From: Desulfoscipio sp. XC116
GTDB taxonomy: Bacteria; Bacillota; Desulfotomaculia; Desulfotomaculales; Desulfallaceae
DNA length: 64,000 nt
Direction of reading: 5' to 3'
Assembly: GCF_039851975.1 (NCBI RefSeq)
Contig: NZ_CP156660.1
Span: 372,001-436,000, forward strand
The notes beneath the pieces are model-generated. The model did not search any database and was not told where the DNA came from. It was given only the letters and a program-made list of their open reading frames with translations. A program made the translations under genes and the position numbers. Below, piece by piece: positions 1 through 64,000 of the stretch. Numbering within the stretch: position 1 is the first letter of the stretch; the number at the start of each line of letters is the position of its first letter.

Positions 1-896
1 CTGTTGCGGCAGTTTCCAGGGCTATCCGCCGGGCCCGGGCCGGGCTGAAGGATCCCAAGCGGCCAATTGGCTCGTTTATCTTTTTGGGACCTACCGGAGT
101 AGGTAAAACCGAGTTGGCCCGGGCTGTGGCCGAGGCCATGTTCGGCGATGAAGACGCCATGGTGCGTGTTGATATGAGCGAATATATGGAAAAGTTTGCG
201 GTAAGCCGGCTGGTGGGTGCGCCTCCGGGATATGTGGGTTATGATGAGGGCGGGCAGTTAACCGATGCGGTTCGCCGCAAACCCTACTCCGTGGTGCTGT
301 TGGATGAGATTGAAAAGGCCCATCCGGATGTGTTTAACATACTGCTGCAAGTTCTGGAAGACGGTCGACTCACTGATGCCAGGGGCCGTACGGTAGATTT
401 TCGCAACACGGTAATTATTATGACCTCCAATGTGGGGGTAAGCTTAATCAAGCGGGAAGCCATGCTGGGCTTTAAAACAGATGAGGGCGAAAACAAAAAT
501 TATGAGAACATGAAGAGAAGAGTTATGGATGATTTGCGCCGTGCATTCAGGCCGGAGTTTCTAAACCGCATTGATGATACAATAGTCTTCCATGCACTGA
601 ACCAGGAGCACATTGCCGAAATTGTGGGTTTAATGGTGCGGGAAGTGGCCGGGCGGCTGGCTGAAAATGAGATAGAAATTGAAGTCACTGAGGCGGCTAA
701 GGAGTATCTGGCCCGGGAGGGATTTGACGAAGAATACGGTGCCAGGCCGCTGCGCCGGGCTATCCAGAAGGAAATTGAGGATCGCCTTTCAGAGGAAATG
801 TTGAAGGGCACTTTTAGGAAAGGCAATCGGGTATTTATTGATAAAGAGGCCGGCGGCGGTTTAACGGTAACCAAAAATTTAACGCTATTGAAATAA
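1..896 (+). CDS. clpC: ClpC ATPase, C-terminal part (5' truncated by window)
   Basis: The frame is open from base 3, so the gene begins upstream of the window. The visible 297 residues are the second AAA+ module of a Clp/Hsp100 unfoldase that feeds proteins to the ClpP protease in the cytoplasm. Visible motifs are Walker A (GPTGVGKTE), the substrate pore loop (GYVGYDEGG), Walker B ([13 protein letters not shown]), a sensor asparagine in MTSNVG, and the C-terminal clamp with the arginine finger region ([20 protein letters not shown]). The [11 protein letters not shown] segment after MTSNVG resembles ClpC rather than ClpB. ClpC followed by radA and disA is the classic Firmicutes ctsR-mcsA-mcsB-clpC neighbourhood, so the ctsR operon is expected just upstream. 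Confidence 0.96.
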
Positions 897-934
897 TGGA
901 CTTATAGCAAGGGCCATTAAGCTAAATTATAACA

Positions 935-974
935 ACGGGGTAAAGGGTGGATGTTAAACCCCCTTTTATCCCGT
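935..974 (+). terminator. Hairpin after clpC, possible terminator
   Basis: Arms at 935-947 and 961-974 (ACGGGGTAAAGGG against CCCTTTTATCCCGT) pair over about 12 bp with one G-U pair and one bulge. No clear U-tract follows, so this is only a probable transcript end for clpC. Confidence 0.4.
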
Positions 975-1000
975 AATTACATAAATTGGTCATAATATTG

Positions 1001-1042
1001 GGGACTAAATACCCGGGACTAAATACCCGGGACTAAATACCC
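1001..1042 (+). repeat. Three tandem copies of a 14-bp unit
   Basis: GGGACTAAATACCC occurs three times without interruption (1001-1014, 1015-1028, 1029-1042). The unit begins GGG and ends CCC, so neighbouring copies create CCCGGG junctions. It sits in the clpC-radA gap just upstream of the radA -10 element. Confidence 0.9.
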
Positions 1043-1074
1043 GGCGCATTGGTACTCCAATGATGTTTATGCTA

Positions 1075-1083
1075 TGATATAAT
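1075..1083 (+). promoter_or_regulatory. Extended -10 promoter element for radA
   Basis: TGATATAAT is a consensus extended -10 box (TGn plus TATAAT) about 20 bp upstream of the radA translation start region. No good -35 hexamer lies 16-18 bp upstream, which fits an extended -10 promoter. Confidence 0.5.
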
Positions 1084-1115
1084 TATTTGATAATTGTTTA
1101 TTGGGAGACTTGGCT

Positions 1116-2465
1116 GTGACTGCAAAAAAAACCGGTTATTACTGCCAGGAGTGCGGTCATTTTACTCTCCGCTGGATGGGCCGTTGCGCCGGTTGTGGGG
1201 CTTGGAACACTTATGTGGAAGAGGTTTGTGCACCTGCGCGGCGCCGCCGGGCGGCGGAGTGCCCGGAAGAGCCCCGTCCTCTTATTGAAGTTCCGCCGGT
1301 GGACAGTGAACGCCGCTCTACAGGTATGGCTGAATTAAATCGTGTGCTGGGTGGCGGTTTGGTGCCGGGTTCATTAATTTTACTGGGCGGTGATCCGGGC
1401 ATTGGTAAATCCACTTTGCTTTTGCAGGTAGCCGGCGCTGTTGGTTCCGCGGGTCACCGGGTGCTTTACGTATCGGGGGAAGAGTCACCCCAGCAAATTA
1501 AACTGCGTGCCGACCGGCTTGGGGTAAACGGCGCCGAGCTTTACGTTTATCCCCAAACTGATCTGGAGGACGTGGAAGATCAGTTGGTTAAGGTGAACCC
1601 TTTACTGGTGGTAGTGGATTCCATTCAGACTATGTACTTATCCCATGTTGCATCCGCCCCCGGCAGTGTGAGTCAGGTGCGGGAGTGTACCGCCCGTCTT
1701 ATGCAGCTGGCCAAAAAACAGTCGGTATCTATTTTTGTTGTGGGGCATGTAACCAAGGAGGGGATGATTGCCGGTCCCCGGGTGATGGAGCACATGGTGG
1801 ACGTGGTTTTATACTTTGAAGGTGAGCGCCGCCAGACATTTAGGATATTGCGCGGAGTGAAAAACCGTTTCGGCTCTACCAATGAAATCGGTGTTTTTGA
1901 AATGTCCGGCGCCGGTTTGCGGGAAGTGTCCAATCCGTCCTCTTTCTTCTTAATGGATCATGTCCACCGGGATATGGCCGGTACGGTGGTGGTGCCGACA
2001 CTGGAGGGCACCCGCCCGCTGCTGGTGGAGATTCAGGCCCTGGTTTGCCCTACCTCCTTTGGTACACCCAGGCGGATGACTGCCGGGGTGGATCACAATC
2101 GGGTAGCTTTAATTATGGCGGTACTGGAAAAACGCCTGGGGTTGATGCTGGGTAACTGCGATGCTTACGTTAACGTGGTAGGCGGTGTGCGTATAGATGA
2201 ACCCGCGGCCGATCTGGGTATTGCCATGGCCTTGGCGTCCAGCTTTCGGGAACGGTCCATTGACGGGCGCATGGTGATTATGGGTGAGCTGGGGCTGACC
2301 GGTGAAATAAGACAGGTTGCTGCAGCGGATAAAAGGATTCGGGAAGCTGCCCAGCTGGGTTTTGGCTCTTGCCTGGCGCCTCGACAAAAGGGTCTGCCAA
2401 AAGTCAGCGGGCTAAATATTTTAGAAGCGGCAACACTGGCTGAAGCATTTGACTTGGCATTCTAA
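1116..2465 (+). CDS. radA: DNA repair protein RadA (Sms)
   Basis: RadA is a RecA-like, DnaB-type helicase paralogue that promotes branch migration in recombinational repair. The 449-residue protein shows an N-terminal zinc finger (CQECG then CAGCG), a RecA core with Walker A (GGDPGIGKST), the RadA-specific KNRFG motif, and a C-terminal Lon-protease-like domain (GELGLTGEIRQV). Length is normal. I chose GTG 1116 because GGGAG at 1103-1107 is 8 nt upstream; TTG at 1101 or 1110 is in frame but badly spaced. It is followed after 47 bp by disA, the usual pairing in Firmicutes. Confidence 0.96.
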   Translation: MTAKKTGYYCQECGHFTLRWMGRCAGCGAWNTYVEEVCAPARRRRAAECPEEPRPLIEVPPVDSERRSTGMAELNRVLGGGLVPGSLILLGGDPGIGKSTLLLQVAGAVGSAGHRVLYVSGEESPQQIKLRADRLGVNGAELYVYPQTDLEDVEDQLVKVNPLLVVVDSIQTMYLSHVASAPGSVSQVRECTARLMQLAKKQSVSIFVVGHVTKEGMIAGPRVMEHMVDVVLYFEGERRQTFRILRGVKNRFGSTNEIGVFEMSGAGLREVSNPSSFFLMDHVHRDMAGTVVVPTLEGTRPLLVEIQALVCPTSFGTPRRMTAGVDHNRVALIMAVLEKRLGLMLGNCDAYVNVVGGVRIDEPAADLGIAMALASSFRERSIDGRMVIMGELGLTGEIRQVAAADKRIREAAQLGFGSCLAPRQKGLPKVSGLNILEAATLAEAFDLAF

Positions 2466-2512
2466 TATATGTAGAATTTTACTTATACCGGTGCTTTAGA
2501 AGGGGGATAAAA

Positions 2513-3574
2513 TTGGAAGATAAATTGCTCAAGGTGTTGCGGATGGTTGCGCCGGGTACGCCGCTGCGGGAAGGTATGGAAAATATTTTAAGGGCTAAGA
2601 CCGGAGGTCTGCTAGTCATTGGTGATGGTCCCGAAATTATGGAGCTGGCCGAAGGCGGGTTTGCTATCAATGCTGTTTTTACTCCAGCCAATCTTTACGA
2701 ATTGGCTAAAATGGACGGGGCCATAATTATTAGTGAAGATGTTAAAAAAATTATAGCGGCTAACACCCAATTGATCCCCAATTTAAGTATCCCCTCCAGT
2801 GAGACGGGTATCAGGCACCGGACGGCGGAACGTGTGGCTAAGCAAACAGGTGCATTGGTTATCTCCATATCCCAGCGGCGGAGTGTTATTACTATTTATA
2901 AGGGTAATATAAAATATGTACTGAGAGAATCGGGAGTTGTTATTACTAAAGCAAATCAGGCCATACAAACTTTGGAGAAGTATCGTCATGTGTTAAACAG
3001 GGTTGTGGCTAATTTAAGTATACTGGAATTTGAGGAAGCCGTCACGCTATTTGATGTGGCCAAGGCTATTCAAAGGACGGAAATGGTTTTGCGGGTAGTT
3101 AAAGAGATTAAACGATATATAGGCGAGCTGGGAACCGAAGGACGTTTAATTACTATGCAGCTTGAAGAGCTGGTGGCCAATGTGGAGGATGAAGGGCGTT
3201 TAATTATTCAAGATTACGCCACCCTAAGCGGCGAAAAACCGCCGGAAAGTGTCTTGTTTATGATCAGCAGCTGGCCGGCTGAAGACTTATTGGATCTTTC
3301 GCTTATAGCGCGTGCCCTGGGGCACCCGGGCAGTGCCAGCATACTGGATCAGAGTGTGGCGCCGCGCGGTTATCGTATTTTAGAAAAAATCCCCCGGCTG
3401 CCCCTGCAAGTGGTGGAAAATCTGGTGCGTGAATTTGGCTCACTGCGGAAGATACTTGGGGCCACAATTGAAGAATTGGATGCCGTTGAGGGAATTGGTG
3501 AGGTGAGGGCACGTTCCATTAAGGAAGGGCTGCAGAGGTATCGCGATCAGCTTACCCAGGAACGATTCGTTTAA
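2513..3574 (+). CDS. disA: DNA integrity scanning diadenylate cyclase DisA
   Basis: DisA condenses two ATP to cyclic di-AMP and halts synthesis when it meets branched DNA. The 353-residue protein has the N-terminal DAC domain with its DGA and RHRTAER motifs (residues about 65-110), a linker helix domain, and C-terminal helix-hairpin-helix DNA-binding repeats (VEGIGEVRARSI). The TTG start follows AGAAGGGGGAT at proper spacing. It is downstream of radA and probably cotranscribed, since a strong terminator comes only after disA. RadA is known to inhibit DisA in Bacillus, so pairing is functional. Confidence 0.97.
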   Translation: MEDKLLKVLRMVAPGTPLREGMENILRAKTGGLLVIGDGPEIMELAEGGFAINAVFTPANLYELAKMDGAIIISEDVKKIIAANTQLIPNLSIPSSETGIRHRTAERVAKQTGALVISISQRRSVITIYKGNIKYVLRESGVVITKANQAIQTLEKYRHVLNRVVANLSILEFEEAVTLFDVAKAIQRTEMVLRVVKEIKRYIGELGTEGRLITMQLEELVANVEDEGRLIIQDYATLSGEKPPESVLFMISSWPAEDLLDLSLIARALGHPGSASILDQSVAPRGYRILEKIPRLPLQVVENLVREFGSLRKILGATIEELDAVEGIGEVRARSIKEGLQRYRDQLTQERFV

Positions 3575-3581
3575 ATAGAAT

Positions 3582-3626
3582 AAAATTTATTAAGGCGTGG
3601 TTAGGCTCCACGCCTTAATAAATTTT
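3582..3626 (+). terminator. Strong intrinsic terminator after disA
   Basis: A perfect 19-bp stem (3582-3600 with 3608-3626) encloses the 7-nt loop TTAGGCT; the 3' arm ends in a run of T. The matching A run on the 5' side would let it work in both directions, suiting its place between disA and the oppositely oriented next gene. Confidence 0.9.
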
Positions 3627-3792
3627 TATGTAAAAAATGAAAAACATAACAGCAGGAAAATAACCTATTGATGCAGAAATCTATTTTGGAACGCAGTAAG
3701 AGCGTTCGCTTTATGTTTGATAGATTTAAAAGTCGGACCGGCGTTGTTTTTAGTTGAGTTGTATCTGCGGACGGCTATGAATCAGGACCCGG

Positions 3793-4191
3793 TCAGGCCA
3801 AGTTGTATAGCCCCAGTGCCCTTATCTTTTTTTGCTCCTTAATTAAAATATCATACATGTTTAAATCAAGCAAATTGCAAAGAGCGGCCAGATAAAAGAG
3901 GGTACGCCCCATTTCCAATTCTATGATTTCCCGGCAGCTGTCACATAGTTTGCCTTCCAGGTGCGATTCCAGCAGTCTTTTTAATTCCTCCAGCGAGGTT
4001 TCGGGTGGGATTTGCTTTTTGGCTGCGTTTATTTTCAAACATCCGCAGCTTGTCACGGATTTAATAATGTTTCGATTCATTTTGGCGTTGGTTTCTTGAG
4101 ATTTAGCCAGTAGGTCCAGGATACTTTGGTTGCAGAGCAATATTTCAGAAACCGTATGTTGAAATTCGTCGTACATTATATTTTTGAGCAA
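3793..4191 (-). CDS. Uncharacterised Cys-containing helical protein (possibly DUF1573 type)
   Basis: A 132-residue protein of unknown function. It has four cysteines in two pairs (TSCGC near residue 50 and CDSC near residue 83) and a C-terminal helical segment (TLFYLAALCNLLDLN) resembling the helix of MazG-like all-alpha folds. No signal peptide or membrane segment is seen. TTG 4191 is chosen because AAAGGAG precedes it by 8-9 nt; ATG 4176 is an alternative. It is transcribed away from cdnL, with its own consensus promoter. From memory, related genes sit beside carD/cdnL in other Peptococcaceae and are labelled DUF1573, but I could not check this. Confidence 0.75.
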   Translation of the reverse strand: MLKNIMYDEFQHTVSEILLCNQSILDLLAKSQETNAKMNRNIIKSVTSCGCLKINAAKKQIPPETSLEELKRLLESHLEGKLCDSCREIIELEMGRTLFYLAALCNLLDLNMYDILIKEQKKIRALGLYNLA

Positions 4192-4229
4192 ACGGTTTCA
4201 CTCCTTTATAATTTTAAAACCTTGCAGTA

Positions 4230-4259
4230 ATTATAACGGTGAGCGGCTTGTCCTGTCAA
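4230..4259 (-). promoter_or_regulatory. Sigma-A promoter for the minus-strand gene
   Basis: On the minus strand TTGACA (4254-4259) and TATAAT (4230-4235) are separated by 18 bp, both perfect hexamers, about 40 bp upstream of the TTG start at 4191. Confidence 0.8.
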
Positions 4260-4283
4260 ACCTAACAACTTTAAAAATACTTA

Positions 4284-4312
4284 TTGACACAAGGTTTGCG
4301 CTGTGCTAAAAT
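4284..4312 (+). promoter_or_regulatory. Upstream sigma-A promoter P1 of cdnL
   Basis: TTGACA (4284-4289), 17-bp spacer, TAAAAT (4307-4312). Confidence 0.8.
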
Positions 4313-4323
4313 ATTAGATTTCC

Positions 4324-4352
4324 TTGACAATATCCTATTTTTATGGTATATT
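4324..4352 (+). promoter_or_regulatory. Downstream sigma-A promoter P2 of cdnL
   Basis: TTGACA (4324-4329), 17-bp spacer, TATATT (4347-4352). Transcription would begin near 4359, placing the ATG at 4343 upstream of the transcript and supporting TTG 4385 as the real start. Confidence 0.8.
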
Positions 4353-4384
4353 ATTTTATGAATATGGTAAGGAGGTCCGGGAAT

Positions 4385-4861
4385 TTGTTTAAAATTGGAG
4401 ATAAAGTTGTTTATCCCATGCACGGTGCCGGGATCATTGAAGCCATCGAGGAAAAGGAAGTTCTCGGGGAAACCAGACAGTACTATATCCTCAGGTTACC
4501 GGTTGGTGATATGAAGGTAATGATACCGATTTCCAACTGTAAAGAGGTGGGGTTGCGTCAGGTAATTGATGATGACGGGGTGCAGCGGGTTTTTCGTATT
4601 TTACGTGAACAATCCACTAGCATGTCGGACAACTGGAACAGGCGTTATCGGGCCAACCTGGAAAAAATAAAAAGCGGTAACATCTATGAAGTTGCGGAAG
4701 TCGTAAGAAATTTGGTAAAGAGGGATAAAGAAAAGGGTCTTTCCTCGGGTGAACGAAAAATGCTGGAGAACGCCCGGCAAATACTAATAAGTGAGCTGGT
4801 GCTGGCTACCGAGTTGGGTGAGGATAAGACAAAATCTATGATTGAGGGAGTCTTTGCATAA
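4385..4861 (+). CDS. cdnL: CarD/CdnL family RNA polymerase-binding regulator
   Basis: CdnL/CarD proteins bind the RNA polymerase beta subunit and stabilise open complexes, notably at rRNA promoters. The 158-residue protein has the N-terminal Tudor-like RNAP-interaction domain (FKIGDKVVYPMHGAGII, then DMKVMIPISN) and a C-terminal helical DNA-binding domain (about 70-158) with the conserved W in SDNWNRRYR and the helix NIYEVAEVVRNL. TTG 4385 follows GGAGG by 9 nt and lies downstream of both promoters; the longer ORF from 4343 is rejected. Two tandem consensus promoters suggest high constitutive expression. Confidence 0.93.
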   Translation: MFKIGDKVVYPMHGAGIIEAIEEKEVLGETRQYYILRLPVGDMKVMIPISNCKEVGLRQVIDDDGVQRVFRILREQSTSMSDNWNRRYRANLEKIKSGNIYEVAEVVRNLVKRDKEKGLSSGERKMLENARQILISELVLATELGEDKTKSMIEGVFA

Positions 4862-4886
4862 TACGTCAGGCAACTGGCGTATTTTT
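4860..4886 (+). terminator. Intrinsic terminator after cdnL
   Basis: A 10-bp stem (4860-4869 with 4874-4883, one G-U pair) with a GCAA tetraloop is followed by TTTTTA. It starts at the last base of the cdnL stop region. Confidence 0.85.
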
Positions 4887-4994
4887 ATTTGCCGGAAAAA
4901 TTCTCCAAAATGGTTGAAACAAACTTTTAAATCATCCATAATAGAATATAATACCGGTGTAAATAATAATTAACAATGGAGGAGGTGAAAAAGA

Positions 4995-6137
4995 ATGGTT
5001 AGGAAGTTGATATTTGTGCTTATGGTGGTATTGTTTGCTGCCGGCGGTAGTTATTTGGGGTGGTATATATCGGATTTAGCCTTATGGCCTCTTACCGATA
5101 CTATGAAGTTTGGTATTATCGGTTTAGGTGCGCTGATTGGTTTGGTGCTGGGTATTTTATTAACGCCTTGGCTGATTCGATTTTCCCTGTGGCTGACGGC
5201 ACTATTGGAGCAAATGCTCAGTAAAACACCGGTGCAAGATCTGGTCATGGGATCAGTTGGCCTCATCGTCGGACTTATTATAGCTAATTTATTAGGTTCT
5301 GTTTTTGCATTTATGGGTTTTCCGGGTAAAATAATTTGGATTGCGGTGACTTTATTGCTTGGCTACCTGGGGATGACGATAAGTGTTAAAAAGCGTGAAG
5401 AAATAATGAGCTTTTTCAGCAACATACCCCGTCTGGGCGGAAGTAAAGAAAAAGTTGCTTCGGAAGTCAAACAAACCGGTATCCAAAAGATTCTTGACAC
5501 CAGTGTAATTATTGACGGCAGGATTGCCGATTTGTCAGCCAGCGGTTTTGTTGAGGGGACTCTGGTAGTACCGGGTTTTGTATTAGAGGAGTTGCGGCAT
5601 ATAGCGGATTCGTCGGATTTGCTGAAGCGTAACCGGGGGCGCCGGGGGCTGGATATTTTAAATAATTTACGCAAGGACGCGGCAGTTAAAGTGGTTATTA
5701 ATGATAACACCAAAGGTATTGACGACTCTCTGGAAGTGGATACTAAACTGGTTAAGTTGGCTCAGAAACTGGGGGCCAAGATAGTGACCAATGATTTTAA
5801 TTTAAATAAAGTGGCTGAACTGCATGGCGTAAAAGTGTTAAATATAAATGAATTGGCCAACGCTGTTAAACCTGTTGTGCTGCCGGGTGAGGAAATGGTG
5901 GTACAGGTAGTCAAAGAAGGTAAGGAGTCCGGACAGGGCATAGCCTATCTGGATGACGGTACTATGATTGTAGTGGACGGCGGTAAACGGCATATGCAAC
6001 AAACAATAACCGTGCTGGTGACCAGTGTACTGCAAACAGCGGCCGGTCGCATGATATTTGCCAAGCCTCGATCGGACCGGCGAGGCGACGCCCGGTCGGA
6101 TACTCATAATTACGGAGAGGTGAAGGTGCTTGGGTAG
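4995..6137 (+). CDS. PIN/TRAM domain membrane protein (YacL family)
   Basis: A 380-residue membrane-anchored putative nuclease. About four hydrophobic segments fill residues 1-130, then a PIN domain (about 155-290) with acidic residues of the metal site (ILDTSVIIDGRIADL, and an acidic pair in TNDFNLNKVAEL), then a C-terminal TRAM-like RNA-binding domain (GIAYLDDGTMIVVDGG). The architecture matches Bacillus YacL, which sits in the same place before ispD. ATG 4995 follows GGAGGAGGTG. A TATAAT at 4947-4952 may be its -10 box, with no clear -35. It overlaps ispD by 8 bp, implying translational coupling. Confidence 0.93.
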   Translation: MVRKLIFVLMVVLFAAGGSYLGWYISDLALWPLTDTMKFGIIGLGALIGLVLGILLTPWLIRFSLWLTALLEQMLSKTPVQDLVMGSVGLIVGLIIANLLGSVFAFMGFPGKIIWIAVTLLLGYLGMTISVKKREEIMSFFSNIPRLGGSKEKVASEVKQTGIQKILDTSVIIDGRIADLSASGFVEGTLVVPGFVLEELRHIADSSDLLKRNRGRRGLDILNNLRKDAAVKVVINDNTKGIDDSLEVDTKLVKLAQKLGAKIVTNDFNLNKVAELHGVKVLNINELANAVKPVVLPGEEMVVQVVKEGKESGQGIAYLDDGTMIVVDGGKRHMQQTITVLVTSVLQTAAGRMIFAKPRSDRRGDARSDTHNYGEVKVLG

Positions 6138-6813
6138 CGTTTATGCACTGGTAGCCGCAGCCGGCCGGAGTACTCGCATGGGTGGTGGGGTGAATAAGCA
6201 ATTGCTCGGCTTGGCGGGGCGGCCGGTGGTTGTTTACGCGCTGCGGGCTTTGCAGGCGGTACCGGTGGATGGCATTATTCTCGTGGTGACGCCGGGTGAG
6301 GAAAGTAGTTTTAAGTCAGTGCTGGAAAAATATATGCCAGGCGCCGATATAAAAATTATTCCGGGTGGAGTGAGTCGTGGAGATTCCGTTAGGCGTGGTT
6401 TGATGGCTTTGCCCACCGGTGTTGAACTGGTAGTGGTGCATGATGGTGCGCGCCCATTGGTTAAGCCTGAAAAAATTCGGGAAACGATTCACCAGGCTCG
6501 GCAGTGGGGCGCCGCCACTCTGGCGGCGCCTGCCAAGGATACCATTAAAGTAGCGGGCGAACAAGATCTGGTGCGTGAAACCCTGCCGCGGGACAAGCTG
6601 TGGCAGGTGCAAACGCCCCAGGTGTTTAATTGCCGACTGCTCTTGGAAGCACATCGGGCAGCCATCCGGGATGGTTTTGCAGGGACCGATGATGCTTCTC
6701 TGGTGGAGCGGCTGGGGCATCCCGTCAAACTGGTGCGGGGAGATTACGCCAATATCAAGATAACTACTCCGGAAGATATAGCCCTGGCCGAAACGTTAAT
6801 GCCTAAGCAATAA
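6130..6813 (+). CDS. ispD: 2-C-methyl-D-erythritol 4-phosphate cytidylyltransferase
   Basis: IspD attaches CMP from CTP to MEP in the non-mevalonate isoprenoid pathway. The 227-residue protein has the nucleotide-binding N terminus (AAAGRSTRMGG, with the catalytic Arg and K of NKQ), the HDGARP motif near residue 105, and the conserved TPQVF segment. The TTG start overlaps the end of the PIN/TRAM gene and follows GGAGAGGTGAAGG. ispF follows after 60 bp, the usual pairing of the third and fifth MEP-pathway steps. Confidence 0.95.
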   Translation: MGSVYALVAAAGRSTRMGGGVNKQLLGLAGRPVVVYALRALQAVPVDGIILVVTPGEESSFKSVLEKYMPGADIKIIPGGVSRGDSVRRGLMALPTGVELVVVHDGARPLVKPEKIRETIHQARQWGAATLAAPAKDTIKVAGEQDLVRETLPRDKLWQVQTPQVFNCRLLLEAHRAAIRDGFAGTDDASLVERLGHPVKLVRGDYANIKITTPEDIALAETLMPKQ

Positions 6814-6873
6814 CAAAGAATTTACTTAGTTGGTTTAATAAAGTTTAAGCCTGACCCCCGGGAGGTGGATGGG

Positions 6874-7362
6874 ATGCTGCGAGTGGGTATAGGATACGAC
6901 GTGCACGAGCTGGTGGCGGGACGGCCATTGATACTGGGCGGGGCAAAAATTCCCCATCATGTGGGGCTGAAAGGCCATTCGGATGCTGATGTGCTGGTGC
7001 ACGCCGTGATGGATGCTTTGCTGGGTGCCGCCGGGTGCGGCGATATTGGCAGGCATTTCCCCGACCATGACCCGCAATACAAAGATATATCCAGTCTGGT
7101 ACTGTTGAAGAAAGCAGCTGCTCATCTAAGCAGTCAGGGCTGGGTGGTGGGCAACGTGGATGCCGTGGTTATAGCCCAGGCGCCCAAGATATCCCCTTAT
7201 ATCGAGCAGATGCGGTTGAATATGGCCCGGGAAATTGGCGTGACCACTGATCTAATCAGTGTTAAGGCCACTACTACGGAAGGGCTGGGGTTCGCCGGCC
7301 GGGGTGAGGGCATTGCGGCCCAGGCGGTGGCATGTATTTATAAGGTAAATGATGCCGGCTGA
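6874..7362 (+). CDS. ispF: 2-C-methyl-D-erythritol 2,4-cyclodiphosphate synthase
   Basis: IspF cyclises CDP-ME 2-phosphate to MEcPP. The 162-residue protein shows the family signature GYDVHEL (metal-binding D and H), GLKGHSDADVLVHAV, DIGRHFPD and the C-terminal TTTEGLGFAGRGEGIAA loop. All are at the expected positions. ATG 6874 is preferred because GGAGGT lies 7 nt upstream; an in-frame GTG at 6865 overlaps that site. Confidence 0.96.
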   Translation: MLRVGIGYDVHELVAGRPLILGGAKIPHHVGLKGHSDADVLVHAVMDALLGAAGCGDIGRHFPDHDPQYKDISSLVLLKKAAAHLSSQGWVVGNVDAVVIAQAPKISPYIEQMRLNMAREIGVTTDLISVKATTTEGLGFAGRGEGIAAQAVACIYKVNDAG

Positions 7363-7393
7363 TCAATGGGAGTATTAGTTAAAGTAAATATTG

Positions 7394-7430
7394 AAGCCGT
7401 ATCCTCCGGCTATCCGTGGGATACGGCTTT
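7394..7430 (+). terminator. Hairpin after ispF, probable terminator
   Basis: Arms AAGCCGTATCC (7394-7404) and GGATACGGCTT (7419-7429) form a perfect 11-bp stem followed by a short T run, then A. It separates ispF from the gltX promoter. Confidence 0.6.
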
Positions 7431-7480
7431 AAACAATTATGGCCTGTTGTTTCTTTTACCTGCCCAATTAGTGTAAAAAG

Positions 7481-7510
7481 TTGCTAGTAAATACTGCGCA
7501 GTGATATAAT
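7481..7510 (+). promoter_or_regulatory. Promoter for gltX
   Basis: TTGCTA (7481-7486), 18-bp spacer and TATAAT (7505-7510) with TG one base upstream (extended -10). A start of transcription near 7517 would exclude the GTG at 7514 as initiator. Confidence 0.65.
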
Positions 7511-7552
7511 TAAGTGTCGAAAAACAGCCATAATAAGGGAGTGGAACCAGCA

Positions 7553-9013
7553 TTGATCGATACTAAAGTTAGATTTGCACCCAGCCCGACAGGACCTTTA
7601 CATATAGGTGGGGCACGCTCTGCCCTGTTTAATTGGCTTTTTGCCCGCCATTACGGCGGTAAATTTGTTGTGCGTATAGAGGATACCGATTTGGATCGTT
7701 CGTCGAGAGCATCGGAAGACGATATATTGTCCTCGCTGCGCTGGCTTGGCCTGGACTGGGATGAAGGTATTAATGTGGGGGGCGGCAACGGTCCGTATCG
7801 CCAAACAGAGAGACTGGAAATATATTCACGTTACGCCGCTCAATTGCTGGAAAACGGGTTGGCCTACCGGTGCTACTGCAGCGAGGAGGAGTTAGCCGCC
7901 CAGCGGGAGGCTCAATTGGCCGCCGGGGAATTGGTTAGATACACCGGCAGGTGTCGTGATCTTAGTCCGGAAGATTGTGCGCGTTTGGAAGCCGGGGGCC
8001 GTAAGCCGGTATTGCGCTTTAAAGTGCCCGCGGATAAGATAATCACGGTGCGGGATATTGTGCGGGGGGCTGTTAATTTTGACTGTGCCGGTATCGGAGA
8101 TTTCATTATTATCAAGTCGGATGGCATACCCACGTATAATTTTGCCGTGGTGGCGGATGATCATTTAATGGGTATCAACCATGTTATCCGTGCCGAGGAA
8201 CATCTCTCCAACACACCTCTGCAGGTATTACTGTACGAGGCGCTGGGTTGGGACGTGCCGGAATTTGCTCATGTGTCATTGATACTGGGCAAAGACCGTT
8301 CTAAAATGAGCAAGCGCCATGGTGCCACATCTATTGAACAGTACCGGGAATTAGGCTATTTACCCGAGGCGCTGGTGAATTTTTTAGCACTTTTAGGCTG
8401 GTCTCCGGGTACCGAGGAAGAGGTCTTTACCCTGGACCAGATTAAGGAACAATTTTCACTGGAGCGTGTATCCAAAAGCCCGGCGGTGTTTGACCTTGAG
8501 AAACTGAACTGGCTGAACGGCAATTACATCAGGCACAGTTCGGTGGAGCGGCTTGCGGAATTGGCGATACCTTTTTTACGCAAGGCCGGTTATTTGCCCG
8601 ATGTCTTAGACGACTCGGTGCGGGAGAAGGTGCGTCTAATAGTAGTTGCGGTCAGAGAGCGCCTGGAGTATATGGCGCAAATCAATGATTTTGCCGATGT
8701 CTTTTTTAACGATCCCGGTTATGACAATAGTGAGGCACAAGGCATTCTGACCCAGGAACAAGTGCCTGCGGTAATTAAAGCATTGCGGGATAAATTGGTC
8801 GGCTATGTGGATGATTTGGATGAGGACGGTGCCCGGGCATTATTGAAAAAGCTGCCCAAAGAGCTGGGGATCGGCGGAAAGAAGGTTTATCAGCCGCTGC
8901 GGGTTGCCTTGACCGGTAAACTCAGCGGTCCGGATTTGCACCACTTGCTGCCTGTGCTTGGTGCGCCAAAGGTTATCGTCCGTTTGGAAAAGGCGCTGGC
9001 CGCGGTAGGCTAG
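7553..9013 (+). CDS. gltX: Glutamyl-tRNA synthetase
   Basis: Charges tRNA-Glu (and possibly tRNA-Gln, later amidated) with glutamate in the cytoplasm. The 486-residue class I enzyme shows the HIGH motif ([13 protein letters not shown]), a Cys-containing insertion ([10 protein letters not shown] with TGRC), and the KMSKS motif (SKMSKRHGA), followed by an anticodon-binding domain. I chose TTG 7553 because AGGGAG lies 11 nt upstream and the upstream GTG codons (7514, 7541) fall before or on the ribosome site. The following genes cysE and cysS fit the Firmicutes gltX-cysE-cysS operon. Confidence 0.96.
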
Positions 9014-9049
9014 AAACCGGGCTAACTTATAGATATCGGAAAGGCTGGG

Positions 9050-9742
9050 ATGGGTTTGTTGTTTGGTCGGCTCCGTAAAGATATGCAAGCGGTATTTGAA
9101 AGGGACCCGGCCGCTAAATCGGTGCTTGAGGTACTGCTTTGCTATCCCGGTCTGCATGCCATTACATTGCACCGGGTCGCTCACTTCTTTTTCCGGCATC
9201 GTTTTTTTCTCATAGCCCGGCTGATTTCCCAGTTTGCCAGGGCGGTCACGCAAATTGAAATCCACCCGGGGGCCAGGATTAGTGAAGGTTTATTTATTGA
9301 TCACGGCGCCGGAGTAGTTATCGGGGAAACCGCCGAGATAGGCAACAATGTAACTATTTATCAGGGAGTGACCCTGGGGGGCACCGGGAAAGAGAAAGGT
9401 AAACGTCACCCGACCATCGGAAATAATGTGGTAATCAGCACCGGTGCTAAAATACTTGGGTCGTTCACTGTGGGCGATAACAGTAAGATCGGTGCCGGTT
9501 CCGTGGTGCTGAAGGCTGTTCCTCCCAATAGCACCGTAGTCGGTGTGCCGGGTAAGGTAGTGGTTCGGGACGGTGAAAAAATATTAGATGCAGGGGTATC
9601 TATGATTGACTTGCGTCATGACCTGCTGCCTGATCCTGTGGCCGAGTCGATGTTTAGTATGCAAAAAAACGTGGAGATATTGGAAAAGCGGGTTAAAGAA
9701 CTGGAGCAGGCATTACAGGATATTAATAGTAAACAGCGTTAA
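9050..9742 (+). CDS. cysE: Serine O-acetyltransferase
   Basis: Acetylates L-serine with acetyl-CoA, the committed step of cysteine synthesis. The 230-residue protein has the short N-terminal helical domain of the Firmicutes type, then left-handed beta-helix hexapeptide repeats with the catalytic motif [16 protein letters not shown] and the [16 protein letters not shown] loop. A C-terminal coiled segment ([18 protein letters not shown]) extends past the hexapeptide domain. It lies 36 bp after gltX and 83 bp before cysS, coupling cysteine supply to its charging enzyme. Confidence 0.95.
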
Positions 9743-9825
9743 GCAAGTGAATATATAAACGGATTTTGTCTTGCGCAAGGGTAATGTTGTGCATTGAGCA
9801 AGAAAGGAATGGGGATCATTGGATT

Positions 9826-11283
9826 ATGCGTATATATAATACCTTAACCGGAAAAAAAGAAGAGTTTACACCCCGTGAACCGGGCAAAGCAGCCATATAT
9901 GTCTGTGGTCCGACCACTTATAACTATATCCACCTGGGTAATGCCCGGCCGATTGTGGTTTTTGATACGGTGCGCCGTTATTTGAAATATAAAGGATTTA
10001 ACGTATTATATGTCCAGAATTTTACAGATATTGATGATAAGATAATCAGCCGGGCCCGGGAAGATGGTGATAACCCTCTGGCTATGGCTGAACGGTATAT
10101 CAGGGAATATTTTATAGATGCCGATGCGTTAAACGTAATGCGGGCTGATATTTACCCCAAAGTGTCCGGTCATATCACGGAAATTATTAAGCTGGTTGAG
10201 ACCTTGGCGGACAAGGGTTTTGCTTACCCGGTGGATGGCGATGTTTATTATAATGTGCGTAAATTCACCGGTTATGGCAAATTATCCGGCCGAACTTTGG
10301 AAGACATGCAGGCGGGGGCCCGGGTGGAGGTTGACGCACGTAAGAACGATCCGATGGACTTTGCATTGTGGAAATCCGCCAAGCCCGGTGAGCCTGCCTG
10401 GGATAGCCCTTGGGGTCCGGGCAGACCCGGCTGGCATATTGAATGTTCTGCCATGGCCCTGAAATATTTAGGTGTTAACTTTGATATTCACGGCGGTGGG
10501 TTTGACTTGATCTTCCCTCATCACGAGAACGAGATTGCCCAGTCCGAGGCGGCCACAGGCCAGCCCTTTGCCCGTTATTGGATGCATAACGGGTTTATCA
10601 CTGTAAATCAGGAAAAAATGAGCAAATCGTTGGGGAACTTTTTTTTAGTACGGGATATTTTAGGAAAGTTTCCTTCCGAAGTGGTGCGCTTTTACCTGTT
10701 GGGTACACACTATCGCAGCCCCCTGGATTTTGATGATGAAAAGTTAACTGCCGCCTCAAGGGGTTTGGAACGCATAAAAACCAGTCTGCGTTTGCTGGAT
10801 GAGGCCCTGGCGGGACGGGAATCCGCGGATGCGGCAATGCCCGATCCTGCGCTGGCCGTTCGTTTGGAAGAAATACGCATGGAATTTGAAAAGGCCATGG
10901 ATGATGACTTTAATACTGCTCTGGCTACCGGTATGCTGTTTGACCTGGCCCGGATAGTGAATAGTTATTTGCAAACCGGTGATTTACCCGGCCCGTCGGA
11001 AAGAGTCGCCGCGCTGCAAAAAGCCCGGCAGATGTTCATGCAGTTTAACGGTGTGCTGGGAATATTTAAGACCGGCGCCGACGGCGGGATTCTGCTGGAG
11101 GAAGATGGATTGGGAAGGGAAAGCCTGGTGGATGATTTAATAGATTTAATTATTGAGATCAGACAAACCGCACGCCAAAATAGAGACTGGTCCACTGCCG
11201 ATCGTCTGCGTGACCGCCTGAAGGAAATGGGTATCATTTTGGAAGATACCCCCGGCGGAGTGCGCTGGAAAAAGCAGGGGTAA
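9826..11283 (+). CDS. cysS: Cysteinyl-tRNA synthetase
   Basis: Charges tRNA-Cys. The 485-residue class I synthetase shows zinc-ligand Cys in VCGPTTYNY, the HIGH motif as HLGN, further zinc ligands (IECSAMA, HHENE), and KMSKS ([10 protein letters not shown]), then the DALR domain. The in-frame ORF extends upstream to 9766 but ATG 9826 gives the family N terminus ([14 protein letters not shown]); the ribosome site is weak (GGGG at 9811-9814, 11 nt away). It is separated by only 2 nt from mrnC. Confidence 0.95.
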
Positions 11284-11285
11284 AT

Positions 11286-11705
11286 ATGTTTGGAGAGACG
11301 GCCATAAACATTGATCCCCGGGAAGTATCCTCTTTGGTTCTGGCATACATAGGGGACGCGGTATACGAGCTGGCAGTGCGGGAGTATCTGGTTAACCAGG
11401 GTATAACCAACGTTAACAAATTGCACCGGGAGGCGGTGCGGCACGTGCGTGCTTCGACTCAGGCCAAAATTTTCTTCGCTCTTGACGGGCGCCTTAATAA
11501 AACCGAGGAAGCGGTGGCCCGCCGCGGGCGTAACGCCAAGCCCGGCCACGCGCCAAGGGGTGACAGTGTGATTGAGTACCGGCATAGCACCGGATTCGAA
11601 AGCTTGGTGGGTTACCTGTACCTGCAGCGTGATTGGCCCAGATTGGAAGAAATATTAAGCTTGGCCCGGGAGGTAATCGAACAGGAACTTGGTACGGGGC
11701 GTTAA
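11286..11705 (+). CDS. mrnC: Mini-ribonuclease III
   Basis: A 139-residue dsRNA endonuclease lacking a dsRNA-binding domain; in Bacillus it matures 23S rRNA ends. The RNase III core motifs are YIGDAVYELAVR (metal-binding Asp and Glu) and YRHSTGFESLVGYLYL (second acidic residue). The gene starts 2 nt after cysS, as in Bacillus, so it is translationally linked. Confidence 0.94.
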   Translation: MFGETAINIDPREVSSLVLAYIGDAVYELAVREYLVNQGITNVNKLHREAVRHVRASTQAKIFFALDGRLNKTEEAVARRGRNAKPGHAPRGDSVIEYRHSTGFESLVGYLYLQRDWPRLEEILSLAREVIEQELGTGR

Positions 11706-11820
11706 GAACGGAACTTCTTTCTGCGAACTATTTGCTTACTGCTTTTGATATCGCCCAAGTTTGATTATTGATCGTGGTTGTTGTTTGGATTATATAAAAA
11801 GGTTTTGGGGGAACAATGTT

Positions 11821-12561
11821 ATGGGGAGAACGGAACTGCGCGTCGAACTGTTGCAACATACTATAAATCCCGAGCAGCTGGTGGCTTTGGCGGCTAAGCT
11901 TTGTTATTCCTCCGCGGATATAGGAGAACTGCAACAGGGCGTTACTGAGGTAGATCAGTCACTTTTTGTGCGCAAATTAGCCGATATGGGACATTTAACA
12001 CCCATAGAGCATGTCAGCTTTACTTTTGGGGTGGAGGGGGTTTCCCGAAGCCTCTTGGCTCAGATAACCAGGCACAGGATTGCCAGTTTCAGCGTGAAGT
12101 CCCAGCGGTACGTCAGTGAAGACAGTTCTGCTAAAGCAGCTGGTGTATTTAATTATATAATTCCACCGCGCATTGCCGCCTTGGGTGATAACGAAGTGCA
12201 GGAATATGCCGGGCAGATGGCTAAAATACAGCAATGGTATGATCAATGGCTGGAAAAACTGGCTTGCCACGGGGATGCGGCCCGGGAAGACGCCCGGTTT
12301 ATTCTGCCCAATGCCGCCGAAACTAAGCTGGTGGTTACTATGAATGCCCGAGAGCTGTTGCATTTTTTTGCCTTGCGCTGCTGTAACCGGGCACAATGGG
12401 AAATAAGGGCGTTGGCTACGGAAATGCTGCGCTTGGTGCGGCAGGTGGCTCCCGAGCTGTTCCGGGAAGCCGGTCCCGGTTGTCTGACCGGGCCTTGCCC
12501 GGAAGGCGCCATGAGCTGTGGCAGGCAAGCCGAAGTATGCGATAAGTTCCGGAAATTATAG
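11821..12561 (+). CDS. thyX: FAD-dependent thymidylate synthase ThyX
   Basis: Makes dTMP from dUMP with methylene-THF as carbon donor and FADH2 as reductant. The 246-residue protein contains the ThyX signature RHR-x(7)-S (RHRIASFSVKSQRY, about residue 82), and conserved C-terminal NAAETK and ARELLHFFALRCC segments. ATG 11821 has GGGGGA 9 nt upstream; the ORF runs open to 11761 but without a ribosome site. It lies between mrnC and rlmB, a usual place for thyX in clostridia lacking thyA. Confidence 0.95.
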   Translation: MGRTELRVELLQHTINPEQLVALAAKLCYSSADIGELQQGVTEVDQSLFVRKLADMGHLTPIEHVSFTFGVEGVSRSLLAQITRHRIASFSVKSQRYVSEDSSAKAAGVFNYIIPPRIAALGDNEVQEYAGQMAKIQQWYDQWLEKLACHGDAAREDARFILPNAAETKLVVTMNARELLHFFALRCCNRAQWEIRALATEMLRLVRQVAPELFREAGPGCLTGPCPEGAMSCGRQAEVCDKFRKL

Positions 12562-12582
12562 GTACTGGGTGGAGAATTGTCT

Positions 12583-13314
12583 ATGGAGCAAATTGTTGTT
12601 GGACGTAATCCGGTGAGCGAGGCGCTCAGGGCCGGCCGAACCATAAATAAAATATATCTGGCTCGGGATATAAGGTCTGCCGCAACCGCAGATATTATCA
12701 AGCTGGCTAGAGAAAAGCAAGTGCCCGTGCAAAATGTGGCTAAACAAATTTTGGACCGCATGGCGCCCGGTGTGGTTCATCAGGGTGTGATTGCCCAGGT
12801 TGCGCCGTATGCATATGCAGAGCTGGAGGATATTCTGGACGGTATAAAAGACGCTGATCCTTTGCTGATACTGTTGGATGAAGTTACGGACCCGCATAAT
12901 TTAGGGGCCGTCATTCGCTCCGCCGATGCAGCCGGTGCTCACGGGGTGCTTATTCCCAAACGCCGGTCCGCCGCGGTAACTCCGGTGGTTGTTAAGTCCT
13001 CGGCCGGGGCGGTGGAGTTTGTGCCTGTGGCCCGGGTGGTTAATATGGTTCGCACTATTGAATTACTTAAAGAGCGGGGTATCTGGGTGGTAGGTGCGCA
13101 TCCCGATGCGCGGCAATTGGTTTGGGATGCTCCCCTGGCGGGTCCGCTGGCCATAGTAATCGGTGGGGAGGATAAAGGCCTGGGGCGGCTTGTACGGGAA
13201 AAGTGCGATTTATTGGTAAAGTTACCTATGGCCGGTCGGGTTAATTCCCTTAACGCCTCGGTGGCGGCGGCGCTAATTCTGTTTGATGCGGTGCGCCAGA
13301 GAAGTAGGGAATGA
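12583..13314 (+). CDS. rlmB: 23S rRNA 2'-O-ribose methyltransferase RlmB (SpoU family)
   Basis: A 243-residue SPOUT methyltransferase that 2'-O-methylates 23S rRNA (G2251 in E. coli). It has an N-terminal L30e-like substrate-binding domain (VVGRNPVSEALRAG) and the trefoil-knot SPOUT motifs NLGAVIRSADAAG, IGGEDKGL and LPMAGRVNSLNASVA. ATG 12583 follows GGAG by 8 nt; TTG 12577 is too near. The stop is one base before the next gene. TrmH-type tRNA activity cannot be excluded from sequence. Confidence 0.93.
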   Translation: MEQIVVGRNPVSEALRAGRTINKIYLARDIRSAATADIIKLAREKQVPVQNVAKQILDRMAPGVVHQGVIAQVAPYAYAELEDILDGIKDADPLLILLDEVTDPHNLGAVIRSADAAGAHGVLIPKRRSAAVTPVVVKSSAGAVEFVPVARVVNMVRTIELLKERGIWVVGAHPDARQLVWDAPLAGPLAIVIGGEDKGLGRLVREKCDLLVKLPMAGRVNSLNASVAAALILFDAVRQRSRE

Positions 13315-13315
13315 A

Positions 13316-13828
13316 ATGAATGAATACATTCTGGTTGACGGCTATAATATTGTCCATGCCTGGCCGGAATTGGCCGGGCTGAAAGATGAAAGCCTGGAGC
13401 ATGCCCGGGATCGGTTGATAGATATACTGGCTAATTACGCCGGGTTCAGCGGTGACAGAGTGGTGGTGGTTTTTGACGCGCACAGGGTTAAGGGTAATCA
13501 GGAAAGATATGAAGAGACAAATGGAGTGCAGGTATTTTACACCCGGGAAGATGAAACCGCCGATTCTTTAATTGAAAGATTGGTGGGCGATATGCCGAAA
13601 GACGGCAATGTTCATGTGGCCACCTCCGATTGGGATGAGCAAAGGGTTATCTTTGGTCGGGGTGCTTATCGCATGACACCGGGGGAGTTAATGGCGCGGG
13701 TGCGTAAGGCGGGAGAGGAAAATCAGAAGCGATTGGCGCGTAAAGATTATACCGACAGCTATCTGGAAAATCGTCTGGGGGGACATATTCGCCAAATATT
13801 TGAGCAGTGGAGAAGAAAAAAAGATTAG
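13316..13828 (+). CDS. NYN domain ribonuclease (YacP/Rae1 type)
   Basis: A 170-residue PIN-like NYN domain protein. Motifs VDGYNIVHAW (first catalytic Asp), VVVFDAH, and ATSDWDEQRVIFGRGA carry the acidic metal site. Bacillus Rae1 (YacP), in the same place before sigH, cleaves mRNA on the ribosome; equivalence is by family and position. ATG 13316 begins one base after the rlmB stop, with AGGGA upstream. Confidence 0.92.
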   Translation: MNEYILVDGYNIVHAWPELAGLKDESLEHARDRLIDILANYAGFSGDRVVVVFDAHRVKGNQERYEETNGVQVFYTREDETADSLIERLVGDMPKDGNVHVATSDWDEQRVIFGRGAYRMTPGELMARVRKAGEENQKRLARKDYTDSYLENRLGGHIRQIFEQWRRKKD

Positions 13829-13860
13829 GATTTATATGGATGCGCAGTGAGCTTTTTTGC

Positions 13861-13889
13861 TTGACGAGCTCCCCCGGGATGGTTATAAT
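13861..13889 (+). promoter_or_regulatory. Sigma-A promoter upstream of sigH
   Basis: TTGACG (13861-13866), 17-bp spacer, TATAAT (13884-13889). It leaves an untranslated leader of about 155 nt before sigH, which is AT-rich and without an obvious fold. Confidence 0.75.
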
Positions 13890-14053
13890 AAGATTTGTAA
13901 ATGTATGTACTAGCTAGTTGATTAAAAATTGGTATTATAAGCACATGTACTATCTGGGATTAAATGCTTGGATATAGTTGTCTTAAAAAATGATGTGGGG
14001 TATTTTTTTTCTGTGTGGGTTTCGTTGGGGAGATTACGGCGGGAGGGATATTG

Positions 14054-14698
14054 TTGAATTTACACGCCCAAAAGGATGCTTCCAGCGATTTTCAGTTAAT
14101 GATTGACGAAGACGTTGTGGAATTTGCTCGTGAGGGTGACGATGCAGCTCTTGAGTATTTAATAAATAAGTATAAAAATTTTGTACGAGCCAAAGCACGT
14201 TCTTATTTTTTGATTGGTGCAGACCGTGAGGATATTATCCAGGAGGGTATGATCGGTCTATATAAGGCGATTCGTGATTTTCGGATGGACAAGTTGTCGT
14301 CTTTTCGTGCTTTTGCAGAGTTATGTATTACACGCCAAATAATAACTGCTATTAAAACCGCTACCAGACAAAAACATATTCCGTTAAATTCGTATGTTTC
14401 TTTAAATAAACCTATTTATGACGAAGACTCTGACCGTACCTTGCTGGATGTTATATCAGGTTCTAAAATATCCGATCCCGAAGAATTAATTATCAGTCGG
14501 GAGGAATTTGATGATATTGAAGAAAAGATGGGTGAAATACTAAGTTCATTGGAGTGGAAAGTGTTAATGTCTTACCTGGAAGGAAAGTCCTACCAGGAAA
14601 TTGCCGTGGATCTTAAGAGGCATGTTAAATCTATTGATAATGCTTTGCAAAGAGTAAAGCGAAAATTGGAGCGTTATCTGGAGAAGCGCGAGGCCTAA
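14054..14698 (+). CDS. sigH: RNA polymerase sigma-H factor
   Basis: A 214-residue sigma-70-family factor of the SigH type that in Bacillus drives transition-state and early sporulation genes. Region 2 (DREDIIQEGMIGLYKAIRDF, -10 recognition) and region 4 (LEGKSYQEIAVDLKRHVKSIDNALQRVKRKL, -35 helix-turn-helix) are complete; no region 1. The start is TTG 14051 or 14054, after GGGAGGGA; I take 14054 on spacing. Position after rlmB-yacP matches Bacillus. Its presence implies sporulation capacity. Confidence 0.93.
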   Translation: MNLHAQKDASSDFQLMIDEDVVEFAREGDDAALEYLINKYKNFVRAKARSYFLIGADREDIIQEGMIGLYKAIRDFRMDKLSSFRAFAELCITRQIITAIKTATRQKHIPLNSYVSLNKPIYDEDSDRTLLDVISGSKISDPEELIISREEFDDIEEKMGEILSSLEWKVLMSYLEGKSYQEIAVDLKRHVKSIDNALQRVKRKLERYLEKREA

Positions 14699-14713
14699 AA
14701 TTTTTTTAAGTTT

Positions 14714-14751
14714 AAAAGCCGAACTGTTCATTAGGGCAGTTGGCTTTTTTT
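14714..14751 (+). terminator. Intrinsic terminator after sigH
   Basis: AAAAGCCGAACTG and CAGTTGGCTTTT pair with one bulged G, followed by a run of seven T. Confidence 0.85.
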
Positions 14752-14832
14752 GTTGGATTCTATTTGTTTTTTTGTCGCGTCAATCTGTTGACAAAGATAC
14801 ATACTTCGCTTATAATAATCTTTGTCGCCAGT

Positions 14833-14908
14833 GCCGGCGTAGCTCAATTGGCAGAGCAGCTGACTTGTAATCAGCAGGTTGCGGGTTCGAGTCCCATCGC
14901 CGGCTCCA
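14833..14908 (+). tRNA. tRNA-Thr (anticodon TGT)
   Basis: Cloverleaf with acceptor GCCGGCG/CGCCGGC, D arm GCTC..GAGC, anticodon loop CTTGTAA giving TGT, T loop GGTTCGAGTCC. The 3' CCA is encoded (14906-14908). Confidence 0.96.
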
Positions 14909-14920
14909 GAATAATTTAGT

Positions 14921-15005
<85 letters not shown>

Positions 15006-15090
15006 AACTTTGAATATACTTATAGTAATTTGTATTTGATAATTTGCATTTGAATAGTGATTTAAGATATGGTATAGTATTAAATGTTGA

Positions 15091-15166
15091 CGCGGGGTGG
15101 AGCAGTTGGCAGCTCGTCGGGCTCATAACCCGAAGGTCGGGGGTTCAAATCCCTCCCCCGCAACCA
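15091..15166 (+). tRNA. Initiator tRNA-fMet (anticodon CAT)
   Basis: Has both initiator hallmarks: an unpaired C1-A72 at the acceptor end (CGCGGGG with CCCCGCA) and three G-C pairs next to the anticodon loop (GGGCTCATAACCC). CCA is encoded. Confidence 0.94.
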
Positions 15167-15169
15167 AAT

Positions 15170-15245
<76 letters not shown>

Positions 15246-15256
15246 GTTTTATATAT

Positions 15257-15333
15257 GGCGGCGTAGCTCAGATGGTTAGAGCATGCGGTTCATACCCGCA
15301 GTGTCCGGGGTTCAAATCCCTGCGCCGCTACCA
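15257..15333 (+). tRNA. Elongator tRNA-Met (anticodon CAT)
   Basis: Acceptor GGCGGCG with CGCCGCT (terminal G-U pair), anticodon loop TTCATAC giving CAT, T arm CGGGGTTCAAATCCCTG, encoded CCA. The G1 base and anticodon stem differ from the initiator tRNA upstream. A CAT anticodon could also be tRNA-Ile2 (lysidine), less likely. Confidence 0.88.
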
Positions 15334-15334
15334 G

Positions 15335-15358
15335 AAACCAGCACAAAGCTGGTTTTTT
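15335..15358 (+). terminator. Intrinsic terminator of the tRNA cluster
   Basis: AAACCAGC/GCTGGTTT stem with loop ACAAA and a T run, directly after tRNA-Met. Confidence 0.88.
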
Positions 15359-15774
15359 CATTTTAAACTGCTTTTATAAATCTGATTCGGCTGCATGAAC
15401 CCTTTAGTAAAATATCTACAATATACAGTTGTAATGCGCAATAGTATAAGCCATATATAGTCTGTAATTGCTTAATAACAGACTTTTGGCAGTGAAATCA
15501 AATTTTAACTTATAAAGAAGGATTTATCTGATAACTATCGAATAAATTCCTTGGTATTTGGTTGTCGGTTAATAAAAGTGGTAAAATTGGAAATAATAAA
15601 GAGATGCTGCAACATACATAGTATTATGCGAAAATGCGAAATAATTCCGTCAGGTTGGCGGAAGTTTGTGTAATTTACTTGCATTGTTCTGCATTTGGCC
15701 AAGCTCCAGGCATATTCCAGACTAATATTGGTGATTGGCAAGCGCAATATAGCTACCAACCTTATATTTTTTGC
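15359..15774. other. Gene-free control region upstream of tuf copy 1
   Basis: About 415 bp, AT-rich, with no credible gene. A strong tuf promoter is expected but I find no clean TTGACA/TATAAT pair. A 74-codon minus-strand frame (15535-15759) lacks a good ribosome site and is not called. Confidence 0.5.
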
Positions 15775-17000
15775 TAAAGCAAGGAGGAATTAAAACCAAC
15801 CATGGCAAAGGCGAAATTTGAGCGGACCAAACCGCACGTAAACATTGGTACCATTGGTCACGTAGACCATGGCAAAACCACGCTGACCGCGGCGATCACC
15901 ACTATACTGTCGACAGTTGGCGGAGCCACAGTGAAGAAATACGATGAGATTGATAACGCACCGGAAGAAAGAGAGCGCGGGATTACCATCAATACCGCCC
16001 ACGTGGAATACGAGACCACAGCCAGGCACTACGCGCACGTAGACTGCCCCGGTCACGCCGACTATGTAAAGAATATGATTACCGGCGCAGCCCAGATGGA
16101 CGGCTCCATACTGGTAGTATCGGCCGCCGACGGTCCCATGCCCCAGACCCGTGAACATATATTGCTCTCCCGCCAGGTAGGTGTGCCCTATATCGTGGTG
16201 TACCTGAACAAATCCGACCAGGTAGACGACGACGAACTGCTGGAGCTGGTAGACATGGAAGTGCGTGAGCTATTAAGCCAATACGAATTTCCCGGCGACG
16301 ACATACCTGTAATCACCGGTTCGGCATTAAAAGCGTTGGAATGCGGGTGCGGCAAACGTGACTGCGAATGGTGCAAAAGCGTTTGGGAACTGATGGACGC
16401 AGTAGACTCCTATATTCCCAACCCGGAACGTGACATCGACAAGCCGTTTTTGATGCCTATCGAAGACGTATTCACCATCACCGGTCGCGGTACCGTGGGC
16501 ACCGGTCGTATTGAGCGCGGCGCCGTCAAAGTAGGTGAAGAAGTAGAAATCGTAGGTCTCATGGATAAGCCGCGCAAGACCGTCGTTACCGGCGTGGAAA
16601 TGTTCCGCAAGATACTTGACCGCGGCGAAGCGGGCGACAATGTAGGCTGTCTGCTGCGCGGTGTAGACCGTAAAGAAATCGAGCGCGGCCAGGTGCTGGC
16701 CAAACCCGGCAGCATCAAGCCCCATACCAAATTTCACGCGGAAGTATACGTGCTGACCAAAGAAGAGGGCGGCCGGCATACACCGTTTTTCAATGGTTAC
16801 CGCCCGCAATTTTACTTCCGCACCACAGACGTGACCGGCGTGGCTCAGCTGCCGGAGGGTGTGGAAATGGTAATGCCCGGCGACAACATTAAAATGGATA
16901 TCGAGCTTATTACTCCCATTGCCATAGAAGAAGGATTGCGCTTCGCTATTCGTGAAGGCGGCCGTACCGTGGGCGCCGGTGTTGTTACCGGTATCAACGA
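15775..17000 (+). repeat. Direct repeat copy 1: tuf gene plus leader
   Basis: This 1226-bp stretch reappears at 31471-32696 with no difference that I can see. Identity begins at TAAAGCAAGGAGG, 27 bp before the tuf ATG, and ends inside the final glutamate codon. Confidence 0.9.
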
Positions 17001-17004
17001 ATAG
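15802..17004 (+). CDS. tuf: Elongation factor Tu, copy 1
   Basis: Delivers aminoacyl-tRNA to the ribosome as a GTPase. The 400-residue protein has G1 GHVDHGKT, G3 DCPGH, G4 NKSD and the three EF-Tu domains. A segment near residues 181-191 holds four cysteines ([13 protein letters not shown]), absent from E. coli EF-Tu. Codon use is strongly biased (valine mostly GTA, aspartate mostly GAC), unlike neighbouring genes. The ribosome site AAGGAGGA precedes ATG. This copy stands alone between the tRNAs and rpmG and ends GAA TAG, where copy 2 ends GAG TAA. Confidence 0.98.
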
Positions 17005-17018
17005 TTATAGCTTAGCGG

Positions 17019-17052
17019 GGGTGGAGAATTGGTTGATGCCGATTCTCTACCC
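17019..17052 (+). terminator. Hairpin after tuf copy 1
   Basis: GGGTGGAGAAT (17019-17029) pairs with ATTCTCTACCC (17042-17052), 11 bp with one G-U pair. No T run follows, so termination is uncertain. Confidence 0.45.
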
Positions 17053-17057
17053 TTATC

Positions 17058-17086
17058 TTGACAGCTGTTTTGAATTGTGTTAAAGT
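17058..17086 (+). promoter_or_regulatory. Promoter for rpmG-secE-nusG
   Basis: TTGACA (17058-17063), 17-bp spacer, TAAAGT (17081-17086), a 4/6 match to the -10 consensus. Confidence 0.55.
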
Positions 17087-17103
17087 TGATAAGGTAATTT
17101 TTA

Positions 17104-17128
17104 AAAAAAGGACAAAAGGTCTTTTTTT
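17104..17128 (+). terminator. Terminator-like hairpin before rpmG
   Basis: A run of A plus GGAC pairs with GTCT plus seven T (10-bp stem, loop AAAAG). It lies between the candidate rpmG promoter and the gene, so it may end tuf transcripts or attenuate the rpmG operon. Confidence 0.6.
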
Positions 17129-17148
17129 AGTTTAGGGAGGTGGGCCCG

Positions 17149-17298
17149 GTGAGGGTGGGAGTAACGTTGGCCTGCACCGAGTGTAAGCGCAGAAATTATT
17201 CAACAACCAAGAATAAGAAAAACGATCCTAATCGTATTGAGCTGAAGAAGTATTGCAAGTTTTGTCATACCCATACCATGCATAAGGAAACCAGATAA
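17149..17298 (+). CDS. rpmG: Ribosomal protein L33 (zinc type)
   Basis: A 49-residue 50S subunit protein starting at GTG, 8 nt after GGGAGG. Two CxxC pairs (CTEC near residue 9 and CKFC near residue 36) form the zinc ribbon of the C+ type. rpmG-secE-nusG is the standard bacterial order. Confidence 0.95.
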
Positions 17299-17321
17299 GT
17301 ATATTTAAGGATGTGGCATAT

Positions 17322-17642
17322 GTGGCCGTGACCAAAAAACAGGAAGGGTCTATGAAAAAAGATAAAGGCACAGGCACAGGCATAGGGAAAGAATTAGTTA
17401 AAAAAGATAATCGGAAAGAAGTGGCCAAAAAGAATGCCGCTGCCAACAAGCCTAACCGAATTGAGCAAGCTAGAGCTTTTTTCCGTGGGGTAACGAACGA
17501 ACTCAAAAAAGTGCACTGGCCCAATCGCAGGGAGACCATGATTTATACTTCGGTGGTTTTGGTTTCGGTGGTGTTTGTGGCTGTATTAATTTGGGTATTT
17601 GATATTATTCTCGGTTCGGCCATGGGTATGCTGATAAAATAG
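17322..17642 (+). CDS. secE: Preprotein translocase subunit SecE
   Basis: Small essential subunit of the SecYEG channel. The roughly 106-residue protein has a Lys-rich N-terminal tail, the conserved amphipathic helix (FFRGVTNELKKVHWPNRRE) and one C-terminal transmembrane helix (about residues 75-97). The start is uncertain: GTG 17322 has AAGG 11 nt upstream; ATG 17352 has AGGAAGGG very close and would drop 10 residues; GTG 17313 and 17328 are also in frame. Confidence 0.92.
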   Translation: MAVTKKQEGSMKKDKGTGTGIGKELVKKDNRKEVAKKNAAANKPNRIEQARAFFRGVTNELKKVHWPNRRETMIYTSVVLVSVVFVAVLIWVFDIILGSAMGMLIK

Positions 17643-17687
17643 TCAAGGGGGTGAGGGGCCTGCGTTCACGCCGGGTCCCTTATATTT

Positions 17688-18215
17688 ATGAGTAAGCGCT
17701 GGTTTGTCATACATACCTACTCCGGTTATGAAAACAAGGTTAAGGCGAACCTGGAAAAGCGCATTGAGTCCATGAATATGGAAGATAAGATATTCCGTAT
17801 TTTGGTTCCCATGGAAGACGAGGTAGAGTTTAAAGACGGCAAAAAAAAGGTTACCAAACGGAAAATTTTCCCCGGCTACGTCTTGGTGGAAATGATAATG
17901 ACCGACGATTCATGGTACGTGGTGCGTAATACTCCCGGAGTAACCGGTTTTGTAGGTAGCGGGGCTAAGCCTATTCCGCTGGAAGAAGCGGAAGCCCGGC
18001 AAATTATCAGGACGATGGGTATGGAGGAATCGCGTACCAAAGTTGACTTTAATGTTGGCGAACAGGTGCGAGTGACCTCCGGGCCTTTTGAGAATTTTGG
18101 CGGGGTTATTGAGGAAATACTGCTTGATAAGAACAAGCTAAGGGTATTGATATCCATGTTTGGCCGGGAAACCCCGGTGGAGCTTGATTATAATCAGGTT
18201 GAAAAAATAAATTAG
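17688..18215 (+). CDS. nusG: Transcription termination/antitermination protein NusG
   Basis: Binds RNA polymerase and links it to the ribosome or Rho. The 175-residue protein has the NGN domain (RWFVIHTYSGYENKV, FPGYVLVEM) and a C-terminal KOW domain (GEQVRVTSGPFENFGG). Length is normal. The ATG has only a weak ribosome site. It precedes rplK by 24 bp. Confidence 0.96.
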   Translation: MSKRWFVIHTYSGYENKVKANLEKRIESMNMEDKIFRILVPMEDEVEFKDGKKKVTKRKIFPGYVLVEMIMTDDSWYVVRNTPGVTGFVGSGAKPIPLEEAEARQIIRTMGMEESRTKVDFNVGEQVRVTSGPFENFGGVIEEILLDKNKLRVLISMFGRETPVELDYNQVEKIN

Positions 18216-18239
18216 ACAGCGCGAGGAGGTGTGTAACAT

Positions 18240-18665
18240 ATGGCTAAACGGGTAGCGGCAGTTATTAAATTGCAGGTACCGGCGGGTAAGGCTACTCCCG
18301 CACCCCCGGTGGGTCCGGCACTGGGCCAACATGGGGTTAATATTATGCAATTTGTTAAAGATTATAATGAACGTACGGCCAAGCAGGCGGGGATGATTAT
18401 TCCGGTAGAAATAACTGTTTATGAAGACAGGAGTTTTACCTTTATCACTAAAACCCCCCCGGCGGCGGTACTGCTGAAAAAGGCGGCCGGGCTGGAGACT
18501 GCTTCGGGCGAACCTAATAAGAAGAAAGTAGGCAAGGTAACCAGTGCCCAGGTGCGGGAAATTGCCGAGTTAAAAATGCAGGATTTAAACGCTAACGATG
18601 TTGACGCGGCTATGCGTATGGTTGAAGGGACCGCACGCAGCATGGGTATAGAGGTAGCCGGTTAA
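18240..18665 (+). CDS. rplK: Ribosomal protein L11
   Basis: The 141-residue stalk-base protein that binds the GTPase-associated region of 23S rRNA. Recognisable are the proline-rich linker [23 protein letters not shown] and the C-terminal RNA-binding domain ending in [19 protein letters not shown] precedes ATG. First of the rplK-rplA pair, usually cotranscribed with nusG. Confidence 0.97.
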
Positions 18666-18712
18666 AAATGTGGGAGGATCATTTCCGTTAATACCACAAG
18701 GAGGTACAATAT

Positions 18713-19411
18713 ATGCCAAAAAGAGGGAAAAGGTATCAAGATGCGGCCAAACAAATTGACCGTGCAAAACTTTACGATCCGCAGGAAGCAATTGACTTGC
18801 TCAAAAGCATGTCCAAAGCTAAGTTTGATGAAACTGTGGAGGTCGCGGTTAGGCTTGGCGTGGACCCGCGGCATGCCGACCAGCAGGTCCGGGGAGCCAT
18901 GGTGTTGCCACACGGTACCGGTAAAACTCGTACTGTGCTGGTTTTTGCCAGGGATGATAAGGCCAAGGAAGCCGAAGCTGCCGGAGCGGATTTTGTCGGT
19001 GCGGAAGATATGGTGGAAAAGATTCAAAAGGAAGGCTGGCTGGGATTTGAAGTGGCCATTGCTACCCCGGATATGATGGGTATGGTGGGTAAATTGGGTC
19101 GTATTCTTGGCCCGCGTGGGTTAATGCCCAACCCCAAAACAGGTACTGTTACCTTCGATGTTAACCAGGCTATACAAGAAGTGAAAGCCGGTAAGATTGA
19201 ATACCGGGTGGATAAGGCCGGGAATATTCACGCTCCTATTGGTAAAGCTTCCTTTGATGCTGAAAAACTTGCCCAGAATTTAAAGGCATTGGTCGACCAG
19301 CTTATCCGGGTCAGACCTGCGGCTGCCAAGGGCCAGTATATTAAAGGTATTACAATTACCACCACCATGGGGCCCGGTGTTAAGGTTAGCGCCCAGAAAG
19401 TTACTGCCTGA
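18713..19411 (+). CDS. rplA: Ribosomal protein L1
   Basis: The 232-residue L1 stalk protein that moves deacylated tRNA out of the E site and can repress its own operon by mRNA mimicry. Typical segments are [26 protein letters not shown], and the signature [22 protein letters not shown] follows AAGGAGGTACAAT. Length is as expected. Confidence 0.97.
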
Positions 19412-19435
19412 TAAATTAAGCTGCATAGTGATACC

Positions 19436-19716
19436 TAGCCGCAGACAGCAGGCGCCCGTTGCGGGCATAATGGTTAAATGCCGCCAGCCGAGGCCGGGAG
19501 GGTTAAACCTTTTAAGCGTTTGCTTAAACGGGCCTCTGGCATATGCGTCTGCGCCGGAGGTTTTTTAGTTATCCGATGGCCGGTCGCCGCCGATACCTTC
19601 ACTTTTAAGAGGCGGATAAGCGGTGCTGAGCTCCCCGGATAACGGTTCCTAAAATTCGGAGCGGCCTAGAGTCCCAACCGAATTAAGAATTTGAATTGGA
19701 AAAGGAGGTGTACATA
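19436..19716 (+). ncRNA. L10 leader: 5' regulatory region of rplJ-rplL
   Basis: A gene-free stretch whose first 130 bases carry many complementary segments (GCAGAC near 19441 with GTCTGC near 19547, CCAGCCGAGG near 19485) in the manner of the ribosomal-protein L10 leader, bound by L10-(L12)4 to control its own expression. It ends in the terminator at 19533-19566, so control is probably by attenuation. Assignment rests on position, fold outline and the CCGAGG element; no covariance search was run. Confidence 0.7.
19533..19566 (+). terminator. Attenuator terminator in the L10 leader
   Basis: CCTCTGGC (19533-19540) pairs with GCCGGAGG (19553-19560), one G-U pair, followed by six T. The loop holds GCGTCTGC, which can pair with GCAGAC near 19441 in an alternative fold. 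Confidence 0.75.
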
Positions 19717-20253
19717 TTGCCTATTAATAAGCAGGAAAAAGAACAAATGCTGCAAATGCTCAAAGAAAAGATGGGTTCTTCGCAAATAATTATTATGGCC
19801 GACTATAAGGGTATTGATGTTGATGCCATGACCAAGTTGCGCCGTAAAATGCGCGATTCGGACAGTGAGTTAAAGGTAGCTAAGAATACGATTATTAAAA
19901 TCGCGGCTCGGGAATTGGCTATCGAAAATGTAGATCCCTATTTGGAGGGCCCCACTGCGCTGGCCTTTGGCATAAATGATCCGGTAGCTCCGGCTAAAGT
20001 ACTGAGTGAATTTATTAAAGAGTATAAGAAACTGGAAATAAAAGCGGCCGTTTTAGAAGGACAGGTTATTGACGCAGCACAAGTGAAGGCACTGGCCAGC
20101 TTACCTTCCCGGGAGGTGCTGCTGGCAAAAGTGCTGGGCGGAATGCAGGCCCCCATGTATGGTTTTGCCGGTGCTCTGCAGGGCTTGCTGAGGAATTTTG
20201 TTTATGTGCTTGATGCCGTGCGAGAGAAAAAAGCCGGCGAAGCGGCGGGTTAA
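19717..20253 (+). CDS. rplJ: Ribosomal protein L10
   Basis: The 178-residue base of the L7/L12 stalk. N-terminal rRNA-binding domain (MADYKGIDVDAMTKLRRKMR, KVAKNTI) and C-terminal helix binding L12 dimers (FVYVLDAVREKK). TTG 19717 is chosen because AAGGAGG lies 8 nt upstream; the longer in-frame reading from 19696 runs through that ribosome site. Confidence 0.95.
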   Translation: MPINKQEKEQMLQMLKEKMGSSQIIIMADYKGIDVDAMTKLRRKMRDSDSELKVAKNTIIKIAARELAIENVDPYLEGPTALAFGINDPVAPAKVLSEFIKEYKKLEIKAAVLEGQVIDAAQVKALASLPSREVLLAKVLGGMQAPMYGFAGALQGLLRNFVYVLDAVREKKAGEAAG

Positions 20254-20321
20254 GGCGTTTTGCATATCCGTCGTTGCCGTGTGGTTTTTGAATAAGAAAA
20301 AAATTAGGGAGGTTTATATTA

Positions 20322-20702
20322 ATGTCCAAAGTAGCAGAAATACTGGAAGCCGTTAAGGGCTTAACCGTTTTGGAGCTGGCCGAGCTGGTCAAAGCTTTTG
20401 AAGATGAATTTGGTGTAAGTGCGGCAGCCCCCGTTGCGGCTGTTGCGGCTCCCGTGGCTGGTGGCGCAGCCTCAGCCGAGGAAGAAGTGCAAACTGAATT
20501 TGATGTAATTTTAACAGCCGTTGGAGATAAGAAAGTTAACGTTATTAAGGTGGTACGCGAGGCTACCGGTCTGGGCTTAAAAGAGTCCAAGGAATTGGTT
20601 GACAGTGCTCCCAAGCCTGTCAAGGAGAAGATTAGCAAGGAAGACGCCGAAGCGCTTAAGGCTAAGCTTGCCGAAGCCGGTGCCACTGCTGAAATCAAGT
20701 AG
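20322..20702 (+). CDS. rplL: Ribosomal protein L7/L12
   Basis: The 126-residue acidic stalk protein recruiting translational GTPases. It has the N-terminal dimerisation helix pair ([19 protein letters not shown]), an Ala/Pro/Val-rich hinge, and the globular domain ([18 protein letters not shown]). GGGAGG precedes ATG. A terminator follows directly. Confidence 0.97.
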
Positions 20703-20718
20703 TTGATATCGGAATAAA

Positions 20719-20750
20719 AAAAAGCCGCTTCCGATTGGATGCGGCTTTTT
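20719..20750 (+). terminator. Intrinsic terminator after rplL
   Basis: AAAAAGCCGC (20719-20728) and GCGGCTTTTT (20741-20750) form a perfect 10-bp stem. It ends 2 bp before the rpoB -35 box. Confidence 0.85.
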
Positions 20751-20752
20751 GC

Positions 20753-20781
20753 TTGACAGTTAAAAATTAGTATGTTATAAT
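20753..20781 (+). promoter_or_regulatory. Consensus sigma-A promoter of rpoB-rpoC
   Basis: TTGACA (20753-20758), 17-bp spacer, TATAAT (20776-20781), with TG one base before the -10: a full consensus extended promoter. Transcription would start near 20788, giving a 215-nt leader. Confidence 0.9.
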
Positions 20782-20852
20782 CTTAAAATCGCATTGTAAA
20801 GAGTATTGGTAGAATTACCATATTCTAGTATTATTTTTTATATATGTTCAGA

Positions 20853-20891
20853 TAATGTATCCATTATAAAAATAATGGAAATAATACATTA
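20853..20891 (+). other. AT-rich hairpin in the rpoB leader
   Basis: TAATGTAT-CCATTA (20853-20866) pairs with TAATGG (20873-20878) and ATACATTA (20884-20891), a 14-bp stem interrupted by a 5-nt bulge. A T-rich stretch (TTTTTTATTTT) follows 6 nt later, so it could slow or attenuate transcription. Confidence 0.55.
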
Positions 20892-21002
20892 GATAGCTTT
20901 TTTATTTTGTTAGTAAGCGAGGGATTGTGAAGAGAACAATACCTTGCTTTTCCTTGTTTGTATTAATATTAATGCCTTATTTTTGGGGGTGTGGTGCTGT
21001 AG

Positions 21003-24000
21003 ATGTATCCTGAACAACTGGGTACTAGAACCAGGTGGAATTTCGGGAAGTTCCAGGAAGTCCTGGAGCTGCCAAATCTTATTGAAGTGCAGCGCAATTC
21101 GTACGTATGGTTTCTTAGTGCAGGACTGAGGGAGGTGTTCCATGATATTTCTCCCATTCAGGATTTTACCGGCAATTTAGTGCTGGAGTTTCTTGATTAT
21201 AACCTGGGCAAACCAAAGTATGGCGTTGAGCAATGTAAAGAACGCGATGTTACTTATGCGGCTCCACTTAGGGTAAAGGTACGTCTGATCAACAAGGAAA
21301 CCGGTGAGGTTAAAGAACAGGAAGTTTTTATGGGTGATTTCCCGTTGATGACCGATAAGGGTACCTTTATTATCAACGGGGCTGAGCGGGTTATTGTCAG
21401 CCAGTTGGTGCGTTCACCCGGTGTTTATTTTGCGGAGACACACGACCCCAGCGGCAAAAAGCTTTATGGCGCGACTATTATACCTAATCGTGGCGCTTGG
21501 CTGGAATTTGAAACCGATGTTAACGACCAGCTTCACGTGCGTATTGATCGTACCAGAAAGATCACTGCAACAGTATTGATAAGGGCTTTGGGTTATGGAT
21601 CCAATATTATGATAACAGATTTGTTCAATGAAAATATACATATTCAGGAAACCCTGGCCCGGGATAATACTGATTCCACAGAAGACGCGCTGGTGGAGAT
21701 CTATAAACGCTTGCGTCCAGGCGAACCGCCTACGGTAGATAGCGCCCGGTCGCTGCTGGAAACACTCTTTTTTGATCCCAAGCGTTACGATTTGGCGGTT
21801 GTAGGTCGTTACAAAATTCAGAAAAAGCTTAAACACGGGGTGTTATACCGTTATCCCGAAAGTGATAGCCAGGAAACGGAATTTGATCCTTATTTGAAAG
21901 CTGACGTGCCCAAGGAACGGGAATTTATCCGGGAGCTCACTGCACAAGATATTATTGAAACGGTGAACTATTTACTGCGTCTTATGGAAGGTGAGGGGCA
22001 GGTAGATGATATCGACCACCTGGGCAACCGGCGTTTGCGCTCGGTGGGCGAGCTGCTGCAAAATCAGTTTCGCATTGGTTTATCCCGGATGGAGCGTGTA
22101 GTGCGGGAGCGTATGACCATTCAGGATGTGGATGTCATAACTCCACAGGTGTTGATTAACATTCGCCCCGTGGTAGCGGCCATTAAAGAATTCTTTGGCT
22201 CAAGTCAGCTCAGCCAATTTATGGACCAGACCAATCCTCTGGCGGAATTGACACACAAACGTCGTCTATCCGCTTTGGGACCCGGCGGTCTCAGCCGTGA
22301 GAGAGCCGGTTTTGAAGTCCGGGACGTACACCACTCTCACTATGGGCGGATGTGTCCCATTGAGACGCCGGAGGGTCCCAACATTGGTTTAATTGGGTCG
22401 CTCTCGTGCTATGCGCGCATTAATAAATTTGGCTTTATTGAAACACCTTACCGTAAGGTGGATAGGGAGAACAAACGGGTTACAGGGGAGATAATATATC
22501 TTACTGCGGACGAGGAAGAGGATCAGGTTATTGCCCAGGCCAACGCTCCGCTAAACGACGACGACTATTTTGTCGATGCGCGTGTCAATGCCCGTCATGG
22601 CAGTGAGATATTGGTGGCTCCCGTGGAACAAGTTGATTACATGGATGTTTCGCCCAAGCAGGTGGTTAGTGTAGCCACTGCGTTGATACCGTTTCTGGAA
22701 CATGATGATGCCAACCGGGCATTAATGGGCGCCAACATGCAGCGGCAAGCCGTTCCCTTACTTAGAACCGATGCTCCGCTGGTGGGTACCGGTATTGAAT
22801 ATAAGGCGGCCAGGGATTCCGGCGTGGTTAAACTTGCCGGTAACAGTGGAGTGGTGGAAAGGGTTACGGCTGCTGAAATTGTTATTCGCACTGATGATAA
22901 TAGATCGGAAAAATATAAATTGCTGAAGTTCGACAGGTCCAATCAGGGTACCTGTATAAACATGCGTCCCATAGTTAGTAAGGGGGAAAGAATTGCAGCC
23001 GGTCAGGTTATTGCCGACGGGCCGTCCACCGATAATGGTGAGCTGGCTTTGGGGCGTAACATACTGGTGGCCTTCATGCCATGGGAGGGCTACAATTACG
23101 AAGATGCTATACTGATTAGTGAAAAGACAGTTAAACAGGACTATTTTACTTCCATACACATTGAGGAGTACGAATGCGATGCCCGTGATACTAAGTTGGG
23201 CCCTGAAGAGATCACCCGGGATATCCCCAATGTCGGCGAGGAAATATTAAAGGACCTGGATGATCGCGGTATTATTCGTGTGGGGGCCGAGGTGCGTCCG
23301 GGGGACATCCTGGTGGGTAAGGTAACACCCAAGGGGGAAACCGAGCTCACAGCCGAGGAACGCTTACTTAGAGCTATTTTTGGCGAAAAGGCTCGCGAAG
23401 TGCGAGATACGTCTCTGCGGGTACCCCATGGTGAAGCCGGTAAAGTGGTGGATGTAAAGGTATTCGCCCGGGATAACGGTGATGAGCTGCCGCCTGGAGT
23501 AAATCAATTGGTGCGGGTCTATATTGCTCAAAAACGCAAGATATCCGAGGGTGATAAAATGGCCGGGCGGCATGGCAACAAGGGCGTTGTGGCACGTATA
23601 TTACCCGAGGAAGATATGCCGTTTTTGCCTGACGGCACGCCTATAGAAATTGTGCTTAATCCTCTGGGGGTGCCTTCCCGGATGAATATCGGACAGGTGT
23701 TGGAAACGCATCTGGGCTGGGCGGCCCGCGCGCTTGGGATACATGTGGCTACTCCGGTATTTAACGGCGCACTGGAAGAGGATATTGTCGCTCAGCTGGA
23801 AAGGGCCGGATTGCCCGCGAACGGTAAAATGACATTGTATGACGGGCGTACCGGCGAGCCATTCGATAGCTCTATCACAGTTGGGTACGTATATATGCTT
23901 AAACTGGCCCACCTGGTGGATGATAAAATTCATGCCCGTTCTACAGGACCATATTCATTGGTGACTCAGCAGCCTTTGGGCGGGAAGGCCCAATTCGGCG

Positions 24001-24500
24001 GCCAGCGTTTTGGTGAAATGGAGGTTTGGGCGCTGGAGGCTTATGGTGCGGCGTACACGCTTCAGGAGATACTTACTGTTAAATCGGACGACGTTGTTGG
24101 ACGCGTAAAAACCTATGAAGCCATTGTTAAAGGCGAGAATGTGCCCGAACCCGGTGTGCCTGAATCTTTTAAGGTACTTATCAAGGAGCTGCAGAGCCTT
24201 GGGCTTGACGTTAAAGTACTTTCAGAGGATGACCAGGAAATTGAAATTAAAGAAGCGGAAGATGATATTGCCGAGACCGCCAAAGACTTGGGTATAGAAT
24301 TGCACGAGGATCGGGTGCGGCGGCGGGACGACAGTTATGATGGACCCGAAGACGAGGAAGATGAGGAATCGGGTGGGGATGTTGATGAGCTGGATGAGGA
24401 TGCTCTTGTTGATAAAGACGGTAAATTGGATGACCTGGATGAGACAGATGATCTGGACGAGGAATTGACCGTTTATGACCCTGATGAGGAGAATTACTAA
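21003..24500 (+). CDS. rpoB: RNA polymerase beta subunit
   Basis: Catalytic-core subunit, 1165 residues. Conserved blocks include the rifampicin pocket ([20 protein letters not shown], apparently wild type), the [10 protein letters not shown]-type block ([12 protein letters not shown]), [10 protein letters not shown], and the C-terminal [23 protein letters not shown] clamp anchor. The last 60 residues form an unusually acidic tail rich in D and E. ATG 21003 directly follows a TAG; a G-rich ribosome site (GGGGGTGTGG) lies 7-13 nt upstream. Its own consensus promoter separates it from rplL. Confidence 0.98.
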
Positions 24501-24532
24501 AACAGGTAGAAAACCCGAAGGGAGAGAGGTCC

Positions 24533-27500
24533 TTGTTGGACTTGAACAACTTCGACCGAATTCGCATAGGCCTGGCTTCTCCGGAACAAATCCGAGCATG
24601 GTCAAGCGGTGAGGTTAAGAAGCCCGAGACCATCAACTACCGCACTTTGAAACCTGAGCGGGACGGATTATTCTGTGAACGTATTTTTGGTCCCACCCGC
24701 GATTGGGAATGTCATTGCGGTAAATATAAACGTGTTCGCTATAAGGGCGTAATTTGCGATCGATGTGGTGTTGAAGTAACGCGTTCCAAGGTGCGCAGGG
24801 AAAGGCTGGGGCATATTGAGCTGGCCGCTCCGGTCTCTCATATCTGGTATTTTAAGGGGATACCAAGCCGGATGGGGCTTTTGCTGGATATGTCGCCTCG
24901 GGCGTTGGAAAAGGTGCTGTATTTTGTTTCCTATATAGTAATCGATCCCATGGAAACACCGCTGCTTAAAAAGCAGCTGCTTACCGAAACCGAATACCGT
25001 GAGCACAGGGAAAAATACGGCAGCAATTTTAAGGCGTTTATGGGAGCCGAGGCAATCAAGCAGCTGCTGCAAGAAATTGATTTGGAAGAAATGAATCGGG
25101 AGCTGCGTTTGGAACTGCGTGATGTTTCCGGGCAGCGTAAAATTCGCGCTGTTCGCCGACTGGAAGTGGTAGAGGCTTTTCGTAAAAGCGGCAACCGCCC
25201 GGAGTGGATGATTATGGATGTGGTGCCTGTAATCCCGCCCGAGCTGCGTCCCATGGTACAGTTGGACGGCGGCCGGTTTGCCACTTCGGATTTAAACGAC
25301 CTTTATCGTCGGGTGATCAACCGTAATAACCGTTTGAAAAGACTGCTGGATTTGGGTGCTCCGGATATTATAGTGCGTAATGAGAAGCGCATGCTGCAGG
25401 AAGCCGTGGATGCTCTTATTGATAACGGTAGACGGGGCCGTCCGGTGACCGGTCCGGGAAATCGTCCGTTGAAATCACTGAGCGATATGCTAAAGGGCAA
25501 ACAAGGCCGGTTTCGGCAAAACCTGTTGGGAAAAAGGGTGGATTATTCCGGGCGTTCCGTAATTGTAGTCGGTCCCAATTTGCAGTTGCACCAGTGCGGT
25601 TTACCTAAAGAAATGGCTTTAGAGCTGTTCAAACCCTTTGTGATGAAAAAATTAGTTAATGACGGCCATGCCCATAATATAAAAAGTGCCAAGCGTATGG
25701 TGGAACGTGTGCGCCCGGAAGTGTGGGACGTTCTGGAAGAAGTTATTAAGGATCACCCGGTGATGTTAAACCGCGCGCCTACACTGCACCGTCTGGGCAT
25801 TCAGGCTTTTGAACCGAAGCTGGTGGAAGGGAAGGCCATTCAAATTCACCCCATGGTCTGTACCGCTTATAACGCCGACTTTGACGGGGACCAGATGGCG
25901 GTGCACCTGCCTTTATCGGCGGAGTCCCAGGCCGAGGCAAGATTGTTGATGCTTTCCGCATATAATATTTTAAACCCCAAGGATGGCCATCCTGTGGCTA
26001 TTCCCACCCAGGATATGGTGCTGGGCAGCTATTACCTGACTATAGAGAAGCCCGGTGATCTTGGCGAGGGCAAGATATTAAACGGTGCGGAAGAGGCAAC
26101 GATAGCCTATGAAAACGGCGCGGTAAGTCTCCATGCCAAGGTTAAGGTCAGGTTGGACGGAGAGATTATAGAAACAACTGTGGGAAGGGTTATTTTTAAT
26201 TCGGCTGTTCCAAAAGAACTGGGCTATTTTAACAGGGTGGCCGACAAAAAGGCGCTCAGCCGGATTGTGGATGAATCTTACCGTAAGCTTGGTTTTTCCG
26301 CTACGGGCCGGCTATTGGATGGAATTAAGGGCTTGGGCTTTAAATTTGCCACCAAGGCAGGGGTAACTATCGGCAATGCGGATATAATTATTCCCGAAAA
26401 GAAGAAAGAAATACTGGCCGACGCAGAAAAACAAGTGGGAAAAGTAGAGGTCCAGTACCGCCGGGGCCTGATCACAGAGGAAGAGCGCTATCGTAAAGTA
26501 ATCGGCATTTGGAATGATGCTACCAGAAAGGTTACCGATGCGCTGATCGATTCCCTGGATAAATTTAACCCGGTTTATATGATGGCCAACTCCGGTGCCC
26601 GCGGTAATATTCAGCAAATTCGCCAGCTGGCGGGTATGCGGGGCTTGATGGCCGACCCGTCGGGGCGGATTATTGATCTGCCTATTAAAGCTAACTTCCG
26701 TGAGGGCCTGACGGTTTTGGAATACTTTATTTCCACGCACGGCGCCCGTAAGGGATTGGCCGATACCGCTCTGCGTACGGCGGACTCGGGATATTTAACC
26801 CGCCGTCTTGTGGATGTGGCCCAGGATGTAATCGTACGGGAAGTTGACTGCGGCACTCACGAGGGTATCTATGTTTCCGAAATCAAAGACGGCACCGAGG
26901 TAATTGAAAGGCTGGAGGATCGCATTGCCGGGCGGATAACCCTGGAGGATATAGTACATCCCGAAACAGGCGAGGTCATAGTACGGGTTGGGCGGGTGAT
27001 TGAGCACGAGGATGCTGACAACATTGTGGCCGCCGGCATTAAGAAGGTAAAAATCCGCTCGGTACTCACTTGCAAAAGCAGGTACGGGGTGTGCATCAAT
27101 TGTTACGGTCGCAATTTGGCTACCGGGCGCATGGTGGATATCGGCGAGGCGGTGGGTATTATTGCTGCGCAATCCATCGGTGAACCCGGCACACAGTTGA
27201 CTATGCGCACATTCCACACCGGTGGCGTGGCCGGAGATGATATAACTCAAGGTCTGCCCAGGGTAGAGGAGCTTTTTGAGGCCCGCAAACCAAAAGGCCA
27301 GGCTATCGTCACTGAAGAGGGCGGTGTGGTGGAATTAAGAGAAGTTAAGGGCCGCCGGGAAATAGATATTACCAGTGACGACGGAAGTAAAAACAACTAT
27401 GTCATTCCTTATGGCGCTCGTTTGAAAGTGCAAAATGGAGATCGGGTGGATGCCGGTGACGAATTGACCGAGGGTTCGGTAAACCCGCATGACTTGCTGA

Positions 27501-28006
27501 AAATCAAGGGTGCCAATGGAGTGCAAATTTATCTGTTGCAGGAAGTGCAGCGGGTATACCGTTTGCAAGGCGTGGATATTAACGACAAGCACATTGAAGT
27601 CATGATCCGCCAGATGCTGCGCAAGGTGAGAATTGAGGACCAGGGAGATACGTCGCTGCTGCCCGGAGGATTAATAGATATGTTTGATTTTGAAGAGGAA
27701 AACAGATTGGTTGAGCTTGAAGGCGGTGAACCGGCTCAGGGTAAGCCTGTGCTTCTGGGTATTACCAAGGCATCCCTGGCAACGGATTCATTCCTTTCGG
27801 CGGCCTCTTTCCAGGAGACAACCAGGGTGCTTACCGAAGCGGCTATTAAAGGGAAAATGGACCCGCTGTTGGGCCTCAAGGAAAATGTCATTATTGGCAA
27901 GCTGGTGCCGGCCGGTACCGGGATGAGCCGCTACAGGAACGTTGAGATAAAGCCGTCCGAGGAGATGGACAATCCCGATGGACCGGCTGTGGAACAAAAT
28001 GACTGA
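24533..28006 (+). CDS. rpoC: RNA polymerase beta' subunit
   Basis: The 1157-residue catalytic subunit. The N-terminal zinc site ([20 protein letters not shown]), the active-site magnesium motif NADFDGDQM, the bridge helix and trigger loop region ([16 protein letters not shown]) and a second zinc site ([13 protein letters not shown]) are all seen. TTG 24533 lies after GGGAGAGAGG; TTG 24536 is the neighbouring option. It follows rpoB by 32 bp in the same operon. Confidence 0.98.
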
Positions 28007-28025
28007 CGCATAGTGGGGTTAATCG

Positions 28026-28052
28026 GCCGGGTCGCTTAAAAGCAGACCCGGC
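28026..28052 (+). terminator. Hairpin after rpoC
   Basis: GCCGGGTC (28026-28033) pairs perfectly with GACCCGGC (28045-28052), followed by TTTATC. A weak intrinsic terminator. Confidence 0.55.
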
Positions 28053-28139
28053 TTTATCAGGGCAAAAAACGGTTGGGCACCGTCGGCCGGGGCATCTCTC
28101 CTCAGGCTTCCGGTAAAATACAATTACATTGCAAATTTG

Positions 28140-28168
28140 TTGACTTTGAGTATCGCCGGTGATATTAT
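28140..28168 (+). promoter_or_regulatory. Promoter of the str operon
   Basis: TTGACT (28140-28145), 17-bp spacer, TATTAT (28163-28168), about 30 bp upstream of the L7Ae-like gene. Confidence 0.7.
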
Positions 28169-28200
28169 GTTTAAGTGTGTTATTTTGGGGAGGGTGGTTT

Positions 28201-28452
28201 ATGCCTTTAAAGCGGCTGCAAGCGGCCAAGGAAAAAACAGTAGGTAGCAAGCAAACCGTTAAGGCATTAAAAAAAAATTTAGCCAAAGTGGTTTATGTAG
28301 CGGATAACGCTGATAAACATGTTGCCGGACCCATCCTTAAAGTTTGTGATGAAAAAAAAGTGCCCGTTATTCAAGTGGATTCTATGAAAAACTTGGGCAA
28401 AGCATGTGGAATTAAAGTTGATTGTGCTGCAGCGGCAATTATAAAGGATTAA
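28201..28452 (+). CDS. L7Ae-like K-turn RNA-binding protein (YbxF type)
   Basis: An 83-residue protein of the L7Ae/L30e family. The conserved core is KTVKALKKNL-type N helix, VVYVADNADKHV, and a cysteine-containing strand ending in CAAAAIIKD. Bacillus YbxF, placed identically between rpoC and rpsL, binds kink-turn RNA. ATG 28201 has GGGGAGG upstream; the ORF extends to 28159 but that includes the promoter -10 box. Confidence 0.92.
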   Translation: MPLKRLQAAKEKTVGSKQTVKALKKNLAKVVYVADNADKHVAGPILKVCDEKKVPVIQVDSMKNLGKACGIKVDCAAAAIIKD

Positions 28453-28480
28453 TAATATTGCAAAGGAGGTGTAATAAAAT

Positions 28481-28855
28481 ATGCCGACAATCCACCAGCT
28501 AATCAGAAAAGGCAGAGAGGATTTGATTAAAAAATCCACTTCCCCTGCTTTAAAGGAAAGCCCGCAAAAAAGGGGAGTATGCACCAGGGTATATACCACA
28601 ACCCCTAAAAAACCCAACTCGGCACTGCGTAAGGTGGCCAGGGTAAGGCTTACCAATGGTATTGAAGTAACCTCCTATATTCCCGGTATTGGCCATAACC
28701 TGCAGGAGCACTCGGTGGTGCTGGTACGCGGCGGCAGGGTCAAGGACCTGCCTGGCGTAAGGTATCACATTGTAAGGGGTGCGCTTGACTGTGCCGGTGT
28801 GCAGAACCGGAATCGCGGCCGTTCCAAGTATGGTGCTAAACGGCCTAAAAAATAA
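28481..28855 (+). CDS. rpsL: Ribosomal protein S12
   Basis: The 124-residue decoding-centre protein. Motifs [16 protein letters not shown] and [16 protein letters not shown] carry the streptomycin-related lysines in their wild-type state. AAGGAGGTG precedes ATG. Second gene of the str operon, 50 bp before rpsG. Confidence 0.98.
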
Positions 28856-28875
28856 TTTTTTGCTTTTTGTCTTAA

Positions 28876-29376
<501 letters not shown>

Positions 29377-29394
29377 TGAAAGGGGGGGGTCTTA

Positions 29395-31467
29395 ATGGCG
29401 AGGCAGTTTCCGCTTGAAAGAACTCGCAACATTGGCATCATGGCACATATCGACGCCGGAAAGACCACCACCACCGAGCGCATCCTGTTTTATACGGGTA
29501 AAGTGCACAAATTGGGTGAAGTTCATGACGGCGCGGCAACAATGGACTGGATGGTGCAGGAGCAGGAAAGGGGTATTACAATTACCTCGGCTGCAACGTC
29601 GTGCCAATGGCGAGATCATTGTGTAAATATTATAGATACACCCGGGCACGTGGACTTTACGGTGGAAGTGGAAAGATCGCTGCGGGTGTTGGATGGGGCG
29701 GTTGCCGTTTTTTGTTCGGTGGGCGGTGTGGAGCCTCAGTCTGAAACAGTATGGCGGCAGGCTGATAAGTATAGGGTGCCCCGTATCGCTTATATCAATA
29801 AAATGGATCGTGTCGGCGCAGACTTTTTTAACGGCATGGCTATGATGCGTAAGAGATTGGGCGCCAACCCGGTAGCGCTGCAGTTGCCCATTGGTGTGGA
29901 GGAAAACTTTAGCGGCATTGTTGACCTGGTTCGTTACAAGGCTTTCAGATATATTGACGATCTGGGTACCACTAGTGAAGAAACAGATATTCCTGAAGAT
30001 ATGCGGGAGTTGGTTGACGAATACCGGGAAAAACTGCTGGAAGCAGTGGCTGAATTTGACGAGGAATTGATGCTTAAGTATCTTGAAGGGGAACAGCTTA
30101 CCTCTGAAGAGATTAAGAGCGCTTTGCGCAAAGCCGCACTGGCGGTTAAAATTATACCGGTACTTTGCGGGTCTTCTTTTAAAAACAAAGGTGTTCAGCC
30201 TTTATTGGATGCCATTGTGGATTACCTGCCATCTCCGCGGGACGTGCCCGCTATCCGCGGTACTCGTCCCGATACTGACGATGAAGACACGCGTGCAGCT
30301 GATGATGGGGAACCTTTCTCAGCATTGGCGTTTAAAATTATGACGGACCCGTATGTAGGCAAATTAACCTATTTCCGGGTTTACTCCGGGCAAATGGCCA
30401 GCGGGTCGTATATTTATAATTCTTCAAAAGATAAAAGAGAACGTATCGGTCGCATCTTACGGATGCACGCCAACCACCGGGAAGAAGTTAAGGAGATTTA
30501 TTCCGGCGATATAGTGGCTGCGGTGGGACTCAAGGATACTTCCACAGGTGATACCCTGTGTGATGAGAAGCAGGCGATATTGCTGGAATCTATGGAGTTT
30601 CCCGAGCCGGTTATTTCAGTGGCCATTGAACCAAATACTAAAGCCGATCAGGACAAAATGTCTATAGCTTTACAAAAATTAGGCGAAGAAGATCCTACCT
30701 TTAAGGTTAATATTGATGCCGAAACAGGGCAGACCATCATTCGGGGTATGGGCGAACTGCACCTGGAAATTATCGTCGATCGCTTGCTGCGCGAGTTCAA
30801 AGTGCAGGCTACTGTCGGCAAGCCCCAGGTCGCATATAAGGAAACCATCCGCAAAAAAACCAAGGGCGAGGGTAAATTTATACGCCAGTCCGGCGGACGC
30901 GGTCAATATGGTCACGTGGCAATTGAGATTGAACCGACCGATCCTGGCACCGGTTTTGAATTTGTCAATAAAATTGTCGGTGGGGTTATACCCAAGGAAT
31001 ATATACCGGCGGTATCAAATGGCATCTCCGATGCCATGTCCAATGGTGTTGTAGCGTCTTATCCGCTGGTAGATCTGCGGGCCACATTGCTGGATGGATC
31101 TTATCATGATGTAGACTCTTCAGAAATGGCCTTTAAAATAGCAGGCAGTATGGCATTGCAAAATGCGGCCAAAAAGGCCGGAGCTGTGCTGCTTGAACCG
31201 GTCATGAAGGTTGAAATTGTGGTTATGGATGAGTACATGGGGGATGTGATCGGCGATATTAACGCACGCCGGGGGCGTATCGAGGAGATGGAACCGCGGG
31301 GAGTAAACCAGGTTATCCATGGCATAGTACCGTTATCGGAGATGTTTGGTTATGCCACGGAGCTGCGCTCCAGGACCCAGGGGCGGGGCACTTACACTAT
31401 GCAGTTCAGTCATTACGAAGAAGTGCCGCAAAATATTGCGGAAGGCATTGTATCCAAAAGATTTTAA
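29395..31467 (+). CDS. fusA: Elongation factor G
   Basis: The 690-residue translocation GTPase. G-domain motifs are [12 protein letters not shown] (P loop), DTPGHVDF and [10 protein letters not shown]; domains II-V follow with the conserved GMGELHLEI and [10 protein letters not shown]. Standard length, so a true EF-G. AAAGGGGGGGT precedes ATG. The second tuf copy starts 30 bp downstream. Confidence 0.98.
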
Positions 31468-31470
31468 GGA

Positions 31471-32696
31471 TAAAGCAAGGAGGAATTAAAACCAACCATG
31501 GCAAAGGCGAAATTTGAGCGGACCAAACCGCACGTAAACATTGGTACCATTGGTCACGTAGACCATGGCAAAACCACGCTGACCGCGGCGATCACCACTA
31601 TACTGTCGACAGTTGGCGGAGCCACAGTGAAGAAATACGATGAGATTGATAACGCACCGGAAGAAAGAGAGCGCGGGATTACCATCAATACCGCCCACGT
31701 GGAATACGAGACCACAGCCAGGCACTACGCGCACGTAGACTGCCCCGGTCACGCCGACTATGTAAAGAATATGATTACCGGCGCAGCCCAGATGGACGGC
31801 TCCATACTGGTAGTATCGGCCGCCGACGGTCCCATGCCCCAGACCCGTGAACATATATTGCTCTCCCGCCAGGTAGGTGTGCCCTATATCGTGGTGTACC
31901 TGAACAAATCCGACCAGGTAGACGACGACGAACTGCTGGAGCTGGTAGACATGGAAGTGCGTGAGCTATTAAGCCAATACGAATTTCCCGGCGACGACAT
32001 ACCTGTAATCACCGGTTCGGCATTAAAAGCGTTGGAATGCGGGTGCGGCAAACGTGACTGCGAATGGTGCAAAAGCGTTTGGGAACTGATGGACGCAGTA
32101 GACTCCTATATTCCCAACCCGGAACGTGACATCGACAAGCCGTTTTTGATGCCTATCGAAGACGTATTCACCATCACCGGTCGCGGTACCGTGGGCACCG
32201 GTCGTATTGAGCGCGGCGCCGTCAAAGTAGGTGAAGAAGTAGAAATCGTAGGTCTCATGGATAAGCCGCGCAAGACCGTCGTTACCGGCGTGGAAATGTT
32301 CCGCAAGATACTTGACCGCGGCGAAGCGGGCGACAATGTAGGCTGTCTGCTGCGCGGTGTAGACCGTAAAGAAATCGAGCGCGGCCAGGTGCTGGCCAAA
32401 CCCGGCAGCATCAAGCCCCATACCAAATTTCACGCGGAAGTATACGTGCTGACCAAAGAAGAGGGCGGCCGGCATACACCGTTTTTCAATGGTTACCGCC
32501 CGCAATTTTACTTCCGCACCACAGACGTGACCGGCGTGGCTCAGCTGCCGGAGGGTGTGGAAATGGTAATGCCCGGCGACAACATTAAAATGGATATCGA
32601 GCTTATTACTCCCATTGCCATAGAAGAAGGATTGCGCTTCGCTATTCGTGAAGGCGGCCGTACCGTGGGCGCCGGTGTTGTTACCGGTATCAACGA
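31471..32696 (+). repeat. Direct repeat copy 2: tuf gene plus leader
   Basis: Partner of 15775-17000, offset 15,696 bp, same orientation. The bases before TAAAGC and after the last codon's second base differ from copy 1. Confidence 0.9.
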
Positions 32697-32700
32697 GTAA
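31498..32700 (+). CDS. tuf: Elongation factor Tu, copy 2
   Basis: The str-operon copy, 30 bp after fusA and 39 bp before rpsJ. Its 400-residue product is identical to copy 1, including the four cysteines near 181-191. Shadow frames on the opposite strand are also identical, which supports nucleotide identity. It ends GAG TAA. The biased GTA/GAC codon use is shared with copy 1 and contrasts with fusA upstream. Confidence 0.98.
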
Positions 32701-32739
32701 TCATTTAAGTGTTTCTTCTAGGCGAAAGGAGGTCAGTGC

Positions 32740-33048
32740 ATGAAAAACCAAAAGATCCGTATCCGGCTTAAGGCGTACGATCACCACATGCTGGACCAGT
32801 CAGCCCAAAAAATAGTGGACACCGCCCGGCGGACCGGCGCCAATGTGGCAGGCCCCGTGCCTTTGCCTACGGAAAAGAATATATATACGATTTTACGTTC
32901 CCCGCACGTCAACAAAGACTCTCGGGAACAGTTTGAGATGAGGACCCATAAGCGGCTCATCGATATTATGGAACCCACGCCCAAAACGGTAGATGCGTTA
33001 ATGCGCCTTGACCTGCCCGCCGGTGTGGATATTGAAATTAAATTATAA
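32740..33048 (+). CDS. rpsJ: Ribosomal protein S10
   Basis: A 102-residue 30S protein, also NusE in antitermination. Typical [17 protein letters not shown] terminus, [19 protein letters not shown] loop and [22 protein letters not shown] terminus. AAAGGAGGT precedes ATG. It starts the S10 operon; 147 bp of non-coding sequence follow. Confidence 0.98.
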
Positions 33049-33180
33049 GAAAATAAACAGATAGCAGTCTCGAAGGTCAAGTTCAGCACATGTGGTCGCG
33101 TCTCACAACCGGCGGCCATTACGTTGAACCGCTGACGGCATCGAAAAGCCTAGGAAGCACAGTACTTCGAGCAGGCTCGG
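33049..33180 (+). ncRNA. Structured untranslated segment between rpsJ and rplC
   Basis: About 130 bases with no frame. CTCGAAG near 33070 can pair with CTTCGAG near 33166, closing a domain with inner helices (GCGG/CCGC; GAAG/CTTC; GCCT/AGGC). Position and closing helix suggest an autoregulatory ribosomal-protein leader for rplC onward. Family not identified. Confidence 0.45.
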
Positions 33181-33195
33181 GAGGTGCATGGAGAA

Positions 33196-33825
33196 ATGCC
33201 CAAAGCAATATTAGGTAAAAAGATTGGCATGACCCAGGTGTTCACAGATGAAGGTATTGCCGTGCCGGTAACCGTTATTGAAGCCGGTCCTTGTACGGTG
33301 GCCCAAAAGAAAACCAGTGCCCAGGATGGTTATAATGCTATCCAAATAGGTTTTGGCGAAAAACGGGAAAACCTATTTAATAAACCCATGAAAGGCCATT
33401 ATGATAAGGCCGGTATAAAGCCCAAGCGTTACTTGCGGGAAGTTCGTGTCGATGACATTGATGCTTACGAAGTTGGGCAGGAAATCAATGTGGACATATT
33501 TACACCCGGCGAAAAAGTGGACGTTGTGGGTACCACCAAAGGTCGCGGTTTTTCGGGTGGTATCAAACGCCATGGATTTCACCGTGGCCCCATGGCGCAC
33601 GGTTCCAAGTATCACCGGCGACCCGGTTCGCTGGCGGCCAAAGGCCCGGCCCGGGTGTTCAAGGGCAGAAAGCTCCCGGGACATTACGGCGCTGAGCGGG
33701 TAACCATACAGAATTTGGAGGTTGTCCGGGCGGATGCCGGGCAGAATCTGCTGGCTGTTAAGGGAGCCATTCCGGGCCCGCGCGGCGGTCTGGTCATGGT
33801 TAAGCAATCCGTAAAAGCCAGGTAA
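33196..33825 (+). CDS. rplC: Ribosomal protein L3
   Basis: A 209-residue 50S assembly initiator near the peptidyl transferase centre. ILGKKIGMTQVF at the N terminus and the central loop GFSGGIKRHGFHRGPMAHGS are characteristic. ATG 33196 has GGGAGGT 11 nt upstream; GTG 33184 overlaps that site. Confidence 0.96.
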   Translation: MPKAILGKKIGMTQVFTDEGIAVPVTVIEAGPCTVAQKKTSAQDGYNAIQIGFGEKRENLFNKPMKGHYDKAGIKPKRYLREVRVDDIDAYEVGQEINVDIFTPGEKVDVVGTTKGRGFSGGIKRHGFHRGPMAHGSKYHRRPGSLAAKGPARVFKGRKLPGHYGAERVTIQNLEVVRADAGQNLLAVKGAIPGPRGGLVMVKQSVKAR

Positions 33826-33855
33826 CGGCGGCGCAGCGAAAGGAGGAAGTCATTC

Positions 33856-34479
33856 ATGCCCAGAGTTGCCATATATAATATGAACGGTGACCAGGTCGGA
33901 GAAATCGACTTAAAGGAAGATATTTTCGGTATTGCTGTTCACCAGCAAGCATTGCATGATGTTGTAACCATGCAGTTGGCCGGTAGGCGGCAGGGCACTC
34001 ACGATACAAAAACCAGGGCCGAGGTCAGTGGCGGCGGCCGTAAGCCGTATCGCCAGAAAGGTACAGGACGGGCTCGGCACGGGTCTATTCGTTCACCCAT
34101 CTGGCGTGGCGGCGGTATTGTTTTCGGACCGCACCCACGCAGTTATAGCTACCGGATACCCAAAAAGGTGCGCAGATTGGCTATGAAATCGGCACTGTCC
34201 TCCAAGGTGGAGGGTGGCACTATTGTAGTGCTGGAAGAGCTTAAACTGGATGCGCCTAAAACCAAGGATATGGTTAAAATACTGAAAAACCTTAAAGTTG
34301 ATAATAAAGCTTTAGTAGTAACAGCGGAAAGGGACGACGCGGTTTATAGGTCGGCACGTAACATACCGGGCATCAAACAATTAAGCGTTCCGGGGCTGAA
34401 TGTATACGATTTGCTGGCGCATAAAACGCTGGTTATTACTAAAGATGCGGTGGCCAGGGTTGAGGAGGTGTTTGTTTAA
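33856..34479 (+). CDS. rplD: Ribosomal protein L4
   Basis: A 207-residue 50S protein lining the exit tunnel; E. coli L4 represses the S10 operon. The tunnel loop ([19 protein letters not shown]) is intact. AAAGGAGGAAG precedes ATG. The stop overlaps the rplW start by one base (TAATG). Confidence 0.97.
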
Positions 34480-34766
34480 TGAAAAATCCTCGCGATATTA
34501 TTAAAAAACCGGTGGTCACTGAGAAGAGTATGAGCTTGGTGGAGGAAAACAAGTACACATTTATTGTGGATATGGGTGCCAATAAAATTGAAATTCGCCA
34601 GGCTGTGGAAGAATTGTTTAATGTTAAAGTCGATAAGGTGCGTACCATGCGAGTTAAAGGTAAATTGAAGCGGGTTCGTCACCGTTGGGGTAAGACGCCC
34701 GATCGCAAAAAAGCCATAGTTACCCTTAAAGAGGGGCAAAAAATTCAACTCTTCGAGGGTGTTTAG
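34479..34766 (+). CDS. rplW: Ribosomal protein L23
   Basis: A 95-residue protein at the tunnel exit, docking site for SRP and trigger factor. Typical [13 protein letters not shown] start and the [19 protein letters not shown] segment. Coupled to rplD by a one-base overlap. Confidence 0.97.
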
Positions 34767-34776
34767 TGAAATGACC

Positions 34777-34804
34777 CCTTCGATGTTCTTTACGGGCTCG
34801 AAGG
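34777..34804 (+). other. Hairpin between rplW and rplB
   Basis: CCTTCGA (34777-34783) and TCGAAGG (34798-34804) form a 7-bp stem with a 14-nt loop, just ahead of the rplB ribosome site. No T run, so not a terminator. Confidence 0.5.
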
Positions 34805-34825
34805 TGCGATAAGGAGGGAAACCAG

Positions 34826-35653
34826 GTGGGGATTAAAAAATTCAAACCTACATCGCCGGGTCGGAGGTTTGTAACTGTTTCAACCTTCGAGGAAATAACT
34901 GCCACCGAGCCGGAAAAGTCCCTGCTGGAACCGCTTAAGAGTAAAGGCGGCAGAAATGCCAGCGGCAGAATAACCGTCCGTCATCGTGGCGGCGGACATA
35001 AACGGATGTACCGGATAATTGACTTTAAGCGCGATAAAGACGGTATACCGGCTAAGGTAGCCACCATTGAATACGACCCAAACCGTTCGGCGCGTATTGC
35101 CCTGTTGCATTATGCCGACGGTGAAAAACGTTATATCCTTGCACCGGCGGGCCTGCAAGTGGGGCAGAAGATAGAATCGGGTTCCGACGCCGATATCAAA
35201 GTGGGCAATGCTTTAGCTTTGCGTGATATTCCGGTAGGTACCATGATTCATAATCTTGAGCTGCATCCCAAGGGCGGCGGCCAGTTGGTGCGTTCCGCCG
35301 GTACTGCGGCTCAGCTTATGGCTAAAGAAGGCAAATACGCACATGTGCGCATGCCTTCGGGAGAAATGCGTTTGATATTACAGGATTGCCGTGCTACTAT
35401 TGGACAGGTGGGCAATGTGGACCATGAGAACATATCTGTGGGTAAAGCCGGTCGCACACGTTGGTTAGGCATTCGCCCGACAGTGCGCGGCGTGGTGATG
35501 AACCCGGTGGACCACCCCCATGGCGGTGGCGAGGGCCGTTCACCCGTTGGCAGAAACCCGGTTACTCCCTGGGGTAAGCCTGCTTTGGGAGCACGTACCA
35601 GGAAGAAAAAACCCAGTGATCGTTTAATTGTTAAGCGGCGTGGTAAAAAATAA
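34826..35653 (+). CDS. rplB: Ribosomal protein L2
   Basis: A 275-residue protein essential for subunit association and peptidyl transfer. The C-terminal signature [18 protein letters not shown] with the key histidine is present. GTG start, 8 nt after AAGGAGG. Confidence 0.98.
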
Positions 35654-35686
35654 GTATATGTACAGGTGTAGGAAGGAGGCCAGCCG

Positions 35687-35971
35687 ATGGGTCGCTCTCT
35701 GAAAAAAGGCCCGTATTGTGAGGAAAAACTCCTTAATAGAATCCAAGAGATGAATGACAAGGGCGATAAAAGGGTCATTAAGACGTGGTCCCGCCGTTCC
35801 ACCATCTTCCCGGATATGATCGGGCATACCATTGCGGTACATGATGGCAGAAAACATGTTCCCGTATACGTAACCGAGGATATGGTTGGACATAAGTTAG
35901 GCGAATTCGCCCCCACGAGGCTTTTCAGGGGTCACGGATCACATACTGAAAGGTCGACGTCTTTGAAGTAA
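35687..35971 (+). CDS. rpsS: Ribosomal protein S19
   Basis: A 94-residue 30S head protein contacting 23S r[17 protein letters not shown] and [26 protein letters not shown]-type segments are typical. GGAAGGAGG precedes ATG; 21 bp to rplV. Confidence 0.97.
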
Positions 35972-35992
35972 ACGTGTAAAGGGGGTAAAACC

Positions 35993-36337
35993 ATGCAAGA
36001 AGCAAAAGCGGTTGCGAAATATATTCGCATCTCCCCACGTAAAGTGCGTCAGGTTATTGACATTATCAGGGGTAAGGATGTGCAGGAGGCGCTGGCTCTA
36101 TTAAAATTTACACCCAAGCGGGCTTCTGTTCCCGTGGCTAAAGTGGTTAAATCAGCCGCCGCCAACGCCGAGCATAATTATGAAATGAATAAGGATAACC
36201 TGTATGTGGCCGCCTGCTATGTTGATCAAGGACCCACCTTAAAACGGTGGCAGCCCCGGGCCATGGGCCGTGCGGATGTACTGCGCCGCCGTACCAGCCA
36301 CATTACCGTGGTAGTACAAGAGAAGAAGGAGGGTTAG
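35993..36337 (+). CDS. rplV: Ribosomal protein L22
   Basis: A 114-residue protein whose beta-hairpin reaches the exit tunnel. [18 protein letters not shown] and the hairpin [16 protein letters not shown] are present. One base separates it from rpsC, so coupling is likely. Confidence 0.97.
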
Positions 36338-36338
36338 T

Positions 36339-37004
36339 GTGGGCCAGAAGGTAAATCCGGTAGGATTGCGCATAGGCATTATAAAAGACTGGGAAGGTAA
36401 ATGGTATGCGGACAAGAAAAATTTTCCCGCTCTTTTGCTGGAGGATTTTAATATCCGCAAGTTTGTTAAAAAGAAATTGTATGCGGCCGGTATTGCCCGT
36501 ATCCAGATTGAGCGGGCCGCCAACAAAATAAAATTATCTATCCACACGGCCAAGCCGGGTATCGTCATCGGGCGGGGCGGTGCCGAGGTGGAGAATTTAC
36601 GCAAGCAGTTGGAGCAAATGACCGGTAAGCATGTAAATATTAATATAGTTGAAGTTAAAGTACCTGAAATTGATGCCCAACTGTTGTCTGAGAATGTGGC
36701 TTCACAGTTGGTAAGAAGAATTGCTTTTCGCCGGGCCATGAAGCAAAGCGTGGGCAGGGCCATGAAAATGGGCGCCAAGGGAATCAAGATTTCCTGCAGC
36801 GGTCGACTGGCCGGCGCTGAAATTGCCCGGACCGAATGGTATAGTGAAGGCAAAGTGCCCCTGCATACATTGCGGGCCGATATTGATTACGGCTTTGCCG
36901 AAGCGAACACAACTTATGGTAAAATCGGTGTTAAGGTTTGGATATATAAAGGAGAAGTTCTACCGGAAGTTAAGAGAACCGCTGCCGGTAAAGGAGGCGA
37001 ATAG
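36339..37004 (+). CDS. rpsC: Ribosomal protein S3
   Basis: A 221-residue protein at the mRNA entry. KH domain with [14 protein letters not shown] and the C-terminal [17 protein letters not shown] block. GTG start after AAGGAGGGTTA. Confidence 0.97.
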
Positions 37005-37009
37005 GCTCT

Positions 37010-37444
37010 ATGCTCATTCCAAAAAGGGTAAAATACCGCAAGCAGCGTCGCGGGGCGATACCCTCGGGTAAATCCAAGGGGGGCAATGAAGTCCATTTCG
37101 GAGAATATGGGTTAAAGGCTTTAGAGCCAGGCTGGATTACCAACCGGCAAATTGAGGCGGCTCGTATTGCTATGACCCGTTATATCAAGCGGGGCGGTAA
37201 AGTATGGATTAAAATTTTCCCCGATAAACCGGTAACCAAGAAGCCGGCTGAGACTCGGATGGGCAGCGGTAAAGGCGCTCCCGAGTGGTGGGTGGCGGTA
37301 GTGAAGCCCGGTAGGATAATGTTTGAATTGGCCGGCGTTAGTGAAGAGGTTGCCCGGGAGGCCATGCGCCTGGCCTCGCACAAGCTGCCCATAAAAACTA
37401 AGTTTGTAAGACGTGGGGAAGTAGGTGAGGCAAGTGAAAGCTAA
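37010..37444 (+). CDS. rplP: Ribosomal protein L16
   Basis: A 144-residue protein near the A site. [12 protein letters not shown], the tRNA-contacting [18 protein letters not shown] block and the C-terminal KLPIKTKFV are conserved. The end overlaps rpmC. Confidence 0.97.
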
Positions 37445-37637
37445 GGAACTTCGCGATATGACCGTTGAGGAACTGCAAAAGAAAATGAACGATACTAAGG
37501 ATGAATTGTTCCGGCTACGCTTTCAACTGGCTACCGGACAATTGGATAACCCGATGCGCATAAAGGAAGTGCGCAGAAACATTGCCCGCGTCATAACTGT
37601 CATTCGGGAAAGGGAAATCGGTATTAAGCGGGCTTAA
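37434..37637 (+). CDS. rpmC: Ribosomal protein L29
   Basis: A 67-residue two-helix protein at the tunnel exit ([34 protein letters not shown]). GTG 37434 gives the family N terminus; GTG 37425 is in frame. The start overlaps rplP by 11 bp. Confidence 0.93.
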
Positions 37638-37675
37638 TGAAAAACATATTATCCCGATGCAGGAAGGGGGTAGCC

Positions 37676-37942
37676 ATGTTGGCGGAGCGCAATTTGCGCA
37701 AAACTCAAACAGGTATGGTTGTAAGCAACAAAATGGATAAAACCGCGGTGGTAGCTGTGGAAACATTGGTTAGACACCCGCTTTACAACCGAACTATTAG
37801 GCAAACTAAAAAATATAAGGCACATGATGAGGAAAATATATGTAATATCGGCGACAAGGTCAAAATAATGGAGACCAGGCCATTGTCCAAAGATAAGCGG
37901 TGGCGTGTGGTGGAAATATTGCGTAAGACAGAGCAGTTATAG
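37676..37942 (+). CDS. rpsQ: Ribosomal protein S17
   Basis: An 88-residue OB-fold 16S-binding protein ([38 protein letters not shown]). ATG 37676 follows GGAAGGGGG; the frame is open to 37637 but without a ribosome site. Confidence 0.95.
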
Positions 37943-37985
37943 CCGCCGGTAGCCCGCCGGTTATTGTGCAAAGGAGGCTAATTCG

Positions 37986-38354
37986 GTGATTCAAGTACAA
38001 TCGATGCTTAGAGCGGCAGACAATACCGGTGCCCGTAAGCTGATGTGTATCCGCGTGATGGGCGGTTCGTTACGCCGATATGCCAGCCTGGGCGATGTGG
38101 TGGTTGCCTCCGTCAAGGAAGCCACACCAGGCGGCGTTGTTAAGAAAGGGGACGTGGTTAAGGCTGTTATCGTGCGCACCAAAAAGGAAGTGCGTCGTCC
38201 CGATGGATCATATATTAAATTTGATGAGAACGCCGCGGTAATTATTAAAGATGACGGAACTCCGCGTGGCACCCGTATATTCGGACCCGTGGCCCGGGAA
38301 TTGAGAGAGCACGATTATATGAAAATTGTCTCCCTGGCCCCGGAAGTATTGTAG
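37986..38354 (+). CDS. rplN: Ribosomal protein L14
   Basis: A 122-residue intersubunit-bridge protein; begins [20 protein letters not shown] and ends [15 protein letters not shown], the usual bacterial form. GTG start after AAAGGAGG. First gene of the spc set. Confidence 0.98.
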
Positions 38355-38383
38355 TAAATGCCGCTACAGGAGGTGTAACGGAT

Positions 38384-38710
38384 ATGACCAAGCCCAAAGT
38401 GCATGTGCATAAAGGCGATACAGTGCTGGTGATTCGCGGCAAAAGCGCTGGTAAAAAAGGTAAGGTGCTGGAAGTGCAGCTTGCTAAAAGTCGCGTGGTG
38501 GTGGAAGGGGTTAACAAGGTTAAACGTCATACCAAGCCAACACGCAGTATGCCGCAGGGTGGCATTATGGAAAGGGAAGCCCCCATCCACAGCTCCAATG
38601 TAATGCTATATTGCAGCAAGTGTAACCAACCCACCCGGGTGGGGAGAAAAATACTGGAAGACGGTAAGAAAGTTCGCCAGTGCAAGAGATGCGGGGAAGT
38701 GCTCAGCTAA
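38384..38710 (+). CDS. rplX: Ribosomal protein L24 with C-terminal CxxC pairs
   Basis: A 108-residue assembly protein with an N-terminal KOW motif ([22 protein letters not shown]). The C terminus adds two CxxC pairs (CSKC and CKRC), a zinc-ribbon form that E. coli L24 lacks. AGGAGGTG precedes ATG. Confidence 0.96.
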
Positions 38711-38733
38711 CCCGGCGGAAGGAGGGTATAGGT

Positions 38734-39276
38734 GTGCCCAGGCTCAAGGATAAATTTAAAGATGAAGTAGTCAAGGCTATGATGGAACGGTTTGGCTATA
38801 AAAATTCCATGCAGGTCCCCAGGCTGGAAAAGGTTGTTATTAACATGGGTGTTGGCGAGGCCATCCAGAACAGCAAGGCCATTGATGCCGCGGTAAACGA
38901 TTTAATGATCATATCAGGTCAGCGCCCGGTGGTTACCAAGGCCAAAAAATCCATCGCCGCATTTAAATTGCGTGCCGGGATGAATGTAGGCTGTAAGGTT
39001 ACCTTGCGGGGCGATCGTATGTGCGAATTCGTAGACAGGCTGTTTAACATTGCTCTTCCGCGGGTGCGCGACTTCCGTGGGATATCCCCGAAGTCATTTG
39101 ACGGGCGGGGCAATTACAGCATGGGTGTTCGGGAACAGCTTATTTTCCCGGAAATTGAATATGATAAAATCGACAAAGTCAGGGGCATGGATATAATTTT
39201 TGTCACTACCGCCCGGACAGACGAAGAGGCCCGGGAATTGCTCCGTTTACTCGGAATGCCGTTTAAAGCCGCCTGA
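38734..39276 (+). CDS. rplE: Ribosomal protein L5
   Basis: A 180-residue 5S rRNA-binding protein ([54 protein letters not shown]). GTG 38734 is 7 nt after GGAGGG; the open frame upstream to 38680 overlaps rplX and is rejected. Confidence 0.96.
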
Positions 39277-39316
39277 TCGAAGATAATATTGGCCTTAAGC
39301 AAAAGGAGGGAAATGT

Positions 39317-39502
39317 GTGGCTAAAAAATCAATGGTAGCCAGGTCCAAGCGCCCTCCCAAATTTACGGTGCGGGCGCACAACAGATGTAATATATGTGGC
39401 CGGCCTCATGCTTACATGCGCAAGTTCGGGATCTGTCGGGTTTGTTTCCGGGAGTTGGCATATAAGGGCGAGATACCCGGACTGAGGAAGGCCAGTTGGT
39501 AA
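39317..39502 (+). CDS. rpsN: Ribosomal protein S14, zinc type
   Basis: A 61-residue short S14 with the zinc ligands CNIC and CRVC. GTG start after AAAGGAGGG. Being the zinc form, it fits the other Cys-containing ribosomal proteins here. Confidence 0.97.
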
Positions 39503-39523
39503 AAGGAAGGAGGTATTCCTTAG

Positions 39524-39922
39524 ATGGTGATGACTGATCCTGTTGCCGATTTCTTGACTCGTATTCGAAACGGCAATATGGTTTTTCACGATAAAATTGA
39601 AGCACCCGCTTCCAAGATGAAGCGATCTATTGCAGATATTCTTAAACAAGAAGGTTTTATCAGGGATTATGAGTATATTGAGGATGGCAAACAGGGTGTT
39701 TTACGTGTTTACCTCAAGTACAGCGCAGGTAAAGAGCGGGTGATTACCGGCCTAAAACGCATATCCAAACCCGGATTGCGGGTATATGCCCGTAAGGATT
39801 CCATTCCCAAGGTGTTAGGTGGGCTGGGCATTGCTATAATATCCACCTCCCGGGGGATCATGACCGACAAAAAAGCCCGCAAAGAGGGCCTCGGCGGCGA
39901 GGTAATCTGCTACGTCTGGTAG
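39524..39922 (+). CDS. rpsH: Ribosomal protein S8
   Basis: A 132-residue central-domain 16S-binding protein; E. coli S8 represses the spc operon. [15 protein letters not shown] start and [21 protein letters not shown] end are typical. ATG 39524 after AAGGAGG; ATG 39530 is in frame. Confidence 0.97.
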
Positions 39923-39948
39923 CGAAAGGGGCATAGGAGGTGTAAGGC

Positions 39949-40494
39949 ATGAGCAGAATCGGCAAAAAACCGGTGCCGCTTCCTGATAAGGTTACGGCCA
40001 CGCTGGACGGAAGAACTGTACGGGTCGAAGGCCCCAAAGGGAAGCTGGAAAAAGAGTTTCATCAGGACATGCAAATTAAGTTTATGGATGACCGCACAAT
40101 GGTAGTGGAGAGGCCTTCGGATAATAAGTTGCACAGGTCATTGCACGGTCTCACTCGTACCTTGTTAAACAATATGGTGCAGGGCGTTGCCAATGGTTTT
40201 CAGAAGAATTTGGAACTGGTAGGTGTGGGTTACCGGGCTGCCATGCAGGGTAATAAGCTGGTACTGACGGTGGGTTACTCGCATCCGGTGGAAATTATAC
40301 CCCCGCCGGGGATAGAAATTGAAGTTCCTGCTCCTACCAAAATATCAGTTAAAGGAATCGATAAGGAAATGGTAGGCGCCATAGCGGCCAATATTCGGTC
40401 GGTAAGGGAACCCGAGCCTTACAAGGGTAAAGGCATTAAGTATGAGGGTGAGCATATCCGCCGTAAAGTGGGCAAGGCCGGGGCTAAACGTTAA
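39949..40494 (+). CDS. rplF: Ribosomal protein L6
   Basis: A 181-residue two-domain protein near the sarcin-ricin loop. [14 protein letters not shown] start and [24 protein letters not shown] end. AGGAGGTG precedes ATG. Confidence 0.98.
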
Positions 40495-40515
40495 CGGGGG
40501 GAGGAGTGAAGTGGC

Positions 40516-40881
40516 ATGATTAGTAAACCTGACCGCAATGCATTGCGCAAAAAGCGTCAGCTTCGCGTGCGTAACAGGGTGGGTGGTACCGAGCAGCGCC
40601 CCAGGCTGAATGTGTACCGCAGTCTCAATAATATATACGCCCAGATAATCAATGATGATCGCGGCGAAACTCTGGTGACCGCGTCATCCCTTTCGCCCGA
40701 AATTAAAGGTACCGTATCCGGTGGTAACCGGGAAGCGGCCGTGGCAGTGGGCAAGCTGATTGCCGGCAGGGCCCTGGAGAAGGGTGTCAAACAAGTGGTG
40801 TTTGACCGGGCCGGTTATGTTTACCACGGGCGGGTCAAGGCTCTGGCCGATGGAGCCAGAGAGGGCGGCCTTGAGTTTTAA
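40516..40881 (+). CDS. rplR: Ribosomal protein L18
   Basis: A 121-residue 5S rRNA-binding protein ([46 protein letters not shown]). Normal length, 21 bp after rplF. Confidence 0.97.
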
Positions 40882-40910
40882 GATGTATCGGTTAAAAAGG
40901 AGGGGAAACG

Positions 40911-41411
40911 GTGTCAAGATTTGAACCACCCAAGTCCGAGTTTTCCGAAAAAGTAGTATTTATCAATCGCGTGGCTAAAGTGGTCAAGGGCGGCAGGCGG
41001 TTCAGCTTTTCGGCCCTGGTAGTTGTCGGTGACGGTAAAGGCGCAGTCGGTGCCGGTCTGGGCAAAGCCAGTGAAGTGCCCGAAGCTATACGCAAGGCTG
41101 TTGAAGATGCCAAGAAAAAGCTTGTCAATGTACCTTTCGCGGGAGCTACCATTCCACATGAAGTCATAGGGCGATTTGGGGCGGGCAGGGTGTTGCTGAA
41201 GCCTGCCGCACCCGGTACCGGTGTTATAGCGGGCGGCCCTGTCAGGGCTATCATGGAACTGGCCGGTGTGAAGGATATTTTAACCAAGTCTTTGGGATCC
41301 AACAATGCCAACAATGTGGTGCGCGCTACTTTTGAGGCGATTAAAATGTTGAAAACGCCCGGGCAAGTGGCACGCATGCGCAATAAATCTGTGGAAGAAC
41401 TGCTGGGTTAG
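40911..41411 (+). CDS. rpsE: Ribosomal protein S5
   Basis: A 166-residue fidelity protein. [19 protein letters not shown] and [20 protein letters not shown] blocks are standard. GTG start after AGGAGGGGAAAC. Confidence 0.97.
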
Positions 41412-41422
41412 GGGGTTATGTT

Positions 41423-41602
41423 GTGGCTAAGTTGAAGATTACCCTGGTCAGGAGTGTCATTGGTCGGCCTGAGACCCAAAGAAAGACCGTACGCGCCCTG
41501 GGGCTTAAAAAAACAAATCGCTTTGTTATCCAGGATGATACGCCTCAGGTGAGGGGCGCAATCAATAAAGTATCCCATTTGCTCAAAGTGGAGGAAGTGT
41601 AA
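41423..41602 (+). CDS. rpmD: Ribosomal protein L30
   Basis: A 59-residue protein starting GTG, AGGGGGT 6-7 nt upstream. [21 protein letters not shown] and the ALGLKK segment are diagnostic. It sits in the rpsE-rplO gap, its standard place. Confidence 0.95.
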
Positions 41603-41614
41603 AGGAGGTGCACC

Positions 41615-42058
41615 ATGAACCTGCATGAATTAAAACCCACCCCTGGATCCAGACGTAAGCCTACCCGTAAAGGCCAGGGTATCGGATCCGGATTGGGTAA
41701 AACCGCCGGACGCGGGCATAAAGGTCAAAAGGCCCGCAGCGGTGGTGGAGTAAGACCTGGATTTGAGGGCGGCCAAATGCCCTTGCAACGTCGTATGCCC
41801 AAGCGGGGATTCACCAATGCACCTTTCAAAAAGGAGATTATTACAGTTAACCTGGACAAATTAAATCGTTTTGAAAACGGTACCGAGGTGACCCCGGAAG
41901 TATTGCTGGAGACTAAAGTGGTTAGGAAAATTCGGGACGGGGTTAAAATACTGGGTGAAGGCAACCTGGAAAAAACACTTACCATTAAGGCCCATGCATT
42001 CAGTAAGTCGGCGCTGGAAAAAATAGAGGCTGCCGGCGGCAAGGCCGAGGTGATTTAA
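41615..42058 (+). CDS. rplO: Ribosomal protein L15
   Basis: A 147-residue assembly protein with the Gly/Arg-rich N-terminal extension ([21 protein letters not shown]) and a C-terminal globular domain. One base before secY. Confidence 0.97.
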
Positions 42059-42059
42059 A

Positions 42060-43337
42060 ATGACTCAGCTTCTGGATGGCTTGAAAGGTGCCTTTAAAGT
42101 CAATGAGCTGCGTACCAAGCTATTGTTCACCCTTTCCATGATATTTATTTTTCGCTTCGGGGTTCATATACCCGTCCCCGGGGTGGACGTAGACGCTTTT
42201 CGTGAGCTGATTGGCACAGCCGGCATAATATTAGGATTTTTTGATGTTATTTCCGGTGGCGCCTTCAAAAGTTTTTCAGTATTTGCTATGAGCATTATCC
42301 CTTATATTAATGCATCCATTATTATGCAGCTGTTAACCGTCGTCATACCTCATTTAGAAAGGCTGGCCAAGGAAGGCGAAGAGGGTCGCAAGAAAATCTC
42401 TCAGTATACCCGCTATTTTACTGTGGTGCTGGCTTTTCTGCAGGCCATTGGCATGAGTGTTATGCTGGGCAATTACGGGGTCTTGCATAGCCCGGGCATT
42501 GCCAGCTATGCGGTTATTGTTTTTACCCTTACCGCAGGTACGACGCTTTTAATGTGGATTGGCGAGCAGATTACCGAGCGGGGTATTGGCAATGGTATAT
42601 CGCTGCTGATCTTTGCCGGTATCGTCAGCCGTTTGCCGTCCGGTATTCAGAACCTTTATATGCAGTTTGAAGCCGGTACCGTTAATATACTGAGCCTGCT
42701 TATACTGGTGGTTATCGGTGCATTGGTTATCGCTGCCGTAGTGGCGGTTCAGGAAGGGCAAAGACGCATTCCCGTGCAGTATGCCAAACGAGTAGTGGGC
42801 CGCCGGGTTTACGGGGGTCAAAGCACTCATCTGCCGCTTAAGGTGAATCAGGCCGGCGTGATTCCTGTAATTTTTGCTTCGTCGCTGCTAATGTTTCCCG
42901 AGCAAATAGCGCGCTGGTTTCAGGGTTCGGCCATTGCTGAATTTTATGTAAATTATTTTGGCTGGAATTCAGTAGCACATACATTAATGTATGCCTTGCT
43001 GATCATTGGCTTTACCTATTTTTACACCGCAGTAATCATGAACCCGGTGGATATGGCCGACAATATTAAAAAGTACGGTGGTTTTATACCTGGCATCAGG
43101 CCGGGACGGCCCACGGCGGAATACATTGCCAGGGTCATGAACCGTATCACTTTAGCCGGGGCCGTATTTCTGGCACTGATTGCCATTTTGCCCAACTTCG
43201 TTTTGTTGGCCACCCGTATACCGAATATCTATTTTGGCGGTACGGCGTTGTTAATTGTGGTTGGTGTGGCTTTGGATACCATGAAGCAAATTGAATCGCA
43301 GCTTTTGATGCGCAGTTACCAGGGATTTATTAAGTAA
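42060..43337 (+). CDS. secY: Protein translocase subunit SecY
   Basis: The 425-residue channel of the Sec translocon, with about ten transmembrane helices. Plug-region and lateral-gate segments are typical ([41 protein letters not shown] cytoplasmic loop, [22 protein letters not shown]). Its ATG is one base after rplO. It is followed after 13 bp by map; the adk gene normally found between them is absent. Confidence 0.98.
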
Positions 43338-43350
43338 CCGGGGTGTTCTT

Positions 43351-44097
43351 ATGATTATCTGTAAATCCGAGCGGGAAGTTTCTTACATGCGGGAGGCCGG
43401 TAGAGTGGTGGCGGGTGTTTTTACTGAACTGGCCGGGGTGATTAAGCCCGGTGTGACCACCGCTGAACTGGACCGGATAGCTGAAGAATATATCCTATCC
43501 AAGGGAGCCAAACCGGCTTTTAAAGGTTTATACGGGTTTCCGGCTACTATATGTGCGTCGGTCAATGAACAGGTGGTACATGGCATCCCTGGTTTAAGAA
43601 AATTGGAAAACGGAGATATTATTAGTATTGATGTTGGTGCGGAAATAAATGGTTACTTTGGAGATAGCGCCCAGACGTTTGCGGTGGGAAATATTACACC
43701 CGAGCTGCAGGATTTGCTGGATGTAACCCGCGCATCGCTGGCGGACGGCATTAACATGGCCAGGAGCGGTAACCGGCTCTCAGATATATCCCATGCAGTA
43801 CAGCAGTACGTGGAAAAAAACGGTTTTTCCGTAGTTAGAGATTACGTGGGACATGGTATCGGCACTAAAATGCATGAGGAACCCCAGGTGCCTAACTTTG
43901 GTAGACCCGGACGGGGGCCACGGCTTAAAGCTGGCATGACATTAGCGATAGAACCGATGGTAAACATGGGTACTTATCATGTGCAAACTCTTCCGGATAA
44001 CTGGACAGTAGTAACAAGGGACGGCCAACCATCGGCACATTTTGAACATACCATTGTTATTACCGACAGTGACCCGGTGATACTGACATTGCCATAG
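43351..44097 (+). CDS. map: Methionine aminopeptidase, type I
   Basis: Removes N-terminal methionine from nascent proteins. The 248-residue enzyme has the pita-bread fold ligands: D in [17 protein letters not shown] in [19 protein letters not shown] in LAIEPMV and in the C-terminal [11 protein letters not shown] follows GGGGTGTTCTT. It is adjacent to secY without adk. Confidence 0.97.
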
Positions 44098-44204
44098 TGA
44101 ACTGCGCTTGTCGGTGACCATATCTTTGCCCCTGCACCATGGGCAAGTCGTGCAGTGCAAGATAAGGTGAATGGATACGCTGGTTGATCGGGAGGATGGT
44201 CGGG

Positions 44205-44495
44205 ATGCAGATGGGGATAAACCCGGGACAACTGGTGCAACCGAAAGCCGGGCGTGATTGCGGCAAATACTACCTGGTGCTTAAGGTTATTGATGATAAT
44301 TATGTATTTGCTGCCGACGGTACGGTCAGACGACTGGAAAATCCCAAGAAAAAAAATATTAAACATCTCATTCTGCATTCGAAAATCGCCGGGGAGATTG
44401 TTGATAAGTTGAGATCAGGTGAGCGTATTAGCAATATTGATATACGCAGAGCTATAGAACGCTTGGTGGACAACGCGGAAGAGCTACCATTTTAA
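44205..44495 (+). CDS. KOW domain RNA-binding protein (L14E-like)
   Basis: A 96-residue protein with an N-terminal KOW-like motif (GINPGQLVQPKAGRDCGKYYLVLKVIDDNYVFAADG) and a basic C-terminal half. Such L14E/L6E-like proteins sit between map and infA in many Firmicutes; a ribosome-associated role is inferred. ATG 44205 is 9 nt after GGGAGG; earlier in-frame starts overlap it. Confidence 0.85.
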   Translation: MQMGINPGQLVQPKAGRDCGKYYLVLKVIDDNYVFAADGTVRRLENPKKKNIKHLILHSKIAGEIVDKLRSGERISNIDIRRAIERLVDNAEELPF

Positions 44496-44516
44496 AGGAG
44501 GTTGGTTTGTTATCTA

Positions 44517-44735
44517 ATGTCAGGTAAGGATGTTATAGAAGTGGAAGGTACCGTAATTGAGCCATTGCCGAATGCCATGTTTAGGGTGGAACTAAAAAAC
44601 GGTCATAAGGTACTGGCCCATGTAAGTGGTAAGATTAGGATGAATTTTATTCGTATTTTAGCCGGTGACCGGGTTATGGTAGAATTATCCCCTTACGATT
44701 TAACCCGGGGGCGCATTGTATACCGGTATAAATAG
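44517..44735 (+). CDS. infA: Translation initiation factor IF-1
   Basis: A 72-residue OB-fold factor binding the 30S A site ([40 protein letters not shown]). ATG 44517 gives the normal length although the AAAGGAGGT site is 15 nt away; TTG 44502 is in frame but too near. Confidence 0.95.
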
Positions 44736-44768
44736 TAATGCATTAAAAGCAAGGCCCGAGGAGGTTGA

Positions 44769-44885
<117 letters not shown>

Positions 44886-44905
44886 GCTGGAGGTGTTTAA
44901 AAGGA

Positions 44906-45277
44906 ATGGCACGTATCGCGGGTGTAGATTTACCGCGGGATAAAAGAGTGGAAATTGGACTTACCTATATCTATGGTATTGGTAAGCCCACCTCGCAAAG
45001 AATACTGGAGCAAACTGGAGTTAATCCCGATACCCGTATCAGGGATTTAACCGAAGATGAAGTCAATAAATTAAGGGATGCAATTGAAAAGAATTGTCGT
45101 GTTGAGGGTGATCTGCGCAGGGAAGTAGCCTTGAATATCAAACGGCTTATTGAAATCGGCTGCTACAGAGGACTGCGCCATCGTCGTGGATTGCCGGTGC
45201 GCGGGCAGAATACTAAGAACAATGCCAGGACCCGCAAGGGACCGAAACGCACGGTTGGCGTACGCAGGAAAAAGTAG
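44906..45277 (+). CDS. rpsM: Ribosomal protein S13
   Basis: A 123-residue 30S head protein ([36 protein letters not shown] and a basic C-terminal tail reaching the P site). ATG after GGAGGTG. Confidence 0.98.
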
Positions 45278-45288
45278 GGGGTGGATAA

Positions 45289-45678
45289 ATGGCTCGCAGA
45301 ACAACCAGAACCAAAAGGCGGGAACGTAAAAACATTGACCGTGGCGTGGCGCATATCAAGTCTACGTTTAATAATACCGTAGTTACTATCACAGATACAA
45401 AAGGCAATGCCATTTCCTGGGCCAGTGCCGGTGGGGTTGGTTTTAAGGGATCACGGAAAAGTACCCCCTTTGCTGCTCAAATGGCTGCTGAAAAAGCGGC
45501 TAAGGAAGCTATGGAACATGGCATGAAGGAGCTGGAAGTATCGGTAAAAGGCCCTGGCGCGGGTCGCGAGGCCGCCATTCGCTCCATGCAGGCTGTCGGC
45601 CTGGAAGTTAGTGTAATTAAGGACGTTACACCTGTTCCCCATAACGGATGCCGGCCGCCCAAGCGCCGGAGAGTATAA
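45289..45678 (+). CDS. rpsK: Ribosomal protein S11
   Basis: A 129-residue platform protein near the E site. [20 protein letters not shown] and the C-terminal [17 protein letters not shown] are conserved. Confidence 0.98.
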
Positions 45679-45700
45679 GAGGAGGTGTAGTAAGCAACTT

Positions 45701-46327
45701 ATGGCAAGATATACGGGTGCGCAGTGCAAGCTGTGCCGTCGCGAAGGTCAAAAGCTGTATCTTAAGGGCGACCGCTGCTATACCGGTAAGTGCGGTATTG
45801 ATCGCCGCAGTTATCCTCCCGGTCAGCATGGTCAGGGCCGTAAAAAAGTTTCCGAGTATGGCCTGCAGTTAAGAGAAAAGCAAAAGGCCCGTCGCTTTTA
45901 TGGTATTTTAGAAAAACAGTTTAGAAACTATTATTTTAAGGCATCCAGACAGCCGGGCGTGACTGGTGAAAACCTTTTGCGCTTATTGGAACGCCGTTTG
46001 GACAATGTGGTTTATCGTTTGGGCTTGGGCGCTTCACGTAACGAGGCCCGCCAATTGGTACGCCACGGTCATTTCATTGTCAACGGCCGGAAAACTAATA
46101 TCCCTTCATTCCTGGTGCGGGTTGGGGATGAAATTGTTGTCCGTGAGAAAAGCAAGGAATCGCCGAGGGTTAAGGAATTAATTGAACGTGCTGCTGACAA
46201 CACAGCCCCGGCATGGCTGGAATACGACGCCGAGCAATTAAAAGGCCGGGTGGTAGCGCTTCCCTCTCGGGAACAGATAGATGCCCCCGTTCAAGAAACC
46301 CTGATTGTAGAATTATACTCCAAGTAG
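45701..46327 (+). CDS. rpsD: Ribosomal protein S4
   Basis: A 208-residue primary 16S-binding protein with an S4 RNA-binding domain ([20 protein letters not shown]). The N terminus keeps zinc-type cysteines (CKLC and C-x4-C before [13 protein letters not shown]). ATG after AGAGGAGGTG. Confidence 0.97.
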
Positions 46328-46384
46328 TACGGGTTTATCAGGGGTAATCCCATTCCGTCCTAAGGAGGGGTTTGAATCTCAGCT

Positions 46385-47332
46385 ATGTTGGAAATTGAGA
46401 AGCCAAGAATCGAATGCGTGGAAGCTAATGAGGAACAGCATTATGGGATGTTCGTGGTGGAGCCGCTGGAAAGAGGATATGGAATTACCCTGGGTAATTC
46501 GCTGAGGCGCATTTTGCTATCCTCACTACCCGGCGCGGCGGTGACCTCGGTAAAAATTGAAGGGGTACTGCACGAATTTTCCACTGTTCCCGGTGTAAAG
46601 GAAGATGTGACTGATATAATCCTAAACCTCAAATCTCTTTGCCTTAAGATGTACACCGATGAGGAAAGGATTATGCGCATTGAGGTCCAGCAAGAGGGTG
46701 CAGTAAGAGCCGGCGATATTATAACTGACCCGGACGTAGAAATATTGAACAATGACATGCATATTGCCACTTTGGCTGAGGGGGGACGGTTGTTTATGGA
46801 AATGACCGTTTCCAAAGGCCGTGGTTATGTGTCGGCCGAGCGCAACAAAAAAGGTGATCATGTTATCGGAGTTATCCCGGTAGACTCTATATTTACACCG
46901 GTACGCAAGGTTAATTACCATGTAGATAATACCAGGGTGGGACAGCGCACAGATTATGACAAACTTACTATGGAGGTTTGGACGGACGGCAGCATAAAAG
47001 CTGATGAAGCCGTCAGTCTTAGTGCCAAGATATTAAGTGAGCACCTGCGCCTGTTCATTGGTTTAACCGAGTCGGCGGACGAGGTTGAAATAATGGTGGA
47101 GAAGGAAGAAGAACAGAAGGATAAAATACTGGAAATGCCCATTGAGGAACTGGATCTAAGTGTGCGTTCATATAATTGTCTGAAACGGGCGGGAATCAAC
47201 ACCGTGGAAGAGTTGGTTCAGCGCAACGAGGAGGATATGATGAAGGTGCGCAATTTGGGCAAAAAATCCCTGGAAGAGGTCATGAACAAATTGTCCGAAC
47301 TTGACTTGAAACTGCGCCATGATGATGATTAA
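46385..47332 (+). CDS. rpoA: RNA polymerase alpha subunit
   Basis: The 315-residue alpha subunit: N-terminal dimerisation and assembly domain ([21 protein letters not shown]), acidic linker, and C-terminal DNA/activator-binding domain ([23 protein letters not shown]). Alpha operon position between rpsD and rplQ. Confidence 0.98.
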
Positions 47333-47344
47333 GGAGTGATAAAG

Positions 47345-47683
47345 GTGGCCTACGCTAAATTGGGTCGCAACACCGGCCATAGAAAGGCTATGTTGCGCAA
47401 CCTGGTGACTGCTCTGTTCCGTGATGAACGTATAACCACCACCGAGACCCGGGCCAAAGAAGTCAAAAGAATTGCTGAAAAAATGGTTACTCTGGCTAAG
47501 CGGGGAGATCTTGCCGCCCGCCGCCAGGCACTGGAATATGTTTACGAGGAAAGAGTGGTACGTAAACTGTTTGATACCTATGGGCCCAAGTATGCTGAAC
47601 GCCAGGGCGGTTATACCCGCGTGGTTAAGTTGGGTTACCGGCGTGGCGATGCTGCTCAGTTGGCCCTTTTGGAATTGATTTAA
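47345..47683 (+). CDS. rplQ: Ribosomal protein L17
   Basis: A 112-residue protein near the tunnel exit ([20 protein letters not shown]). GTG 47345 follows AAGGAG by 8 nt; 12 bp after rpoA. Last gene of the alpha operon. Confidence 0.97.
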
Positions 47684-47753
47684 TAGATCTGCTGATCGGG
47701 AAATCGCAATAGCGGTTTCCTCTTGGCATTTATAGGCAAGGAGTTGCTTGTTG

Positions 47754-48605
47754 ATGTCCGGTCATAACAAACTGCTCATAAAATTGCATAACCTTGCTTA
47801 TTTATATCCTCATGTGCCGAATCCGGTTATTAAAGATATTAATAATAATATCAATGCCGGAGAGTTCATTGCTGTGATTGGTGCCAACGGGTCGGGCAAA
47901 TCCACCTTGGCCCGGTTAATAGCCGGTTTACTGATCCCATCCAGTGGATGTGTGGTAATAAACGGTATGGATACTCGCTTATCGGCTAATAGAGAAGAAA
48001 TACGCCGGTATGTGGGATTGGTTATGCAAAATCCGGATAATCAACTGGTAGCTGCCGTGGTGGAGGAAGATGTGGCCTTCGGACCGGAGAACTTATGCTT
48101 GCCATCTGAAGAAGTACGCTCTCGGGTGGAAGATGCTCTTAATGCGGTGGGTTTAAGCCGGATGCGCGAACGACCGCCGCATATGCTTTCCGGGGGTGAA
48201 AAACAGCGATTGGCTATTGCCGGTTTACTTGCCTTGCGTCCTTCATGCCTGATACTGGATGAACCTACCTCCATGCTTGATCCTGTTGGGCGTCAGGAGG
48301 TTATTCGGGTGTTGCGTCAACTTGCGGATGCGGGCACGGCTGTGGTCATGATTACCCATCATATGGATGAGGCCGCCGGTGCCGATCGGGTCTGGGTGCT
48401 GGGTAAAGGTAGTTTGTTAGCTGATGCTGAACCTGAAGTCATATTCGGCCAGGTTGATTTGTTGCATGAACTGGGGTTGGCTTTACCCGGCACCTCGGAC
48501 CTTACCTGTCGCTTGGCCGAACGGGGCGTTGAACTGCCTTCCGATCTTGTTACCATGGAGGGTATGGTGGATTATTTATGCCGTGTATTGAAGCAGATGG
48601 ATTGA
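47754..48605 (+). CDS. ecfA1: ECF transporter ATPase A1
   Basis: One of two ATPases of the energy-coupling-factor module that powers several vitamin/metal-binding S components. The 283-residue protein has Walker A (GANGSGKST), Q loop (VMQNPDNQL), signature LSGGEKQR, Walker B (CLILDEPTSML) and H-switch (MITHHMDE). ATG 47754 after AAGGAG; two TTG codons lie just upstream in frame. The 3' end overlaps ecfA2 by 28 bp. Confidence 0.94.
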   Translation: MSGHNKLLIKLHNLAYLYPHVPNPVIKDINNNINAGEFIAVIGANGSGKSTLARLIAGLLIPSSGCVVINGMDTRLSANREEIRRYVGLVMQNPDNQLVAAVVEEDVAFGPENLCLPSEEVRSRVEDALNAVGLSRMRERPPHMLSGGEKQRLAIAGLLALRPSCLILDEPTSMLDPVGRQEVIRVLRQLADAGTAVVMITHHMDEAAGADRVWVLGKGSLLADAEPEVIFGQVDLLHELGLALPGTSDLTCRLAERGVELPSDLVTMEGMVDYLCRVLKQMD

Positions 48606-49447
48606 CCCATGTATATTTTCCCGGCACACCGCTTGAAATGGTGGCTTTGAGGGATATACAACTGACGGTAAATGAAGGTGAATTTATAGCCCTGGTGGGT
48701 GCATCCGGCAGTGGTAAATCGACTCTTGCACAGCACTTTAACGGATTGTTATTGCCTGCATCGGGCAGCGTACGGGTACTGGGCGGGGATACTGCCGATA
48801 AAAAACACCGTCGGGCATTGTGGCGATATGTGGGATTGGTTTTTCAATTCCCTGAAAGACAAATTTTTAGTAATACGGTATTTGAAGATATAGCCTTCGG
48901 ACCGCGAAATATGGGATGGGACAGTTTGAAGGTGGCAAGGCGGGTCAAAGAGGCGCTGGCTTCTGTGGGGCTGTCGGCGGAGATGCAGACTGCCAACCCA
49001 AGCGCTTTGAGTGGGGGGGTCCTCCGGCGAATTGCTATTGCCGGAGTGCTGGCAATGCGTCCCCGGGTGCTGATTATGGACGAGCCCGGGGCTGGATTGG
49101 AGCCGGAGGCCAGGCAGTTTATTTTGGCCCAATTAAAGGAACTTCAGGCGAGGTACGGGATTACCGTATTATTAATTACTCACAACTTGGAAGACGCGGC
49201 GCGATTTGCCGACCGGGTAGCCGTGCTCCGCGCGGGCGAACTTTTATGCGTCGGTAAAGCCGGGGAAGTGCTCAGCCGAATTGAACTGCTGCAAAAAGCC
49301 GGTTTAAAAGCGCCATTTGCCGTAGAACTGGCTCATCGGTTGACTGTTGCCGGTATAAAACTGCCCGTCATACCGCTAACTATTGAAGATACCGCCCGGG
49401 TATTGTATGATCTAATGTCCACCGGGGCAAAGCCGGGGAGGGGATAA
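48578..49447 (+). CDS. ecfA2: ECF transporter ATPase A2 with altered signature motif
   Basis: Second ECF ATPase, 289 residues. Walker A (GASGSGKST), Q loop (VFQFPERQIF), Walker B (VLIMDEPGAGL) and H-switch (LITHNLED) are intact. The ABC signature near residue 145 reads LSGGVLRR where the family has LSGGQKRR; the change coincides with a run of seven G at 49013-49019. It overlaps ecfA1 and is 2 bp before ecfT. Confidence 0.93.
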   Translation: MPCIEADGLTHVYFPGTPLEMVALRDIQLTVNEGEFIALVGASGSGKSTLAQHFNGLLLPASGSVRVLGGDTADKKHRRALWRYVGLVFQFPERQIFSNTVFEDIAFGPRNMGWDSLKVARRVKEALASVGLSAEMQTANPSALSGGVLRRIAIAGVLAMRPRVLIMDEPGAGLEPEARQFILAQLKELQARYGITVLLITHNLEDAARFADRVAVLRAGELLCVGKAGEVLSRIELLQKAGLKAPFAVELAHRLTVAGIKLPVIPLTIEDTARVLYDLMSTGAKPGRG

Positions 49448-49449
49448 AT

Positions 49450-50244
49450 ATGAACGGTGTTGCCATGGGGCAGTACCTGCCGGCATGCTCGCCGGTGCAC
49501 CGCCTGGATCCCCGGGCTAAATTGATATGTGTGGCACTGGCCGTTCCGGCGGTGCTGTTAACATCCGGTTTGGCTGCTCTTGTTTTGGTATCGCTGTGGA
49601 CGCTGCTGACTGCTGCATTGTCGGAGATTAAGCCCGGGGTTTACTGGCGCAGCTTAAAACCTTTATGGGTGCTGCTGCTGATAAGCTTTATATTACAAAT
49701 ATTTTTTACACCTGGTGAACCGTTTATTGCTGTCGGATTTATTAAGGTATCCCGTGAAGGTCTGCTGCTAAGTGGATGGCTATTGTGGCGTATTAGTATG
49801 CTATTATTGGTAGCGGCCGTGCTTACCTTTACCGCCACTCCTTTACAGCTGACCGCGGCTTTGGAATGGCTGCTGGCACCGCTGCACCGGGTGCGGATAC
49901 CCGTGCGGGAGTTAGCTATGATGATCAATCTGGCGTTGCGTTTTGTACCCACATTATTTGACGAAGCCAGACAGATGCTTTTAGCACAGCGTTCCAGGGG
50001 GGCTGATTTCGCCGCCGGCGGCATTAAGGAACGGGTTGGCAGATTAATTCCTTTTATGGTTCCACTGCTTACCAATATTTTTAGCCGGGCCGACGAGCTG
50101 GCCCTGGCCATGGAAATCAGGTGCTATCAGGTAGGTGCCCCCCGCTCCCGAATGCATGTGTTAAAGTTTAAACGCATGGATTATACAGTTATACTAATTA
50201 CTACGGTTATCCTGGTTGTGGTGTCGGCCGTGCGTGTACTATAG
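49450..50244 (+). CDS. ecfT: ECF transporter transmembrane protein EcfT
   Basis: The 264-residue membrane scaffold linking EcfA1/A2 to S components. Four to six hydrophobic segments flank a cytoplasmic region with the coupling-helix motifs SRGAD and a second, EIRCYQ, in place of the usual ARGY-type box. No substrate-binding S component is encoded nearby, so this is a shared (group II) module. Confidence 0.94.
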   Translation: MNGVAMGQYLPACSPVHRLDPRAKLICVALAVPAVLLTSGLAALVLVSLWTLLTAALSEIKPGVYWRSLKPLWVLLLISFILQIFFTPGEPFIAVGFIKVSREGLLLSGWLLWRISMLLLVAAVLTFTATPLQLTAALEWLLAPLHRVRIPVRELAMMINLALRFVPTLFDEARQMLLAQRSRGADFAAGGIKERVGRLIPFMVPLLTNIFSRADELALAMEIRCYQVGAPRSRMHVLKFKRMDYTVILITTVILVVVSAVRVL

Positions 50245-50307
50245 CACATGTTCCATATTAAAAGATTAACCCACATCGCTATAATTTTTCTTTTGTGGGG
50301 TGGTCCT

Positions 50308-51051
50308 TTGCGAAATATTAAATTAACCATAGCTTATGACGGTACTAATTATCACGGATTTCAGGAGCAGCGGGGTACCGGGCTTGCTACCATACAGGAA
50401 ACGCTTGAGCTTTGCCTGCGCAAGTTAGCGGGGCGGCGGGTACAGGTAACCGGTGCGGGGCGTACCGATGCCGGTGTACATGCCCGTGGTCAGGTAATAA
50501 ACTTTAACGCGGCAGGGTGGCCCATTCCGGTGGAACGTATACCGCTGGCTGTAAACGGTTTATTACCTGCTGATGTTGTAGTGATGGATGCTAAGGAGGT
50601 AGATGAGGATTTCCACGCCCGTTTTTCCGCCCGGGCTAAAATTTACCGGTATGCGGTATGGAATAATCGCATTCCCTCACCTTTTCATCGCTTATACAGC
50701 GGCTTTCTGCCCGTACCACTGGATGATGAAGCTATGTCCGCGGCCTGTGCCCATTTGCTGGGCCGACATGACTTTAAATGTTTTCAGGCGGCGGGAGCTA
50801 CCGTAAAAACTACTGTGCGCACGCTGTATCGGGCGGAGGTTATACGTAAGGGGTCTCTGGTGCACTTTGTTTTTAAAGGCAACGGGTTCTTGTATAATAT
50901 GGTGCGCATTATGGCAGGTACGATTTTGCAGGCAGGTATGAATAAAACCAGCCCCGAATCAATTAAGCTTATGCTGGAATCCAGGGACCGGGCACAGGCC
51001 GGGCCAACTATGCCGCCCCGTGGACTATGCCTGGAATGTGTGGAATATTAA
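50308..51051 (+). CDS. truA: tRNA pseudouridine synthase A
   Basis: Makes pseudouridine at tRNA positions 38-40. The 247-residue enzyme shows AYDGTNYHGFQ, the catalytic aspartate in GRTDAGVHARGQV, and FLYNMVRIMAG. TTG 50308 has GGGGTGG about 6 nt upstream; the longer in-frame reading to 50248 is unsupported. Confidence 0.94.
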   Translation: MRNIKLTIAYDGTNYHGFQEQRGTGLATIQETLELCLRKLAGRRVQVTGAGRTDAGVHARGQVINFNAAGWPIPVERIPLAVNGLLPADVVVMDAKEVDEDFHARFSARAKIYRYAVWNNRIPSPFHRLYSGFLPVPLDDEAMSAACAHLLGRHDFKCFQAAGATVKTTVRTLYRAEVIRKGSLVHFVFKGNGFLYNMVRIMAGTILQAGMNKTSPESIKLMLESRDRAQAGPTMPPRGLCLECVEY

Positions 51052-51071
51052 TGCCTATAAAATCATTTGCC

Positions 51072-51100
51072 TTGACACTGGCAATACTATGTATTAAAAT
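51072..51100 (+). promoter_or_regulatory. Promoter of rplM-rpsI
   Basis: TTGACA (51072-51077), 17-bp spacer, TAAAAT (51095-51100). Confidence 0.8.
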
Positions 51101-51106
51101 ATCTTT

Positions 51107-51182
51107 ATGTGTGACCTGATGGCAACCGAAGAGCCCCCGGTTGGCCGGAGAGGTTTTGTTTCCTTTTTCAACACACGGGAGG
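51107..51182 (+). ncRNA. 5' leader of rplM, possible L13 leader
   Basis: About 75 untranslated bases between promoter and ribosome site. CAACCG (51123-51128) pairs with CGGTTG (51138-51143). Position suits the Firmicutes L13 leader; the family match is unverified. Confidence 0.4.
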
Positions 51183-51192
51183 TAATAATTGT

Positions 51193-51624
51193 ATGAGGAC
51201 GACATATATGGCCAAGCCCGCCGATGTACAGCGCAAGTGGTACATTCTTGACGGTGAAGGCAAGGTGCTGGGACGTTTGGCAGCTGAGGCCGCCAGGCTA
51301 TTAAGAGGAAAACATAAACCAATTTTCACGCCCCACGTTAATACCGGTGACCATGTAGTAATCATTAATGCTGATAAAGTTGTACTTACAGGCAATAAAT
51401 TACGCCAAAAGATGTATTATCGTCACTCCGGTTATCCGGGCGGATTAAAAGCTACCAGTTACGATAAACTGATGCAAAACAAACCCGAACTGGCCGTTTA
51501 CAAAGCCATTACCGGCATGCTGCCCCATAATAGCCTGGGTAGAGATATGGCCAGAAAACTAAGGGTATACCGCGGTAGTGAACATCCCCATGAGTCCCAA
51601 AAGCCCGAAGTTTGGGAAATGTAA
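51193..51624 (+). CDS. rplM: Ribosomal protein L13
   Basis: A 143-residue early-assembly protein ([43 protein letters not shown]). ATG 51193 is 10 nt after GGGAGG and gives the MRTTYMA start seen in Bacillus. Confidence 0.97.
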
Positions 51625-51645
51625 CGGTCGGAAGGAGGAGCATGA

Positions 51646-52038
51646 GTGGCTCTAGTTCAGTTTTACGGTACCGGACGTAGGAAAGATGCGGTAGCCAGAG
51701 TATTTCTTCGTCCCGGTGAAGGCAAGATGACAGTTAACAATAAAAGCATAGAGGAATATTTTGGCAGGAAGACATTGCAAATTGTTGCCCGCCAGCCATT
51801 GGAATTAACCGGTTCGGGCAGTCGTTTTGATGTCCTGGCCAAAGTATTGGGCGGTGGTGTCAGCGGCCAGGCCGGCGCGGTTAAAATGGGTATCGCCCGG
51901 GCACTGATTGAAGCCGACCCCAATTTAAGGCCCGTACTAAAAAAAGCGGGATTTTTGACCCGTGACCCGCGCATGAAGGAAAGGCGCAAATACGGACTTA
52001 AAAAAGCCCGCCGGGCTCCGCAATATTCCAAACGTTAG
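51646..52038 (+). CDS. rpsI: Ribosomal protein S9
   Basis: A 130-residue 30S protein whose C-terminal tail ([10 protein letters not shown]) touches P-site tRNA. GTG start after GGAAGGAGGAG. Confidence 0.97.
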
Positions 52039-52065
52039 TATTAATATAAAATTTAAATCAAAACC

Positions 52066-52097
52066 GGGACCACCGTATGCAGGTGGTCTTTTTTTTT
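52066..52097 (+). terminator. Intrinsic terminator after rpsI
   Basis: GACCACC (52068-52074) and GGTGGTC (52082-52088), loop GTATGCA, then nine T. Confidence 0.9.
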
Positions 52098-52200
52098 CTT
52101 AAATGCCTTAATAAAATATACGTTTGTTGGACTACTATCTAAGTTATTTGTGATAATGTTATATTTCTTAAAAAACTATGCCTGAGAATGTGGCAGATCC

Positions 52201-52230
52201 TTGATTGTTTAGATCCGCCGCAATTATAGT
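52201..52230 (+). promoter_or_regulatory. Possible promoter of cwlD
   Basis: TTGATT (52201-52206), 18-bp spacer, TATAGT (52225-52230), an imperfect sigma-A match in the 300-bp rpsI-cwlD gap, which otherwise shows nothing. A sporulation sigma could be used instead. Confidence 0.3.
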
Positions 52231-52335
52231 AATAAAAACACGCCATAGCTTTTCTTCTCATATCCTGTTTGCCTTCGGCATATTTTTAAACGGGGGAGTG
52301 AGTTTACCCCGTTTAAGTGCGGGAGGGATGAATAA

Positions 52336-53142
52336 ATGCTGCGGGTATTTAGGGTAAAATTTCGATATTTTTTTCTGATTGCTTTATTTCTGATAATAGG
52401 TTATTTTGCTGTTCTTGCTATTTATGACAACCTTGAAAACCGCCGGGTGGCCGCCTTATCCTGGTCGGTGGCCAACAAGGTTATTGTTGTAGACCCGGGA
52501 CACGGTGGTATTGATCCCGGTTCCAAGGGGCCAACGGGGGTCATTGAGGAAGATATAACCCTGGAGGTCTCGCGCAAGCTGGTTACAGTATTAGCTCAGG
52601 CGGGGGCTATTGTGCTTATGACCAGAGAATCGGACATGGATCTCAGCGATGCGGACGGCGGCCGGCTGATTACGCGTAAAAGACAGGATTTATCCAGGCG
52701 GGTGGCTTTGGCCAACGAACATGATGCTGATGCATTCGTTAGCGTGCATGTTAATAGTTTTAAATCCGGCCCCCGTGAGCACGGAGCTCAGACCTTCTAT
52801 CAGCCTGGCTCGGAGGATGGACAGAAATTAGCCGCCAGTATTCAATCCGAATTGGTGCGTTTGTTGAAAAACACTAAACGCCAAGCCAAAGCTGTAGATT
52901 ATTATACCACTCGCAATGCTAAAATGTCTTCAGTAATTGTGGAGATAGGTTTTATCAGTAACCCCAATGAAGAAAAATTGATGTGCGATGTTGATTATCA
53001 AGGGAAACTGGCTTATTCAATATACTCCGGTCTGGTTAAATACTTTGCCGGGACCTCCACTCCTACCAGTGGTTCGATAGACAAAGAAAAGGCTCTGGAG
53101 ACTTTTATGCAAAACAAAGGGAAGGATTACGGCGCTCCGTAA
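52336..53142 (+). CDS. cwlD: N-acetylmuramoyl-L-alanine amidase CwlD
   Basis: A 268-residue exported Amidase_3 enzyme. An N-terminal membrane anchor (about residues 10-32) precedes the zinc amidase domain: DPGHGGIDPG (first His), the Glu of EEDITLEV, VSVHVNSF (second His) and the catalytic VEIGFISNPNE. In Bacillus CwlD makes muramic lactam in the spore cortex and is encoded at the same position after rpsI, so a sporulation role is likely. Confidence 0.92.
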   Translation: MLRVFRVKFRYFFLIALFLIIGYFAVLAIYDNLENRRVAALSWSVANKVIVVDPGHGGIDPGSKGPTGVIEEDITLEVSRKLVTVLAQAGAIVLMTRESDMDLSDADGGRLITRKRQDLSRRVALANEHDADAFVSVHVNSFKSGPREHGAQTFYQPGSEDGQKLAASIQSELVRLLKNTKRQAKAVDYYTTRNAKMSSVIVEIGFISNPNEEKLMCDVDYQGKLAYSIYSGLVKYFAGTSTPTSGSIDKEKALETFMQNKGKDYGAP

Positions 53143-53185
53143 ACGATGATCTTTTATACCGGCATTCGGAAAATTCGGGAAAGTA

Positions 53186-53220
53186 ATATGCTAAAACCGG
53201 CTAAGCCGGTTTTAGCATAT
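53186..53220. terminator. Inverted repeat between convergent cwlD and mcp
   Basis: ATATGCTAAAACCGGC (53186-53201) and its exact complement (53205-53220) form a perfect 16-bp stem with a 3-nt loop. No T run outside the stem, yet its place between convergent genes suggests a bidirectional terminator. Confidence 0.65.
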
Positions 53221-53241
53221 CCCAGTATTTAGCTGCCTGAT

Positions 53242-55155
53242 CTACACTCTAAACTTGACTATCGCATTCTGTAAGTCGTCAGCCAGGTTGGACAGATCCT
53301 GAGCAGCAATAGTTACTTGCTGCATAGTGGAGGCAATTTGCTCATTAGATGCTGATAGCTGCTGTGTATTTTCATTGGCTTGCATTGAACTGGCCGCCAC
53401 GTCTTTAATAATAACCGTATTTCTTTCTATAGCCTCAATTATTTGTTCCAGGGAGGCGCCTGCATTGTCAGCTATATGCACGCCCTCATCCACTTCTTTG
53501 ACCCCGTTTTGTATGGCGCCCACCGCTTCACCAACTCCGATTTGAATATCATTAATTAAGTGAGTAATTTGTGTGGCGGCGCTTGCTGATTGCTCGGCCA
53601 GCTGGCGAACCTCTTCGGCGACAACGGCAAAACCGCGGCCGTATTCACCGGCTCTGGCCGCTTCAATAGCGGCATTTAAAGCCAATAAATTTGTCTGATC
53701 CGCAATATTAGTGATGGTATTAATAATATTACCTATCTGGTTGGATTGTTCGCCAAGCTTTTGGATTGCTTCAGCGACTTTCTGTGACGCCGAGGCAATG
53801 GTATTGATTTTATCAATAGTTTGCTGGACGGCCTGATTACCGTTTCTGGCCAGTTGCTGCACATGCTCCGATTCTTGAGCTGCTTCCAGCGCATTTTCAT
53901 TCTCTTGTGCGGACGTGGCGGCAACTTCATTGGTTGTTCCGGCAACTTCTTCAACTGTAGCGCTGACCTCTTGGCTGGTCGCGGCCAAATCCCGGCTATG
54001 AGAAGATAGCTTATCTGACAGGCTCATTATGTTAGTAACCAGAACCTTAAGACTGTCCACCATTTTTTTGAAATTCATGGTTAGCTGGCTTATTTCGTCT
54101 GTACCTTTGGCATTCACTGTAACAGATAAGTTTCCATCAGCCACATTGGTAGTCAGCGTATTAAGTGTATGCAGGGGGGTCAATGAACGGCGTACCATAA
54201 ACGCAAGGCATAGTATTACTATGGCTATAATAGATATGCTAAGCAGTATGCTCTTTTGGGTCTGCTCGGCTATCGGTTTATCTAATGCTTGCTCGGGTAC
54301 TACCACCCCCATTGACCAATTGGTTAATTTAATAGGGTTATAGAAACAATAGACCATTTCGCCCTTGGATTTGGCCTTGCCCCAACCGTCCTGTCCATCG
54401 ACCATCTTTTTGTAAATGGTGCTCATTTCATCGTTTAATTTTGTTGCGTTAGCCTTCATAGCCAATGATTTATCGGGGTGATTAATAAAAGTACCTTGTT
54501 GATCCAGTAGAAAAGCGTATCCATTTTTATCTGTCTTTGTTTTAGCTATAATATTGTTGATCGTTTCCAAAGATAGATCTACGCCCAGCAGACCAAGGAA
54601 TTTATCATCTTTATAAACGGGAGAGGTAATGGAGACAATAATCTGATTGGAGATTGCGTCCACATAGGGTTCGGAGAAATAAACGCCGTCCACTTTTTTG
54701 CCTTCAGCATAATAAGGACGGTTATCAAGTTGATAATCATCTGGTGCTTCCCATTCAGTCAAATCATAGGGTACTTGACTTTTTTCCGAGTTAAAATAAA
54801 TATTAAAAATGTTGGCGTCTTTATCGGCAAGCTTCCTGGCGGTAGAAAGAAAATTAACGTACTCTTGCTTACCCTTATAAACCGATACGCTGCGTTCGCT
54901 TGTTATGGCAGCAAAATTAACAACATCGCTGGTATTGGAAAGTGCTGTGGATAATCCGGAATATTCATTAAGATAAGATTCAATCTCAGCCGAAGCACGC
55001 TTGGCGGCCTCAAAGTTACTGGTCTCCGTTCCGTTCCAACCCAATCGCTTCATCCAGCTAATATTTTGGGTTATCATAATAACAAAGCCAAACAATACGA
55101 GAACTGTGCAGGGAATTAACAGTTTTGCCAGTATGGAATTTTTATACCATTTCAT
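53242..55155 (-). CDS. Methyl-accepting chemotaxis protein with dCache sensor
   Basis: A 637-residue transmembrane chemoreceptor. TM1 near residues 10-28, a periplasm-facing dCache domain (about 35-280), TM2 near 290-312, HAMP (about 313-365) and a cytoplasmic signalling domain whose hairpin tip reads [19 protein letters not shown]. The sensor contains DNRPYY and EPYVDA, recalling the R-x2-YY and Y-x-D pattern of amino-acid-binding dCache domains. No C-terminal CheR/CheB pentapeptide. ATG after GGAGGAG. Next to an amino-acid oxidation cluster and sharing a possible operator with it. Confidence 0.94.
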
Positions 55156-55220
55156 AATTTACTCTCCTCCAATGCGAAATTTAAGTTAATAGTTCCTTGC
55201 CAAGGTATTTAACTGGACTT

Positions 55221-55237
55221 AATTGGTAAGTCCAATG
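55221..55237. promoter_or_regulatory. Candidate FadR-type operator in the mcp leader
   Basis: AATTGGTAAGTCCAATG is an ATTGG-N5-CCAAT palindrome, close to GntR/FadR-type boxes (AATTGGTnnnACCAATT in PdhR). It lies between the mcp promoter and its start, fitting road-block repression. Confidence 0.5.
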
Positions 55238-55275
55238 GTATTTATTCGGCGTATTGTATAAATTTCCTTCGACCA

Positions 55276-55305
55276 ATTATGAAAAATTTAGAATAATTAA
55301 GTCAA
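55276..55305 (-). promoter_or_regulatory. Promoter of mcp
   Basis: On the minus strand TTGACT (55300-55305), 18-bp spacer, CATAAT (55276-55281). Confidence 0.55.
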
Positions 55306-55402
55306 ATTGCAGCTAACTATATAGAAGCTTCTAATATTTAAAAGAATCCTGTCACAAAATGTTGATTGTTATGAATAATACAACCTGGGACGCTTAAAGT
55401 CC

Positions 55403-55510
55403 GTCATGGCGAGAAGCGAAGCGACGAAGCAGTCTCCGCTTTGCGGTCCGCATTTCTTTGGGACCTCCTTCGGAGTTTGGGATTGCTTTGCCTGCCCTTG
55501 CGGATGCGGT
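55403..55510. repeat. Dispersed palindromic repeat, copy A (degenerate)
   Basis: Begins GTCATGGCGAGAAGCGAAGC and contains TTTGGGATTGCTTTGCC, the layout of the common GTCATTGCGAG...GCAATCCC/GGGATTGC...CTCGCAATGAC type of bacterial intergenic repeat. A second copy is at 58731-58825. The rest of the 55306-55687 gap shows no gene. Confidence 0.65.
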
Positions 55511-55654
55511 TGATAACTTAAAAATATTTCGTTTGAATAACTATGTAAAATAATTAATTTAAAGCAGGAACTTTAGGTTATTAGTATAATTTATCATATT
55601 AATAATTGACGTTATCGGATGGTTGTTGCAAATACAGCAATTTCGTGTAACATA

Positions 55655-55660
55655 TATAAT
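55655..55660 (+). promoter_or_regulatory. -10 box of gntR
   Basis: TATAAT about 28 bp before the start codon. No matching -35 hexamer, so this promoter may be weak or regulated. Confidence 0.4.
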
Positions 55661-55687
55661 AAACTAATAAGACAGGGGTAAATGTCG

Positions 55688-56419
55688 ATGGATATCAAAC
55701 GTAAAAAAAGGACCCGGCTTTATAGAGAAATAGTGTTGCAGATTAAACAGCTGATACAGGAGGGCTCACTGGCACCCGGTGATCAGTTGCTTCCGGAGAG
55801 GCAACTGGCGGAAAAACTGGGAGTGAGTAGGTCGGCGCTTAGGGAAGCCCTGTCTGCATTGGATTCTATGGGATTAATAGAGATAACTCCCGGTGGCGGG
55901 GCTTATATCAGGAAGATTGGCGTGGAAAGCGTGATTGAACCATTGGCCGGGATCATGTTAAAAGAAAAGGAAAGCGTTTTTGATTTACTTGAGGCCAGAA
56001 AGATATTAGAGGTGGAGATAGTCAAGCTGGCAGCTGAAAGAGCAAGTAAATCCGATCTCTACCAGATAAGGGAAGCAGCCACGGATATGTACAATGATGT
56101 TCAAAATAACCGCAATGCCGACGAGTCAGATGTGAATTTTCACCTTTCCATAGCTCAGGCTACGCAAAATTCGGTTTTGTATGACATAATGGTTATGTTA
56201 TCCGGGTTGATGAAGGAAGCTTATGGGCCAAGTCGCAGGGAATTGTTAAAAGGCCCCATTAAGATATGGTGTGAGCAGAATTTTCAGATGTATGAAGCCA
56301 TAAAGAATAAAGACCCTAAAGCTGCGGCTCAAATTATCAAGGAACATTTGCAAATAGCCGAAGATGAGCTTAAAAGGTTGATGCATGTTCAGGAAAACAA
56401 CGGCGATCAATCTGTATAA
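55688..56419 (+). CDS. FadR-subfamily GntR transcriptional regulator
   Basis: A 243-residue regulator. The N-terminal winged helix-turn-helix (LYREIVLQIKQLIQEGSLAPGDQLLPER, then LGVSRSALREAL) is of GntR type; the C-terminal all-helical FCD domain binds a small acid, with metal-site candidates in ARKILEVEIVKLAAER and DVNFHLSIAQ. FadR/FCD members are usually ligand-released repressors of amino-acid or carboxylate catabolism. ATG 55688 is 9 nt after AGGGG; ATG 55682 is in frame. Three nearby ATTGG-N5-CCA sites are its likely targets. Two terminators follow. Confidence 0.92.
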   Translation: MDIKRKKRTRLYREIVLQIKQLIQEGSLAPGDQLLPERQLAEKLGVSRSALREALSALDSMGLIEITPGGGAYIRKIGVESVIEPLAGIMLKEKESVFDLLEARKILEVEIVKLAAERASKSDLYQIREAATDMYNDVQNNRNADESDVNFHLSIAQATQNSVLYDIMVMLSGLMKEAYGPSRRELLKGPIKIWCEQNFQMYEAIKNKDPKAAAQIIKEHLQIAEDELKRLMHVQENNGDQSV

Positions 56420-56450
56420 AACATAAATAAATACTGCGTTAATTTCAAGG

Positions 56451-56496
56451 GGCTGTTGCGCGACGGACTAAATAGTTCATAGTGCAACAGCCTTTT
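56451..56496 (+). terminator. Intrinsic terminator after gntR
   Basis: GGCTGTTGC (56451-56459) pairs with GCAACAGCC (56484-56492), followed by TTTT; loop of 24 nt. Confidence 0.75.
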
Positions 56497-56540
56497 GTAA
56501 GGATACAGGATTATTATCGGAATAATTAGCTGCATCCGGT

Positions 56541-56596
56541 AAAGGGAGCGTCGCTCACTACTCCAAGAAAGTAGTTTGTGACACTTCCTTTTTTAG
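56541..56596 (+). terminator. Second terminator-like hairpin before the transporter
   Basis: AAAGGGAG...CACTACT and AGTAGT...ACTTCCTTTTTT pair with an internal loop, ending in a T run. It isolates the transporter from gntR transcription. Confidence 0.5.
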
Positions 56597-56707
56597 TTTA
56601 ACTTCAAATTAGTAAAAAGTTAGATGTCAATCAAGCGAGAATAGTAGAAAAATTTTTTTTTGTGTGTAGAAGGAATATTATCAGAAGTTGTTGAATTGTC
56701 ATAATAC

Positions 56708-56724
56708 AATTGGTCATACCATTG
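56708..56724. promoter_or_regulatory. Candidate FadR-type operator before the NSS transporter
   Basis: AATTGGTCATACCATTG, core TGGTCATACCA, 164 bp upstream of the transporter start. The same core recurs at 58650-58660. A further inverted repeat CATACCAAAGGTATG follows at 56737-56751. Confidence 0.65.
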
Positions 56725-56887
56725 ATTACAGATTTGCATACCAAAGGTATGATTAACATTAATCAGGAGGGAAGTGTATAAAAAATAGGCGGATAGATGT
56801 GAAAGAAGAGAGAGGTGATGGTTTTCAAAATAACTAAGCAGGAAAGATTTATTTGGTAATCTTAATTTCGCATTTAGGGGGAGCTAT

Positions 56888-58363
56888 ATGTTAGGAGAAC
56901 AACGTGAAGAATGGAGCAGCCGGGTTAGTTATATCTTAGCGGCTATGAGTATGGCTGTCGGCACCGGTAATATATGGCGTTTTCCAAGAATGGTTGCGGA
57001 AAATGGCGGGGGTTCGTTTTTAATTGGCTGGGCTATTTTCCTGTTTTTGTGGTCTTTCCCTTTAGTTATGCTGGAAATGGCCATGGGACGAAAAACAAGA
57101 ATGGGTACCCTGGGTTCTTTTAGAGAATTTATCGGTCAAAAATACACCTGGATGGGTGCGGTCATTGCCTGGGTTACTATATCCATCACCTTTTACTATT
57201 CGGTACTGGTAGGTTGGACTTACAAATACGCCGTGCTGGCACTGAGCGGTACTTTTAACAATAAGGGGTTGGATACCAACCTTCTTTATAAAACTTTCAC
57301 CGCCGATGCTACACAAACAATTACTTTCCATTTCCTGGCCATTGTTAGCACTGGAATAATTGTCTACTTTGGTGTAAAAAAGGGTATTGAAAGAGCTAGT
57401 TCAATATTGTTGCCTGCTCTGATTATTTTATTGATTGTTGCAGTGGTTAAATCGCTAAGCCTGGAAGGTGCCATGGGCGGTGTAGCTTATATGTTTACAC
57501 CCGACTGGTCTTATTTAACCAAGGCCAATACCTGGCTGGAGGCGCTTTCTCAATCAGCCTGGTCCGTGGGAGCCGGCTGGGGTCTTTATGCCACTTATGC
57601 AATATATACCAGGGAAAAAGAAGATATAGCCCAAAACACGTTTACAGCCGGTTTTGGCAACAATAGCGTTGAGCTATTGGCCGGTCTGGCCATTATACCG
57701 GCGGTATTTGCGCTGGCACCTTCCCCGGAATATATGCATGAAGCGATGAGTTCCGGTAACTACGGTTTAACATTTGTTTATATGGCTCAATTGTTTACGC
57801 AAATGACCGGCGGTTTATTCATGAGCATTATATTCTTTGTGGCTCTCGCTTTTGCTGCCGTAACTACTTTGATAGCCATGGTGGAACTTGTTACCAGAAT
57901 CCTGATGGATTTTGGTATAGAGCGGCGCAAGGCTATTGTTTGGGTGGTTGCTGTATGCTTTGTAATGGGTATTCCCTCGGCAATAAGCATTGACTTTTTA
58001 GGTAACCAGGATTGGGTCTGGGGTATCGGCCTATTGGTAGGATGCATGTTCTATGCCATAGCCGCCGCGAAATATGGCATAGAAAAGATAGCCAAAGAGG
58101 AAATTGATGCGGTTAGCGATATAAAAGTAGCCAAATACTGGATGTTCACTATTAAATATTGTGTTCCTGTAATATTTGTGGCGTTTTTGAGTTGGTGGGC
58201 TTACCAATCAATTATATGGTATCCGGATACCTGGTGGAACCCCAAGGAAATATTTGGTTTGGGAACCATTGTGGTGCAGGTTGCTTTTGCGGTATTGGTA
58301 ACCCGTGCTTTGAACAATTGGTTTAATAAAAAAATTAAAAGCCCGTCGGATGTTTTGAAATAG
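56888..58363 (+). CDS. Sodium-dependent amino-acid transporter (NSS/SNF family)
   Basis: A 491-residue LeuT-fold symporter with about 11-12 transmembrane segments. The TM1 unwound region AVGTGNIWRFPRMVAENGGG holds sodium- and substrate-site residues as in LeuT; TM6 region is SVGAGWGLYATYA. Family members import neutral amino acids (Leu, Met, Ala, Trp) with sodium. ATG follows TAGGGGGAG. A 35-residue membrane ORF follows after 28 bp, as in MetP-MetS pairs. Substrate unknown; the neighbouring dehydrogenase operon suggests an amino or imino acid. Confidence 0.94.
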   Translation: MLGEQREEWSSRVSYILAAMSMAVGTGNIWRFPRMVAENGGGSFLIGWAIFLFLWSFPLVMLEMAMGRKTRMGTLGSFREFIGQKYTWMGAVIAWVTISITFYYSVLVGWTYKYAVLALSGTFNNKGLDTNLLYKTFTADATQTITFHFLAIVSTGIIVYFGVKKGIERASSILLPALIILLIVAVVKSLSLEGAMGGVAYMFTPDWSYLTKANTWLEALSQSAWSVGAGWGLYATYAIYTREKEDIAQNTFTAGFGNNSVELLAGLAIIPAVFALAPSPEYMHEAMSSGNYGLTFVYMAQLFTQMTGGLFMSIIFFVALAFAAVTTLIAMVELVTRILMDFGIERRKAIVWVVAVCFVMGIPSAISIDFLGNQDWVWGIGLLVGCMFYAIAAAKYGIEKIAKEEIDAVSDIKVAKYWMFTIKYCVPVIFVAFLSWWAYQSIIWYPDTWWNPKEIFGLGTIVVQVAFAVLVTRALNNWFNKKIKSPSDVLK

Positions 58364-58391
58364 ACAGTGCCCAATTAAGGGGGAAGTTGTA

Positions 58392-58499
58392 ATGGAAAAA
58401 GAGTTTACCGCCGTAACCATAACAATGATGGTTGTGGTGCTGAGTACATTCTTTGGTGGCTTTTTGTATTTCATCTCCAAGGCGTTAAGGAATAAGTAG
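58392..58499 (+). CDS. Small single-TM protein, MetS-like transporter partner
   Basis: A 35-residue protein, too short for usual gene calling. It starts at ATG after AAGGGGGAAG and consists of a short acidic head (MEKEFT), one transmembrane helix (about residues 7-28) and a basic tail (KALRNK). Its place directly after an NSS transporter matches the small subunits (MetS type) required by some bacterial NSS carriers. Function by analogy. Confidence 0.8.
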   Translation: MEKEFTAVTITMMVVVLSTFFGGFLYFISKALRNK

Positions 58500-58546
58500 C
58501 ATACAATTAATGTTGCCCGGATCTTACAAAATAAAATAATAATTAG

Positions 58547-58631
58547 AAATATTTATTGGCAGAAGGAAACGGGAAGAAAATAACGAATCATACTACAGTA
58601 AACCACCGGTCTGGCCAATAAATATTTTTTT
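58547..58631 (+). terminator. Long-loop inverted repeat with T run
   Basis: AAATATTTATTGGC (58547-58560) is an exact complement of 58614-58627; a run of seven T overlaps the end. The 53-nt interior makes it a possible conditional terminator for the transporter transcript. Confidence 0.55.
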
Positions 58632-58647
58632 AACATATCTGGTCTCA

Positions 58648-58664
58648 GTTGGTCATACCAATTG
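58648..58664. promoter_or_regulatory. Candidate FadR-type operator before the dehydrogenase operon
   Basis: GTTGGTCATACCAATTG, with perfect TTGGT-CAT-ACCAA symmetry. Both this and the 56708 site are followed by CAGATTTG, so the conserved block extends beyond the palindrome. Confidence 0.7.
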
Positions 58665-58730
58665 CAGATTTGTTGTTTAGACATTCATGCTGTTTGCATG
58701 GCACCTAGAGGATGAAAATTAGCTTAGTTT

Positions 58731-58825
58731 GTTATGGCGAGTAGCGAAGTGGTCTGGGGCAATCCCATGTTGGAGTGTTTACGCAGCTTGGGATTGCTTC
58801 GCTTGCGCCCGCGCTCGCAATGACA
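58731..58825. repeat. Dispersed palindromic repeat, copy B
   Basis: Starts GTTATGGCGAGTAGCGAAG and ends GCTCGCAATGACAG, with GGCAATCCCA and TGGGATTGCTTCGC inside as inverted arms. A REP/MITE-like intergenic element, better preserved than copy A. Confidence 0.75.
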
Positions 58826-58898
58826 GTTGAAAAGCATACCGGAAAAGCAGCTTGAGCTTTTTCAGGATGGTATGGTACATAAAAGAGGGGGGTAAAAA

Positions 58899-59213
58899 TT
58901 GAGAATTGAGCAGCACCCTATCTTGGATTTTGAAAAGGGTAAAAAAGTCAAGTTTCTTTTTGACGGCAAAGAAATGGAAGGATATGAGGGAGAGCCTATA
59001 GCTGCCGCTCTGCATGCAGCGGGGGTCAGGGTTTTAAGTCATAGTCATAAAAAGAACCGCCCCAGGGGCTTTTATTGCGCTATTGGCAACTGCTCATCAT
59101 GCTTGATGACTGTTGATGGCACACCCAATGTGCGCGTATGTGTAGAAAAGCTTAAAGAAGGCATGCGCGTGGAAACGCAAAAGGGGAGAGGTGAGTTAAT
59201 TGCTAAAGACTGA
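58899..59213 (+). CDS. 2Fe-2S ferredoxin-like subunit (HcnA/SoxA-like)
   Basis: A 104-residue small subunit of a flavin dehydrogenase complex. A ubiquitin-like 2Fe-2S fold is indicated by FLFDGKEMEGYEGEPIAAALHAAG and the ligands C-x5-C-x2-C (CAIGNCSSC) and a fourth C about 13 residues on (VRVC). TTG start after GAGGGGGGTAAAAA. The 3' end overlaps the next gene by 14 bp. In HcnABC, opine oxidase and proline dehydrogenase complexes this subunit carries electrons between flavin sites. Confidence 0.9.
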   Translation: MRIEQHPILDFEKGKKVKFLFDGKEMEGYEGEPIAAALHAAGVRVLSHSHKKNRPRGFYCAIGNCSSCLMTVDGTPNVRVCVEKLKEGMRVETQKGRGELIAKD

Positions 59214-60276
59214 TATAGTTGTTATCGGCGCGGGACCGGCAGGCCTAAACGCGGCTATCAGCGCGGCTTCCATGGGAGCTAAGGTAGTAATTGTCGAGCG
59301 GGATGATTTTGTAGGCGGCCAATTAGTGAAGCAAACTCACAAATTTTTTGGTTCCAAGGAACAATATGCATCCATACGCGGTATTGATATAGCCCAAATT
59401 CTTTATGAACAAATTAAGGGGCTTAATAACATTACTGTGCAATTAGGCGCAACTGTTTTAGGATATTTTGAAGATAACGCCATTATGGTCGAGGATAAGC
59501 ACGGTGTTACCACTATCAAAGCAGACAGATATATCATTGCTACCGGGGCGGCCGAAAAAGTGCTTCCCTTCCCGAACAATGATTTGCCCGGCATATACGG
59601 AGCCGGTGCGGTGCAAACATTAACCAATGTGCATGGTGTGTTGCCCGGTCAAAGAGTGCTTATGGTGGGGTCCGGAAACATTGGTTTGATAGTTAGTTAC
59701 CAGCTGATGCAGGCGGGCGTTAAAGTAGTTGGTATCGTGGAGGCGGCTCCCAATATAGGCGGCTATCTTGTGCACGCCGCTAAAATCAGAAGAGCCGGTG
59801 TGCCTATTTATACTTCCCATACTATTAAAGAAGCGTATGGTGCCGATGCCGTCAAGGGTGCCGTTATCTGGCGGTTGGACGAAAACTGGCAGCCGGTTGA
59901 AGGCTCGGAAAAGGATATTAAAGCTGATGTTATTTGCGTTGCGGTAGGCTTAACTCCGCTGACGGAACTGCTCTGGCAGGCCGGCTGCAAAATGAAGTTT
60001 ATACCCCAACTGGGGGGACATGTACCGGTCAGGGATGATAATTTAATGACCGACAATCCCGGTATATACGTAGCCGGTGATGTAAGCGGCGTGGAGGAAG
60101 CCAGTGCCGCTATGGTGGAAGGAAAGCTCGCCGGTCTCACGGCCGCACATAGCCTTGGCTATGCCAAAGATAACTATGACGAACTGCGTGACGCGGCTGT
60201 AAAGCAACTGGCCGGTCTGCGTTCCGGTCCTGCCGGAGAGAAAATACGCAGTGGTATAAAAATGTTGGTTGGTTAG
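59200..60276 (+). CDS. FAD/NAD(P)-binding oxidoreductase subunit (HcnB-like)
   Basis: A 358-residue pyridine-nucleotide-disulfide-fold flavoprotein. First dinucleotide motif VVIGAGPAGLNAAISAA (FAD), second VLMVGSGNIGLIVSYQL (NAD or second cofactor), and C-terminal FAD motif TDNPGIYVAGDVSG. It lacks the redox CxxC of thioredoxin reductase. TTG start after GGGGAGAGGTG, coupled to the upstream ferredoxin gene. Likely the electron-transfer subunit of the complex. Confidence 0.9.
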   Translation: MLKTDIVVIGAGPAGLNAAISAASMGAKVVIVERDDFVGGQLVKQTHKFFGSKEQYASIRGIDIAQILYEQIKGLNNITVQLGATVLGYFEDNAIMVEDKHGVTTIKADRYIIATGAAEKVLPFPNNDLPGIYGAGAVQTLTNVHGVLPGQRVLMVGSGNIGLIVSYQLMQAGVKVVGIVEAAPNIGGYLVHAAKIRRAGVPIYTSHTIKEAYGADAVKGAVIWRLDENWQPVEGSEKDIKADVICVAVGLTPLTELLWQAGCKMKFIPQLGGHVPVRDDNLMTDNPGIYVAGDVSGVEEASAAMVEGKLAGLTAAHSLGYAKDNYDELRDAAVKQLAGLRSGPAGEKIRSGIKMLVG

Positions 60277-60291
60277 AAAGAGGGGGGCAGC

Positions 60292-60780
60292 ATGCTTATT
60301 AAAACAGGTGTACCGACAGCGGAAGATATCAGCGCGGTTACCCCGTCCCAACAAAGATTGGCAAAGGGACCGGTGGCCATGATTGAATGTTTTCAAAAAA
60401 TTCCTTGCAACCCGTGTTATTTATCCTGCCGGCAGGGAGCAATACAGGAATTTGCCGATATCAACGACCTTCCCCGGATAGATGAGAGTAAGTGTAACGG
60501 GTGTGGTATTTGCGTGGCTAATTGTCCGGGGCTGGCCATTTTTGTGGTGGATTATACCTACTCGGATGACGAGGGTTTAGTTAAAATTCCATATGAATAC
60601 CTGCCCGTTCCCGGGGTGGACAGCGAGGTAACGGCCTTGGACCGGGAAGGGAAGGCGGTGGGTGCGGCACGGGTGGTTAAAGTACAGCGCATTAAAGGGC
60701 AAGAACGCACACCGGTTATCTGGCTGGCCGTGCCTAAGGAACTGGTAATGTCCGTTAGAAATATTAGGGTTGGGGGTTAG
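60292..60780 (+). CDS. 4Fe-4S dicluster subunit
   Basis: A 162-residue iron-sulfur protein. Two cysteine sets are visible: CFQKIPCNPCYLSC (residues about 34-47) and the classical CNGCGICVANCPG (about 69-81), enough for two 4Fe-4S clusters. The C-terminal half has no recognisable domain. ATG after GAGGGGGGCAGC, 15 bp after the flavoprotein. This extra subunit is absent from HcnABC and suggests delivery of electrons to low-potential carriers. Confidence 0.88.
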   Translation: MLIKTGVPTAEDISAVTPSQQRLAKGPVAMIECFQKIPCNPCYLSCRQGAIQEFADINDLPRIDESKCNGCGICVANCPGLAIFVVDYTYSDDEGLVKIPYEYLPVPGVDSEVTALDREGKAVGAARVVKVQRIKGQERTPVIWLAVPKELVMSVRNIRVGG

Positions 60781-60784
60781 ATCG

Positions 60785-61060
60785 ATGCCTGATAAAACTA
60801 TCGTCTGTCGTTGTGAAGACCTGAGCCTGCAAGAGATCAGGGATTTAATAGATAAAGGTTATAAAACTATTGATGAGCTTAAAAGAATAAGTCGTTGCGG
60901 CATGGGTCCATGCCAAGGCAGAAACTGCCGGCAAATAGTAGCCCAGGAGATTGCCAAGGCAACCGGACAAAAGTTGGAGGACGTACAAATGCCTAAATTC
61001 CGGCCGCCGGTAAAGCCTGTGGAGCTAGGTAAGCTGTTGGGTGGTGAAGAGGATGCGTAA
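60785..61060 (+). CDS. BFD-like [2Fe-2S] binding protein
   Basis: A 91-residue protein with the BFD-type ligands: CRCEDLSLQEI at the N terminus and CGMGPCQGRNC about 35 residues on. Such domains are often fused to the HcnB-type subunit; here it is a separate gene. ATG 60785 is preferred over in-frame codons upstream on ribosome-site spacing. It overlaps the next gene by 8 bp. Confidence 0.88.
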   Translation: MPDKTIVCRCEDLSLQEIRDLIDKGYKTIDELKRISRCGMGPCQGRNCRQIVAQEIAKATGQKLEDVQMPKFRPPVKPVELGKLLGGEEDA

Positions 61061-62207
61061 GTCGGCTAATGTTGTTGTTATTGGCGGCGGTATCCACGGG
61101 TGTTCCATAGCTTATAACCTGGCAAAAAAAGGTTTTAAAGATGTGGTGCTGCTGGAAAAAAATCATCTGGCCAGTTGCGGTACGGGCCGTTCGGCAGCCG
61201 GTATCCGGCACCAATTCGGCACCGAAATCAACATTCGCCTGGCTGCCACCAGTGTTAAGATGATGGAAAATCTGGCGGAAGAACTGGATTATCCCCGGGG
61301 CATAGACCTCATGCAGGGCGGTTATATGATGCTGGCTTATACGGAAAGCCAGTTGGAACAGTTCCGAGAGAACGCGGAGATGCAAAATTCGTTAATGAAT
61401 GCCGGAACCCGGATTTTAACCGTGGCTGAAGCGGCGGAGATTGTTAAGGGACTGAATACGGAAGGTCTTCTAGGCGCCTCATTTAATAAAAGAGACGGTC
61501 ACATTGACCCGTTTCATGCCACCCAGGCTTATGCCGATGCAGCCAAACGATTGGGCGTGGAAATATACACCAGAACTGAAGTGGTGGATATAAAAACCGG
61601 CGGCGGTAAGGTTACCGGAGTAGTCACCGACCAGGGTGATGTGATTGATACCGGGGTCGTTGTTAATGCAGCCGGGCCTTATGGCGCTATAGTAGGTAAA
61701 ATGGTGGGCCTTGACATACCGCTTTATCCGGAAAGGCACCATATAGCGGTCACAGAGCCGTTGGAAATGTTTTTACCCTGTATGGTCATCTCTTTTACCC
61801 ACGGCACGTATTTTAAACAAACTCCCCACGGCAGCTTACTGTTGGGTGTAGGGGATCCCGAACACGAGGTTAAAGATTTCAATTATGAATCCACCTGGCA
61901 ATTCCTCAAGGATGTAGCTCAAAAAAATATTTATCACTTGCCCATATTAAAGAAAGTTAAAGTGGTGCGGACGTGGGCCGGCCTTTATGATATGACACCG
62001 GATTCCCAGGCTATTTTAGGGAAAACCGATGTTGGCGGATTCTTCCTTGATATAGGATGGAGCGGTCACGGCCTGCAGCTGGGGCCGGTAGTAGGTAAAA
62101 TAATGGCGCAGGTAATTGCCGGTGAAACACCGGATATTGATATAACAGTAATGAGTTTGGATAGGTTTAGAACCGGAAAATTGATTCCGGAACCGGCTTG
62201 TGTCTAA
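61053..62207 (+). CDS. FAD-dependent amino/imino-acid dehydrogenase (DAO family, HcnC-like)
   Basis: The 384-residue catalytic subunit of the complex. DAO-family features are the N-terminal FAD motif VVVIGGGIHGCSIAYNLAKKG, the conserved GTGRSAAGIRHQF loop, and the C-terminal WSGHGLQLGPVVGKIMA. Relatives include sarcosine oxidase beta, glycine oxidase, HcnC and archaeal L-proline dehydrogenase, which oxidise secondary or primary amines at carbon alpha. ATG 61053 is preceded by GGTGGTGAAGAGG. The exact substrate cannot be read from sequence. Confidence 0.9.
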   Translation: MRKSANVVVIGGGIHGCSIAYNLAKKGFKDVVLLEKNHLASCGTGRSAAGIRHQFGTEINIRLAATSVKMMENLAEELDYPRGIDLMQGGYMMLAYTESQLEQFRENAEMQNSLMNAGTRILTVAEAAEIVKGLNTEGLLGASFNKRDGHIDPFHATQAYADAAKRLGVEIYTRTEVVDIKTGGGKVTGVVTDQGDVIDTGVVVNAAGPYGAIVGKMVGLDIPLYPERHHIAVTEPLEMFLPCMVISFTHGTYFKQTPHGSLLLGVGDPEHEVKDFNYESTWQFLKDVAQKNIYHLPILKKVKVVRTWAGLYDMTPDSQAILGKTDVGGFFLDIGWSGHGLQLGPVVGKIMAQVIAGETPDIDITVMSLDRFRTGKLIPEPACV

Positions 62208-62368
62208 AAGTATCCTTGTTTTATACCGATAACCATGGAAACTTTTGGCACAAGTAAGATTAATCCGGGTATTATGGCAGCCGTTATTCTTAACGATTAA
62301 TATGTAGAGGGATTATACCCCGGATAATAAAAAATTAAATAATGCCTGTCTCTCCCGTGGTGGGGGGG

Positions 62369-62374
62369 TATAAT
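62369..62374 (+). promoter_or_regulatory. -10 box upstream of the gdh-like gene
   Basis: TATAAT about 80 bp upstream of the chosen start, without a good -35. Transcription would begin near the inverted repeat at 62387. Confidence 0.4.
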
Positions 62375-62386
62375 TTGCTAATGTTA

Positions 62387-62424
62387 TGCAAAGTGGTTGG
62401 GTAAGGGGGCCTGACCACTTTGCA
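62387..62424. promoter_or_regulatory. Perfect inverted repeat in the gdh leader
   Basis: TGCAAAGTGGT (62387-62397) and ACCACTTTGCA (62414-62424) are exact complements with a 16-base interval containing the AAGGGGG ribosome-site-like run. It could be an operator or an RNA hairpin. It is not the ATTGG-N5-CCA site. Confidence 0.65.
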
Positions 62425-62452
62425 AATTAATATGATGGGGGTCGCTGCTGAA

Positions 62453-63703
62453 ATGAAAGAAACGGCATGGGAAATAGCGCTCATACAACTGGCCGAGGCT
62501 GCCAAAATTGCCGGCTTAAGCCGGGAAACGACGGAAATGCTTAGCGAGCCGCAAAGGGTACTTATTGTTAATTTCCCTGTCAGATTGGAGAACGGGTCAA
62601 CCAAGTTTTTTACCGGTTATCGGATACACCACAATCATGCTTTGGGGCAGATACAGGGCGGTACTCGTTTTAGCCCCGATGAGACATTGGAAGATGTTAA
62701 GGCGCTGGCGCTGTGGATGACGGTAAAGAATTCCCTTAACGGCATTCCGGCGGGTGGCGGTAAAGGCGGTGTTCAATGCGACCCCGGCACACTTACACGC
62801 CAAGAGTTGGAACGGGTATGCCGGGCTTACATCAGGGCTATTGCTCCCCTAATCGGCCCCGGCGTTGATTTTCCGGGTGCTGATATAGGTACCGGCCCGG
62901 ATACGCAAAGTTGGATGCTTGACGAGTGGGAGCAAATTCATTCTTTGCGGCATGAGCCTTCGGCTATTAGCGGTAAATCTATTGCACTGGGCGGTTCACA
63001 GGGTAGATCCGCGGCCACGGGATTGGGCGTTGGCCTGGCCGTTCGGGAAACCTGCCGTCATACCGGCCGGGATATTAAAAAATTAAGTGTAGCTATTCAG
63101 GGATATGGCAAAGTAGGCTCTTGGTCCGCCCGTACGCTGGAGAGTTTCGAGGCTAAAATTGTGGCGGTAAGTGACGTTCATGGCGCGATTTACCGGGAAG
63201 AAGGATTTAGTGCGGCAGAACTGGATGCGTATATTAAACAAAATAATACACTGGCCGGCATACCCGGCTCAACTGTTATTAATAATGAAGAGCTTCTGAC
63301 CTGCCCGTGCGATGTGTTGGTTCCCGCCGCCGTTCAAGGAGTTATTACAGATAATATTGCAATGGATGTAAAGGCCCAAATAATTGTTGAGGGAGCCAAC
63401 GGGCCGACTACTCCCAGCGCTGAAAAAATTCTTGAAAAACGCGGTGTGCTGGTAGTGCCGGATATACTTGCCAATGGCGGGGGCACGGTAATTGCCTACC
63501 TGGAACGGGTTCAAGGTATTTACGGATACTACTGGGTGGAAAGTGAAGTGCACCAAAAGTTTGATAACTTATTTACAGAAACCTTTAAAGTTGTTTATGA
63601 AACATCCCGGCAAAAAGGCATTAGCATGCGTATGGCGGCATGGGTAAGAGCCTTGCGCAGGGTAGAGGAAGCTATGATAGCCCGAGGCTGGACTCAAGCT
63701 TAA
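62453..63703 (+). CDS. Glu/Leu/Phe/Val dehydrogenase family protein
   Basis: A 416-residue NAD(P)-dependent amino-acid dehydrogenase interconverting an amino acid and its 2-oxoacid plus ammonia. The substrate lysines lie in ALWMTVKNSLNGIPAGGGKGG; the catalytic Asp lies in GVDFPGADIGTG; the Rossmann motif is IQGYGKVGSWSA. The IPAGGGKGG and DFPGAD wording differs from ordinary GDH (PFGGAKGG, DIPAPD), so glutamate specificity is not certain. ATG 62453 has GGGGG 11 nt upstream; TTG 62420 has AAGGGGG 10 nt upstream and is the main alternative. Confidence 0.88.
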   Translation: MKETAWEIALIQLAEAAKIAGLSRETTEMLSEPQRVLIVNFPVRLENGSTKFFTGYRIHHNHALGQIQGGTRFSPDETLEDVKALALWMTVKNSLNGIPAGGGKGGVQCDPGTLTRQELERVCRAYIRAIAPLIGPGVDFPGADIGTGPDTQSWMLDEWEQIHSLRHEPSAISGKSIALGGSQGRSAATGLGVGLAVRETCRHTGRDIKKLSVAIQGYGKVGSWSARTLESFEAKIVAVSDVHGAIYREEGFSAAELDAYIKQNNTLAGIPGSTVINNEELLTCPCDVLVPAAVQGVITDNIAMDVKAQIIVEGANGPTTPSAEKILEKRGVLVVPDILANGGGTVIAYLERVQGIYGYYWVESEVHQKFDNLFTETFKVVYETSRQKGISMRMAAWVRALRRVEEAMIARGWTQA

Positions 63704-63736
63704 TACTTTCTCTTAATAAAGAAATGGGGGATAATC

Positions 63737-64000
63737 GTGCAAACAAAACTGTTACAGGGCAACCAGGCCATGGCGGAAGCGGCTATATACGCAGGCGCCA
63801 GATTTTACGCAGGGTACCCGATAACACCATCCTCCGAAATTGCGGAGGAAAGCGCCAGACTGCTTCCTAAAGTAGGCGGCGTCTATGTACAGATGGAGGA
63901 TGAGATAGGCAGCATCGGTGCCATTGTCGGCGCATCGCTGGCCGGCGCCAAATCCTATACTGCCACCAGCGGTCCCGGATTTTCGCTGATGCAGGAAAAC
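63737..64000 (+). CDS. korA: 2-oxoacid:ferredoxin oxidoreductase subunit alpha (3' truncated)
   Basis: The first 88 residues of a 2-oxoacid oxidoreductase alpha subunit, cut by the window end. The Pyr-fold N terminus (LLQGNQAMAEAAIYAG, YAGYPITPSSEIAE, QMEDEIGSIGAIVGASLAG, TATSGPGFSLM) is characteristic of KorA/VorB. GTG 63737 follows GGGGGAT, 33 bp after the gdh-like gene. It would oxidise a 2-oxoacid to its acyl-CoA with ferredoxin as acceptor, a logical partner for the dehydrogenase upstream. 2-Oxoglutarate versus branched-chain specificity is open. Confidence 0.88.
   Translation, partial: MQTKLLQGNQAMAEAAIYAGARFYAGYPITPSSEIAEESARLLPKVGGVYVQMEDEIGSIGAIVGASLAGAKSYTATSGPGFSLMQEN

Follow-up and report, generated by a model that had tools for sequence, protein, structure and literature searches.

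Gene content and order of the locus

The window, the whole 64,000-nucleotide stretch analysed here, carries a row of genes on the forward strand that begins with a GntR-family FCD regulator (55682–56419; PF00392 66 bits, PF07729 84.6 bits). This predicted regulator of the downstream module is 75–82% identical to regulators found beside related genes in three other genomes (G007, G008 and G028). It is followed by an NSS-family sodium-dependent transporter (56888–58363; PF00209 199.6 bits), which is 72% identical to its counterpart in a G008 cassette, and by a 35-aa ORF with one hydrophobic stretch (58392–58499). The latter resembles MetS, the small subunit of NSS transporters; it scores 20.6 bits against NF033493, below the cut-off of 25, but a copy that follows the NSS gene in G008 is 66% identical. 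Five adjacent genes between 58899 and 62207 form the module itself. The earlier note had reported these five packed genes, their types and two overlaps of 14 and 8 bp, all of which are borne out by the ORFs and by Pfam scores over cut-off. It had placed the system between 56888 and 62207; the left boundary coincides with the start of the NSS gene, but the MetS-like ORF went unmentioned and the gene row is longer. Downstream lie a glutamate-dehydrogenase-like ELFV dehydrogenase (62420–63703, TTG start; PF00208 230 bits, NF040817 439 bits against a cut-off of 750) and KorA, the alpha subunit of a 2-oxoacid:ferredoxin oxidoreductase (63737–64000, cut by the window end; NF006412 521 bits, cut-off 411). 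Beyond the window, genes for KorB, KorG and an aminotransferase follow in the same row. Sites resembling promoters and terminators deviated from shuffles by less than one standard deviation.

The module opens with a 2Fe-2S subunit (58899–59213, TTG start; Fer2_4, PF13510 108 bits) that corresponds to the N-terminal part of the alpha subunit of archaeal L-proline dehydrogenase (PDH); its best solved match is 1y56_A, residues 10–88. Its gene overlaps by 14 bp that of an HcnB/SoxA-like FAD subunit (59200–60276, TTG start; PF07992 139 bits), which corresponds to the middle part of PDH alpha and matches the solved chains 1vrq_A, 2gag_A and 1y56_A. This 358-aa protein is without Fer2_BFD and contains two GxGxxG sites, the second of which, GxGNIG, is kept in 79 of 79 rows. 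After a 15-bp gap comes a 4Fe-4S subunit in the PdhF position (60292–60780; PF13237 31 bits and PF00037 30 bits, over cut-off). Its eight cysteines are kept in all 80 rows (the window and 79 loci), making the dicluster protein of the earlier note plausible. The AlphaFold model of this subunit has a pLDDT of 92, and a fold search brought up nothing in the PDB at E 0.001 or better. Its top hit, at E 0.05, covers 57 columns of 7q4v_B, from the HydABC hydrogenase, so that only a ferredoxin-like part is recognisable. A 4-bp gap separates this gene from that of a BFD-like 2Fe-2S subunit in the PdhX position (60785–61060; PF04324 41.7 bits, PF17806 52.9 bits), which matches residues 413–490 of 1y56_A (E 3e-11). 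The row ends, after an 8-bp overlap, with the predicted catalytic subunit, a PdhB-like FAD protein of the DAO family (61053–62207; PF01266 255 bits). Its best solved chain is 1y56_B (E 3.7e-68), followed by sarcosine oxidase beta (6e-43). It contains GGGIHG and an R-x-W motif, RTW in VVRTWAGLYD; among 83 DAO ORFs, 63 have R-x-W followed by A/G and G, and all 83 have GxGxxG.

Distribution of the gene set and its relation to known dehydrogenases

A search of genome contigs gave 142 relatives, and the best 80 were compared as loci. All five ORFs are adjacent and in window order in 68 of these 80, an arrangement far beyond chance. In seven of the other 12, four ORFs are recognised and stand side by side in window order; the BFD part is fused to the 4Fe-4S ORF in five of these, and the contig end cuts the other two; fusion of these two genes occurs in seven of the 80 loci overall. 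L057 and L064 encode all five ORFs with spacing or frame broken, L111 and L115 place the DAO gene first, and the 4Fe-4S ORF of L125 is not recognised. Many Bacillota and some Atribacterota carry the set. A plasmid search matched 189 records, all below 60% identity, with a best value of 33.9% among the 40 of 189 matches listed.

The five-gene set is not unprecedented. The earlier note took the 4Fe-4S subunit to be an addition to known systems, a claim that falls because the alpha-beta-gamma-delta L-proline dehydrogenase of Thermococcus already has a separate gamma subunit, whose gene (pdhF) comes after alpha and before the BFD-like delta, according to excerpts of two papers (PMC4364671, PMC4575208). 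As passages of the first describe it, pdhA-F-X-B of T. profundus and T. litoralis encodes alpha, gamma, delta and beta in the order seen here, and beta is likewise a DAO-family protein (PMC4364671). In contrast to the Thermococcus complex, the window set is bacterial, its substrate is probably pipecolate, and two genes, for a 2Fe-2S protein and a flavoprotein, take the place of a single alpha gene. The window 4Fe-4S gene occupies the place of PdhF, a ferredoxin-like protein, and is likened to it by gene position, not by sequence. The earlier note had asked whether such a five-subunit set was already characterised with a known substrate; the layout is, with L-proline in Thermococcus, and the correspondence of the 4Fe-4S part to PdhF is positional.

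The window 2Fe-2S, flavoprotein and BFD proteins match successive parts of alpha in P. horikoshii PDH1 (1Y56, alpha4beta4), where they form one 493-aa chain in an enzyme published with only two kinds of subunit (PMC4364671). Excerpts of both papers equate the Thermococcus delta with the BFD-like C-terminal part of this alpha chain (PMC4364671, PMC4575208); the window delta, a separate gene, likewise resembles the C-terminus of PH1363. With no single fused alpha and no alpha-plus-beta-only layout, the window set does not belong to PDH1. In HcnABC, D-hydroxyproline dehydrogenase and opine dehydrogenase (alpha4beta4gamma4), a 2Fe-2S gamma and an FAD alpha accompany a DAO-family beta with R-x-W, the putative FMN site in excerpts of PMC4575208. 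The window shares these parts and the motif. However, that group has three subunits with the second 2Fe-2S motif inside alpha, whereas the window has a separate BFD gene, an additional 4Fe-4S gene and an HcnB-like protein without Fer2_BFD, and membership was rejected. Heterotetrameric sarcosine oxidase was also rejected (soxB TIGR01373 202 bits against 529; soxA TIGR01372 161.8 against 1164).

Clade and operator-like sites of the window copy

Many copies of the family look, from their gene neighbours, like proline dehydrogenases. Among the best 80 of 142 relatives, a strong P5C dehydrogenase occurs in nine loci and a close aldehyde:ferredoxin oxidoreductase (AOR) in 21, counts that leave out weak matches (28–31%) to AOR in L051, L067 and L123 and to P5C dehydrogenase in L050, L051 and L104. 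P5C dehydrogenase was exchanged for AOR at least seven times among 29 labelled rows. The labels of one of the trees still mark four of the weak-match loci (L050, L051, L067 and L123) and two loci with only the Fe-S protein (L079 and L125). The phylogeny of the catalytic subunit that the earlier note had proposed places the window copy elsewhere, in a separate clade of nine rows (support 100/100) apart from all nine copies with a strong P5C dehydrogenase. None of the nine clade rows has a P5C dehydrogenase directly behind the module. In the genome G068 and in those of L048 (whose second copy is L085), L057 and L089, a clade member occurs together with a DAO protein from outside the clade. Against a different role, the clade loci L057, L058 and G078 carry a close AOR of the sort seen in proline-type loci. 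A histidine that we take to align with the covalent-FMN histidine of sarcosine oxidase beta is present in all nine clade rows; it does not discriminate between clades because some proline-linked copies carry it too.

The window genome encodes, distant from the module (G000:C1:346447-347988), a protein named by its profile as an L-piperidine-6-carboxylate (P6C) dehydrogenase (NF050084, 801 bits, cut-off 730). The corresponding gene adjoins the module in G007 and G028. It occurs in all three genomes of the class with a DAO at least 82% identical, versus one of the other 110; it is absent from eight of the ten genomes, several of them metagenome bins, in whose loci the DAO reaches 60% identity, and from G068 and G078, whose DAOs are 68% identical. 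Two predicted GntR operators lie in the window: AATTGGTCATACCATTG (56708–56724), upstream of the NSS gene, which resembles the PdhR box as given in an excerpt of PMC7660256, and AGTTGGTCATACCAATT (58647–58663), upstream of the module. The pattern ATTGGTNNNACCA is not over-represented in the genome (15 sites, 17 for a reversed control), but all five intergenic sites precede the NSS gene, the module, the P6C dehydrogenase gene or a second, single-subunit DAO gene, DAO' (G000:C1:2794115-2795287), which has two. The same site precedes the P6C dehydrogenase gene in G007, G008 and G028; in the first and last of these it is also present before the module.

Candidate substrate and pathway

We give about even chances to the explanation that we favour, in which the module is an L-pipecolate dehydrogenase complex feeding 2-aminoadipate, an aminotransferase and a 2-oxoacid:ferredoxin oxidoreductase. 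Regulation and gene neighbours are what point to pipecolate, a ring compound related to lysine, in place of proline. The uptake by NSS and oxidation of an amino or imino acid by an HcnABC/PDH-like complex that the earlier note put forward is well supported by sequence; its range of substrates (an amino acid, an N-methyl amino acid or proline) narrows to a cyclic imino acid, with L-pipecolate the best candidate. The five gene products would form a soluble FAD/FMN/Fe-S dehydrogenase of the PdhAFXB (alpha-gamma-delta-beta) type, in which a 2Fe-2S protein and a flavoprotein together stand for alpha. L-pipecolate, the most probable substrate, would enter through the NSS transporter and be oxidised to piperideine-6-carboxylate by the DAO subunit, acting, as in proline dehydrogenase, at the ring carbon that adjoins the nitrogen and does not bear the carboxylate. 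Electrons would leave FMN at the alpha–beta interface and reach an acceptor by way of the [2Fe-2S] and [4Fe-4S] centres; redox potentials, taken from general background, make ferredoxin doubtful as the sole destination. 2-Aminoadipate may then be made by the co-regulated ALDH7-type dehydrogenase and converted to 2-oxoadipate by the gene row's aminotransferase and glutamate dehydrogenase, and KorABG would yield glutaryl-CoA and reduced ferredoxin.

AmaA and AmaB constitute the L-pipecolate route of Pseudomonas, which we take the models NF050086 (AmaA) and NF050084 (AmaB-type P6C dehydrogenase) to represent. The window genome also has a P6C dehydrogenase of the AmaB type, here co-regulated with the module, but in place of the AmaA oxidase a multi-subunit dehydrogenase would act: the window DAO falls far short of the AmaA cut-off (74.8 bits, cut-off 600) and was rejected as a member. 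Against the pipecolate route, the window genome has no glutaryl-CoA dehydrogenase over cut-off (NF045552 407 against 470 bits), and its OCD-family score, 19.3, likewise stays below the cut-off of 24. Literature searches for 'pipecolate dehydrogenase', for proline dehydrogenase with hcnB and Firmicutes, for AOR with proline, and for NADH dehydrogenase with T. profundus proline dehydrogenase gave no match; three papers pairing pipecolate with 'sulfate-reducing' had one mention of pipecolate each.

A plain L-proline dehydrogenase as in Thermococcus, leading through P5C/glutamate semialdehyde to glutamate and on to glutamate dehydrogenase and KorABG (as 2-oxoglutarate:ferredoxin oxidoreductase), is rather unlikely. 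The subunits match PDH at the family level, glutamate dehydrogenase and Kor suit glutamate catabolism, and 30 of the best 80 of 142 loci have a P5C dehydrogenase or close AOR, two of them (L057 and L058) with a window-clade DAO. Nevertheless, proline as a strong claim for the window copy was rejected because its clade is separate from the P5C-dehydrogenase-linked copies and the genome has a separate 1004-aa PutA with its own P5C dehydrogenase. Moreover, the genome has no AOR at E 0.001, no P5C dehydrogenase adjoins the module, and the intergenic operator-like sites include one at the P6C dehydrogenase gene and none at PutA. Another substrate of the sarcosine oxidase/HcnC superfamily, such as an N-methyl amino acid, D-amino acid, hydroxyproline or opine-like compound, appears comparably improbable. 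The best NCBIfam subfamily of the DAO is soxB (202 bits, cut-off 529), and in excerpts of PMC4575208 a Bradyrhizobium opine dehydrogenase type 2 lies close to the archaeal ProDH clade, indicating that specificity can shift. A semialdehyde-oxidising partner (ALDH7 or AOR), however, stands beside or is co-regulated with the module in five of nine clade rows (the window, L047, L048, L057 and L058), which fits the ring opening of a cyclic imine, and a look by eye noticed no sarcosine, opine or D-amino-acid genes beside the module.

It is still less probable that DAO' is the partner of the P6C dehydrogenase and that the module works in parallel, within the same regulon, on an unrelated substrate. 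DAO' could be that partner, as it lies in the same regulon with two operator-like sites before it, and G008 has the P6C dehydrogenase without a window-type DAO (E 1e-130 or better) or module; there DAO' has NSS, Fe-S, AOR and glutamate dehydrogenase genes around it. Yet in G007 and G028 the P6C dehydrogenase gene and the GntR gene are found next to the module, and operator-like sites precede both the module and the P6C dehydrogenase gene. The window DAO has three matches in G007 (1e-40), none of them a close DAO': the module's own, one of proline type, and L022, which is 32% identical to DAO'.

A bolder form of the pipecolate reading is a long shot: an O2-independent L-pipecolate dehydrogenase that would give strict anaerobes an entry to a lysine/pipecolate route, from pipecolate through 2-aminoadipate and 2-oxoadipate to glutaryl-CoA with reduced ferredoxin, and in which an NAD-type Rossmann site and the dicluster subunit combine high-potential imino-acid electrons and ferredoxin electrons for the reduction of NAD (electron confurcation). 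If true, this would account for the retention of the extra 4Fe-4S and BFD subunits in anaerobes and for the frequent siting of the set beside ferredoxin-reducing AOR or Kor enzymes. For the proline-type copies, the repeated exchange of P5C dehydrogenase for AOR would save low-potential electrons, and the route by which electrons at the level of proline reach anaerobic metabolism can now be addressed directly by experiment. A gene set easily named after sarcosine oxidase is now tied to cyclic imino acids, and the window copy offers a testable candidate for the anaerobic use of pipecolate and lysine.

Gene order and subunit composition of the module

The five-gene set claimed in the earlier note stands. 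Genes for a 2Fe-2S (Fer2) protein, an HcnB-like flavoprotein, a 4Fe-4S protein, a BFD protein and the catalytic DAO-family protein occupy window positions 58899–62207, with gaps of −14, 15, 4 and −8 bp. Located 5′ of this module are genes for a GntR/FCD regulator (55682–56419), an NSS transporter (56888–58363) and a MetS-like protein of 35 aa (58392–58499). A glutamate-dehydrogenase-like gene (62420–63703) lies 212 bp 3′ of the DAO gene and is followed, across the window end, by KorA, KorB, KorG and a class I/II aminotransferase. Upstream of the regulator, the opposite strand (53242–55155 (−)) encodes a large methyl-accepting-chemotaxis-like protein, as judged by eye from its translation.

Searching genome contigs with the 4Fe-4S alignment gave 142 relatives; the analysis used the 80 best loci. 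Judged by record titles, these come mostly from Bacillota, and also from Atribacterota, Calditrichota and Synergistota. All five open reading frames (ORFs) are adjacent (<300 bp between ORFs) and in window order in 68 of these best 80 loci, and four recognised ORFs are adjacent and ordered in seven more. Among the exceptions, L057 and L064 contain all five ORFs with spacing or frame broken, L111 and L115 have the DAO gene first, and the 4Fe-4S ORF is unrecognised in L125. In seven of the 80 loci (L049, L068, L070, L076, L111, L115 and L117) the 4Fe-4S and BFD proteins form a single ORF of 254–261 aa, which supports a physical complex. Two Syntrophomonadaceae loci encode a similar 265-aa protein immediately 3′ of the DAO gene (L054:3182–3979 and L056:10401–11198); the L056 protein has no Pfam match at 1e-8.

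The window DAO matches the beta subunit of Pyrococcus horikoshii PDH1 (1y56_B) at 3.7e-68, versus 6e-43 for sarcosine oxidase beta. Successive parts of the PDH1 alpha chain (1y56_A) are matched by the Fer2 protein (residues 10–88), the flavoprotein (109–262) and the BFD protein (413–490), indicating that the single alpha chain of P. horikoshii corresponds to three genes in the window. The flavoprotein scores slightly higher against sarcosine oxidase alpha (75.9 bits) than against 1y56_A (70.8 bits). Cysteines 33, 39, 42, 46, 68, 71, 74 and 78 of the 4Fe-4S protein are kept in 80 of 80 rows. Its predicted structure is confident (pLDDT 92) and combines a ferredoxin-like part with a beta part at the C-terminus, the latter with no clear match among solved structures. 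The window's order of 2Fe-2S/flavoprotein, 4Fe-4S, BFD and DAO equals that of Thermococcus pdhA-F-X-B, in which we take PdhF to be ferredoxin-like. One report gives OCC_00347, 00342, 00337 and 00332 as the alpha, gamma, delta and beta subunits of T. litoralis L-proline dehydrogenase and likens this set to T. profundus pdhA, pdhF, pdhX and pdhB (PMC4364671). According to a table legend in another, a delta subunit, by our reading that of T. profundus, resembles the last 90 residues of P. horikoshii alpha; the same paper relates opine dehydrogenase gamma to the N-terminal 120 residues of L-proline dehydrogenase alpha (PMC4575208). The window complex represents a bacterial variant of the described archaeal type in split form and occurs in many anaerobes.

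A distinct DAO clade and its proposed link to P6C dehydrogenase

Nine rows, the window DAO among them, form a clade whose support is 100/100 in a careful tree built from 42 selected rows; an 82-row quick tree gives it 100 SH-aLRT. At 17 positions, at least eight of the nine clade rows share a residue unlike the one found in at least 75% of an outside set. This set comprises 34 rows outside the clade labelled with P5C dehydrogenase (P5CDH) or with aldehyde:ferredoxin oxidoreductase (AOR), four of them on weak hits and two on the Fe-S protein alone. For example, K255 and Q342 occur in 9/9 clade rows versus Q and M, respectively, in 34/34 outside rows. In L057, G078 (L139) and G068 (L138) the clade DAO gene is separated from those of the remaining subunits. 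L057 has two DAO genes on one stretch (1374–2522 and 14896–16086), one of them outside the clade, and G068 has a DAO outside the clade (L117) apparently on the same contig as its clade DAO. Electron-transfer subunits are possibly shared between clade and non-clade DAOs; the arrangement is similar to the ‘subunit exchange’ that has been described in opine dehydrogenases (PMC4575208). The window's genome (4.26 Mb, two contigs) encodes a complete PutA (PF18083, PF01619, PF00171), so proline is already provided for.

A link to piperideine-6-carboxylate is suggested by related gene rows. In G007 (same family as the window's genome, as is G008) and G028 (same order), the row comprises, in this order, a LIV-type ABC transporter, an OCD-family reductase, a DMT transporter, ALDH7, GntR, the module and Kor genes, with glutamate dehydrogenase and other genes between module and Kor genes in G028. 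This ALDH7 exceeds the NF050084 cut-off for L-piperidine-6-carboxylate (P6C) dehydrogenase (800 vs 730). The window's genome encodes a P6C dehydrogenase 79% identical to it (801 bits; G000:C1:346447–347988), ∼83 kb before the module. NF050084 is over cut-off in four of the 113 class genomes searched: all three with a DAO match of at least 82%, and G008. Counting against the link, P6C dehydrogenase is absent from both genomes with a 68% DAO match and from eight of the ten genomes behind loci with a DAO match of at least 60%; in its place, L057, L058 and G078 carry a close AOR. In G008, a second, partial ALDH7-like frame (84%; L137:10677–11171) adjoins the full P6C dehydrogenase gene.

The strongest single reason for placing the module and P6C dehydrogenase in one pathway is a set of shared operator-like sites. 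In the window, AATTGGTCATACCATTG (56708) precedes the NSS transporter and AGTTGGTCATACCAATT (58647) precedes the module; both resemble the box AATTGGTnnnACCAATT of PdhR, another GntR-family regulator (PMC7660256). The pattern ATTGGTNNNACCA occurs 15 times genome-wide versus 17 for the reversed control, i.e. without excess, and ten copies fall inside ORFs. All five intergenic copies precede P6C dehydrogenase (∼70 bp before the gene), the NSS transporter, the module or a second DAO-family gene, DAO′ (two sites, intergenic when the start is set by homology but inside the gene if a longer in-frame ORF is taken). The same site lies 5′ of P6C dehydrogenase in G007, G008 and G028. G007 and G028 also have it before the module and the ABC binding protein, and G008 before NSS, DAO′ and OCD/DMT. 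A slightly looser pattern gives 11 sites in 1.29 Mb across 78 loci (L049–L126). The GntR protein presumably binds these predicted operators.

DAO′ (L029:7101–8294, i.e. G000:C1:2794115–2795287) is 91% identical to its G008 copy (L031:8441–9634) and 33–34% identical to the window DAO. The G008 cassette of GntR, NSS, MetS and glutamate dehydrogenase has DAO′ in place of the five-gene module. Elsewhere in the window's genome, a 14-kb stretch carries two oppositely oriented copies of a UxaA-like gene pair (L203:2859–4313 and 12102–13556), the first 85 residues of each gene being identical between copies.

Exchange of P5CDH and AOR beside other copies

Among the best 80 of 142 loci, nine contain P5CDH (50–100% identity to two references, L087's own protein being one) and 21 contain a close AOR (51–72%; L049, L055, L057–L059, L063, L070, L073–L075, L078, L080–L083, L085, L093, L098, L101, L111 and L118). 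None contains both, and the other 50, some of them short, have neither at that level. P5CDH or AOR starts ≤750 bp behind a DAO gene in 27 of 30 cases (exceptions L057, L111 and L118). A small Fe-S protein precedes AOR in most of the 21 loci. The DAO tree implies at least seven exchanges between P5CDH and AOR among 29 labelled rows, with L057 left out for its two DAOs and L058, of the window clade, included. Even sister Desulfotruncus copies differ (AOR in L085, P5CDH in L087). We infer that AOR stands in for P5C dehydrogenase, perhaps oxidising glutamate semialdehyde with ferredoxin, and hence that non-window-clade copies are mainly proline dehydrogenases. Among the AOR loci, L057 and L058 contain a window-clade DAO. 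The exchange beside proline-type copies appears to be new; our searches of the open-licence literature found no paper on it.

Proposed pathway and electron acceptors

Pipecolate oxidation to P6C follows the chemistry that turns proline into P5C, on a ring with one more carbon, and the module would catalyse this step. 2-Aminoadipate would come next, followed by the aminotransferase with glutamate dehydrogenase and then KorABG; Kor substrate specificity is unreadable from sequence. The model for glutaryl-CoA dehydrogenase (NF045552) scores above its cut-off in 28 of the 113 class genomes, including G007, G028, G068 and G078, but not in the window's genome (407 vs 470) or G008. No OCD-family protein is over cut-off in the window's genome, suggesting that pipecolate would need to be supplied externally or by another route.

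At about −0.12 V for proline/P5C and about −0.4 V for ferredoxin, the potentials make ferredoxin alone an unlikely acceptor. Menaquinone is feasible; no membrane subunit was found, and simple hydropathy gave no convincing membrane helix in the five module proteins (a 19-residue stretch in the 4Fe-4S protein scores 1.68). A second site in the flavoprotein, GxGNIG, is conserved in 79/79 rows, and in 78/79 the strand after it ends in Glu/Asp, a pattern compatible with NAD or ATP binding. In the boldest reading, the complex may confurcate imino-acid and ferredoxin electrons to NAD. Our search of the open-licence literature found no paper on a pipecolate role for the window clade; this role, supported by the small predicted regulon, is probable and would be new.
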